From assembly GCA_028281005.1 (NCBI GenBank), contig JANQKS010000009.1:1-41597 (forward strand): a stretch of DNA of 41,597 bases, read 5' to 3'. The position numbers and the translations under genes were made by a program. How positions within the stretch are numbered: the first letter of the stretch is position 1; each line of letters begins with the position of its first letter. Under the pieces are notes generated by a model. The model searched no databases, was not told the DNA's origin, and saw only the letters and a program-made list of their open reading frames with translations. The DNA is from Pseudomonadales bacterium (GTDB taxonomy: Bacteria; Pseudomonadota; Gammaproteobacteria; Pseudomonadales; Azotimanducaceae). This document shows positions 1-41,597 of this stretch, piece by piece.

Positions 1-99
1 ATTGCTCGTCGCAATATCCGGATATGACTCCTCACGCTTCCTTGCCAGCCCAAAGCTGGCGAACTCTGATCCTAAGTTATAAAGTGGTTTGAGCACTAG
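1..99 (+). repeat. Left copy of a 99-bp terminal inverted repeat
   Basis: This stretch matches the reverse complement of 41497-41595 along its full 99 bp without gaps, with three mismatches (my base-by-base comparison). It is rich in dyads: ATTGC/GCAAT with a 5-nt loop at 1-15, the 12-bp palindrome ATATCCGGATAT at 14-25, and GCCAGC/GCTGGC around 47-63. Similarity stops at a CTAG tetranucleotide (96-99), after which the two flanks differ completely. The simplest reading is the end of a multicopy mobile element or dispersed repeat at which the assembly broke. No transposase is visible because the contig ends here. Confidence 0.8.
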
Positions 100-496
100 G
101 GTGCCCGCGTATCACCAAGATGCCATCAGCAATCGCAGCAGGGTGCAAATGCGGCTGGCCCAAGCCGCCGCGCAGTTGGGCAGCGCCAGAGCCTACTTCC
201 ACGAAACTTATAACGAAGCCTGGCTGACGACGGGCCGTGACCAATCTCTATCTATGGCGCAAAAAGCGCAATGTCAGTTGGCAACAACACACGCAGTAAC
301 GGCGTCCGCGCAGGCGGTAGATCTCATACATTCCTGTGTGGGTACCACCGGCATCAGGCAGGCTTATAGCTTTGAGAGGTATTTTCGAGACGTGCATGTT
401 GTGACCCAACATGCGTTTGTGTCGGAGGCACGGTTGGAAGCCGTAGGGCAGGTGATGTTTGATCAAGAGCCGGACTGTCCGTTCTTCGCGTTTTAG
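100..496 (+). pseudogene. C-terminal fragment of an acyl-CoA dehydrogenase/flavin monooxygenase-like protein
   Basis: About 130 codons are open up to the stop at 496. They resemble the C-terminal helical domain of acyl-CoA dehydrogenase-fold enzymes of the HsaA/DszC type: a G-T-T-G stretch, then ERYFRDVHVVTQHA, which matches the family's E-R-x-x-R-D-x-H-x-x-x-x-H pattern. The FAD-binding N-terminal and middle domains (some 250 residues) are missing. The reading frame enters straight from the repeat at 1-99, and the only upstream start, a TTG at 89, lies inside the repeat. I therefore read this as a gene cut by the repeat element and probably non-functional. The exact subfamily (dehydrogenase or FMNH2-dependent hydroxylase) cannot be settled from the tail alone. 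Confidence 0.65.
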
Positions 497-594
497 GGGC
501 AGTAGGCTCCAGCGCCGCTGCAGATTGCAGTTCATCGGGCGTTGGCAATTTGGCGCTACGGGCCCCAAATCAGTCATTGACTCTGCCTCCCAAA

Positions 595-628
595 GTGTAT
601 AATTTTGAGCATGCTCAAAATTATACAC
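595..628. promoter_or_regulatory. 34-bp perfect palindrome overlapping the promoter and start of the BlaI-type gene (probable operator)
   Basis: The half-site GTGTATAATTTTGAGCA is followed immediately by its exact reverse complement, centred between 611 and 612. The left arm contains a perfect TATAAT (598-603). A TTGACT lies 15 bp upstream (577-582), a slightly short spacing. Transcription would begin close to 609-611, so a dimeric repressor bound here would cover both the -10 box and the start. The next gene encodes a BlaI/MecI-type repressor, so autoregulation of the repressor-peptidase pair is the natural inference. The site is longer than the usual TACA-N2-TGTA operator of that family. 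Confidence 0.75.
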
Positions 629-1021
629 CCTGCGCAAATGCCAAAAAGCGATCTAACGCGGCGGGAACGCAACCTGATGGATGTGATCTTCGCCGACCCC
701 GGACTAAGCGTCAGTGAAATAAATGACCGCTTGGACGAGCCTGGTTCCTATGCATCGACCCGCGCTGCCTTATCCCGCCTGGTTGAAAAAAGACATCTGC
801 GGTTTGTGAAAGACGGTGCGCGCTACCTCTATGAACCGACGTCAGACCGGAAAGCTGCCGGTAATGGTGCGATACGCCACGTGATTGATACTTTTTTTGG
901 TGGGTCCTCGGTTGACGCTATCGATGCCATGTTGGCGTTTAGCAGAGAGAAGCTGACCGATGACGACTACGAGCAGTTGATGACTCTGGTGGACGAAACG
1001 CGGAAAGGTAAACGCAAATGA
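611..1021 (+). CDS. BlaI/MecI/CopY-family transcriptional repressor
   Basis: A 136-residue winged-helix protein. The N-terminal half (LTRRERNLMDVIF, SVSEINDRL, YASTRAALSRLVEK, LRFVKDGARYLYEP) follows the BlaI/MecI plan of helix-turn-helix plus a beta-wing ending in a Y-x-Y/P motif. The C-terminal half is the short helical dimerisation region, in which partner proteases cleave family members. It overlaps the next gene by 4 bp (ATGA), the normal arrangement with a BlaR1/MecR1-like sensor. The start is uncertain: ATG 611 lies in the palindrome centre and would give a nearly leaderless mRNA, while ATG 638 starts just before the conserved domain; neither has a clear Shine-Dalgarno. The target signal is unknown, and no beta-lactamase gene is nearby. 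Confidence 0.88.
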   Translation: MLKIIHPAQMPKSDLTRRERNLMDVIFADPGLSVSEINDRLDEPGSYASTRAALSRLVEKRHLRFVKDGARYLYEPTSDRKAAGNGAIRHVIDTFFGGSSVDAIDAMLAFSREKLTDDDYEQLMTLVDETRKGKRK

Positions 1022-2715
1022 CTGAGTTCGGACTTGAATACGGCCTCAAACTCACCGTGTTGTTTTGCATTCCGATTGCACTGGCGGCCGCAGGCCGTTT
1101 TGTTTCCGCTGACGCGCGTTCACGAGCCACTGTTTCAGTGTTTACCATGGCGTTGCTCTTGCCGATTGCACTTCTGACAGTGCCAGAGTTTTCTTTGAGT
1201 CCTGTTGCTATCGAGGCTACCAAGCCGCTTGCTCATTTCCCCGGATTCCATGGTGCTTTTGGACCGAGTACGCTCGCAGGGTCAGTCGCTGATGCGTCCG
1301 CTGATTTTTCGCCATGGTTGGCAAGTGCGCTGTATGTCGGATTTGTTGTGGTCACTGTGTTTCTTCTGGCGAGAGTCGCTTTCGGAGTTTTTCGCGCGTT
1401 GAACATTGGCCGACCGCTCCCGCCAATTTGCGACCCACACATCGAACAACTTGCAAGATCAGTGGCCACTCAGCTTGGTCTGGAGAGGCAAGTCGAACTG
1501 AAATTTCAGAATCTGACTGGCACACCCTTCGTTTGCGGTGTATTCCCGCCGATCGTGGCGTTGCCGTTCGACTTTGTCGAGTGGCCGGAAGCGAAACAGC
1601 GTGCAGCCCTCAGTCACGAGTTTGCGCACATATATCGCGGCGACCACACGAAATACGTATTTGTGCAATTTGCCGCCTCAATTCTGTGGTGGCACCCACT
1701 TGCTCTGTATGCTGCTTATAGATACAGAGGTGATATCGAGCAAGCGTGCGATGACATGGTCGTTAGTCAGGGTACGCAACACGCCACGTATGCAAAGTAC
1801 CTTCTCGAAGTAGCGAGACAACAAAACTCTACAACGCAAAAACTCGCTATTCATATGGCCGCAGGAAACGCGCTTCGACGCCGAGTCAGCGCTCTAATGA
1901 ATCCCGGACAAAGGAGATCTCACATGTCCAATACCCAAAAACGTATGCTCACACTCACAGCGGCTGTTGTGCTGTACGGCGTTGGCGCAGCTCAAATTAG
2001 TGCTGCTCAGCCCGATGACCGACGTTACATGCCCATATTTAAAGTCGTCCCCGAGTATCCTCCCGCTGCTGAGGCCCAGCGAATAGAAGGCTTCGTTTTA
2101 GTCGAGTTCGACGTTGATGCGCAAGGTAAGCCGGTCAACATCCATACGGTCGACCAGTCGCCCGCAGATGGCATATTTGAAGCGTCTGCTGTAGCCGCCA
2201 CTGAACGATTCCGCTATTTGCCTGAAAGACAGGCAGGATCCGATGTGACGAAACAAGGTGTACGGAATCGCCTGACTTTCAGCCTCGCTGACGAAAACGA
2301 CAGTGCTAACACTCAAATCGACTCCGTTGACGAACTCGCCCGTTCAAGCAAGCAAGCGCGGAAACAATTGACAGAGCAACTGCACGAAGACATTGCAAAT
2401 GCCGAAAAAAGTACGAACGCTGATCAGTTTGTAAGGCTTGCTAAAGTCGCCTTGGAAATAGACCCGGCAGTAGCAGAGTATCTGATTGTACGGGCCAGCC
2501 AAATCGGCACGCCTAATACTAACGAGTTGCGTATGGTCGGCGGCAGGGTTCTTCATCGCCGCGGCGCGCATCGAGATGCGATTGAGCTTTTTCGGAGCGT
2601 GACTGATGGAACGGCCGAGCAGACAGAGTTGGCGAGCCGATGGGTAACGTATCTTGAGCGCGAGATAGCGCGCACAGCCGTTGTGCATTCGACGCTCGTG
2701 GGTCTTGCTCGTTAG
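1018..2715 (+). CDS. M56-family (BlaR1/MecR1-like) membrane metallopeptidase with TonB C-terminal domain
   Basis: A 565-residue inner-membrane protein with hydrophobic segments near residues 8-26, 38-56, 100-122 and 311-331. The M56 zinc motif HEFAH is at residues 200-204, and CDDMVV some 45 residues later supplies the typical downstream acidic residue. In BlaR1/MecR1 this domain inactivates the cognate repressor; here that repressor is the overlapping upstream gene. After the last membrane segment, residues about 337-425 (PEYPPAAEAQRIEGFVLVEF onwards) look like a TonB C-terminal domain placed in the periplasm, followed by a helical, possibly TPR-like tail. There is no penicillin-binding sensor domain, so the signal is probably not a beta-lactam. 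Function in detail is inferred from the family. Confidence 0.85.
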   Translation: MTEFGLEYGLKLTVLFCIPIALAAAGRFVSADARSRATVSVFTMALLLPIALLTVPEFSLSPVAIEATKPLAHFPGFHGAFGPSTLAGSVADASADFSPWLASALYVGFVVVTVFLLARVAFGVFRALNIGRPLPPICDPHIEQLARSVATQLGLERQVELKFQNLTGTPFVCGVFPPIVALPFDFVEWPEAKQRAALSHEFAHIYRGDHTKYVFVQFAASILWWHPLALYAAYRYRGDIEQACDDMVVSQGTQHATYAKYLLEVARQQNSTTQKLAIHMAAGNALRRRVSALMNPGQRRSHMSNTQKRMLTLTAAVVLYGVGAAQISAAQPDDRRYMPIFKVVPEYPPAAEAQRIEGFVLVEFDVDAQGKPVNIHTVDQSPADGIFEASAVAATERFRYLPERQAGSDVTKQGVRNRLTFSLADENDSANTQIDSVDELARSSKQARKQLTEQLHEDIANAEKSTNADQFVRLAKVALEIDPAVAEYLIVRASQIGTPNTNELRMVGGRVLHRRGAHRDAIELFRSVTDGTAEQTELASRWVTYLEREIARTAVVHSTLVGLAR

Positions 2716-2771
2716 CAGTGGCTCGTGTTGCAACCATCCGCTAGTGTCCTGTTTGGTTAACTCGTTGAGCT

Positions 2772-3269
2772 ATGACGCGAATTCACATCACAGGAAATGC
2801 GGGGAGTGGTAAGTCGACGCTCGCAAAGCATATCGGATGCTCACTTGATCTCCCCGTTAGCGGATTGGATGAAGTCGTTTGGTCACCGGGGTGGAAAAAG
2901 ACACCCATGGATGAGCGCGAGACGCTTGAGGAGTCCTTGGTAGCGGAACCGAGCTGGGTGATAGAAGGTGTTTCTGGCATCGTCAGAAAGGCTGCTGATG
3001 TTGTCATTCTATTGGACGTGAGTAGGCCAATCTCCTACTACCGCTGTGCCAAGAGAAATTGGAGATATCTGTTCCGAAGTCGTCCAGGATTGCCACCACG
3101 CTGCCCGGAGATATTGATTGTTCCGCGCCTTGTACGTTTGATTTGGAACTTTCCGCTCAGAATCCAGCCGCAAATACTCGCTGACATGCAACGCGCACCA
3201 GCGAGATTTTTCCATGTTACTAACGACCACGATCTGGATGCGGTCCTCGCGGAACTCGGCGTTCGGTGA
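2772..3269 (+). CDS. Small P-loop NTPase, adenylate kinase/topology-modulation (FlaR)-like
   Basis: A 165-residue protein with a Walker A motif GNAGSGKS at residues 8-15, directly after the first beta strand, followed by LAKHIG and the strand-loop LPVSGLDEVVW. This is the layout of small kinase-like proteins annotated as DNA topology modulation protein FlaR or adenylate kinase-related. WVIEGV and VVILLD correspond to later strands of the P-loop fold, and YYRCAKRN to a lid-type arginine region. No substrate can be named. It lies 56 bp after the peptidase gene on the same strand, with only a weak ribosome site, so co-transcription is possible but not certain. Confidence 0.8.
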   Translation: MTRIHITGNAGSGKSTLAKHIGCSLDLPVSGLDEVVWSPGWKKTPMDERETLEESLVAEPSWVIEGVSGIVRKAADVVILLDVSRPISYYRCAKRNWRYLFRSRPGLPPRCPEILIVPRLVRLIWNFPLRIQPQILADMQRAPARFFHVTNDHDLDAVLAELGVR

Positions 3270-3303
3270 GCGTTCGTTCCTAGCCGCTCGGAGCCAAATT
3301 GGA

Positions 3304-3320
3304 GGCGACCCTAAGTCGCC
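3304..3320. terminator. Possible hairpin between converging genes
   Basis: GGCGAC and GTCGCC form a 6-bp stem with a 5-nt loop. An alternative, wider pairing of GGAGGCG (3301-3307) with CGCCTCC (3327-3333) also exists. The hairpin lies 34 bp after the NTPase stop and overlaps the stop of the small minus-strand ORF. There is no T-run, so intrinsic termination is uncertain. Confidence 0.35.
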
Positions 3321-3526
3321 GGTTCGCGCCTCCCCGAGATCAGATACAAGATGCTCAAGAACCACGCTACCAACAACACGCCGGGCGCCAAAACAGCGAC
3401 TGCACCGATTGACTCCATACTGCTGACTCGAGCCGAAAGATCCGGATGTTGCTCAACGATATGCTGAATCCTGAGCACCGTGCTTCGGACGGCAAGCGTG
3501 GGTAGCAAGAGAAAGATCGTGGACAT
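3311..3526 (-). CDS. Small putative membrane protein, 71 aa
   Basis: I do not recognise a family. The predicted product has a hydrophobic N-terminus (TIFLLLPTLAV) and a clear membrane span near residues 41-64 (IGAVAVLAPGVLLVAWFLSI), ending in a short basic tail. It begins with ATG at 3526, has no strong Shine-Dalgarno, and converges on the NTPase gene with a hairpin at the junction. It is the only open frame with protein-like composition in this 570-bp stretch, but its short length leaves real doubt. Confidence 0.4.
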   Translation of the reverse strand: MSTIFLLLPTLAVRSTVLRIQHIVEQHPDLSARVSSMESIGAVAVLAPGVLLVAWFLSILYLISGRREPAT

Positions 3527-3831
3527 CCATTGCTGCTTGCCCGGCTGCCATCTGTGCGTTTGTTAGAAAGTCATGGAATTTGTACTCTGTCATACTTCAA
3601 GCCTCCGCAGGCGTCTTTGGGTCATGGTAGCAGCGCTGATTCAGACGCCGTTCTTTGGCTGGCCGGATATGGCCCGATCTGCGCCGCTACAACTCACAGG
3701 TGGCTCTCGCAGATGGCTTTTATACCTCCCAACTGTCCAGCCTTCAGACTGCGGTAATGGACAAGTACAATTAAAATACTTAGAGCCGAGTCGAGTCCCA
3801 ACGCAGATTCGGCCTAGACGAGCAGTTTTTG
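3527..3831. other. Intergenic stretch upstream of the SDR gene
   Basis: I see no convincing gene. The open plus-strand frames (3530-3757, 3573-3845) have low-complexity, Arg/Ser-rich translations unlike real proteins. The A/T-rich part at 3764-3780 contains TACAAT (3766-3771) and TAAAAT (3772-3777), plausible -10 boxes for the following gene, but no good -35 is evident. A strong GGAGGAG ribosome site follows at 3831-3837. Confidence 0.4.
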
Positions 3832-3841
3832 GAGGAGATCG

Positions 3842-4723
3842 ATGAAGGATTTTGCTGGGAAAACAGCAGTGATCACTGGTGCTGGTTCGGGTATGGGTCG
3901 CTACCTTGCTGTGCTTCTTGCCAGGGCTGGGGCAAACGTTGCCATTTGCGACATCAACGAAGAGACCTTAAACGGCACCGCCGCCATGGTCAGGCAATAT
4001 AACGTTGCCCTGTCGACGCACATTGTCGACATGGGGGATATGGCGCGTATTGAAGAATTGCCGGGCGAAGTCTTGTCGCGACACGGTGCCGTGGATCTGG
4101 TGTTCAACAACGCGGGGGTGACCATGGGGTCGTCTTTTGCCGGGATGTCTGAGGAAGACTGGGATTGGGTTATGAACATCAATCTGAACGGTGTGGTCAA
4201 GGCCAGCCGTGTGTTTTTGCCTTTGTTAAAAGACCGCCCCGAAGCTGCAATCATCAACACTTCTTCTATCTTCGGCATGATCGCGGTAGCAGGGCAATCT
4301 GTTTACCACGCGACAAAATTTGGCGTCCGTGGCTTCACGGAAAGTCTGGCCAAAGAATTCAAAGATTCACCCGTTCAGGTTCATTGTGTGCATCCTGGGC
4401 ACATCGGCACCAACATCGTGGCGAACTCCCGATTTAATGAAGAGGACGACGCCACTTTTCTGCGCCAGGATAATGTTGACGTGGATGAAATGGCGAACAT
4501 GTTTCGGACTGGCGGTATGCACCCGTCACGTGCTGCGCAGATCATCCTGAACGGCGTTAAGCGCAAGAAAACCCGTATTTTTGTGGGTCTTGATGCAAAG
4601 CTGATGGACCTTGCTCAACGTATTACGCCAATGCACTACGAGTGGCTCTTGCCTGCCATCAATGTGCCATTGTATTTTCTGCGGAATAAAAAACCCCTAG
4701 AGGATCTTCCCAAAGAACCTTGA
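3842..4723 (+). CDS. Short-chain dehydrogenase/reductase (classical SDR)
   Basis: A 293-residue NAD(P)-dependent oxidoreductase of the Rossmann-fold SDR family. All classical motifs are visible: the cofactor-binding TGAGSGMG at residues 12-19, NNAG at 89-92, and the catalytic tetrad N114, S142, Y155, K159 (YHATK). Aspartate 37 at the end of the second beta strand (VAICDIN) favours NAD(H) over NADP(H). The C-terminus is about 40 residues longer than minimal SDRs and contains KKTRIFVGLDAKLMDLAQRI, as in gammaproteobacterial SDRs annotated as acting on lipid or steroid-like alcohols; the substrate itself cannot be read. The start is firm, with GGAGGAG 4 nt before the ATG. It stands alone, followed by a decayed region. 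Confidence 0.93.
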   Translation: MKDFAGKTAVITGAGSGMGRYLAVLLARAGANVAICDINEETLNGTAAMVRQYNVALSTHIVDMGDMARIEELPGEVLSRHGAVDLVFNNAGVTMGSSFAGMSEEDWDWVMNINLNGVVKASRVFLPLLKDRPEAAIINTSSIFGMIAVAGQSVYHATKFGVRGFTESLAKEFKDSPVQVHCVHPGHIGTNIVANSRFNEEDDATFLRQDNVDVDEMANMFRTGGMHPSRAAQIILNGVKRKKTRIFVGLDAKLMDLAQRITPMHYEWLLPAINVPLYFLRNKKPLEDLPKEP

Positions 4724-4951
4724 TTTAACATCTTGGCAGTTACAGATCTTGAGCAACTGCTCTCTCCGCTTTTCAGTCCCCCTGTGCGCCAGAGCCTGTT
4801 TTGTTCAGCCAGGTTAGGTTCGCAGACTTCTGAGCGCTGACTCGTCTGCCTATAAGTCGGCCAGCCCGCTGCTTGTCATCAGATGATATCGCCCCTCGCA
4901 CCATAGCTTGCTTCTAACACACTGCGTGAGTAGAGCTCAAATCAGTAATGT
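4724..4951. other. Intergenic stretch without a recognisable gene
   Basis: All six frames are interrupted and I find no terminator hairpin, tRNA or repeat. It separates the SDR gene from a receptor remnant and may be decayed coding DNA. Confidence 0.4.
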
Positions 4952-5477
4952 CTTGAGAAAAATCCTGATGCTGAGTTTATTGAAGATTGCCAGCCAATCG
5001 ATCCTGTCACCAACACGGTAAACCGGATCATTGCCGAGCAGATCTATGAAGGTGATGAGGACCTGTATCACCGAAGACTGGTCGATTGTTGCGTCGTATG
5101 GTTATACGGACACCGAGGACAAAGCCAACAATCCTGGCGATTCCTTGTTAAACATGTCTGAGCACACGGCGAGTTTGTTTATGACGCACAGGTTGGAAGC
5201 CATTGGTCTGCCCCACTTCATCATAGACGGGGGCGGGGGGCGGGGGCTTAGACACACAGGCGAAATGTATGTTGTTGATCCAGGAAACAGCGTCGATATG
5301 GATGACGTCACCGTATGTGACCTAAACATTACTTATCAGTACGGTCCTTGGACAGCCGTTCTCGCGGTGCAGAATCTCACCGACCAAGAGTACCGTGAAA
5401 TTGCGTTTTTCAGGTCGGCAGTTGCAACCTTCGGCGCGCCTCGTTATGCGTTTTTGAGCATTCTTTATGACTTTTGA
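4952..5477 (+). pseudogene. C-terminal remnant of a TonB-dependent outer-membrane receptor, frameshifted
   Basis: The frame 5061-5477 encodes the last barrel strands of a TonB-dependent receptor: WSIVASYGYTDTED, then NITYQYGPWTAVLAVQNLTDQEY, then FGAPRYAFLSILYDF ending in the aromatic residue typical of outer-membrane proteins. This is the ferric-siderophore receptor pattern. Upstream, a different frame (4952 to about 5085) reads EKNPDAEFIEDCQPIDPV and NRIIAEQIYEGDEDLY, resembling the preceding extracellular loop and strand of such receptors. The two halves would join by a frameshift near 5070-5085 (inference). The plug domain and most of the barrel (some 500 residues) are absent, so this is a relic and not a working transporter. 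Confidence 0.7.
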
Positions 5478-5494
5478 TCGCGACGAGAAACCGG

Positions 5495-5686
5495 ATGGAT
5501 AGCCAAGCTTTGTTTAACTGGGGTTTTTGGGATGCGTACCATACGACTGAGAATCCTCAAAAACCTGATGAGCCCGCGTACATGGCCGGTTACAACTGTG
5601 GGATGGAGCAGCGAGACGCCGTATCGTTTGATACTTCTGCGCAACGTCGAGCGTTTGCGGCGCTCGAACGAACAAAGGACACTTAA
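5495..5686 (+). CDS. Small conserved-looking hypothetical protein, 63 aa
   Basis: The product begins MDSQALFNWGFWDAYHTTEN and continues AYMAGYNCGMEQRD. Repeated G-x-x-D-A-Y and A-Y-x-A-G-Y-x-x-G motifs are characteristic of short soluble hypothetical proteins common in proteobacteria, but I cannot assign a function. I chose ATG 5495 over the TTG at 5474 because the latter overlaps the receptor stop; a weak purine stretch (GAGAAA) precedes the ATG. It follows the receptor relic by 17 bp. Confidence 0.5.
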   Translation: MDSQALFNWGFWDAYHTTENPQKPDEPAYMAGYNCGMEQRDAVSFDTSAQRRAFAALERTKDT

Positions 5687-5775
5687 TAGTCTCTGCCCGC
5701 AGTTCTTCGATTCGATGGACTGGGCTGGGTGTGGACGCGAACAAATAGAGGCTCAGGGGAGATTACTGCGTGTTA

Positions 5776-5798
5776 ACCCGCCCGCCTAGAGGCGGGTC
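5776..5798. terminator. GC-rich hairpin at the end of the DUF6491 gene
   Basis: CCCGCC (5781-5786), TAGA loop, GGCGGG (5791-5796) form a perfect short stem that includes the minus-strand stop codon. ACCCGCC (5776-5782) can alternatively pair with GGCGGGT (5792-5798). It lies between converging genes, but no U-tract follows on either strand, so termination is only possible. Confidence 0.4.
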
Positions 5799-6154
5799 AG
5801 CTCGCTACGCTGTTTTTTACTCAGCACATTGATCGTATTGATCGCACAGCGCTCACCGTCCGCTGTGATGTAGTCGAAGCCTGCGTAGATCGTATTGTTG
5901 GAAGCACTGACGCCTAGATGTGTGGCGAAAGGCAACGCATGACAACTGCGCGTCAGCGTCACCAGGTAGTTTTGTTTAGAACCCAATGACAGCACCAGGT
6001 GCTTTTCGTCCAGCGCTTCCCAGGTATTAAGGCCGCTTGTTAGATCGATTTTGTCCACGGTTGAACCCATGGGGGCTGGTGCCAGGGCACCCGCGGTTTG
6101 CGACAAAACTAAAGCCGCTGCGAAGATGAGTGCATATTTGATGCTGTTATTCAT
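5786..6154 (-). CDS. DUF6491-like periplasmic protein
   Basis: A 122-residue protein with a clear signal peptide (NNSIKYALIFAAALVLSQ, cleavage probably near ALA at residues 22-25). The mature part follows the pattern W-x-A-L-D-x-K-H-L-V, YLVTLTRSC, then GFDYI and C-A-I-N-T-I-x-V-L, which fits the DUF6491 family of small secreted proteins; the two cysteines in these motifs could form a disulfide. Function is unknown. The ATG at 6154 is preceded by a GAGG ribosome site 7 nt away. It is transcribed divergently from the M20 peptidase operon, with 91 bp between the starts. Family assignment is from pattern memory only. Confidence 0.75.
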   Translation of the reverse strand: MNNSIKYALIFAAALVLSQTAGALAPAPMGSTVDKIDLTSGLNTWEALDEKHLVLSLGSKQNYLVTLTRSCHALPFATHLGVSASNNTIYAGFDYITADGERCAINTINVLSKKQRSELTRL

Positions 6155-6245
6155 GTGGATGCCTCGCTTTTCCCTATGCTGGATGATGTCGAATCGCCGC
6201 TGAACGCAAACTGAACAGCAAAACTGCTACCATCGAGATTGTAGT

Positions 6246-7724
6246 ATGAATAGCGGTGGTGAAGATATCGTGAAGGGGCGTACAGCCTTGCCAGTACTGG
6301 TCTTGTGGGTTTGCGCCGTTGCCCACGCGGCTGGTGATACGGCCGATACGCGGTTGCTCGATGAGTTAGCCGCAGACCAAGCTAAATCCAGCATCGCCGT
6401 GGCCGACAAAATCTGGCAGTTAGCCGAGCTCGGTTATCTGGAAACGGAGAGTAGCGCCACACTTCAGCGCTACCTGGGTGACGCGGGGTTTAAAGTTGTT
6501 GCTGGAGTGGCGGACATTCCCACCGCCTTTGTCGCCACTTATAAGTCTGCGCCCAAATCTGCCGGCACCGGGCCAACCATCGGCATCCTCGCGGAGTTTG
6601 ATGCGTTGCCGGGCTTGAGCCAACAAGCGCTGCCTTATCGTGCACCCCAAGTGACAGGCGGTGCGGGGCATGCCTGCGGCCACCACCTGTTTGGCGCCGC
6701 ATCGGCCAGCGCCGGCATTGTGTTGGCGCGTTGGCTGGAGGAAAACTCGGTGCCTGTCACGATAAAAGTGTTCGGCACGCCGGCTGAAGAAGGTGGTTCA
6801 GGCAAAGTGTATATGGCGAGAGCCGGTTTATTCGCCGATGTAGACGTGGTGCTGCATTGGCATCCGGCCAGCGGAAACTCCGCCTCGCCGTCGACCACCA
6901 CCGCAAACAAATCCGGTCGCTTCACTTTTTCCGGCCGTGCGGCACATGCCGCTTCCGCGCCGGACCAAGGCCGCTCCGCATTGGATGGCGTAGAGGCGAT
7001 GAACTTCATGGTCAACATGATGCGCGAACACGTCCCGCAAACCAGCCGCATTCACTATGTCATCACCGATGGCGGAGATGCGCCCAACATCGTGCCTGAG
7101 CAGGCCCAGGTCTACTACTACGTGCGCCATCCTAAGGCCGACGTAGTGGAGGAGTTGTTCGAGCGTGTGGTGGTTGCCGCGCGCGCGGCTGCAATGGGTA
7201 CAGAAACCGAGGTTGACGTTGAGGTTATGCATGGCAACTACCCGGTGTTGCCGAATCACACCTTGGCCAAATTGGTGTATGACAACATGGTCGACATCGG
7301 CGGTATTACCTACACTGCTGCGGAAAATGAATTTGCACAGCAGATTCGCCAAACTCTGATCCAACCAATGGCGCCGCTGGGCTCCCAGGAACACATTGGC
7401 CGCTTTCAATTTCGCCAAAGTATGGGCTCCACGGATGTGGGTGATGTCAGTTGGCAGGTACCCACGGTGGGGTTCAGCACCGCCACGTGGGTACCGGGCA
7501 CGCCGGCGCATAGCTGGCAAGCGGTGGCGGCAGGTGGCATGAGCATCGGGCACAAAGGTTTACACATGGCGACGCGGGTGCTGGCGAGGACCGCGGTGGA
7601 CCTCATCCGGCGGCCGGATCTGATTCAAGCAGCGCATGAAGAATTTGAACGCGCCCGAGGTGCGGATTTTCAATACGCGGCATTGCTGGGTGATCGGGAC
7701 CCACCCTTGGATTACCGCAAGTAA
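6246..7724 (+). CDS. M20-family amidohydrolase, AbgB-like (p-aminobenzoyl-glutamate hydrolase subunit B type), secreted
   Basis: A 492-residue zinc-dependent hydrolase of the M20 peptidase/carboxypeptidase clan. Metal-binding motifs are visible: AEFDALPG, GHACGHHLFG, the catalytic glutamates in GTPAEEGGSGK, and VLHWHP. The insert SGRFTFSGRAAHAASAPDQG is the lid/dimerisation domain. An N-terminal signal peptide (PVLVLWVCAVAHA) indicates export. Start choice is open: ATG 6246, or GTG 6270, which has GGTGAAG upstream and gives a more compact signal peptide. Members cleave amide bonds of amino-acid conjugates; the substrate here is unknown. It heads a tight operon, with the next gene starting 2 bp after its stop. 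Confidence 0.9.
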   Translation: MNSGGEDIVKGRTALPVLVLWVCAVAHAAGDTADTRLLDELAADQAKSSIAVADKIWQLAELGYLETESSATLQRYLGDAGFKVVAGVADIPTAFVATYKSAPKSAGTGPTIGILAEFDALPGLSQQALPYRAPQVTGGAGHACGHHLFGAASASAGIVLARWLEENSVPVTIKVFGTPAEEGGSGKVYMARAGLFADVDVVLHWHPASGNSASPSTTTANKSGRFTFSGRAAHAASAPDQGRSALDGVEAMNFMVNMMREHVPQTSRIHYVITDGGDAPNIVPEQAQVYYYVRHPKADVVEELFERVVVAARAAAMGTETEVDVEVMHGNYPVLPNHTLAKLVYDNMVDIGGITYTAAENEFAQQIRQTLIQPMAPLGSQEHIGRFQFRQSMGSTDVGDVSWQVPTVGFSTATWVPGTPAHSWQAVAAGGMSIGHKGLHMATRVLARTAVDLIRRPDLIQAAHEEFERARGADFQYAALLGDRDPPLDYRK

Positions 7725-7726
7725 CA

Positions 7727-8545
7727 ATGCGAATCGGCGTCTTACATCCCGGTGAAATGGGCGTTAGCGTGGCGCAAGCGCTGGCGGACTCCGGCCACGA
7801 AGTAGGTTGGGTGCGCAACGACCGCAGCTCCGCGACCCAGGCACGGGCGGCACCGTTTACCGGTTTCGACAACCTCGCCGAATTACTTGAAACCGCACAA
7901 GCGGTGATCTCCGTGTGTCCGCCTCACGCCGCCGAAGCCCAGGCTCGAGAAGTGGCTGCTGCGGGGTTTGCCGGTGTATACGTTGATGCCAATGCAGTTT
8001 CACCCGCCACCGCTGCGCGCATTGCCGAAGTGGTGGGTGCCGGTTATGTAGACGCTGGTATCGTCGGCCCGCCGGCGCTGACTCCGGGCACTACGCGGAT
8101 GTATGTTTCTGGACCGCGCGCAGAAGAGGTGCAGAGTTGGTTCGGCGCAGGGGCGCTGACAGTGGTCCGGATGGCGGGTGATTTAACCGCCGCCTCCGCG
8201 TTGAAGATGGCATATGCCGCTTACACCAAAGGGTCTAGCGCGCTGCTTTTGGCGGTAAATGCCTTGGCTGAAGCGACCGGCGTACGCGACGTGTTGGCCC
8301 AGGAATGGGCCATCTCCCAACCCGGGTTGAGTAAACGCAGCGAACGCACAGCGGCGGCCACTTCACGCAAGGCGTGGCGATTTGCCGGGGAAATGCAGGA
8401 AATTTCGCAGACCTTCAGCGAAGCCGGTTTGCCTGGCGAATTTCATGCAGGTGCCGCGCAACTCTACGAACGCATGGCTGGCCTCAAAGATCTGCCCGCG
8501 GCGGAGCTTGAGTTGGTCTTGCAACACCTTTTAGAAGATCTCTGA
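7727..8545 (+). CDS. NAD(P)-binding dehydrogenase, 6-phosphogluconate dehydrogenase-like with DUF1932 C-terminal domain
   Basis: A 272-residue protein. Residues 1-150 are a Rossmann domain of the beta-hydroxyacid dehydrogenase type: the GVLHPGEMG loop (variant of G-x-G-x-x-G), VISVCPPH, VYVDANAVSP, and GIVGPPA. The C-terminal helical half has KMAYAAYTKGSSALLLAVNA, where the family's conserved lysine sits, matching the DUF1932 domain found after this Rossmann fold. It probably oxidises or reduces a small hydroxy acid. The 2-bp distance from the M20 gene implies translational coupling, and the pairing suggests processing of a common conjugate (inference). Confidence 0.85.
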   Translation: MRIGVLHPGEMGVSVAQALADSGHEVGWVRNDRSSATQARAAPFTGFDNLAELLETAQAVISVCPPHAAEAQAREVAAAGFAGVYVDANAVSPATAARIAEVVGAGYVDAGIVGPPALTPGTTRMYVSGPRAEEVQSWFGAGALTVVRMAGDLTAASALKMAYAAYTKGSSALLLAVNALAEATGVRDVLAQEWAISQPGLSKRSERTAAATSRKAWRFAGEMQEISQTFSEAGLPGEFHAGAAQLYERMAGLKDLPAAELELVLQHLLEDL

Positions 8546-8553
8546 AGTCGGTT

Positions 8554-10020
8554 GTGAGCAAAAGAGCTCTGCTCGCACAGAGCATCAATATTCACCATTT
8601 TCTCGATCACGATCGAACGCTGCGTTTGTCCCAACGCAGTGCCCGCGACCGTGCCATTGGCCGCGAGCTAGAGGGGGGTAAAGCAGCGCTATCCGACACG
8701 GATAAAGTGTTGGCTTGGTGGCGGTCCATGCAGTCCACGCCATCGGACAAATCCCAACCAGACTCGGGTGAGCGTGTTATCTCGGTGCGCCGCTGGTTAA
8801 ATATATTGTTGCTGGCGGGTGGCATCCTGTTGGGTGCCGGCGCAGGTAGTCTTGCATTGACGTTTGACGGCAGCTATCCGGTGAATTTGCTGGCGTTTTT
8901 AGGGGTGATGGTTGGACTGCCTGGGGTACTGCTCATCCTCACCCTGGTGAGCATGGTCTGGCGCACCAGTCGCTTCGGCGTGGCGGGTAAAAGCCCTGTC
9001 AGCCGTGCCCCACATTCCATGTTGCAGCTGAACAGTTGGCTGTTGGGTTTATGGGAGCGGCTCAGCGGAGGGGTTTGGCAGAGCGGCTATGGGCAGTCCA
9101 ATGCCCGCGGGCGTTTTGCCTATTGGCAGGTGGTGTCGTTTGCACAGCTTTTTTCCGTGGGTTTCTTCATTGGCGCGTTAATGATGTTGGCACTGCTGGT
9201 GGTGGCAACAGATTTAGCGTTTGGCTGGAGCACCACCCTTGAACTGCAGGCATCCGCGGTGCATGCATGGTTTGCCGCCATCGCCTTGCCGTGGGTGAAT
9301 GTTTGGCGGGAAGCGGTGCCTGATCTGGCGTTGGTGGAAGTGTCTCGCTTCTATCGCTTGGAGGGCGATATGCTGGAAGCCAGGGCGGCACGGTTGGGCG
9401 AGTGGTGGCCGTTTGTGTTCATGACTCTGTTGGTGTGGGGTTTGTTGCCGCGTTTGCTGATGCTGGCATGGTGCCGATGGCGGCTGAATGCCGCGACCGA
9501 GGTGCTATTGCGGGAGCACAGCGAGGTCACTGCGTTGCTGGACCGTATGTCCACACCAGCGTTGGCGTTGGGTGAGGATGTTCATACCGAAGTACCGGTG
9601 TCGGAGCCCGGCAAAGAAGCGGTGAAACTCAACAATTTCGATCAAGCCAGAGTGGTGGTGTGGAACGAAGCGCTGGCGTTAAGCGGTGCACAATTGGCGC
9701 TCGGCAGTGTGCTGAGTGATGCTGAGTTGCAGGCGCGGATACAACAGTTGGCGCCCCGTGCCGAGCGCGTGTTGGTGATGGTGAAAGCTTGGGAGCCACC
9801 CACGTTGGAAGTCCTCGACGTGTTACACCTGTTGCGTCGTCAAGTGGGTGCGGGATGCAGCATTTTGATTACGCCCGTGGGTTTGCCAGAGCAGGATTTC
9901 CAGCCTGCAGGCGATGACGTGCAGGTATGGTCGGCGGCAGTGGCCAAGCTGGCCGATCCGCACAGCTATGTGGCCCAGGCTGAGCCGGGTTTAATTACGG
10001 TGGAGCGTCACCATGGTTGA
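8554..10020 (+). CDS. DUF2868-family integral membrane protein
   Basis: A 488-residue membrane protein with segments near residues 80-100, 108-133, 200-225 and 285-305. The N-terminal signature RSARDRAIGRELEG and the layout (two early spans, a loop, further spans, a long cytosolic tail) agree with DUF2868, known mainly as the partner of DUF3482 GTPases. Its start is a GTG at 8554, 8 bp after the previous stop. Its end overlaps the DUF3482 GTPase gene by 8 bp, strong evidence that the two act together, probably as a membrane-anchored GTPase system. No biochemical role is established to my knowledge. Confidence 0.85.
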   Translation: MSKRALLAQSINIHHFLDHDRTLRLSQRSARDRAIGRELEGGKAALSDTDKVLAWWRSMQSTPSDKSQPDSGERVISVRRWLNILLLAGGILLGAGAGSLALTFDGSYPVNLLAFLGVMVGLPGVLLILTLVSMVWRTSRFGVAGKSPVSRAPHSMLQLNSWLLGLWERLSGGVWQSGYGQSNARGRFAYWQVVSFAQLFSVGFFIGALMMLALLVVATDLAFGWSTTLELQASAVHAWFAAIALPWVNVWREAVPDLALVEVSRFYRLEGDMLEARAARLGEWWPFVFMTLLVWGLLPRLLMLAWCRWRLNAATEVLLREHSEVTALLDRMSTPALALGEDVHTEVPVSEPGKEAVKLNNFDQARVVVWNEALALSGAQLALGSVLSDAELQARIQQLAPRAERVLVMVKAWEPPTLEVLDVLHLLRRQVGAGCSILITPVGLPEQDFQPAGDDVQVWSAAVAKLADPHSYVAQAEPGLITVERHHG

Positions 10021-11422
10021 GTTTGCCGTGGTGGGTCATCCGAACAAAGGCAAAAGCTCAATTGTTGCGACGTTGGCGGAAAACGAGGAAGTGGCCATCA
10101 GCGCAACGCCGGGCACCACCCGCACCGCAGACCGCTTTGCCTTTGCCATCGACGGTGAAGCGCTTTATACGCTGGTGGATACCCCGGGATTTCAGCGACC
10201 GCGCGCGGTGCTCGATTGGCTCACGGCACATGCCACCAACGCCAGTAGTCGGCCCGATGTGGTCCGTGAGTTTGTGGCCCAACACCGCGACGATGAGCGC
10301 TTTCATGACGAGTGTGAGCTGTTGCAACCCATCCTGTCGGGCGCGGGTATCCTCTATGTGGTGGATGGCACCAAACCGTACGGTGCGGAATTTGAAATAG
10401 AAATGCAGATTTTGCAGTGGACGGGTCAGCCGCGGATGGCGCTGATCAATCTGATTGGCGAAGGCGACTATTTGAGCCAGTGGCAAAAGGCTTTGGATCA
10501 GTACTTCTCCATCGTACGGGTGTTTGATGCGCAACGCGCGGATTTTGCCGCGCGAGTTAATTTGTTGAAGGCGTTTGCCGAGTTGAACGAAGCCTGGCGC
10601 CCGCCGATGGAACGTGCCGTTGCCGCTCTGTTAGAAGAGCGTGAGCATCGCTTGCAGCAGTCGGCGCGGGAAATTGCGGATGCTTTGATTGATTGCCTCA
10701 CCTACCGCGAACATCGCTTGGTGGCCGGCGGTGAAGATGCGCAGAGCGTTGCCCGCGATTTGCGCGGAGATCTCGAACATCGTGTGCGTTTGCGAGAAAA
10801 CCAGGCGCGCCGCACCGTACAAGGGTTCTACCGCCACGAACAAATGCGCGCCGACGAAGTGAGTCTGCAGTTGCTGGACATGGATTTGTTTACCGCCGAA
10901 GGTTGGGAACTGTTTGGGCTGTCTAAGACTCAGTTGCTCATTACCGGGTCGTTAACCGGCGCAGTGGCTGGTCTTGGCATCGATGCCCTGGTGGGTGGTG
11001 CCACTTTGCTCTTGGGTGCCGGGGTAGGCGCCGTAGTGGGCGGTGTGACCAGCTGGTACGGCGGTGACGAACTCGCCAAAACCCGAGTGCTGGGCAATGC
11101 ACTGGGTGGCGATACGGTATACGTTGGCCCCATTACCGCGCTGAACTTTCCGTGGGTGTTTTTAGGCCGCGCTTGGGTGCACCATCATCTGGTGGCGGAG
11201 CGTAATCATGCGGTGCGCGATGCCGTCTCTGCTCAGCTGTCCGCAGGTGAAAATTTGATGGACAGTATTACCGGCGACAGCCGGCAAGCGCTTGCCAAAG
11301 TAATGCGCCAAGTGCAGGAGAAAGGCCGCAGCCTGGCACTGGAGCAACAGCTCGCCGAAGGTGTGGCGCAACTGCTGGCGCTGACGCCCGGGCAAAGCGA
11401 TGTGGAGGCTGAGCGGAGCTAA
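10013..11422 (+). CDS. DUF3482-family GTPase (Era/TrmE-like G domain)
   Basis: A 469-residue protein with an N-terminal G domain: G1 GHPNKGKS at residues 8-15, TPGTTRT as switch I region, and G3 DTPG at 56-59. The rest contains long amphipathic helices with basic residues. A Gly/Ala-rich hydrophobic stretch near residues 308-350 (LLITGSLTGAVAGLGIDALV) resembles the membrane-associating segment of DUF3482 proteins. It overlaps the DUF2868 gene by 8 bp. Together they look like a GTP-controlled module at the inner membrane. The physiological role is unknown. Confidence 0.88.
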   Translation: MVEFAVVGHPNKGKSSIVATLAENEEVAISATPGTTRTADRFAFAIDGEALYTLVDTPGFQRPRAVLDWLTAHATNASSRPDVVREFVAQHRDDERFHDECELLQPILSGAGILYVVDGTKPYGAEFEIEMQILQWTGQPRMALINLIGEGDYLSQWQKALDQYFSIVRVFDAQRADFAARVNLLKAFAELNEAWRPPMERAVAALLEEREHRLQQSAREIADALIDCLTYREHRLVAGGEDAQSVARDLRGDLEHRVRLRENQARRTVQGFYRHEQMRADEVSLQLLDMDLFTAEGWELFGLSKTQLLITGSLTGAVAGLGIDALVGGATLLLGAGVGAVVGGVTSWYGGDELAKTRVLGNALGGDTVYVGPITALNFPWVFLGRAWVHHHLVAERNHAVRDAVSAQLSAGENLMDSITGDSRQALAKVMRQVQEKGRSLALEQQLAEGVAQLLALTPGQSDVEAERS

Positions 11423-11445
11423 CCGGGAAACTGGGTGCTTGTCCG

Positions 11446-11470
11446 GGCTAGCGGCTAGCGGCTAGCGGCT
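11446..11470. repeat. Short tandem repeat GGCTAGC x3 with a partial fourth
   Basis: Three exact 7-bp copies occupy 11446-11466, plus GGCT. GCTAGC is itself palindromic. The array supplies the final codon and the stop (TAG) of the minus-strand lipoprotein gene, so slippage could change its C-terminus. Confidence 0.85.
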
Positions 11471-11932
11471 GATGACGCGGTAAATCCAGGCTGCGTTGCT
11501 GTGGTCGGTGGCTTCTTCGGCGTATTTAATCATCAGCATTTGCCGAGCTTGTTCTTTTTCTGTGTCGGCCTGCACCCGTTGCAGACGCACGTTGTACACC
11601 GTGCCCTCGATGCGCAGACGCGCCGTGTCGTTGGCGGATATGTTCTGTACCCATTCACGTTCTTGCGGGTTTTCTGCTCCAAGAATCAGTGAAGTGGGAA
11701 TATAGGCTTGCCCGTTTATTACGCCGATCCAGGTATTCACCGAATGTGGGCTGTCCGGATTGGTCTCAAGTTGTACGGTTTCTACGTCCGCCGCAAAACT
11801 CCAATCGCTAACGGGGCCGCTATGTGGCTCGCCAGACAACGCGCCGCCGGCGAACGGACCCACCGGGCCCGAGCAGGCGGCCACACCAAAAACCAGAATT
11901 ATGCTAACAATGTAGATCAGCCGGCTATCCAT
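11462..11932 (-). CDS. Predicted lipoprotein of unknown function
   Basis: A 156-residue protein starting MDSRLIYIVSIILVFGVAACSG, a classical type II signal peptide with lipobox VAAC and cysteine 20 as the lipidation site. The body reads WSFAADVETVQLETNPDSPH and WIGVINGQAYIPT, then REWVQNI and ARLRIEGTVYNVRLQRV. That is the beta-rich pattern of proteins resembling the FMN-binding split-barrel/nitroreductase-like fold, but without clear cofactor residues, so no function is assigned. I chose ATG 11932 because AAGGA lies 9 nt upstream and the lipobox falls at the expected distance; longer frames would bury the signal peptide. It follows the carboxyltransferase gene by 77 bp on the same strand. 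Confidence 0.75.
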   Translation of the reverse strand: MDSRLIYIVSIILVFGVAACSGPVGPFAGGALSGEPHSGPVSDWSFAADVETVQLETNPDSPHSVNTWIGVINGQAYIPTSLILGAENPQEREWVQNISANDTARLRIEGTVYNVRLQRVQADTEKEQARQMLMIKYAEEATDHSNAAWIYRVISR

Positions 11933-12009
11933 GCTTGCTTTCCTTGCTTTCATCCCTTGCTTCCATCTCTTGATTCTATGGTTTTTGGCTACGGCCTTTG
12001 GCTTTTGTC

Positions 12010-13560
12010 CTAAGGTCGGTACCAGAACCGCGCAGGGTCTGCGCGGGAGGCGGTGCGAGCGAGCTTGGCCCAACGGGTTAGATAAGCCCGCGTTCGGCGC
12101 GGGTCAATGATCTCTTCGATCTCAAAAAACTCCGCTGAACGGAACGGCGAGCGTACGCGATTCAGGCGTTCCTTGATGCGGGCGAGGTGCTCATCGTAGT
12201 TCTCAGCCTCTGCCAGCTCAGCTTTGTAGGCCACTTCGATACCGCCTTCGATAGGCAGAGAACCCCAATCCCCCGAAGGCCAGGCGGCGCGGAAATGATG
12301 TGCACCGGGTTTATGGTTGGCAGCTCCCGCCACACCAAAAGCCTTGCGGATCACTACGCAACAAAACGGCACATTGGCCTGGCCGAGAGCGGCCAGCGCC
12401 GCGGAACCATAGCGAATGGTGGCGTCTTCTTCGGACTGTTTGCCGATGAGAAAACCCGGGCAATCTTCCAAGTGCACAATTGGCAAATGAAAGGTGGCGG
12501 CCAGATCAATCAGGCGGATCAACTTGCGAGAGCTGTCCGCAGTCCAAGCACCGCCGTAGACCCGCGGATTTTCCGCAAACAGAGCCACAGGTACGCCATT
12601 GAAGCGCGCTAGACCGGTGATCAGTGAACGGCCCCACTTGCGGCCAATCTCAAAAAAAGAATCGTGGTCGCACACGCTCGCTACGATGTCGTGCATTTTA
12701 TAGACCTTGCGAGGGTCTTTCGGCACGATCGAAAGGAGGTTTGCATCCTCGCGCTCCGGGTCGTCGTCACAATCCGCGAGCGGCGGCAGTTCGTCCGCGG
12801 AGCTCGGCAAGTAAGAGAGGAACCGTTTGGCCATGGCAAAGGCTTCCGCCTCGGATGCGGCTTCATCGTCAATGGCGCCGTTGCGGGTATGAATTTTGGC
12901 CGCACCCAGCTCTTCTTTGCTGACGTCGCCTAAACTTGCCCAGTCCACCAGTGCCGGCCCGGCAATCATCATTTGCGCGCTGTCTTTAACGATGACGGAA
13001 TAGTGTGAGGTGGCCACCCGGGCAGCCCCAATACCCGCCACGGAACCCAAGGCCAAGGATACCGACGGTGCTACCGCCAGATGGTTCACTACCGTCTCCC
13101 AGCCGCGTAGTTCTGGGATGTAAGTGCGACCTGCCATTTCAATGGTTTTGACCGAACCGCCGCCACCCATGCCGTCTACCAGGCGAATGTGCGGCAGGCG
13201 CAGTTCAAGCGCCAAGCCTTCTGCACGATTGCGTTTACCGGCAATAGAGGCATCCGCGGAACCGCCGCGCACGGTGAAATCGTCACCGGAAAGCACCACC
13301 AGGCGACCGTCAATGTCCGCGGTGCCAAACACAAAGTTAGAAGGGGTGAAATGTTTAAGCTCGCCGTCGTCGGCGTATTCCCCGACCCCGGCTAGAGTGC
13401 CAATTTCGTGGAAACTGTCCGCATCACTCATCGTGTCGATGCGTTCACGTATGGTCAGCTTGTTAAATTCATGCTGACGGGCAACCTTATCCGGGCCGCC
13501 CATCGCAAACGCGAGCGCTTCGCGCGCCCGCATTTCGTTGACTTCGTCTTCCCAACTCAT
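12010..13560 (-). CDS. Acyl-CoA carboxylase carboxyltransferase (beta) subunit
   Basis: A 516-residue protein of the propionyl/methylcrotonyl-CoA carboxylase beta family. Both crotonase-like halves are seen: the N-half with KLTIRERIDTMSD, VVLSGDDFTVRGGS and VDGMGGGGSVKT; the C-half with GLARFNGVPVALFAENPRVYGGAWT, LEDCPGFLIG and RKAFGVAGAAN. It transfers carboxyl from carboxybiotin to an acyl-CoA. No biotin carboxylase lies beside it, so its partner subunit is encoded elsewhere; the fused enzyme at 33808 is self-sufficient. The start is set at ATG 13560, where the domain begins, though no good ribosome site is visible. The 98-aa gene ends 10 bp upstream. Confidence 0.92.
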   Translation of the reverse strand: MSWEDEVNEMRAREALAFAMGGPDKVARQHEFNKLTIRERIDTMSDADSFHEIGTLAGVGEYADDGELKHFTPSNFVFGTADIDGRLVVLSGDDFTVRGGSADASIAGKRNRAEGLALELRLPHIRLVDGMGGGGSVKTIEMAGRTYIPELRGWETVVNHLAVAPSVSLALGSVAGIGAARVATSHYSVIVKDSAQMMIAGPALVDWASLGDVSKEELGAAKIHTRNGAIDDEAASEAEAFAMAKRFLSYLPSSADELPPLADCDDDPEREDANLLSIVPKDPRKVYKMHDIVASVCDHDSFFEIGRKWGRSLITGLARFNGVPVALFAENPRVYGGAWTADSSRKLIRLIDLAATFHLPIVHLEDCPGFLIGKQSEEDATIRYGSAALAALGQANVPFCCVVIRKAFGVAGAANHKPGAHHFRAAWPSGDWGSLPIEGGIEVAYKAELAEAENYDEHLARIKERLNRVRSPFRSAEFFEIEEIIDPRRTRAYLTRWAKLARTASRADPARFWYRP

Positions 13561-13570
13561 GGGAGATCGA

Positions 13571-13867
13571 TCAGGCGCGGGTCCCGGTAAAGGTGGCGTC
13601 GCCAAACGCGCCGAGCTTCACGCTGCCGCTGATTTCGTCACCATTAACGGTGGCGCTAAACTCCAAGGTCATCGGCATCGGTGAGGTCATGTCTGCTTTC
13701 CAGGTGAGGTTATCACCGTCCACGGTGCCATCTTGCAGTTCCATCTCACCCTGGGCGCCGGCCATTTTGCCGGTCAAGGTGCCGCCGTCGGTGGATAGGG
13801 TCAGGGTGCCCTGCTGCGCGCCCATGGGGGTATTGATGGTGGTGTTCCAGGTGCCGTCTGCACTCAT
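13571..13867 (-). CDS. Small beta-rich conserved hypothetical protein, 98 aa
   Basis: The sequence is a run of short beta strands with Gly/Thr turns: GTWNTTINTPMGAQQGTLTL, then DGGTLTGKMAGAQGEMELQ, then LEFSATVNGDEISGSVKLG and ATFTGTRA, like small calycin-type or single-sheet proteins. There is no signal peptide. A strong GGGAGAA site lies 5 nt before the ATG. It is the first gene of the minus-strand group and lies 10 bp before the carboxyltransferase, suggesting a role linked to acyl-CoA or hydrophobic ligands (inference only). Confidence 0.75.
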   Translation of the reverse strand: MSADGTWNTTINTPMGAQQGTLTLSTDGGTLTGKMAGAQGEMELQDGTVDGDNLTWKADMTSPMPMTLEFSATVNGDEISGSVKLGAFGDATFTGTRA

Positions 13868-13992
13868 TGAAGTTCTCCCAAAGATTGTTGTTTCTAGTTC
13901 TCGAGCTTACGAACAGTACTCGTAGAGCGGGCTGAGTATGGCACGGCGGGTGCGTACTTCAACCGCCACGCCTGTGCTAGGCTTGGCGGCCG

Positions 13993-14667
13993 ATGTCCAT
14001 CGGAATTCTCAACGAAGGCCCGTTACACGCCGCGCTTAAAGCCACCTACGCTGCCAATGGTGGCGAAGAGGAGGTGGCGGTGGACCAGTTTGTGGCAGAC
14101 GCGGTACGCAACGGCACCATGTTTGAGGTGCAAACCGGCAGCTTTAGCGGTTTGTCCCGCAAAATGCGGACGCTGGCAGACGTTGGTCCGGTGGTGTTGG
14201 TGCACCCCATTGCGCGCAATACCACCATCGTTAAACAAGGTGAGGGCCAGGCTAAGCCGCGTAAATCACCCAAACACGGCGCCCTGGTCCACATCGTGAA
14301 CCAGCTGGTTTATTTGCCGCAGATGCTCAACCACCCGAATTTTTCGGTGGAGGTGGTGCTGACGGACGAAGTTGAGTTACGCACCTACGATCCCAAGAAA
14401 AACCGGCGTCGCGGCGGCTGGCGCGTGATGGAACGCCAGCTGGTGGACATTGTCGATGGTGTGCGTCTCAACCAGATGGCGCAACTTTACGACTTTCTGC
14501 AGTCTGATTTGGCAGAACCGTTTGGCACCAAAGAGTTAGCGCTTGCTCTGCAACAGCCGGTCGCCCTCGCACGCAAGATGGCGTATTGCCTGCGCCACGC
14601 CGGGGTCACCGAAATTGCCGGCAAACAGGGGAATGCGCTGCTGTATCGCAACGTGGAGCCGGTTTAG
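13993..14667 (+). CDS. Conserved hypothetical protein, possible PD-(D/E)XK-like nuclease fold with C-terminal winged helix
   Basis: A 224-residue protein without an established name. Its central motif VDQFVADAVRNGTMFEVQTG (aspartates 31 and 36, then E45-V-Q47) followed by LSRKM resembles the D...E-x-Q core of some PD-(D/E)XK nuclease-fold proteins. VVLVHPIARNTTIV and RKSPKHG are further motifs I associate with this family of uncharacterised proteins. The C-terminus (FGTKELALAL, VALARKMAYCLRHAGV) looks like a helix-turn-helix/winged-helix domain. DNA binding or cleavage is a hypothesis. It starts divergently from the 98-aa gene (125 bp between) with GGCGG before the ATG. Confidence 0.7.
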   Translation: MSIGILNEGPLHAALKATYAANGGEEEVAVDQFVADAVRNGTMFEVQTGSFSGLSRKMRTLADVGPVVLVHPIARNTTIVKQGEGQAKPRKSPKHGALVHIVNQLVYLPQMLNHPNFSVEVVLTDEVELRTYDPKKNRRRGGWRVMERQLVDIVDGVRLNQMAQLYDFLQSDLAEPFGTKELALALQQPVALARKMAYCLRHAGVTEIAGKQGNALLYRNVEPV

Positions 14668-14700
14668 CAATCATCGCGCGCAATCCGAGCTGCGGGTTAA

Positions 14701-15450
14701 TTACAGATCCCGCTCCAGGGAAAACTGCATTTCGATCGCACTTTGATCCGCGCTCACTGTGGCAGCGCGGCTGGGAAACGGCCCTGCCTCGAGTTCGCCA
14801 AGATCGATGTAGCGCAGGCGCAGGTTTAAAGTCCACGGGTTGGATAATTCTCGCGTCACCCCCGCAAACACGCTGTAGGAGAAATCGGTTTCGCTGCTGC
14901 TGTCGGAAAATCGGCGTTCCGCAACTGTAGGTGTGGCGCGTTCGATGTAGTCGCTGTCCAGATCCTTCGACACCAGGCCAATACCCGCGCCCACTTCCCA
15001 CGACCAGAATTGGCTGAGGCTGCCGCGCCGCGCCGCGTTTAACATCAAACTGTTGGTCTGCACGTCGGAGAACACGTTAGTGATGGTGTTGATGGAAGGC
15101 GTGCTCGCAGCGATGTCGAAATCCGTACGGTAGCGGTAGGTGTATTCCAATTCGACGTTCCAGTAGCCCGTGCGCCGGCCCACGGCGATGGCAATCCCGG
15201 CGGTATAGTCGTCGATTTCGCTGTCTGCCAGGGCGCCGTCCACTTCCCCACCGATCACTGCCCCGGTGCCGATACCGCGCTGACCGATGCTGTCGATGGT
15301 GTCTTCAGAAATGGAAGCCTTCACTGCGCCGTACCACTCCGCATCACTAGCTGCATCACTGGCAAGCGCCGTTGGGCTGCACACAAGACTGCCCAGCAGC
15401 AGGCAGATTAAGGTCAGCGACGGCGGTGCCGAATAGGCGCTACGCATCAT
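14701..15450 (-). CDS. Outer-membrane beta-barrel protein (OmpA/OprF-N-like porin fold)
   Basis: A 249-residue secreted protein. The signal peptide spans the first 30 residues or so (SLTLICLLLGSLVCSPTALA). The mature chain alternates polar and hydrophobic residues in strands such as AGIAIAVGRRTGYWNVELEY, WSWEVGAGIGLV, FSYSVFAGVTREL, WTLNLRLRYIDLG and AIEMQFSLE, with acidic loops: an 8-stranded barrel layout. The last residue is leucine and not an aromatic one. I chose ATG 15450, preceded by AAGGAC; a much longer open frame (from 15861) runs over the divergent glycosyltransferase gene and is rejected. Ligand or role unknown. Confidence 0.8.
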   Translation of the reverse strand: MMRSAYSAPPSLTLICLLLGSLVCSPTALASDAASDAEWYGAVKASISEDTIDSIGQRGIGTGAVIGGEVDGALADSEIDDYTAGIAIAVGRRTGYWNVELEYTYRYRTDFDIAASTPSINTITNVFSDVQTNSLMLNAARRGSLSQFWSWEVGAGIGLVSKDLDSDYIERATPTVAERRFSDSSSETDFSYSVFAGVTRELSNPWTLNLRLRYIDLGELEAGPFPSRAATVSADQSAIEMQFSLERDL

Positions 15451-15525
15451 AACGATTGTCCTTGTCAGATTGCCCAGCGGGCATAGGCGCATGTAAGGTA
15501 CCTCGCCCAACCACTTGGAACAACC

Positions 15526-16662
15526 TTGCAACAAGACCGTCCATCCAGCGCGCCGCCAAACTCTTTTTGTGTGGTCATGCCGACGTACAACGAGCGCGAC
15601 AACATCAGCGCCATGTTGCGCCAGCTGCTGGCTATTTTTGACGGCATGCCGGCAGTCGATGGGCACATTCTGGTGGTGGATGACAATTCGCCGGACGGGA
15701 CCGCCGAGATAGTACAGGACATTGCCGCAACAGACTCGCGGGTATTTTTGCTGTCCGGTCAAAAACGCGGCTTGGGGTCTGCCTACACACGCGGTTTTGA
15801 ATATGTATTGGCGCATCTCGATGTGGATGCCGTGGTGCAGATGGATGCAGATTTTTCCCATTCGCCGTTAGACACTCCACGGTTGCTCGCTGCCCTGGAA
15901 GAGGCGGATGTGGCCATCGGTTCACGTTATGTACTGGGCGGCGCGATTGACGAACGTTGGGGTTGGTGGCGCCGTCTGTTATCCCGCGGCGGCAATATGT
16001 TTGCCCGCTATATAGCAGGGATCTATGCCATTGGTGACATCACTGCTGGTTTCAAAGCCATCCGAGTTTCCGCCCTGCGGCGTGCGTTTCCGTTACGTAT
16101 ACCGGTGCAGGGGTACGTGTTCCAGGTGGCCCTGCTGCATTCATTGATGATCAGCGGCGCGCACATTTTGGAGTTGCCGATACGCTTCAGCGACCGACAA
16201 GCCGGTGAAACCAAACTTGGGCGCCGCGACATCGCAGAGTTTCTGGTGCATGTCTGGTGGCTGCGCTTGTTGTCGCGTAAAACCTTCGTCAAGTTCGCCT
16301 TAACCGGTCTTACCGGGGTGGTGGTGAATTTGGGCTGTTTTCAAATTCTATTGAACAGCGGGGTGGGCCCGTATATCAGTTCAGCGGTGGCCATTGAGCT
16401 TTCCATCATCTGGAATTTCTTTTTAAACAACTACTGGACCTTTCGCGACCGCCAAATCACCGCGCGTAAGCGGGTGCGCGGCTTGAAATTTAACGCCGTC
16501 AGCCTGCTTACCTTAGGGGTCAGTTTTAGCTCCTTTGTGGTGTTGCGCTGGTTGATGCCGGAACAGCCCGAAGTGGTAGCGCAGGCGCTCAGCATCTTAC
16601 CGGGCGCCATGGCCAACTATTTTGCCAACAGCTATTGGACCTTTAAGGCTGATCCGGTGTAA
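15526..16662 (+). CDS. GT2 glycosyltransferase (polyprenol-phosphate mannose synthase-like) fused to a GtrA domain
   Basis: A 378-residue protein. Residues 10-235 form a GT2 domain: VVMPTYNERDNIS, LVVDDNSPDGTAEIV, the metal-binding D-A-D at 107-109 (QMDADFSHSP), AIGSRYVLGG and the acceptor-side QGYVFQVALLH. Residues about 245-378 are a GtrA-type four-helix membrane domain (FVKFALTGLTGVVVNLGCFQ; NNYWTF; NSYWTF). Such fusions transfer a hexose from a nucleotide sugar to undecaprenyl phosphate and may flip the product. The start is TTG 15526 with a weak GGAA, because ATG 15574 would remove the first strand of the fold. It diverges from the barrel gene; the M3 peptidase follows after 27 bp. Confidence 0.9.
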   Translation: MQQDRPSSAPPNSFCVVMPTYNERDNISAMLRQLLAIFDGMPAVDGHILVVDDNSPDGTAEIVQDIAATDSRVFLLSGQKRGLGSAYTRGFEYVLAHLDVDAVVQMDADFSHSPLDTPRLLAALEEADVAIGSRYVLGGAIDERWGWWRRLLSRGGNMFARYIAGIYAIGDITAGFKAIRVSALRRAFPLRIPVQGYVFQVALLHSLMISGAHILELPIRFSDRQAGETKLGRRDIAEFLVHVWWLRLLSRKTFVKFALTGLTGVVVNLGCFQILLNSGVGPYISSAVAIELSIIWNFFLNNYWTFRDRQITARKRVRGLKFNAVSLLTLGVSFSSFVVLRWLMPEQPEVVAQALSILPGAMANYFANSYWTFKADPV

Positions 16663-16689
16663 TGCCGCTTCTGTCCGGAGGAAAAACAG

Positions 16690-18534
16690 ATGGCGCAAGC
16701 ACCAGCAGTTAGCGGGCCCGGCTGGGATCTCAGCCAAGAATACAGTGGTGTCGATGACCCGGCCTTGCAGGAGGATCTGCAAGCGTTACAGGCATTGCTT
16801 GACCAAGCGGCAGAGCTGAACCCGCAGTTGCAGCCTGCAGATGACGCTGCGGTCGCAGCAGCTCAACAAATTGCCAAGTTGCGTGACTCGGCCGCGGTGC
16901 TGTTGGCGAATGTGTCTACTTTCGCTAATTGTTTGCTGAGCGTGGATGCCAAACACGGTGGCGCGCAGATGCTGAACGGCACCTTGCAGGGATACCGCAA
17001 ACAGTTTGGTGATGTGTTTGAAGCCTGGTCACAGTTTATCGACGGCGCCACGGCAGAACAGATTGAATCTTATCTGAGTGACCCCGATGTGGCGCCATCA
17101 GCTTTTCAAGTTCACCACGGCCGCGCGCGCAGTCACGAAAAACTAAGCCTGGCGGAAGAGAGTTTGGTGAACGGCTTGTCCCAGGACGGTATTCACGCTT
17201 GGGGGCGGTTGTATGACCAGATCGCCGGCTCTTTGCAATGTGAAGTGCTGGTGGGTAACGAGACCCGCAGCATGGGTCTGGCGCAGACCAGCGGTTTGCT
17301 GATGAGCGCACAAGACAGCCAGCGCCAAGCGGCTTGGCAGGCGATCAATCAAGCCTGGCAGGCCCACGAAGAAAGCTGCACGGCAGGCATCAATGCTATT
17401 GCCGGCTGGCGTTTGGAAATGTGTAAACAACGCAGCCGCGAGCAGCCGGTACACTTTTTGGATGCGCCGGTGCATATGAATCGCATCGGCCGCGCCACGC
17501 TGGACACACTGTTACAAGTAGCGGCGGACAACAAAGCCCTGTCACAACGCGCCGCCGCACTGCAAGCGCGAGCGTATGGCAAGTCTGGTTTTGGACCCTG
17601 GGACTTGCGCGCCCCCGCGCCGGTGTTGGGTGGCGCGGACAGCGGCGCAATTTCGTTTGAGCAGGCGGTGGAAGTCATCGCCTCTGCCTACGGTGAAGTA
17701 CATCCGGACATGGCCGAGTTTGTGCGCATGATGGTGCGGGAACGATGGGTCGAAGGAACGATTGGGCCCAACAAAGCACCGGGCGCTCATTGCACGGGTT
17801 TTGCCAAATCACGGACACCACGGGTCTACATGACTTACACCGGCGGCCAAAGTGATGTCATTACGCTGGCCCACGAATTGGGTCATGCGCTGCATTCGTG
17901 GGTGATGCGCGACTTGCCGGAAAGCCAGCGCAGCTATGGGATGTCGTTGGCGGAGACAGCCAGTACGTTTGGCGAAACGCTGGTGCGTGATGCGTTGCTG
18001 GCGCAGAGCACCTCAGCGCAGCAGCGCCTGGACATCCTGTGGGAAGAGATGAGCGCGCTCACCGCGTTTATGTTGAACATTCCCACACGCTTCGAATTTG
18101 AGCGCAATTTGTATACCGCCCGGCAACAGCGGCCGCTGCGCGTACAAGAGCTGAAGGACATGATGGCTGAGGCATGGCGCGCCTGGTACGGCGACGCCCT
18201 GGCTGAGCCGGATGAAATGTTCTGGGCCAGCAAGCTTCATTTCTATATTTCCGGTTTGAGTTTCTACAACTTTCCCTATCTCTTTGGCTACCTGTTTAGC
18301 CTGGGCTTGTATGCGCGGCGTGATGCGAACGGGCAAGACTTCTACCCCCGTTACGTGGCGCTACTGCGGGATACCGGGCGTATGACCGCAGAAGAATTGG
18401 CGGCGAAACACCTCGATGTCAGCCTCGAAGAGCCTGTATTCTGGCAGCAAACGGTGGATGCCCTCGCCAAACGCGTGGATGCGTTTGAAGCGCTCTTACA
18501 AGAGATAGAGACAAGAAATAGAGGCAGGAAATAG
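16690..18534 (+). CDS. M3-family oligoendopeptidase (PepF-like)
   Basis: A 614-residue cytosolic zinc metallopeptidase. The catalytic motif HELGHALH begins at residue 395 (zinc ligands H395 and H399), and SLAETASTFGE supplies the third ligand at E422. Upstream are GAHCTGFAKSRTPRVYMTYT and, downstream, HFYISGLSFYNFPYLFGYLFS, both typical of oligoendopeptidase F-type M3 proteins, which trim short peptides. Length fits the family. An excellent GGAGG site lies before the ATG. It converges on lon with 7 bp between the stops, so two peptide-degrading enzymes are neighbours, though on opposite strands. Confidence 0.93.
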   Translation: MAQAPAVSGPGWDLSQEYSGVDDPALQEDLQALQALLDQAAELNPQLQPADDAAVAAAQQIAKLRDSAAVLLANVSTFANCLLSVDAKHGGAQMLNGTLQGYRKQFGDVFEAWSQFIDGATAEQIESYLSDPDVAPSAFQVHHGRARSHEKLSLAEESLVNGLSQDGIHAWGRLYDQIAGSLQCEVLVGNETRSMGLAQTSGLLMSAQDSQRQAAWQAINQAWQAHEESCTAGINAIAGWRLEMCKQRSREQPVHFLDAPVHMNRIGRATLDTLLQVAADNKALSQRAAALQARAYGKSGFGPWDLRAPAPVLGGADSGAISFEQAVEVIASAYGEVHPDMAEFVRMMVRERWVEGTIGPNKAPGAHCTGFAKSRTPRVYMTYTGGQSDVITLAHELGHALHSWVMRDLPESQRSYGMSLAETASTFGETLVRDALLAQSTSAQQRLDILWEEMSALTAFMLNIPTRFEFERNLYTARQQRPLRVQELKDMMAEAWRAWYGDALAEPDEMFWASKLHFYISGLSFYNFPYLFGYLFSLGLYARRDANGQDFYPRYVALLRDTGRMTAEELAAKHLDVSLEEPVFWQQTVDALAKRVDAFEALLQEIETRNRGRK

Positions 18535-18541
18535 AAGCGGG

Positions 18542-20869
18542 TTAAGCGCTTAGGTCTGGGATCGCCTGCTGCAATACATCGGCCAAGGTTTCCGCCAAAG
18601 TGATGGTCAGCTCACCACGTACGGTATCCGGCAGCTTGGCAAGGTCCGCCTCATTGTCCTTGGGTAAGATGATGTGCGTGAAACCCGAGCGGTGGGCGGC
18701 CAATAATTTTTCTTTGATACCCCCAACCGGCAATACCAAGCCAGTGAGTGTAAGCTCGCCGGTCATGGCGACGTCCGCTTCGGTGGCTTTGCCACTGTAG
18801 GCCGAGGCGATGGCGGTGGCCATGGTGACCCCGGCAGACGGGCCATCTTTCGGCACCGCACCGGCGGGCACATGGATATGAATACCTTGTTGCTCGATGG
18901 TGTCTTGGTCTAATCCCAATTGCTCCGCGATGGACCAAACGTAGCTGCGTGCCGCTTTGGCGGATTCCTGCATGACCTGGCCAAGGTGACCGGTCAGCGT
19001 AACCTTTTCTTCCTTTGGCGTGAGCGTGGCTTCGATGTACAGCACATCTCCACCGGCCTCCGTCCAAGCCAAGCCTGCAGCCACACCGGGGTGCTGTTGT
19101 TCGCGGTTGGCGTCGCGCTTAAATTTCTCCGGTCCGAGCAGATCCGCCAATTGATCCACGTCAATTTGTGTTGCACTGCTTTCACCTTCAACCACCTGAC
19201 GAGCGCGTTTGCGCGAAATGCGGCCGATGACGCGTTCCAGCTCCCGTACTCCAGCCTCGCGGGTGTAACGTCGTATGATTTGCGCCAGCGCAGCGTCGCT
19301 GATGTCGAGTTGTTCTTCACTTAAACCTGCTTCTACCTGCTGTCGGGGGATGAGGTAGTTGCGGGCAATGGCCTTCTTCTCCATGTCCGAATACCCGCTC
19401 ACCTCCATGACTTCCATGCGGTCGAGCAGGGGGCGCGGGATACCGTCCAAAGTGTTGGCGGTGGTGATGAACATCACCTTCGATAAGTCGAAGGGTAGAT
19501 TCAAATAATTATCACGGAATTCTTTGTTCTGCGCGGGGTCTAGGATCTCCATCAGTGCGGCAGACGGATCCCCGCGAAAGTCACGGCCAAGTTTGTCGAT
19601 TTCATCCAGCATGATGATGGGGTTGGTCACTTCGGCGCGGCGCAGCGCCTGGAGGATACGCCCGGGCATGGCGCCGATATAGGTGCGCCGGTGGCCACGC
19701 AGTTCCGACTCATCGTGTAATCCACCGAGGCTTAAGCGCTCGAATTTTCGTCCCATGGAGCGCGCAATGGACTGGCCGAGGGAGGTTTTACCCACACCGG
19801 GTGGACCCACAAAACAGATAATGGGCGCTTTCGACTCGGGGTTGAGCTTCATGACGGCGAGGGATTCAAGGATACGTTCTTTAACCTCCTCCAGACCGTA
19901 GTGGTCTTCATCGAGAATGGTCTGCGCGTGGGCCAGGTCTAAATTGTCTTCGGTGGTGGCATGCCAAGGCAGCTCGGCGACGAGTTCCAAGTACGCGCGT
20001 GCAACTTGGTAATCCGCGGCATTAGCGGACATACGCGACAAACGTTTAAGCTCGCGGCCCACTTCCTGCTGGATGTTTTCCGGCAGATTGGCGTCTTTTA
20101 ACTGCTGACGAATCTCTGCAATGTCTTCGTCTTCAGCGCCTTCACCCAGAGCGTGTTCAATGGCTTGTTTCTGTTGGCGTAAGACATGTTCACGCTGTTG
20201 TTGCTCGATGTCTTCGCGGGCTTGCTCGGCAATCTCCCGGCGCAGTTCGGTAACCCGCAGCTCGTGGGTCAACACACCATTGATACGCTGCATGAGATCC
20301 AACGTGGTTTCACACTCGAGCACCGATTGTTCTTGTTCCAGGCTCAAGTTGGCCAAGGAAGCGATGCGGTACATCTGTATCACCGGATCGCTGATGTGTC
20401 CCACCAGTTGTTGATAAATCTGCGTGCCGTTTTCGCTGTCGTACAAAGACGCGATGCGTTGCGCCAGTTCGCGATTCACGCGCAGCAAGGCGTCAATTTC
20501 TGGAGCATCCGGACCGGCTTCACTGTGCTCCAAGTCGATCAGCGGCTCAGCGGAGACTTCTAGAAAGTCATCGTTCGGGTTTTCTACCAGTAAACGCACA
20601 CGCCGGTCGCCTTGCACGATCACTTGGGCGCCTTCATCGCGTTTTTCCACCCGCGAGATTTTGACGATGGTGCCAATGTCGTAGATGTCGTCTAGATGCG
20701 GTTCGGTGAAGCTTGGGTCCCGCTGCGCCACAGCGATGAATTGCCGCCCTTGTTGCATGGCAGCTTCCACCGCAGCCGTGGAACGCGGACGTCCCACCGC
20801 CAGCGGCACCACAATCTGTGGATACACGACGGTGTCTTTGAGCGGTAAAACGGGCAATGACTGGAGCAT
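18542..20869 (-). CDS. lon: ATP-dependent protease LonA
   Basis: A 775-residue LonA protease. The N-terminal substrate domain starts PVLPLKDTVVYPQIVVPL; a coiled-coil segment follows (EREHVLRQQK-type, near residues 240-300); the AAA+ module has Walker A GPPGVGKT at 355-362 and Walker B IIMLDEIDK; the protease domain has the catalytic dyad S678 (PKDGPSAG) and K721 (GGIKEK), 43 residues apart as in the family. It degrades misfolded and regulatory proteins. ATG 20869 gives the standard Lon N-terminus; longer frames add unrelated sequence. The 170-bp gap to the divergent response regulator must hold both promoters; I see no clear heat-shock consensus. Confidence 0.97.
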   Translation of the reverse strand: MLQSLPVLPLKDTVVYPQIVVPLAVGRPRSTAAVEAAMQQGRQFIAVAQRDPSFTEPHLDDIYDIGTIVKISRVEKRDEGAQVIVQGDRRVRLLVENPNDDFLEVSAEPLIDLEHSEAGPDAPEIDALLRVNRELAQRIASLYDSENGTQIYQQLVGHISDPVIQMYRIASLANLSLEQEQSVLECETTLDLMQRINGVLTHELRVTELRREIAEQAREDIEQQQREHVLRQQKQAIEHALGEGAEDEDIAEIRQQLKDANLPENIQQEVGRELKRLSRMSANAADYQVARAYLELVAELPWHATTEDNLDLAHAQTILDEDHYGLEEVKERILESLAVMKLNPESKAPIICFVGPPGVGKTSLGQSIARSMGRKFERLSLGGLHDESELRGHRRTYIGAMPGRILQALRRAEVTNPIIMLDEIDKLGRDFRGDPSAALMEILDPAQNKEFRDNYLNLPFDLSKVMFITTANTLDGIPRPLLDRMEVMEVSGYSDMEKKAIARNYLIPRQQVEAGLSEEQLDISDAALAQIIRRYTREAGVRELERVIGRISRKRARQVVEGESSATQIDVDQLADLLGPEKFKRDANREQQHPGVAAGLAWTEAGGDVLYIEATLTPKEEKVTLTGHLGQVMQESAKAARSYVWSIAEQLGLDQDTIEQQGIHIHVPAGAVPKDGPSAGVTMATAIASAYSGKATEADVAMTGELTLTGLVLPVGGIKEKLLAAHRSGFTHIILPKDNEADLAKLPDTVRGELTITLAETLADVLQQAIPDLSA

Positions 20870-21039
20870 GGGTACTGCTTTGAGTGATGAGGGTAGATTG
20901 TGAAGTGCATTGCAATCCGGCTCAAGCGCCGTGGTGAGGAGAGGCGTGCAGCGCATGTCGCCATCCCACAAAGTTTGGATAGCGTCTCTCCTCTGTTTGA
21001 CGCACTATCAAGGCTCACTTTCTTTGTCGGGAGGAAGGT

Positions 21040-21702
21040 TTGAGCACCAATCGTTCACCGTCAGTGTTTGTACTCGAAGACCATCCAGCGACGCGCGCAC
21101 AGCTGGTAGAGGCCATCGACGGCACAAAGGAGCTTGCCATTGCGGGTTCGGCAGGTTCGCTGGCCGAAGCATCAGCCTGGTTAGATGAAGGCAACCTTGC
21201 CGACGTTGCGCTGGTGGATTTGGGCTTGCCGGACGGCAACGGCATCGAGTTCATTCGTGCCATCCAAGACAGACAAAGCGATACCGCCGTTTTGGTCATC
21301 ACCGCCTTTGGTGATGAAAAAAACGTCGTCCAAGCCATCGAAGCGGGTGCAACCGGTTATCTGCTGAAAGAGCGAGATGCTGACCACGTTTCCGAATCGA
21401 TCCTGACTGTATTGAACGGCGGATCTCCCATTAGCCCAAGCATCGCGCGCTATCTGCTCAAGCGCTTTCAGGAACCTGAAGAATCAGAGGACACAAACAA
21501 GGTTGCCTTGACCAAACGCGAAGAGGAAGTGCTGCGTCAAATAGTCAAAGGGTTCAGCTATAAAGAAATTGGTGAAAATCTAGATCTATCCGTGCATACG
21601 GTGACTTCTCACATACAGCACATTTATCGCAAACTATCGGTTCGATCACGTGGGGAGGCGGTGTTCGAAGCCATTCAGCTTGGGCTGGTCGATATCCGCT
21701 GA
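21040..21702 (+). CDS. NarL/FixJ (LuxR-HTH) family response regulator
   Basis: A 220-residue two-component regulator. The receiver domain has the acidic pocket E13/D14 (VLEDHP), phosphoacceptor D60 (ALVDLGLPDGNG), the switch threonine in VITAF, and the lysine in GYLLKERD. The C-terminal LuxR-type HTH reads LTKREEEVLRQIVKGFSYKE then LSVHTVTSHIQHIYRKL. The start is TTG 21040, supported by a near-perfect GGGAGGAAGG a few bases upstream. The sensor kinase gene follows 3 bp after the stop, so the two are co-expressed. The target regulon is unknown. Confidence 0.95.
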   Translation: MSTNRSPSVFVLEDHPATRAQLVEAIDGTKELAIAGSAGSLAEASAWLDEGNLADVALVDLGLPDGNGIEFIRAIQDRQSDTAVLVITAFGDEKNVVQAIEAGATGYLLKERDADHVSESILTVLNGGSPISPSIARYLLKRFQEPEESEDTNKVALTKREEEVLRQIVKGFSYKEIGENLDLSVHTVTSHIQHIYRKLSVRSRGEAVFEAIQLGLVDIR

Positions 21703-21705
21703 GGT

Positions 21706-23580
21706 TTGCTGCAAACACTTAATCGCTGGTTTTACTGGGCGCTAGCGCTAACTATTGCGCTGCTGGGCACGGCCTGGACCTTATGGTTGCATCAGATCCG
21801 GCCTGACGAAGGTGTCATCCGCCTGGTCGAGGCGCGGTTCGTTTCATCAGATCAGCATGAGCCGCCACCCTTCGCAAGTCCCGGCAGCCATCGACCCTTG
21901 CCGGATGATTGGCGAGGCCACCCGGAACATACAGATACAGGATGGTACCTCGCCGAACTGAATCTGGAGGTGGCGCCAAATCGGCTATGGTCCATCTACA
22001 TACCTGCGCTTGAAATGACGCCGGGGATTTTCATCAACGGCACTCTCATTGGGGGAGATCCTGCGCCTAAACAACCGTTGGATCGGTACTGGAATAGACC
22101 GATTCTGTTCAGCATTCCCAACGGCCTGTTACGGCCCGGCTCTAACCAGATTGCCATCAGACTCGAAGCCAACGGCGCTTGGGGAAGGCTGTCCGAGCTA
22201 TACCTCGCTCCGCGTGAGGCGCTGGAAGGTGCTTATGAGCAACGCTTCTTCTGGCGGGTGACCTTCCTTAACGTCACAACCGTGGGCAGCTTGATGCTCG
22301 CCCTTTTTATGGGCGTGCTGAGTTATGTGCGCAGAGACTCTATTTATTCCTGGTTTGCGGCGTTTACCTTTTCCTGGCACCTACAAAACCTGTTCTTTCT
22401 GACGGTTGCGGTACCTTATGCCAACCACCTTTGGGATTTTACGGCTTACGCCATCATTGGTCTTATGGCCACCACGTACGCGATGTTCACCTTTCGCTTC
22501 CTGGGTATTCGTCGTCCCAGATGGGAGCGCTTCACCAAAAGTGTGGCGTTGGTGGGTCCGCTGGTCCTGCTGCCTCTCTTGCTGATCTCCACCGTGACTT
22601 TCAATCTGGTGGGCAGCATGATCTGGATAGGTCTGCTATTGGCGCTAGCCACCTACCCGGCATTTTTGATAGTGCGTACGTTGGTGACTCAACAAAACAC
22701 CGAACTCTTTTTTCTAACCATTTGCTTCACGCTCACCTTTTTTCTCGGCGTACACGATTGGTTGGTCACCTCAGGCCTCGGCTATCGCCATAACGGCATG
22801 CTCATGCAGTTTGCCGCCGCGCCAACGTTGGCTGTATTCGGCGCTGTGTTGTTACGACGGTTTGTTTTTGCCTTACGCGAAACTCAGACCCTGAACGAAG
22901 AGCTTGAGCAACGGGTGGCGGACAAAGCCAGGGAAATTGAAAGCAGCTATGTGCGTAACAAGGAGCTGGAAAATACCCAACTGCTGCTGCGCGAGCGCGA
23001 AAGAATCATGCGCGATATGCACGACGGTGTTGGCAGCCAGCTGATCGGCATGATGGGACACCTCAACCGCAGCGACGATGATCGTGATGAAACGCTGGCG
23101 CGTGATCTGGAGGCTGCTTTAACCGACTTACGCTTGGTGATCGACTCTTTGGACGATGTCGACAACGATGTGGTTGTTGCGCTGGGACTTTTTAGAAATC
23201 GCGTACAGCCACAGCTGGATGCCGCTGGGCTCACCCTCGAATGGCGCATACACGATCTGCCGCCGGTACCCAACCTTGGTCCGGAACGTGTCCTACACTT
23301 TATGCGGATCTTGCAGGAAGCCATTACCAATACGGTCAAACATGCTGAAGCGAGCTGTATTGTTGTGCGTACTGAAGGCGAACGCTATATTCAAGGCAAT
23401 CGATGTGCGTGCGTTTCGGTGAGCGACGACGGCATCGGTATCGAAGCCACTCACAACGGTGGCGGGCGGGGATTGAACAACATGCGCTACCGTGCTGCAG
23501 AGGCGGATTTGGCACTGGAAGTCGAACCTTCAGAAGGTGGCGGCACAACCGTACGGGTTGGGTTTCCGCTCGACGGTTAA
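21706..23580 (+). CDS. Sensor histidine kinase, 7TMR-DISM type with HisKA_3/HATPase_c
   Basis: A 624-residue inner-membrane kinase. After one N-terminal span (WALALTIALLGTAWTL), residues about 30-175 form an extracytoplasmic beta domain (GWYLAELNLEVAPNRLWSIY; FINGTLIGG; SNQIAIRLEANG) like the 7TMR-DISM sensor domain that binds carbohydrate-type ligands. Seven further spans occupy about 185-395, then a coiled coil. The phosphoacceptor is H439 in MRDMHDGVGSQLIG (HisKA_3), with N-box QEAITNTVKHAEAS, G1 SDDGIGIE and G2 GGGRGLNNMRYRA. It starts with TTG 21706, 3 bp after the regulator stop, probably by translational coupling. The partner is the upstream regulator. Confidence 0.93.
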   Translation: MLQTLNRWFYWALALTIALLGTAWTLWLHQIRPDEGVIRLVEARFVSSDQHEPPPFASPGSHRPLPDDWRGHPEHTDTGWYLAELNLEVAPNRLWSIYIPALEMTPGIFINGTLIGGDPAPKQPLDRYWNRPILFSIPNGLLRPGSNQIAIRLEANGAWGRLSELYLAPREALEGAYEQRFFWRVTFLNVTTVGSLMLALFMGVLSYVRRDSIYSWFAAFTFSWHLQNLFFLTVAVPYANHLWDFTAYAIIGLMATTYAMFTFRFLGIRRPRWERFTKSVALVGPLVLLPLLLISTVTFNLVGSMIWIGLLLALATYPAFLIVRTLVTQQNTELFFLTICFTLTFFLGVHDWLVTSGLGYRHNGMLMQFAAAPTLAVFGAVLLRRFVFALRETQTLNEELEQRVADKAREIESSYVRNKELENTQLLLRERERIMRDMHDGVGSQLIGMMGHLNRSDDDRDETLARDLEAALTDLRLVIDSLDDVDNDVVVALGLFRNRVQPQLDAAGLTLEWRIHDLPPVPNLGPERVLHFMRILQEAITNTVKHAEASCIVVRTEGERYIQGNRCACVSVSDDGIGIEATHNGGGRGLNNMRYRAAEADLALEVEPSEGGGTTVRVGFPLDG

Positions 23581-23613
23581 GTTAGCCTCTGTTCAACACC
23601 CAGCTAGGCTAAC
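23581..23613. terminator. Inverted repeat between converging kinase and MBL genes
   Basis: GTTAGCCT (23581-23588) and AGGCTAAC (23606-23613) form a perfect 8-bp stem with a 17-nt loop. It starts directly after the kinase stop and includes the minus-strand stop. There is no T-run, so it may act as a weak bidirectional terminator or mRNA 3' protector. Confidence 0.45.
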
Positions 23614-24943
23614 GGCGGCTCTGCTTCTCCGCCATTTGCTCTCTGAGATCCCGTGACGCCAGATCTCTGATGCCTTCGTCACTGGAAAGCGCCGCGTGGT
23701 TAAAAATGTTACGCGGCATAAGGGCGGTTTGAACCGCTGACCTGGCGCGATAGATCTTGGCGCGGGCTGCGTGGACGGCAGCATCGTCCGGCGCCGCATG
23801 CATGGCGGCTTCAATCAGGTGCGCGGCGATCTCTGGCCGCGCATCCAATTCCGCCTCGGCTCGGGCGACCACCACGGCGATTCCGCCGCTCATTTCGACC
23901 CAAGTGGTGGCAAGGTCAGGTTTGCTGGCCGGTAATAGCGTGTCGTATTCGCCATCCCACCAGCCGCCGTAACGTCGCCAAATCATGCGGATGAGAAAGT
24001 GTGCGTCGTCATAGATCGGCTTCAGGAACGGGCGTTGCATCAACTCCTCAGGCAGCTTGACCTGCTGATAGACCTCGTCTTGAGTTAACCCCTGGTTCAT
24101 CAGCACCAGCACCTGATCTTCGATGTTGTCGAGCAATTGGGCAGTCTCGGTGAGCGCTTGATGCACACGCTCGGCGCCGACAATGGGAAATCCGTGCCCG
24201 GGGATCAACAGTTCTGCGCCACGGCTGTCCATTTCTCGCAACGCATCCGCCCAATCACTGATATAACGCTGTACTTTTTGCGGATTCCCGGCGTTTGGCA
24301 GTGCCCAGATAAAAAGATCACCGGGCATAATGATTTTGCGTTCCGGTATCCACGTCCAGGTGTGGTCGTCGGTTTCTCCGCGGGCGTAGTTGAACTCAAA
24401 AGTCAGGTTGCCCACTTTGCGTTCAAGTTGTCTGTCATACACCGTGTCTGGATAGCGGTATCCGGTTGGCCAGAAGTAGTTGGGCGCGTGGATGGCAAAC
24501 TGTCTGCGGTTGATGGCGGTGTTCCAACCGGCGGTGGTGACGTAACGGTCGAAGTGTTGCATGGTCAGGCGGTGGGAGATGACTTCCGGGGTCGGCCATC
24601 CCCGTTCAGACGCCTCGGCGGTGAACGCGGAAGTGGCGAATACGTGATCCACATGATGATGCGAAAACAGCACCAGCTTGACGGGATCGTCAGGGCGCCA
24701 GGCACGAACGGCATCGTAGATGCGCTGTACTTCGGTTTTTAAGCCGGCGTCCAACATCACGAGACCGTCCCCGGTGTCGATGGCATAAGCGTAGGCAATA
24801 CCTTTGTGGGCAAGCACGCCGTCTACAATTTCAAAGCCTCCGCTGACTGGAGAGTTGACCGGATGGTGTTCAAACATCAAGTCGAGTTGGCCCTGCCAGG
24901 CCCGTTCAGCCAATTCCATCAGTTCGTTGTCGGCGACTTGCAT
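23609..24943 (-). CDS. Metallo-beta-lactamase-fold hydrolase, alkylsulfatase-like
   Basis: A 444-residue protein. The MBL signature SHHHVDH is at residues 94-100 (H95, H97, D99, H100), with later metal residues in ETDDHTWTW, PGDLF and PGHGFPI. The second part (YGGWWDGEYDTLLPASKP followed by a helical repeat region with LIEAAMHAAPDDAAVHAARA) matches the dimerisation domain of class III alkylsulfatases such as SdsA1/BDS1. It lacks a signal peptide, unlike many secreted alkylsulfatases, and is shorter than those (about 650 residues) because the C-terminal SCP-2-like domain is missing. It may hydrolyse a sulfate ester or thioester. GGGAG precedes the ATG. It is the last gene of the acyl-CoA dehydrogenase operon. 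Confidence 0.85.
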   Translation of the reverse strand: MQVADNELMELAERAWQGQLDLMFEHHPVNSPVSGGFEIVDGVLAHKGIAYAYAIDTGDGLVMLDAGLKTEVQRIYDAVRAWRPDDPVKLVLFSHHHVDHVFATSAFTAEASERGWPTPEVISHRLTMQHFDRYVTTAGWNTAINRRQFAIHAPNYFWPTGYRYPDTVYDRQLERKVGNLTFEFNYARGETDDHTWTWIPERKIIMPGDLFIWALPNAGNPQKVQRYISDWADALREMDSRGAELLIPGHGFPIVGAERVHQALTETAQLLDNIEDQVLVLMNQGLTQDEVYQQVKLPEELMQRPFLKPIYDDAHFLIRMIWRRYGGWWDGEYDTLLPASKPDLATTWVEMSGGIAVVVARAEAELDARPEIAAHLIEAAMHAAPDDAAVHAARAKIYRARSAVQTALMPRNIFNHAALSSDEGIRDLASRDLREQMAEKQSRR

Positions 24944-25006
24944 TGTTAGCTCCCTTTGTTCCCTCTGCTTCCCTGCAATTGAATGGTACTGCTTTCCCCT
25001 TAGATC

Positions 25007-26065
25007 TCAGACCAAACCTTTGATGCGCGCTGCTTCTTCGCGCACAAGTTCCGGCGCCCCTAACCACTGGCGGTTAGCGCCGCAACGTTTGAACCAATAG
25101 TGCAAGCCTAACAGGTCGGTAAAGCCCATGCCGCCATGGACCTCGGTGGCGGTTTTGGCGACAAATTTCCCGACCTCAGCCAAATGCGCCTTGGTGTGGC
25201 AAGCGGTTAAACGTGCCTCTTCAGGTACGTCGCTCAGCGCGTGGGCCGCATACCACACCATCGCTCGGCACGGTTCTGAGTGGGCCGCCATTTCCGCGCA
25301 CATGTGCTTGACCGCCTGGAAACTGCCGATAGGACGGTTAAATTGTTCGCGTTGCTTGGCGTATTCCACCGCCTGGTCGAGCATGGCCTGTGCCGCCCCC
25401 AAAGTGTCTGCTGCCAACATCACTCTGCCGATGTCCAACGCAGCGTTAAACACCGCCGGGTTGTCGCTGATTTGGGTGGCCGGAGTATCCCTGTATTGCA
25501 GCGATACTGTGCGGCGTGATTTGTCGATGGTGGTGAGGGGTTCGCGCTGCAGGTCGTCAGCTGCGACCAAATATAAATGCTGGTGGTGGTCAGCCACGAG
25601 GTAGTGGTCGGCTTCGGCATCGAGCGCAAACAGCGACTTGCCAGTCAGTGTATTGCCGCGTGTTTCTACCGAAGCATCCGCACGCCGCCCAATGGCTTCT
25701 GCAAACGCAACACCCACCCGGGCGCTACCCACCGCCAACGCCTCGAGGAGCTCGCTGCAGTCGACGCTGGACAGGCTCAGCGCGGTGGGTGCAATAACCG
25801 CGCTGCTGATGAAGGGGCCGGGGGCAACCGCGTAACCCATGGCTTCCGCAACGATGGCGGCATCCAGTGGTTTTAAGCCAATACCGCCATGGCTTTCCTC
25901 TATGAGCAGGGCAGGTATTCCCAATTCCGTGAGACCTTGCCAAATAGCGGCATCATCTCCGCCGCCTGCGTACGCACGCACAGCGTCCAGTGGCACCTGG
26001 TCGTTTAAGAAACGTTTGATGTTGTCTTGCAGGAGGGTTTGTTCTTCCGACAATCCGAATTGCAT
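25007..26065 (-). CDS. Acyl-CoA dehydrogenase, probable non-catalytic beta subunit of an alpha2beta2 enzyme
   Basis: A 352-residue acyl-CoA dehydrogenase-fold protein starting MQFGLSEEQTLLQDNIKRFL. It is about 40 residues shorter than typical homotetrameric members. Helical-domain motifs are present (QREQFNRPIGSFQAVKHMCA; TEVHGGMGFTD), but both places where a catalytic glutamate can occur are altered: DIGRVMLAADTLG has G where isovaleryl-CoA dehydrogenase has E, and QWLGAPELVRE replaces the medium-chain Y-E-G-T motif. The family precedent is the steroid side-chain ACADs (ChsE1-ChsE2 and relatives), where such subunits pair with a catalytic partner; here that is the gene just upstream (19 bp). 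GGAGAGAG precedes the ATG. Confidence 0.88.
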   Translation of the reverse strand: MQFGLSEEQTLLQDNIKRFLNDQVPLDAVRAYAGGGDDAAIWQGLTELGIPALLIEESHGGIGLKPLDAAIVAEAMGYAVAPGPFISSAVIAPTALSLSSVDCSELLEALAVGSARVGVAFAEAIGRRADASVETRGNTLTGKSLFALDAEADHYLVADHHQHLYLVAADDLQREPLTTIDKSRRTVSLQYRDTPATQISDNPAVFNAALDIGRVMLAADTLGAAQAMLDQAVEYAKQREQFNRPIGSFQAVKHMCAEMAAHSEPCRAMVWYAAHALSDVPEEARLTACHTKAHLAEVGKFVAKTATEVHGGMGFTDLLGLHYWFKRCGANRQWLGAPELVREEAARIKGLV

Positions 26066-26084
26066 GTTCTCTCTCCGGTGCGGA

Positions 26085-27323
26085 TTAAGCTTTGCCGGCC
26101 GCAGCAGCGGCCGCGGTCGCTGCTGCCCCAAACTGTTGTTTGTCGAATTTGGGCTCCTTGGGCATGTCGAGGCCGCGTTCGCTAATGATGTTTTTCTGTA
26201 TTTGGGAGGTGCCGCCACCGATGATGAGACCCAGGAAGTACATATATTGGTTCTGCCAACTGCCGCCGGCGCGGGTGTAGGGATTGTCTTCGTATGACAA
26301 GCCCACTTCGCCCATGATGTCGATGGCCAGCCCTTCCAGATCGTGGCGCAGCTCGGTGCCCTGCAGTTTTACAATCATGCGCGCCAAGCGCGCGTCCTGG
26401 TCTTTGTTAATGCGCGAAGAAAGCACCCGTAAATCGTTAAAACGCATGGCCATGACCCGCCCTTCGAGCTGCATCAAGCGATCGCGATAGACTGGATTGT
26501 CGATTAGACGTTCGCCCCCGACGGTTTCGGTGTTCATCAGCTCGGTAAGGGCGTTTAAGCGCATCAGCGTATTGTTTGGGTTTCCCAAAGAGTCTCGCTC
26601 GTGGCCCAAAATGGCGTTAGCCACCATCCAGCCTTCACCGCGTTGGCCCACAATTTGCTGCTTTGGCACCCGCACATCGGTAAAAAAGGTCTCGTTGAAA
26701 TTGGCCGCCCCAGTCATGTCCACCAAGGGGCGGATTTCTATCCCCGGGGTATCCATCTCGAACAGTAGAAAGGAGATGCCTTGGTGCTTGGGCGCGTTCG
26801 GCTCGGTGCGTACCAGGCAAAAAATCCAATCCGCCAAGTGGGCGGTACTGGTCCAGATTTTTTGCCCGTTGACCACCCACTCGTCACCGTCCAGCACGGC
26901 ACTGGTTTTTAGGCTGGCTAAATCGGAACCGGCGCCGGGCTCGGAATAGCCCTGGCACCAGACCATCTCGCCGTGGATGGTGGGTTTGATGAACTGTTGC
27001 TTCTGCGCTTCGGTCCCCAACTCCAGCAGGGTCGGCACCAGCATAGATATACCCTGGCCGCCAAGACCTGCGTGAACGCGGGATTCGGCAAACTCTTCGG
27101 CAATGATGCGGGATCTGATGATGTCAGGCTGTGCGCCGTAGCCGCCATATTCAGCGGGAATGGTGCGCGCGGTATAACCGTGCTCGATCAAGCGCTTCTG
27201 CCAATCCAATGTTTCTTGGCTGCGCATCGGCGCGTTGCGCGGTGCCAAGTGAGCATTGGCTGCTATAAATGCGCGGACTTCGGCACGAAAGCCTTCGTAT
27301 TCATCACCAAATGATAGGTCCAT
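26085..27323 (-). CDS. Acyl-CoA dehydrogenase, probable catalytic alpha subunit
   Basis: A 412-residue flavoprotein, starting MDLSFGDEYEGFRAEVRAFI. The FAD/substrate segment WCQGYSEPGAGSDLASLKTS, the WVVNGQKIWTS beta region and the C-terminal GGGTSQIQKNIISER are all present. The usual medium-chain glutamate (Y-E-G-T) is G here, but E242 in AILGHERDSLG sits where isovaleryl-CoA and ChsE-type dehydrogenases carry their base. The C-terminus ends in a poly-alanine tail (FGAAATAAAAAAGKA). With the adjacent short subunit it should form an alpha2beta2 dehydrogenase acting on a bulky acyl-CoA; the precise substrate is unknown. It follows the hydroxyacid dehydrogenase gene by 55 bp. Confidence 0.92.
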   Translation of the reverse strand: MDLSFGDEYEGFRAEVRAFIAANAHLAPRNAPMRSQETLDWQKRLIEHGYTARTIPAEYGGYGAQPDIIRSRIIAEEFAESRVHAGLGGQGISMLVPTLLELGTEAQKQQFIKPTIHGEMVWCQGYSEPGAGSDLASLKTSAVLDGDEWVVNGQKIWTSTAHLADWIFCLVRTEPNAPKHQGISFLLFEMDTPGIEIRPLVDMTGAANFNETFFTDVRVPKQQIVGQRGEGWMVANAILGHERDSLGNPNNTLMRLNALTELMNTETVGGERLIDNPVYRDRLMQLEGRVMAMRFNDLRVLSSRINKDQDARLARMIVKLQGTELRHDLEGLAIDIMGEVGLSYEDNPYTRAGGSWQNQYMYFLGLIIGGGTSQIQKNIISERGLDMPKEPKFDKQQFGAAATAAAAAAGKA

Positions 27324-27378
27324 GACGTCCTCTTTTGTTGTAGCACCAATCTACCCGTTCGCCCGGGGCAGAGGCAAC

Positions 27379-28386
27379 TTATGCCAGCCGGGCCAGGTGC
27401 TCGCGTTTCACCTGGTGGTGCAGACGCATGCCGCGGTGATAGCGGTCCAGTTCGGCGATGATATAGTCGGTCAGGCGCTGGGTTTCGTTGCCCAGCGAAC
27501 CCGCGATGTGCGGTGTAAGGAAAACGTTGGGTAGTGTGTACAATGGATTGTCTGGGGGTAACACTTCGGGATCAGTGGTGTCGAGCACCGCAAACAAGCG
27601 CCCGCGCACTAACTCGGCCTCCAGTGCGGCCTGGTCAATGATGGCGCCACGCGCGGTGTTGATCAGCACCGCACCGTCCTGCATCAGTGCCAGTTCTCTG
27701 GCGCCTAACATGCTGCGGGTGTCCTGCAACAACGGTGCATGCAGGCTGACCACATCAGCTTGGCTTAGCAGTTCGGTCAAACCCACTTTGTTGGCGCCTT
27801 TTTGGCGTGCCTGCAAAGGTGTTGTATAGGGGTCGTAGAGCAGCACCCGTAGATCAAATTGTTGCAAATAGTCGATCACCAGTTGCCCAACGTGGGATGC
27901 GCCTATGATGCCGACGGTTTTGCCGTAGTTACCCACGTTGGGTGTTTCCTTGGTCCACGGCGCACGATTGTCTTTGTGGGTGGTATACAGCTGGTTAAGC
28001 TGAAACACCTGTTTATTGGCAAACAAAATGGCCGCCAGGGTGTACTCCGCTACCGGTACCGCGTTGGCGGCCACCGCGTTGACTACCTGGATGCCGCGCC
28101 GCCAAACGGCGTCGTCGATAAACCCTTTCACTGAGCCGGCGAGGTGTGCGATGAGACGCAAGCGGGGTGCCAGATCGATGGTGGCCTCGTCGATGCGCGG
28201 ACACCCCCAACTGGTGACCAACACCTCAATCTGACTAAGGTGTGGCCCGAGAGATTCGAGATCGCGAAACGGCGTATCTGACACAAGCGAACTCACGCGC
28301 GACAACGTTTCCACATGGTCGGGACGAAACAACTCGTCCTTCACCACGGGGTGCATGAGTAAAGCGGTCACCGGCGTTTTGGCCAT
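27379..28386 (-). CDS. D-isomer-specific 2-hydroxyacid dehydrogenase
   Basis: A 335-residue NAD-dependent dehydrogenase. The nucleotide loop is VGIIGASHVGQLV (the usual G-x-G-x-x-G reads G-A-S-H-V-G). The active-site residues are seen as R in LINTARGAIIDQAAL, E in DTTDPEVLPPDNPL, and H in FLTPHIAG. The family interconverts D-2-hydroxy acids and 2-keto acids, or acts on phosphoglycerate or formate; VLVTSWGCPRIDEATIDLAP places it with uncharacterised hydroxyacid dehydrogenases. I chose ATG 28386 (MAKTPVTALLMHP) over longer frames that cross into the divergent dUTPase gene. It heads the four-gene operon that continues with the acyl-CoA dehydrogenase pair and the MBL protein. Confidence 0.9.
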   Translation of the reverse strand: MAKTPVTALLMHPVVKDELFRPDHVETLSRVSSLVSDTPFRDLESLGPHLSQIEVLVTSWGCPRIDEATIDLAPRLRLIAHLAGSVKGFIDDAVWRRGIQVVNAVAANAVPVAEYTLAAILFANKQVFQLNQLYTTHKDNRAPWTKETPNVGNYGKTVGIIGASHVGQLVIDYLQQFDLRVLLYDPYTTPLQARQKGANKVGLTELLSQADVVSLHAPLLQDTRSMLGARELALMQDGAVLINTARGAIIDQAALEAELVRGRLFAVLDTTDPEVLPPDNPLYTLPNVFLTPHIAGSLGNETQRLTDYIIAELDRYHRGMRLHHQVKREHLARLA

Positions 28387-28452
28387 GTTCCAAAGAATAC
28401 CCCATAATCCCTGCTGTCTAACAACAGCTTGCGTAGGGCGCTTAAGGGACCC

Positions 28453-29091
28453 ATGGATTTGAAACAGGCCGTCGACATGCTTAACACCATGGCCAGCATG
28501 CAAGAACAGCACAACCAACAGGTACACGCCGAGTGGCGCGCGCAAGGTTATGAATACTACCGGGCGATCTGGGTGGAGTGTGCGGAGATGCTCGACCACT
28601 TTGGCTGGAAGTGGTGGAAGAAGCAAAACCCGGACATTGATCAGGTCAAGCTTGAATTGGTGGATATCTGGCACTTCGCCTTAAGTGAGATGATTCGTGC
28701 CGGTACGTTGAGTGAGTCCGTGGGTGCGCAGCTAAGTCAAACACGAGCTGTCGCCGAGTCTGACCCGGAAGCCTTTCGCCGTGCGATCGAAGACTTGGCG
28801 GCGTCCAGTTTAGCGACCCAGTCATTTAAAATGGCGCCGTTTATGGAGGCGATGCGCACCTTGCCCATGAGCTACGACGAGCTTTACGGCATGTACATCG
28901 GCAAGAACGTACTGAATCAGTTTCGTCAGAACAATGGCTACCAGAGCGGCGAGTACCGCAAACTGTGGCAAGGTCGTGAAGACAACGAGCATCTGGTGGA
29001 AGTGTTGGCTGATTTGGCAGACAATCCGGTGGGGTTGCCGGAGCGGCTTTATCAGGCCTTGACCGAACGTTATGTCGCCGACGCGCCTTAA
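28453..29091 (+). CDS. Dimeric (all-alpha) dUTP diphosphatase-like protein
   Basis: A 212-residue all-helical NTP pyrophosphohydrolase of the dimeric dUTPase/MazG superfamily. The metal-binding E-x-x-E type motifs appear as WVECAEMLDHFGWKWWKK and LELVDIWHFALSEMI, and the late helix YIGKNVLNQFRQNNGYQSGE matches dimeric dUTPases, including the nucleoside-binding asparagines. It should hydrolyse dUTP to dUMP and pyrophosphate, limiting uracil in DNA and feeding thymidylate synthesis. ATG 28453 is preceded by AAGGGA. It is divergent from the hydroxyacid dehydrogenase (66 bp). Trimeric Dut, if present, would be elsewhere. Confidence 0.9.
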   Translation: MDLKQAVDMLNTMASMQEQHNQQVHAEWRAQGYEYYRAIWVECAEMLDHFGWKWWKKQNPDIDQVKLELVDIWHFALSEMIRAGTLSESVGAQLSQTRAVAESDPEAFRRAIEDLAASSLATQSFKMAPFMEAMRTLPMSYDELYGMYIGKNVLNQFRQNNGYQSGEYRKLWQGREDNEHLVEVLADLADNPVGLPERLYQALTERYVADAP

Positions 29092-29092
29092 G

Positions 29093-29200
29093 CTACCAGA
29101 AGACGCCCAGCAAAAGCGCGCCAACCAAAGTCAGCAGCGAAGCACTCAGCAGCAGCGTTTCTTTGGCTGACAGCTGGTCGTGTGAGTCCTGGCGTTGCAT
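29093..29200 (-). CDS. Putative single-span small membrane protein, 35 aa
   Basis: The predicted peptide has a charged head (MQRQDSHDQLSAKE) and one hydrophobic helix (TLLLSASLLTLVGALLLGVF). It lies tail-to-tail with the dUTPase gene, the stops separated by a single base. No Shine-Dalgarno is evident before ATG 29200. I recognise no family; it is supported only by its membrane-protein-like composition. Confidence 0.35.
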   Translation of the reverse strand: MQRQDSHDQLSAKETLLLSASLLTLVGALLLGVFW

Positions 29201-29274
29201 AGGACAAGGGTAGTGAAAGTGAACCCACAGATTCTGTCGGGTCTTTGTAAGGCTTTTTCTGGGTGGGTGAGATC

Positions 29275-29358
29275 TTGAATCTGCGAAAACCAAGTGTGCT
29301 GTGGTTAACCGCTCAAGCGTTTGCCATTGTGGCGAGCATAGTCCTGGCGTTTTGGAGC
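29275..29358 (+). pseudogene. N-terminal relic of a small membrane-anchored protein
   Basis: From TTG 29275 the frame reads LNLRKPSVLWLTAQAFAIVA then SIVLAFW, a start I associate with short gammaproteobacterial hypothetical proteins having one N-terminal span (typically followed by a D-A-W-W-D-x-R-type helix). After the tryptophan at 29353 the resemblance ends, and the frame runs into the 3' end of the GMC oxidoreductase gene on the other strand. I read it as the head of a truncated gene; chance resemblance is possible. Confidence 0.35.
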
Positions 29359-29401
29359 AAAAAGTTCGAATCGCGCACGGAGGGCCGTAAAACCATTTTC
29401 G

Positions 29402-30994
29402 TCACATCAGCATCTCCGCCACCTTCTCACCGATCATCACGGTGGTTAGGTGGGTATTGGCGCAGGGCACAGTGGGCATCACCGAGGCATCGGCAACGGT
29501 TAAGTTCTGGAATCCCCGCACTTGGCATTCAGGGTCCACCACAGCCTGCGGATCGTCCGCCCCTCCCATGCGGCAGGTACTGGTGGCGTGCTGCGCGTCT
29601 CCGGCGACTGCCAACGTCAACTCGTCCAACTGGTCGCCTGACAACGCCAGCAGTTGTTCAAGATGGATAGGTTCATCCCCGCCGCCAACCCAGCCCCCGG
29701 GGGATAGATAAACTTGCTCGGCAATGGCCTGCACCGCGTCGTGTTGAGCCAGTTGGGTGAGGCGGCGGATGCCGTCGCGCATACGTAGCAGATCACCCGG
29801 TGCGTCCAGCATGTTTTCTTCGATGATGGGTTGTGTGCGCGGGTCCGGGGACGCAATCCTTAGTGCTCCGGTAGAGAAACATTGATTGACCCAAACCCCC
29901 AGCATGCCTATGCCTTGGGGATTATCCTGCAAGTCTTCGCGCCCTAAGCTGTCACCCAGGCGATTCATGGCCACCATCATCATGTCGCCCGCACCGGCGT
30001 CGGCGAGACCGGAACTGTAACGTACACAGCAGTTGGTGTGACGGAAACCCGGCTTGGGCACGGCCTCGGGACGCAGTGCCAAGACCAAGGACACCAGCGG
30101 ATGGTCCTGGAAGTTGCGTCCCACCGGCAGATCGGCACGCACCTCAACACCGGCCTCATCTAGCCAGTCTGTCGGCCCAATCCCAGAGCGTTGTAAAACG
30201 GTAGGCGAGTGCACCGCGCCTGCCGACAAAATCACGTGGTGGGCTTGGATCTCTTCGCGACGGTTGCCCTGCAAAACGCTGACGCCACAAGCACGATCCC
30301 TAGCAAACAGCACTTGGTCGACCTGTGCATCGCCGCGGATGGTCAGATTGTTGCGGCCGCGTATCGGTTCCAGATAGCCATCGTTGGTGGAGACTCTTTG
30401 TTGCTCGAAGCTGTTGATGGCGTATGGGGATACACCCAGGGCATGCGGGGCATTGTGGTCGGCACTCCATGTATAACCGGCATCCAGCGCAGTTTCGGCC
30501 AGGGCTTGGTCCACCGGTCCCCACAAATTTACCGGCGCGCGGTAAATGGGAATTGGCCCGTCGTCGCCATGAAAGTCCTCGTGGCCGTAACGCAGGTCGG
30601 TCTCTGAGCGGCAGAAGTAAGGCAATACAGCGTCGAAGTCCCAGCCTGCACACCCGGCTTGCGACCAACGCGCAAAATCTTCGGGTACGCCGCGGATGGC
30701 AATTTGGCCGTTCATGGCGGAGCTGCCACCCAAGCCGCGCCCGCGCCAATACAGCTGCGGATCCTGCGCCCGGGTACGCCGGGCCAGCAGGTCGTCATAA
30801 CGAAAATGGCTGTATTCGGGTGCGGTCACGATGGCGGATGGATTGGGTGAGCGCATCGCCGGCGGTGCATCGGCGCTGCGGTAGTTGATGCCGGCCTCCA
30901 ACAGCAACACTTGGCAAGCCGGGTTAGCGGACAGTCTGGCGGCGAGCACGGCGCCGGCTGAGCCAGCGCCGACGATGACGAAGTCGTATTGCAT
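29402..30994 (-). CDS. GMC-family FAD-dependent oxidoreductase (choline dehydrogenase-like)
   Basis: A 530-residue flavoprotein. The FAD-binding loop GAGSAG is at residues 9-14 (QYDFVIVGAGSAGAVLAARL). The GMC signatures follow: RGRGLGGSSAMNGQIAIRG (signature 1) and HHVILSAGAVHSPTVLQRSG (signature 2). The active-site histidine is in HATSTCRMG, and the second catalytic position is N/H in CANTHLTTVMIGEKVAEML. The family oxidises primary or secondary alcohols, with FADH2 passed to a quinone or oxygen. ATG 30994 begins right at the FAD domain; the upstream extension lacks homology. It is divergent from the selenocysteine-type GST gene (91 bp between the starts). Confidence 0.93.
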   Translation of the reverse strand: MQYDFVIVGAGSAGAVLAARLSANPACQVLLLEAGINYRSADAPPAMRSPNPSAIVTAPEYSHFRYDDLLARRTRAQDPQLYWRGRGLGGSSAMNGQIAIRGVPEDFARWSQAGCAGWDFDAVLPYFCRSETDLRYGHEDFHGDDGPIPIYRAPVNLWGPVDQALAETALDAGYTWSADHNAPHALGVSPYAINSFEQQRVSTNDGYLEPIRGRNNLTIRGDAQVDQVLFARDRACGVSVLQGNRREEIQAHHVILSAGAVHSPTVLQRSGIGPTDWLDEAGVEVRADLPVGRNFQDHPLVSLVLALRPEAVPKPGFRHTNCCVRYSSGLADAGAGDMMMVAMNRLGDSLGREDLQDNPQGIGMLGVWVNQCFSTGALRIASPDPRTQPIIEENMLDAPGDLLRMRDGIRRLTQLAQHDAVQAIAEQVYLSPGGWVGGGDEPIHLEQLLALSGDQLDELTLAVAGDAQHATSTCRMGGADDPQAVVDPECQVRGFQNLTVADASVMPTVPCANTHLTTVMIGEKVAEMLM

Positions 30995-31085
30995 AACGCC
31001 ACGATAGTGACAAATTGGCAGAAATTTGCACGTGGCAAAGGGCGGGTGTAGGTTGCGGGTCATCGAACCTCTTGCGGAGACCACC

Positions 31086-31766
31086 TTGCAATACCATCTC
31101 ATCAGTTCCTTTACCTGACCCTGGGTGCAACGCGCCGTGATTGTGATGCGCGTGAAAAACGTCGAATTTGAAGTGGCCTATATTGATCTGCGCGACAAAC
31201 CGGATTGGTTTCTGCAGATTTCACCCCACGGCAAAGTGCCGGTGTTACAAGTCGACGAGCAGCCGTTGTTTGAATCCAACGCCATTGCCGAGTATTTGGA
31301 TGAGGTAGTGCCGCCACGATTGCACCCCGAGGATGCGCTGATGCGAGCGCGGCACCGGGCGTGGACAGATTTTGTGCCCACCTTTGCCAGCGGTTTAAGT
31401 GTGTATTACGCAAAATCCGCGGAAGAAGTGGAAACGCGCTTACCCCAGGCCCGCCAGCGTTTAGATAAACTCACCGAGGCGCTAGACGCCGACAAACAAC
31501 CCGGTGCGTTTTTTGGCGGTGACGAATTGTGTTTGGTGGACGCTGCGTATGCGCCATTCCTGCAGCGATTCCTGCTGGTGGAGCCATGGCTGCAGACCAG
31601 GTTGTTGGATGATTACCCGGCGGTGCTGGCCTGGGCCGAGGCACTATTACAGGACCCGCGCGTCCAAACGTCCGTATCGCCGAATTTTGAGGCTGAGTTT
31701 GTGAAAAACCTCAAGCGCCGCGGGGTGTATGCCGCGGCTTTGATGCCGGAGGTGTCGGCGGGTTGA
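31086..31766 (+). CDS. Glutathione S-transferase family protein, probable selenoprotein (Sec11 encoded by TGA 31116-31118)
   Basis: Read from TTG 31086, the frame gives MQYHLISSFT-U-PWVQRAVI, then VMRVKNVEFEVAYIDLRDKP, DWFLQISPHGKVPVLQV and LFESNAIAEYLDE: a complete GST thioredoxin-fold domain. The helical C-terminal domain follows (226 residues in all). The only interruption is TGA at codon 11, exactly where Cys-type GSTs have the catalytic cysteine of CPWVQR. GGAG lies 6 nt before the TTG. Downstream, ACGCGC (31130-31135) pairs with GCGCGT (31148-31153) around a 12-nt loop whose second base is G, consistent with a bacterial SECIS. The alternative start GTG 31125 would remove strand 1 and the active site and has no ribosome site. 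A nonsense mutation is the rival explanation. Confidence 0.82.
31119..31158 (+). promoter_or_regulatory. Candidate bacterial SECIS element
   Basis: A 6-bp perfect stem ACGCGC/GCGCGT encloses the 12-nt loop at 31136-31147 (CGTGATTGTGAT). The loop begins 17 nt after the TGA and has G at its second position. These values agree with the published bacterial SECIS model as I remember it (loop 16-37 nt from UGA, G in the first two loop bases). It lies within the coding region, as bacterial SECIS elements do, and would recruit SelB. Confidence 0.65.
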
Positions 31767-31776
31767 GGCAGGCTGT

Positions 31777-32280
31777 TCAGTCGCCGGCCAGCGCAAATTG
31801 ATAAATTCCCAGGGTTTCCTCGTCAAAACAAACAAACACCACCTCGTTTGGCAGCTTACCGCGCCAAGCACGGACGTTGTCCACGGCGATTTGGCACGCG
31901 GCTTGTTTGGGGTAGCCGTATACGCCGGTGCTGATGGCGGGAAACGCCATGCTGGAAATGTGGTGGTCGAGGGCTAGCTGCAAGCTGTTCTGGTAACACG
32001 CGGCAAGTAGCTCAGGCTCATTTTGGTCGCCACCGTGCCATATAGGGCCCACCGTATGGATGACGTGACGGGCGGGGAGCTGGAAGCCGGGGGTCATTTT
32101 AGCTGCGCCGGTTGCACAGCCATTTAAGCCACGGCAGTAAGCCAGCAGCTCTGGACCAGCGGCGCGATGGATTGCGCCATCCACACCGCCGCCGCCGAGC
32201 AGGCTGGAGTTGGCCGCATTCACAATGGCATCCATCGCTAAACTGGTGATGTCGGCAATTTTGGCCGTTATAGCTACCAT
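31777..32280 (-). CDS. Macrodomain protein (O-acetyl-ADP-ribose deacetylase-like)
   Basis: A 167-residue macrodomain. The ADP-ribose-binding motifs are clear: [20 protein letters not shown] followed by IHRAAG, the VIHTVGPIW strand, and [13 protein letters not shown] for the phosphate loop. This is the MacroD/YmdB type, which removes acetyl or ADP-ribose groups from ADP-ribosylated molecules. I chose ATG 32280, which begins directly at the domain; the longer open frame runs over the divergent Nudix gene. It converges on the GST gene with 10 bp between. Nudix and macrodomain genes side by side suggest shared nucleotide or ADP-ribose housekeeping (inference). Confidence 0.92.
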
Positions 32281-32337
32281 ACCAAGGCGTTTAGCACGTA
32301 CCCTTCCGCATCGACAAAAAGTCAGTAAGGAGCCAGT

Positions 32338-32868
32338 TTGTCCCGATCTGCGGTTTGCCTCAATACCCCGTGGTATGCCGCCTGGCAGCCCGAATTTATC
32401 GGCACGTTGTTGTTTGTGCGGCGGGACGATGAAGTGCTGCTCATACACAAGAAAACCGGCCATGGGGCCGGCCGCGTCAACGCCCCCGGCGGCAAGCTTG
32501 AACCGGGAGAAGGGGTGGTGGCTTGTGCCTGCCGTGAAACCCTCGAAGAAGTGGGGGTGCATGCGGTTGATGCTCGGGTGGGTGTGGAAATGCGTTTTGT
32601 CGAACGCAACGGGCCACAGTGGCTGGGATTTGCCCTAACCGCGCAGCAATTTAGCGGCACCCCCAAGGAGACGCGGGAGGCAATTCCGTTCTGGTGCCCG
32701 GTGAAAGACATTCCCTATGCTGATATGTGGCCGGATGACGCCATCTGGCTGCCGCGTCTGCTGGGGCAGACGCCGAACCCGCCGCTGGTGGGCAATTTCC
32801 TGTTTGACAACGAACAGCTACTTGAACATCAGTTTGTCGAATGCGACTCTATCTGGTCGCAGTTTTAG
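32338..32868 (+). CDS. Nudix hydrolase (MutT/MTH1-like)
   Basis: A 176-residue protein containing a perfect Nudix box, [20 protein letters not shown] followed by EVGV (G-x5-E-x7-R-E-x2-E-E-x-G). Context such as [12 protein letters not shown]-type phrasing and [20 protein letters not shown] resembles MTH1-type purine NTP sanitising enzymes, which hydrolyse oxidised nucleotides to monophosphates, though the substrate is not certain. The start TTG 32338 is well supported by TAAGGAG 5 nt upstream. It begins a plus-strand operon: the LLM gene follows after 14 bp and the carboxylase after a further 16 bp. Confidence 0.9.
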
Positions 32869-32882
32869 GGGAGAAGGGAAGC

Positions 32883-33791
32883 ATGCGGATTGGCATCTCG
32901 ATTTGCTCAAACTATCGGGTCGATGATCCGCGCACAGGCGCGCGCTACATGATCGAGCGCGCCGCGGCTGCGCGTGACGCTGATCTGGATTCCCTGTTTG
33001 TGGGTGACCATCACGCCACCCCCACAGCCTACTATCAGAACAACGCCATTTTAGGCCGCCTGTTGGCGGAGTGGGGTAACAAACCGGCCGGTGCATTGTA
33101 TCTCTTGCCGTTGTGGAATCCGGTGCTATTGGCGGAACAAGTCGGCACGTTGGCAGCCATCGCTTCCGGGCGTTTCATCATGCAGTGTGCGCTGGGTGGC
33201 GAACCTGCGCAGAGTGCTGCCCTCGGCACAGACATCAAACAAAGGGTGCCGATGTTTGAAGATGCGTTGGCCATCATGCAAGCACTGTGGCGGGGTGAAA
33301 CGGTGACACACGAGCGTTTTTGGAATATTCGCGAAGCGCGCATCAATCCCGTTCCGGTAGAGCCGGTCGAAGTTTGGATTGGATCTACCGCGGCGCCGGC
33401 TATCCAGCGCACCGCGCGTTTGGCCGAAGGCTGGCTGGCCTCACCCGGAATGGGGCTTGAGGGGGCGGTGCGCCAATTAAATCAATATCGGCAAGCGTGT
33501 GCGGAGCATCAGCGCACGCCTACGGCGGTAGCCATTCGCCGGGACATCTACATCGGTGCAACTTCCCAACAAGCCACCGCAGTGAAACAACATTACTTAA
33601 GCCGCGGCTACCGCGGCTTTGGTGAAGATGCGCTAATGACTGGTTCGGTCGGCGAGGTGGCGGACATGATGGCGGCTTTCGAAGAGGCCGGTTATACCGA
33701 CATCATCGTGCGCAACATGCACACAGACCAAGCGGAAGCGTTGGCGACCATCGAACGTTTAGCGGATGTGAAACGCCAGTTAGCAGTTTAA
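32883..33791 (+). CDS. LLM-class flavin-dependent oxidoreductase (luciferase-like)
   Basis: A 302-residue TIM-barrel flavoprotein. Features include MRIGISICSNYR at the first strand, DSLFVGDHHA (the conserved histidine pair near the flavin), LWNPVLLAEQVGTLAAIASG, EDALAIMQALWRGE, VWIGSTAAPAIQRTARLAEG, and SVGEVADMMAAFEEAGYTDI. These fit the bacterial luciferase/F420-dependent superfamily. Whether FMN or F420 is used, and the substrate, cannot be decided. ATG 32883 has a purine-rich GGGGAGAAGGGAA upstream; the in-frame ATG 32841 lies inside the Nudix gene and is rejected. It is flanked by the Nudix and carboxylase genes in one operon. Confidence 0.92.
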   Translation: MRIGISICSNYRVDDPRTGARYMIERAAAARDADLDSLFVGDHHATPTAYYQNNAILGRLLAEWGNKPAGALYLLPLWNPVLLAEQVGTLAAIASGRFIMQCALGGEPAQSAALGTDIKQRVPMFEDALAIMQALWRGETVTHERFWNIREARINPVPVEPVEVWIGSTAAPAIQRTARLAEGWLASPGMGLEGAVRQLNQYRQACAEHQRTPTAVAIRRDIYIGATSQQATAVKQHYLSRGYRGFGEDALMTGSVGEVADMMAAFEEAGYTDIIVRNMHTDQAEALATIERLADVKRQLAV

Positions 33792-33807
33792 GTTTAAGCG
33801 GGGAACC

Positions 33808-36800
33808 ATGAAGAAGTTATTGATCGCCAATCGCGGTGAGATTGCCATTCGTATTAGCAGAGCAGCCCAGGAGTTGGGGATCGAGACGGTGGCCATATAC
33901 CCTCAAGATGACGCTGCTTCGCTACATGTCCAAAAGGCTGACCATACCCTTGAGCTGCAGGGCAAAGGTGCGGCCGCGTATTTAGACATCGAACAAATAG
34001 CACAGCTTGCAAACGACGCAGGTTGCGACGCTGTCCACCCGGGTTACGGTTTCCTCAGCGAAAACGCAGCGTTTGCCCAAGCGGTTATAGATGCTGGCTT
34101 AACATTTGTGGGTCCGGGCGTAGATGCGTTAACCACCTTTGGCGACAAAGCCAAGGCGCGCACCTTGGCAGAACAGCTTGGTGTACCGGTGCTGGCCGGG
34201 CTATCGCACGCGGTCAGCGAAGATCAAGCACGTGAATTCTTCACCGCCCACAGCGGCACCGGCATCATCATCAAAGCGCTGGCCGGAGGCGGCGGTCGGG
34301 GTATGCGGGTGGTGCAATCGCCGGCGGAATTGGCTGATGCGTACGCGCGTGCCGCGTCTGAAGCAAACGCTGCGTTTGGCTCGGCAGAAGTTTACGTTGA
34401 GCAGTTTGTTGAGAACGCGCAACACGTCGAGGTGCAAATTTTAGGTGACGGCAGCGGCGGCGTTAGCCATCTGTGGGAGCGCGAGTGCAGTGCCCAGCGG
34501 CGTCATCAGAAGCTGGTGGAGATTGCACCCAGCCCGGGTTTGGACGACGCCACCCGTCAGGCGGTGTGTGCAGCCGCCGTTAGCTTGGCGGAGGCGGTGC
34601 AATACAAAGGCCTGGGTACCATCGAATTTCTAGTGGATGCTGACACGCGCAGCTTTTATTTCATGGAAGCGAATGCGCGCTTGCAGGTGGAACACACGGT
34701 CACCGAAGAGGTCACCGGCATCGACCTGGTGCAAGCGCAGCTGCGCGTGGCGGCGGGTGCGAGCCTCCGTGACTTGGGGTTGTTGCAGGCGGATGTGCCG
34801 GCGCCGCGTGGCCACGCGATACAACTGCGCGTCAACATGGAGACCATGGACGCCGACGGCAACGTCAAACCCACCGGTGGACGTTTGGCTCGTTTTGAAG
34901 TGCCTACCGGGCCGGGTCTGCGTACGGATACCTACGGCTACAGCGGATATACCACCAATCCCAACTACGATTCGCTGTTGGCCAAGCTGATTGTGAGCTC
35001 ACCCAGCACCCAATTTGCGGACTGTGTGCGGCGGGCGCAGCGCGCGCTAAACGATTTTGCCATTGAAGGGGTGTCCACCAATCTGGACTTTCTGCTGCGC
35101 CTCATCAGCCATAAGGCGTTTGTGGCGGGTGCGGTCACCACTCGGTTTGTAGATGAGCACGTTGCCGACCTGGTGGGTACCACCGAGGCGCAAGCGGCCA
35201 ACGCCGATGCTGCGCTGGCTGGCGTCAAGGTGGATCCGCGCGATCCGTTGGCGGTGCTTGAACATGGCAAGTCCGGCGCCATGGCTGGCGCGGATGGTCC
35301 CACAGTGCTGGCCTTGGTGGAGGCGGACCTGCCGCCGGGGGTGGCAGCCATCACAGCGCCCATGCAAGGTACGGTGGTCAGTTTCGAGGTGCAGCCGGGG
35401 GACGCAGTCTTTAACGGTATGCTGGTCATCATTATGGAAGCCATGAAGATGGAGCATGAAATCCGCGCCGAGGTCAGCGGGGTGGTTGACCGTCTCGGCG
35501 TGGCGCCGGGCGATGCGGTATTTGAAGGTCATCCGCTCATTTACCTGCAGGAAGGTGAAGTAGCGGCTGCCGGTGAAGAAGACGCTGCCGAGCTTGACTT
35601 AGACTACATCCGTCCCGATTTGCAGGAAGTGCTGGACCGCAAGGCCGCGGGTTACGATGAAAGTCGGCCTCAAGCTGTGGCCAAGCGCCGCAAAACCGGA
35701 CATCGAACCGCGCGCGAAAACGTCGCCGACCTGTGTGACGAGGGTACCTTTGTGGAATACGGCTCTGTAGTGCTTGCGGGCCAGCGTCGGCGTCGCTCGA
35801 TCGAAGATCTCATCGAAAACACCACCGGTGACGGCATGGTGTGTGGGCTTGGCCAGGTGAACGGCAGCCTGTTTCCGGAACACAAGGCGCGCACCATGAT
35901 CATGTCTTATGACTACATGGTGCTGGCCGGAACCCAGGGCATGAAAAACCACGCCAAAAAGGACCGCTTGTTTGAGGTGGCGGAACACTATCGTTTGCCG
36001 ACGGTGCTGTTCGCCGAAGGCGGCGGTGGGCGCCCGGGTGATACCGACGGTTCCGGTGTGGCCGGGCTCGATTGTTGGGCTTTTACCTTCTTTGCGCGTC
36101 TCTCAGGCCTGGTGCCGATTGTTGGCATCACCACCGGCCGTTGTTTTGCGGGTAACGCGGTGTTATTGGGCTGCTGCGATGTCATCATCGCCACCGAAGG
36201 CTCCAATATAGGCATCGGTGGGCCGGCGATGATCGAAGGCGGCGGATTAGGTGTGTTCCGCCCGGAAGAGGTAGGCCCGATGGACGTACAGGTGCCCAAC
36301 GGCGTCGTCGATATAGCGGTCAAGGATGAAGCCGAGGCGGTGGCCAAAGCCAAACAGTACCTGTCATATTTCCAAGGCAGCGTGGCCGAGTGGGAAGCAC
36401 CCGATGAACGTAAGCTGCGCTTCATCGTGCCGGAAAACCGACTGCGTTATTACGACATGCGCGAGGTCATCCGCGGCATCGCTGATGTGGATTCTGTGTT
36501 GGAGCTACGTCCCGACTGGGGTGTCGGCATCATTACCTGTTTTATCCGGGTAGAAGGCCGCCCCATGGGTTTGATAGCCAACAATCCGGCGCACCTGTCC
36601 GGCGCTATTGATGCGGACGGCGGCGACAAAGGCACGCGCTTTATGCAGCTGTGTGATGCGTTTGATATACCGATCCTGTCTCTGTGTGATTGCCCCGGCA
36701 TCATGGTGGGGCCAGAGGTGGAGAGGACGGCCGTGGTGCGCCACGCGGCACGCATGTTTGTGACCAGTGCGAATATCGACGTACCGTTGATGACCATTGT

Positions 36801-37164
36801 TACCCGCAAAGGTTATGGCCTGGGCGCGCAAGCCATGGCCGGCGGCAGTTTTAAAGCACCGTTGTTTTGTGTCACCTGGCCTACGGGTGAATTTGGCGGT
36901 ATGGGTTTGGAAGGGGCGGTAAAACTGGGTTTCCGCAAAGAACTGGAAGCCATCGAAGACCCCGAGGAGCGTATCGAGGCGTATGAACGTATGGTGGCGG
37001 ACAGCTACCAGCGCGGCAAGGCGGTGAATATGGCTTCACACTTTGAGCTGGATGACGTCATCGACCCGGCAGACAGCCGTAAATGGATCGCTGCTGCACT
37101 GCGTTCGGTGCCAGAGACACCCCGGCGTGCGGGCAAGAAGCGCCCCAATGTGGATACCTGGTAG
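33808..37164 (+). CDS. Single-chain biotin-dependent acyl-CoA carboxylase (BC-BCCP-CT fusion)
   Basis: An 1118-residue multidomain enzyme. Residues 1-450 are a biotin carboxylase: KKLLIANRGEIAIRISRAAQ, HPGYGFLSENAAFAQ, the ATP-grasp loop GGGGRGM, and FMEANARLQVEHTVTEE. Residues about 505-585 are a biotinyl domain with EAMKMEHE, biotin attached at K547. Residues about 610-1100 are a carboxyltransferase with both crotonase halves (NTTGDGMVCGLGQVNGSLFP; FAEGGGGRPGDT; CDCPGIMVGPEVERT; TRKGYGLGAQAMAGGSFKAP). The architecture equals that of single-chain long-chain acyl-CoA carboxylases, which carboxylate the alpha carbon of acyl-CoAs. The substrate is not readable. It is the last gene of its operon, followed by an intrinsic terminator. 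Confidence 0.95.
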   Translation: MKKLLIANRGEIAIRISRAAQELGIETVAIYPQDDAASLHVQKADHTLELQGKGAAAYLDIEQIAQLANDAGCDAVHPGYGFLSENAAFAQAVIDAGLTFVGPGVDALTTFGDKAKARTLAEQLGVPVLAGLSHAVSEDQAREFFTAHSGTGIIIKALAGGGGRGMRVVQSPAELADAYARAASEANAAFGSAEVYVEQFVENAQHVEVQILGDGSGGVSHLWERECSAQRRHQKLVEIAPSPGLDDATRQAVCAAAVSLAEAVQYKGLGTIEFLVDADTRSFYFMEANARLQVEHTVTEEVTGIDLVQAQLRVAAGASLRDLGLLQADVPAPRGHAIQLRVNMETMDADGNVKPTGGRLARFEVPTGPGLRTDTYGYSGYTTNPNYDSLLAKLIVSSPSTQFADCVRRAQRALNDFAIEGVSTNLDFLLRLISHKAFVAGAVTTRFVDEHVADLVGTTEAQAANADAALAGVKVDPRDPLAVLEHGKSGAMAGADGPTVLALVEADLPPGVAAITAPMQGTVVSFEVQPGDAVFNGMLVIIMEAMKMEHEIRAEVSGVVDRLGVAPGDAVFEGHPLIYLQEGEVAAAGEEDAAELDLDYIRPDLQEVLDRKAAGYDESRPQAVAKRRKTGHRTARENVADLCDEGTFVEYGSVVLAGQRRRRSIEDLIENTTGDGMVCGLGQVNGSLFPEHKARTMIMSYDYMVLAGTQGMKNHAKKDRLFEVAEHYRLPTVLFAEGGGGRPGDTDGSGVAGLDCWAFTFFARLSGLVPIVGITTGRCFAGNAVLLGCCDVIIATEGSNIGIGGPAMIEGGGLGVFRPEEVGPMDVQVPNGVVDIAVKDEAEAVAKAKQYLSYFQGSVAEWEAPDERKLRFIVPENRLRYYDMREVIRGIADVDSVLELRPDWGVGIITCFIRVEGRPMGLIANNPAHLSGAIDADGGDKGTRFMQLCDAFDIPILSLCDCPGIMVGPEVERTAVVRHAARMFVTSANIDVPLMTIVTRKGYGLGAQAMAGGSFKAPLFCVTWPTGEFGGMGLEGAVKLGFRKELEAIEDPEERIEAYERMVADSYQRGKAVNMASHFELDDVIDPADSRKWIAAALRSVPETPRRAGKKRPNVDTW

Positions 37165-37189
37165 GGCCGCTCCGAACATTTCCAAATAA

Positions 37190-37211
37190 TTGCGACGTTC
37201 GTCGCAACCTT
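37190..37211 (+). terminator. Rho-independent terminator after the acyl-CoA carboxylase operon
   Basis: TTGCGAC, a GTTC tetraloop, GTCGCAA (37190-37207) form a perfect hairpin followed by CCTTTTC, 25 bp after the stop codon. Confidence 0.75.
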
Positions 37212-37555
37212 TTCTCGCGCTTGTGCATCTTATGTTTAAGAAGGTGTAAGAGGGTGTAAGAGCGGGCTTTCAACGCGTAGCTGTTTTAGCTGATGCAGGC
37301 CTGGGCGTTTAGCCCTGGGTCTGTGACTGCCAGCATCATAAGCTGTGTAGGTTCGCTTGTTGGCCAGCAGGCGCTGACAGACGCAGACGGGTGCGGATGA
37401 AATATCCACAACAGCAAAACTAAAACCCGGCGCTTTGCGACATAGACAGTAGCCAGGCAACACCTATAAAGGTTGCGGGCTAATAAGTGTTATGTGGCGC
37501 GACAAAGCTGAATGTACTGTCGCGCGAAACGAAAATCGACATGGAGTTGTCCCCA
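37212..37555. other. Intergenic region upstream of the UrcA-family gene
   Basis: No convincing gene is present; the minus-strand frame at 37236-37463 looks random. It contains a direct repeat GGTGTAAGAG x2 near 37241-37262. The AT-rich stretch near 37465-37500 (TATAAAGG, TAATAAG) may hold the promoter of the following gene, but no full consensus is seen. Confidence 0.4.
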
Positions 37556-37897
37556 ATGAAGAGTTTAGCGATAGCAGTGGTAGGAGTCGTGGGTGTGGTT
37601 GGTTTGGGTTCGGACACTGCCTTGGCGGCGGACGAATACCAGCTCGCTTACAGCAAGCAGGAACTTGCCAATGCACAAAGCGTGCAAGCGCTGCATGCGC
37701 GCGTGTTGCGCACCGCCCAAGATTTTTGTCCCAGTTATTTCGAAGTGCGCGATCTACGCCGGGTGCGCGGCTGTGTGCAAGAGGTGGCGGACGATTTGGT
37801 CTCGAAGATTGATCATCCGCGGTTGACCAGCCTACACAGCGGCGAAAACCGGGTGCGTCTGGCTGGCTCTGCAGCGGCGGTGGATGACAACAGCTAG
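37556..37897 (+). CDS. UrcA-family periplasmic protein
   Basis: A 113-residue secreted protein. The signal peptide is MKSLAIAVVGVVGVVGLGS followed by DTALA. The mature part reads DEYQLAYSKQELANAQSVQA, LHARVLRTAQDFC, then RVRGCVQEVADDLVSKI, giving the UrcA pattern: Y-S-x-x-E-L, a helix with L-x-x-R-x-x-x-x-A-x-x-x-C, and a second cysteine that probably forms a disulfide. Function is unknown. I chose ATG 37556 since GGAG lies 9 nt upstream; ATG 37541 is a possible longer start. It is followed by a strong terminator. Confidence 0.75.
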   Translation: MKSLAIAVVGVVGVVGLGSDTALAADEYQLAYSKQELANAQSVQALHARVLRTAQDFCPSYFEVRDLRRVRGCVQEVADDLVSKIDHPRLTSLHSGENRVRLAGSAAAVDDNS

Positions 37898-37904
37898 TTT
37901 ATGC

Positions 37905-37956
37905 GGCCCAGCTTAAAGTAAGCCGTCCCCAACCGGTTTTAGGCTGGGCCTTTTTT
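37905..37956 (+). terminator. Strong Rho-independent terminator after the UrcA-family gene
   Basis: GGCCCAGC (37905-37912) pairs with GCTGGGCC (37943-37950); allowing G-U pairs, the stem extends inward by about 6 more pairs. It is followed immediately by TTTTTT. Confidence 0.85.
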
Positions 37957-38007
37957 CCTTTTTTCCTTTTTTCCTTTTTTCCTTTTTCCCTTTTTCTTTT
38001 TTTCTCT
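37949..38007 (+). repeat. 59-nt pure pyrimidine tract with CCTTTTTT tandem units
   Basis: An uninterrupted run of C and T: several near-identical CCTTTTTT units followed by decaying copies (CCTTTTT, CCCTTTTT, CTTTTTTT, CTCT). It starts in the terminator stem and extends the U-tract far beyond the 6-8 nt needed. It lies 37 bp before the stop end of the converging PhyH gene. Confidence 0.9.
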
Positions 38008-38043
38008 GATGCTGTCTGCTTTTTTGCAGCATTTCGAGCTGCG

Positions 38044-38940
38044 TTACAGCTGCTCCGCTTCGGAAAAATCGATACTTTCTCCGCTAGTAGAGGCGAGGCT
38101 TGCGCCCGAGCGCGGCAACCGTCCCAAAATCACTTCCGGCGGCAATATATCCGAATCTCCGCCGACCCCTTCCGGATCACTATAGTAGCCAAGCGCGTAG
38201 GTGCCTTGGGTGTAACCGAGCAGTTCTTGTAGTTCAGGGTCCAGGTCTTTGGCGATGTGCGGCGGACACGACAAGTACTGATTCTCCTCGGTACGTAGCC
38301 AGCCGAGCGTGTAGGTCAGGTTTAATCCCAGGCGGGCGCTGTTGGAGCGGTTTTCTCCACCGCTGTGCAGCACGCTGCCGGAGTAGATGAAGACCGAACC
38401 GGCGCTCATTTCGGCTTGGATGACCTGCTCGGGCTCGGCGCGCCGGTCCCATTCCCATTTGTGGCTGCCTGGTACGCAGCGGGTAGCACCGTTTTCTATA
38501 GTAAAATCCGTGAGAGCCCAGATGGTATTAAACTGCGGTTCGATTTCCCGTGGTATGTGATTACCCCAAGCCAAACGGTCGCGGTGGATAGGCTGCGCCG
38601 GATTGCCGGGGTTGATGTGAATGGTCTGGGTGAGGTGCAGCAGGATTTTATCGGTGTAAGGACCCAGGAACTGCTTGGCTGCTTCGAGCACCTGCGGGTG
38701 CAAAATCAAGTCGCGACAGGTTGGTGTGCGCGCTACCAGTGCGCCGGTGCGTTGTGTGTGCCGTCCGGTGAAGTCGTCGCGACCCATTGGCGTGGCGTCG
38801 ATATAAGGTGTTAGTTCAGCCACCAGTTGCTCAAGGGTTGCGGTGTTGATGGCACCTTCCACAATGGCGGCGCCGTCCTGTTCCACGGCGGCGACGATGT
38901 CTTCTGCGGTGGCTTGCGGGGGCAATGTTTGTAATGGCAT
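38044..38940 (-). CDS. Phytanoyl-CoA dioxygenase (PhyH)-family Fe(II)/2-oxoglutarate oxygenase
   Basis: A 298-residue protein of the PhyH family. The iron-binding facial triad is visible as H119 and D121 in PIHRDRLAWG and the distal H192 in GSVLHSGGENRS; the following NSARLGLNLTYTLGWLR contains the arginine expected to bind 2-oxoglutarate. The N-terminal AIVEGAINTATLEQLVAELT is the typical start helix. It hydroxylates an unactivated carbon of an unknown substrate. ATG 38940 has GAGG 7 nt upstream; the 10-residue longer TTG start is less likely. It is divergent from the MFS gene with 44 bp between, suggesting shared control and perhaps a transported substrate. Confidence 0.92.
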   Translation of the reverse strand: MPLQTLPPQATAEDIVAAVEQDGAAIVEGAINTATLEQLVAELTPYIDATPMGRDDFTGRHTQRTGALVARTPTCRDLILHPQVLEAAKQFLGPYTDKILLHLTQTIHINPGNPAQPIHRDRLAWGNHIPREIEPQFNTIWALTDFTIENGATRCVPGSHKWEWDRRAEPEQVIQAEMSAGSVFIYSGSVLHSGGENRSNSARLGLNLTYTLGWLRTEENQYLSCPPHIAKDLDPELQELLGYTQGTYALGYYSDPEGVGGDSDILPPEVILGRLPRSGASLASTSGESIDFSEAEQL

Positions 38941-38984
38941 GAGGTGGCCTCGCTGAGGTTTGTTTTTCAAATTACGTGAAATAG

Positions 38985-40193
38985 ATGAGCAAGGTCAACT
39001 CAGCAAAATGGTGGATTCTGGCGGGCTTGTGGCTGCTGTATGCGAGCTTTGGCCTAATTGTCGCCAGCGTCGCCCCGATGGTGGGTGAGATTGTCACCGA
39101 CCTGGGCATGTCGCATGCCGCGATGGGCAGCGTCATGGGGGCATGGCAGCTGGTTTATATTTTTGCCGCCATTCCCTGCGGGGTATTGTTGGACCGTATC
39201 GGCGGGCGGCAGGCGTTGTTGCTGGGTGCCCTGCTGATTGCGGCTTCTGCCTTTGGTCGGGCGCTGGCCAACGATTACTGGTCCCTGCTCTTGGCGGTGA
39301 TGTTGTTTGGCCTCGGCGGGCCCATTATTTCCTCAGGCGCGCCTAAGGTGGTGGCGGAATTGTTCAGCGGTAGTCAACGCGGGTTGGCCATGGGTATCTA
39401 CATGACCGGCCCAGCCATCGGCGGGGTGGTGTGCCTAACGCTGACCAATGCTTATTTTTTACCCTTGTTCGATATGCAGTGGCGCGCGGTGATGGTGTTG
39501 TGGGGCGCTTGTGCGGCAGCGGCCGGCGCGTTGTGGTGGTTGGTATCGAGCATCACCGGCTTAGCTGGTCGCACCACCACCCCTGCGGGGGCTCGGGTGC
39601 CGCAGCTGCAAATTATGCGAGAGTTGCTCAGCGCGCCTGCGGTGCGTGTGGTGTTGCTCATGAGTGTCGGTGTGTTCCTATACAACCATGGCTTGAACAA
39701 TTGGCTGCCGGAGCTATTGCAAAATGGCGGCATGACCGCGGTGCAGGCCGGATATTGGGCCGCCTTACCTACCTTGGTGGGTATCCTCGGTTCGCTGCTG
39801 ATTCCGCGTTTAGCCACACCGGCGCGGCGTTTTCACATTCTTGCCGGATTATGTGTGGCGGCCACACTCGCAGCGCTTCTGTTGCATTCCGCCGATGGGC
39901 TCTCTTTAACCGCAGGTTTGATTCTGCAAGGTATCGCGCGCTCGAGCTTAATGACAGTGCTGATTCTCACGCTGGTGGAATTACCCGGGATAGGTGAGCA
40001 GCGTGTAGGTGTCGCCAGCGGTTTGTTCTTTTCTGCGGCGGAAGTGGGCGGTGTATTGGGGCCGCTTGGATTGGGCGTGGTGTACGAAGTGAGCGGTTCG
40101 TTTGCGCCGGGGTTGACCGCGTTGGCCGGGATCGCGGTATTCATGCTGGCCGGTTCCGCCTATCTCAGCCGCTTAGCTGAGCAGCGCCATTAG
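38985..40193 (+). CDS. MFS transporter, CynX/NimT-like
   Basis: A 402-residue 12-span transporter of the major facilitator superfamily. The first half includes WWILAGLWLLYASFGLIVAS, the A-loop motif GVLLDRIGGRQALLLGALLI (variant of G-x-x-x-D-R-x-G-R-R), and GLGGPIISSGAPKVVAELF. The second half repeats the fold after a loop near residue 195. It lacks long loops, consistent with an uptake or efflux carrier for small organic anions; no substrate can be named. It is divergent from the PhyH oxygenase gene, which may act on the same compound. Confidence 0.9.
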   Translation: MSKVNSAKWWILAGLWLLYASFGLIVASVAPMVGEIVTDLGMSHAAMGSVMGAWQLVYIFAAIPCGVLLDRIGGRQALLLGALLIAASAFGRALANDYWSLLLAVMLFGLGGPIISSGAPKVVAELFSGSQRGLAMGIYMTGPAIGGVVCLTLTNAYFLPLFDMQWRAVMVLWGACAAAAGALWWLVSSITGLAGRTTTPAGARVPQLQIMRELLSAPAVRVVLLMSVGVFLYNHGLNNWLPELLQNGGMTAVQAGYWAALPTLVGILGSLLIPRLATPARRFHILAGLCVAATLAALLLHSADGLSLTAGLILQGIARSSLMTVLILTLVELPGIGEQRVGVASGLFFSAAEVGGVLGPLGLGVVYEVSGSFAPGLTALAGIAVFMLAGSAYLSRLAEQRH

Positions 40194-40253
40194 CCCCGAC
40201 CTGGCAGGAAGAGGCTCACGCTCAGCGTTGTCCCTGCGACGGTGACCTGATCC

Positions 40254-41456
40254 CTAGTTCAACAACTCAAAAGTCACGCCGGCGTTGGCCGGTAAACGTT
40301 GGAGCAAGGCATCTCCCATGGCGCTGGCGGGGGTCCAAAAACCGCCCTCTACGGGCAATTTGTCCTGCGCCAGACACACTGCGCACTCGGCCAGCATTTT
40401 CGCGGTAGAGCCGTATCCTGGGTCGCGGTCGCCGTACACTTTACCGCGCAGGTTCAATGCGCTGTCAGTGGGATGTTTGGCCAGCAGCTCGATGTCGAAA
40501 AACCCTTGCTCAATGGTCTCTGGACTCGGTCCTTCGCCGGGTTTGGGGAGCATGCGCTGCATCATCTTGCGCGCCGGGGTGATGGCCGCCAGGCTGTTCA
40601 TGGCAGTGGTGCCGAACGCCATGGCGGCGGCGCCCATGGCCGCGGCCGGACCTTGCCCTACAATGGTGCCTTCGTCGTAACGAAACTCATCCCCATAAGC
40701 CTGCCCCAACAGTTCGTTGCTGCGTCGCACCACGCGGGTGTTGATGGCGGCCATGACAAATGGCGCTACCCAGGCGTTGAAGTCTTCATCATAAAACTGA
40801 TCTTTGCGGTCTAACCCATCCAGGCCGCGATGGGTAAAGTTTAAGGCGTATGGATCCGCGACGGTCTCCATGATGCGAGGATCCGCCTGAGCGGCCTCCA
40901 TCATCGCCATCATGCTGTCGACCGTGCCGCCGCTGAAGCCGCCCTTAAAGGCACGCGTGCGGTATTTAATGGCGGAGGCCGCCACACCATGCCGACTGCG
41001 CATCTGTTGCTGCATGAAATACACGCCAATGTCCGATGGAATGCTGTCAAAGCCGCAGGTATGCACAATCTTCGCGCCGCTGTCCGACGCCGCGGCTTGA
41101 TGTTTTTCGATCATCTCGCGCATCCAATGGACTTCGCCGGTCAGGTCGCAGTAATGGGTACCGTGGGCAGCACAGGCGGCGACCAATTCGGAGCCATAAC
41201 GGGCATACGGGCCGACGGTGGTGAGGATCACCCGGGTTTTCTGCACCAGTGCATCAAGCTCAGCTTGGTTACGCGCATCGGCAACCAGGATGTCGACGCC
41301 GGCACCGAGGCCCAAGGCGTCGAGCTTCGCCTGATTACGGCCACCGACCGCCCAGGTTAAATTGCCGCCGCTGTAGTTTTGCTGCATGTACTCGGTCACC
41401 AGCTTGCCGGTGAAGCCGGTGGCGCCCCAGATCACAATGTCGTATTCACGCTGCAT
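40254..41456 (-). CDS. Saccharopine dehydrogenase-like NADP-binding protein (trans-acting enoyl reductase family)
   Basis: A 400-residue protein with an N-terminal Rossmann motif GATGFTGKLV following REYDIVIW, then WAVGGRNQAKLDAL, ILTTVGPYARYGSELVAACA, HYCDLTGEVHWMREMI and KIVHTCGFDSIPSDIGVYFM. This is the pattern of the family containing mycobacterial trans-acting enoyl reductases and LOC-type saccharopine dehydrogenase-like oxidoreductases; true saccharopine reductases are unlikely given GFDSIPSDIG. It probably reduces a lipid-linked double bond. I chose ATG 41456; the longer frame to 41507 begins at a TTG inside the terminal repeat. It converges on the MFS gene; its promoter region is interrupted by the repeat 40 bp upstream. 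Confidence 0.9.
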   Translation of the reverse strand: MQREYDIVIWGATGFTGKLVTEYMQQNYSGGNLTWAVGGRNQAKLDALGLGAGVDILVADARNQAELDALVQKTRVILTTVGPYARYGSELVAACAAHGTHYCDLTGEVHWMREMIEKHQAAASDSGAKIVHTCGFDSIPSDIGVYFMQQQMRSRHGVAASAIKYRTRAFKGGFSGGTVDSMMAMMEAAQADPRIMETVADPYALNFTHRGLDGLDRKDQFYDEDFNAWVAPFVMAAINTRVVRRSNELLGQAYGDEFRYDEGTIVGQGPAAAMGAAAMAFGTTAMNSLAAITPARKMMQRMLPKPGEGPSPETIEQGFFDIELLAKHPTDSALNLRGKVYGDRDPGYGSTAKMLAECAVCLAQDKLPVEGGFWTPASAMGDALLQRLPANAGVTFELLN

Positions 41457-41496
41457 GTGTTGGCCTTTGCTCTTTTCAATGAGTTGATACGGTATG

Positions 41497-41595
41497 CTAG
41501 TGCTCAAACCACTTTATAACTTAGGATCAGAGTTCGCCAGCTTTGGGCTGGCAAGGAAGAGTGAGGAGTAATATCTGGATATTGCGACGAGCAAT
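41497..41595 (-). repeat. Right copy of the 99-bp terminal inverted repeat
   Basis: The reverse complement of this stretch aligns gap-free with 1-99 (three mismatches, all in the outer 40 bp). The inner border is again CTAG (41497-41500), beyond which the flanks differ. The repeat lies 40 bp upstream of the enoyl reductase-like start codon, so it may carry or interrupt its promoter. Confidence 0.8.
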
Positions 41596-41597
41596 GA

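Follow-up and report, generated by a model that had tools for sequence, protein, structure and literature searches.

Does the TGA triplet at position 31116 interrupt a glutathione S-transferase (GST) gene, or does it encode selenocysteine (Sec)? The question is raised by a reading frame in a stretch of DNA of 41,597 nt (hereafter the window), which the initial annotation had proposed to be an unannotated selenoprotein gene with UGA in place of the catalytic cysteine codon. The features concerned are the following:

31086–31766, plus strand: gene of a putative GST-like selenoprotein, 226 residues with Sec at residue 11, from the TTG start to the TGA stop (based on homologues)
31076–31079, plus strand: GGAG, probable ribosome-binding site 6 nt before TTG (recognized by eye)
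31116–31118, plus strand: in-frame TGA predicted to be read as Sec, residue 11 (based on aligned relatives)

The reading frame and its product

The frame starting at TTG 31086 contains a single internal stop, TGA 31116, and its next in-frame stop is TGA 31764; coordinates, sequence and frame all agree with the initial description of a frame open to 31766 except for one TGA. The claim that an uninterrupted GST extends across this TGA was also borne out. The read-through product of 226 residues is a full-length GST with the Pfam domains GST_N_2 (3.7e-19) and GST_C_2 (1.8e-8), the top domain being PF13409, and it belongs to the GST superfamily by its GST_N and GST_C domains and its GST fold. Ten NCBIfam families match the product and none of the 10 reaches its curated cut-off; NCBIfam therefore holds no specific model for it. 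Under the standard code, the longest open reading frame (213 aa, 31125–31766) starts at a GTG, as had been foreseen. Since this frame begins past the catalytic residue, gene callers may lose Sec-GST genes.

Sec11 directly precedes helix 1 (residues 12–23). The Cys/Sec-Pro motif before helix 1, together with the conserved V-P and E-S pairs, corresponds to the pattern of Cys-type (omega/DHAR-like) GSTs, and we take V51-P52 and E63-S64 of the product to be the glutathione site. Residue 149, distant from Sec11 along the chain, is the only Cys that the product contains.

The TGA codon and the downstream hairpin in relatives

Relatives were collected by scanning genome contigs with six peptide patterns, which reach close relatives only. 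In total, 90 stretches were obtained, 50 of which encode relatives, and the TGA column could be aligned in 46 of them (all but L063–L066). Homologues had been expected to carry Cys in this column, and each of the 46 has either a Cys codon or TGA: TGC/TGT in 27, TGA in 19 (L017–L033, L042 and L044) and no other codon. Scattered nonsense mutations, named at the outset as counter-evidence, were not seen: the aligned genes of the 19 TGA relatives contain no further in-frame stop, except for a TAA in L029, 215 codons downstream at the C-terminal end of the gene. Together with L070 from genome G121, which belongs to the same family as the host, and with the gene studied, the number of TGA genes amounts to 21.

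Downstream of the TGA lies the following element:

31130–31153, plus strand: bacterial SECIS-like hairpin, stem 31130–31135 with 31148–31153, loop 31136–31147

Its 6-bp stem is formed by ACGCGC and GCGCGT and begins 11 nt after the TGA; the 12-nt loop, CGTGATTGTGAT, has G at its second position. Taken by itself, this hairpin is weak evidence and proves little: 74 of the 1206 TGA triplets on both strands of the window precede one that is equally good under the criteria applied. Single-sequence folding did not make the region stand out from shuffled sequences (z 0.32 for 40 nt, -0.66 for 28 nt and +1.03 for 63 nt), and the best fold over 40 or 63 nt is a different structure. No Rfam match was found over 30500–32000 at E ≤ 5.

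The signal that exceeds chance is the conservation of TGA plus hairpin across the 21 genes. The same 6-bp stem is located 11 nt past the TGA in all of them, and all 126 pair cells contain standard pairs, versus 51.9% of 162 in the 27 Cys genes. RNAalifold recovered the stem from the TGA set, along with a small preceding helix that includes the TGA, and predicted no consensus pair for the 27 Cys homologues. Covariation in the stem is slight: four of the six pairs are invariant across the 21 genes, and 31 of 500 shuffles match the observed level. In a control, the share of paired cells was still 82.5% or 69.8% after the stem had been slid by two columns, an effect of the alternating GC run that makes up the stretch. 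One pair differs on both sides, being G-C in 20 genes and A-U in the gene studied; this change is telling, since it needs a synonymous substitution (CAG to CAA) plus an amino-acid change (Ala to Val).

Stronger evidence than stem covariation comes from codon constraint. Across the 21 genes, 64 columns hold one and the same degenerate amino acid throughout; the codon, too, is constant in only three of these columns, which stand side by side (CGC GCC GTG, +5 to +7) and fall within the stem and the first part of the loop. In the 27 Cys genes, the codons in these columns number 4, 7 and at least 8, and some amino-acid changes occur.

It should be mentioned that the hairpin fits the bacterial SECIS model only in part. 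As described in a 2026 review (PMC13188914), the model places the apical loop 16–37 nt from UGA, with G in its first two positions, an upper stem of 4–16 bp and a loop of 3–9 nt. The distance to the loop (17 nt), the CG with which the loop begins and the 6-bp stem agree with this description, while the conserved stem leaves a loop of 12 nt. In the 28-nt fold of the gene studied, an unpaired C is followed by two inner pairs that would reduce the loop to 7 nt; these pairs are not conserved in relatives, one being lost in 12 of the 21 genes, where TTG replaces ATG. Thus, the geometry of the GC-rich stem noted initially, with its spacing and its G at position 2, holds, whereas the loop length departs from the published range unless the inner pairs form.

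In a lone genome, a single TGA in an ordinary GST gene would look like a nonsense mutation in a pseudogene or a sequencing error. Here it is an extremely improbable explanation, given that 20 genes of other genomes have TGA at this very codon with the frame intact, and that the codons downstream of it are frozen at the nucleotide level. We consider it very improbable, too, that translation restarts at GTG 31125, where the standard-code frame of 213 residues begins, and produces a shortened GST lacking strand 1 and the catalytic residue. The segment upstream of the TGA (YHLISS-type) is well conserved among relatives, and a restart would leave both the Cys of homologues and the frozen hairpin codons unexplained. 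Judging from the aligned genes, the internal TGA 31116 is very probably read through as Sec.

Selenocysteine machinery, distribution and genomic context

The host genome (5.14 Mb, 98.67% complete) had been singled out as the place to look for selA, selB, selC and selD, and all four were found on one contig, C47: selA (537 bits), selB (451 bits), selD (277 bits) and selC (71.7 bits; identified by ARAGORN as tRNA-SeC with anticodon tca). With Cys or TGA in the aligned column, the hairpin in all 21 TGA genes and the four host genes, the selenoprotein interpretation is strongly supported. We are highly confident that the gene encodes a GST-fold selenoprotein in which UGA 31116 is decoded as Sec via SelB and the hairpin; Sec11 would be the likely nucleophile.

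Two peculiarities of contig C47 (genome G000) were observed. An open reading frame on the opposite strand separates selB from selC (L009:9104–10369) and presumably encodes a DUF222/HNH-endonuclease protein, and selD forms the C-terminal part of a 696-residue frame (L067:1408–3498), whose N-terminal part we take to resemble a pyridine nucleotide-disulfide oxidoreductase. A second Sec gene was sought in the host genome in two families, molybdopterin-domain proteins and SelW, and none was found. None of the seven molybdopterin-domain matches has a stop within the matched domain, no SelW (Rdx) match was detected, and inspection by eye of the open reading frames of L090, one of six molybdopterin loci, with TGA taken as Sec gave no clear candidate.

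Genomes of the TGA relatives were surveyed in 18 of 19 cases (all but L017). In 17 of the 18, selB exceeded the cut-off; in the remaining genome, G025, a partial selB shares a contig with the tRNA-Sec gene, and this genome is also the only one of the 18 with no selA. A tRNA-Sec scoring above 60 bits was likewise present in 17, the exception being G006, where the best match is a tRNA-Ser. Genome G121 contains selA and selB. Since 12 of the 27 Cys genomes also have selB over the cut-off, the TGA form accompanies Sec decoding, but Sec decoding is not confined to the TGA form. In the host's order, selB was found in 39 of 293 genomes, including both that carry the TGA gene. Separately, G012 has two equal-scoring tRNA-Sec genes on contigs C32 and C35, of which C35 also carries a full selB and C32 an incomplete copy; this reflects either a duplication or the assembly of two strains.

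The Sec-GST gene is rare. Of the 293 genomes of the order, 20 contain a match at E ≤ 1e-30; the TGA form occurs in two of them, the host and G121 (63% identity), and the other 18 genomes contain 19 loci, all with TGC/TGT. Among 369 sampled genomes of the host's class, only the gene studied was found at E ≤ 1e-55. Plasmid relatives at E ≤ 1e-30 were detected in 55 records, all with less than 60% identity, and 12 viral stretches matching a pattern included no relatives.

The 21 Sec genes and L034 cluster together (100/97) in an unrooted tree of 48 proteins, where their group adjoins eight Cys proteins with the motifs CPWVQR, CPWVHR or CPWAQR from Betaproteobacteria and others. The direction of change was likely from Cys to Sec. 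Within the Sec group, alphaproteobacterial and gammaproteobacterial genes are intermixed, according to the taxonomy as deposited, and this pattern suggests transfer or patchy loss.

L034 (genome G017) was placed within the Sec group in trees and has the Cys codon TGT. Its stem is broken at one pair, its loop codon GTG is changed to GCG, and the gene ends early, without the C-terminal part. The genome keeps selA; there is one TAG within its selB, and its top-scoring candidate for tRNA-Sec is a tRNA-Ser. Possibly, this is a Sec-to-Cys loss in progress. For the bootstrap and AU analyses 38 of the 48 rows were kept (10 distant Cys rows were left out) and 14 residues from Sec onward were masked. 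In not one of 200 bootstrap trees did a branch split off the 21 Sec genes by themselves, and the AU test did not reject a position of L034 outside the Sec group (p 0.424). Because of this p value and the truncation of L034, reversion is mentioned as a remark only. Sec-to-Cys losses are described as rare in bacteria (PMC13188914).

The gene is flanked by two genes of the opposite strand:

29402–30994, minus strand: divergent neighbour, GMC oxidoreductase
31777–32562, minus strand: convergent neighbour, macro-domain protein

No conserved operon was found in 22 loci (the 21 Sec genes and L034, mostly with flanks of roughly 2 kb). If the GST and frames overlapping it are disregarded, no neighbour is common to more than five of these loci, so the context yields no function for the gene. 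Five alphaproteobacterial loci (L020, L023, L024, L028 and L044) have common downstream frames, with YCII and ApbA domains where scanned; other common neighbours are restricted to the pairs L018/L022, L026/L027 and L019/L070. No promoter-like site was revealed between 30900 and 31900. Elsewhere in the window, a 2-hydroxyacid dehydrogenase-like gene is located at 27379–28674, 3.7 kb from the Sec-GST gene, and its homologues lie directly downstream of the Sec-GST gene in L026 and L027 (2707–3756 in both); this may be chance, the family being common. A gene for a DUF2868 protein (8554–10020) belongs to a row of genes that also includes M20-peptidase and DUF1932 genes.

Proposed chemistry and relation to known GSTs

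The following course of events may be proposed. When the ribosome reaches UGA 31116, SelB with selenocysteyl-tRNA(Sec) would dock on the hairpin 31130–31153, and Sec would be inserted in place of termination. Sec11 would then occupy the catalytic position of the cysteine-type GSTs (omega, DHAR, TDR1), and its selenolate could attack an oxidised substrate, for instance a mixed disulfide of glutathione, dehydroascorbate or a peroxide. GSH would resolve the intermediate so formed (Se-S-glutathione or selenenic). Monothiol chemistry is likely, because the only Cys (residue 149) lies far along the chain from Sec11. By analogy with omega/DHAR-type Cys-GSTs, the function is likely GSH-dependent redox chemistry with Sec11 as the nucleophile.

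Alternatively, the protein that receives Sec might be a GST of the ordinary conjugating type, or have the GST fold with no enzymatic activity, instead of being an enzyme of thiol or peroxide redox reactions. We regard this as unlikely. Tau GSTs have serine at the position of Sec11, while the Cys/Sec-Pro before helix 1 is common to TDR1 and omega GST. The conversion of Cys to Sec is, moreover, tied to redox catalysis in thiol oxidoreductases (PMC13188914). Going beyond the redox reading itself, we put forward tentatively, as a possibility still rather doubtful in its entirety, that the protein is a fast GSH-dependent peroxidase/deglutathionylase with an encoded Sec, recruited once from a Cys-GST in Pseudomonadota and spread between alpha- and gammaproteobacteria, and that its hairpin is a SECIS variant with a 12-nt loop (CGUGAU...).

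The precedent suggested initially, GST homologues among metagenomic bacterial selenoproteins, is real. GST was reported as a new selenoprotein family with four sequences in the Sargasso Sea selenoproteome of 2005 (PMC1088965) and as a family with 12 Sec and 1,036 Cys members in the GOS survey of 2008 (PMC2398784). GST-like selenoproteins are listed in review tables of 2022 (PMC9312934) and 2026 (PMC13188914), and Sec GSTs have been reported in algae (PMC7539508). Since the family is already in print, the gene is less novel than first assumed. The 2026 review gives PF13409 as the GST-like domain and describes the functions of such prokaryotic selenoproteins as largely uncharacterised; in the open-licence literature, titles and the beginnings of abstracts gave no study devoted to the biochemistry of any natural Sec-GST of bacteria, which does not show absence. 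The gene studied thus adds a new and very well supported member to a selenoprotein family that is already known but functionally uncharacterised, and it is complete and lies in a near-complete genome that also encodes the full Sec machinery.

The published GST-like family (COG0625, PF13409) has Sec where homologues have Cys, as does the gene studied, whose top Pfam domain, PF13409, is the one given for that family; they probably belong to the same clade. The nearest Cys counterparts compared, L035–L041 and L043 (CPWVQR, CPWVHR or CPWAQR motif), are 46–56% identical to the Sec-GST over the best segment. They have TGC/TGT where it has TGA, and the Cys set containing them, unlike the Sec-GST, shows no consensus hairpin. 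The 21 Sec genes and this close Cys sister group provide a basis for a direct comparison of Sec and Cys enzymes.

Among structurally characterized proteins, human GSTO1/GSTO2, plant DHAR and Leishmania TDR1 have a similar fold and Cys where the Sec-GST has Sec, at 23–28% identity in the structural alignments listed; in the alignments with TDR1 and rat GSTO1, the catalytic residue stands at the same place as Sec11. The lists of PDB structures place tau, omega and DHAR within about 2.5 Z of each other and single out no GST class. Finally, semisynthetic seleno-GSTs (GST T2-2, hGSTZ1-1 and others) also have Sec in the GST active site and are described as having gained glutathione peroxidase activity from it (PMC9944854); those enzymes were made in the laboratory from serine, whereas the Sec of the gene studied would be genetically encoded.
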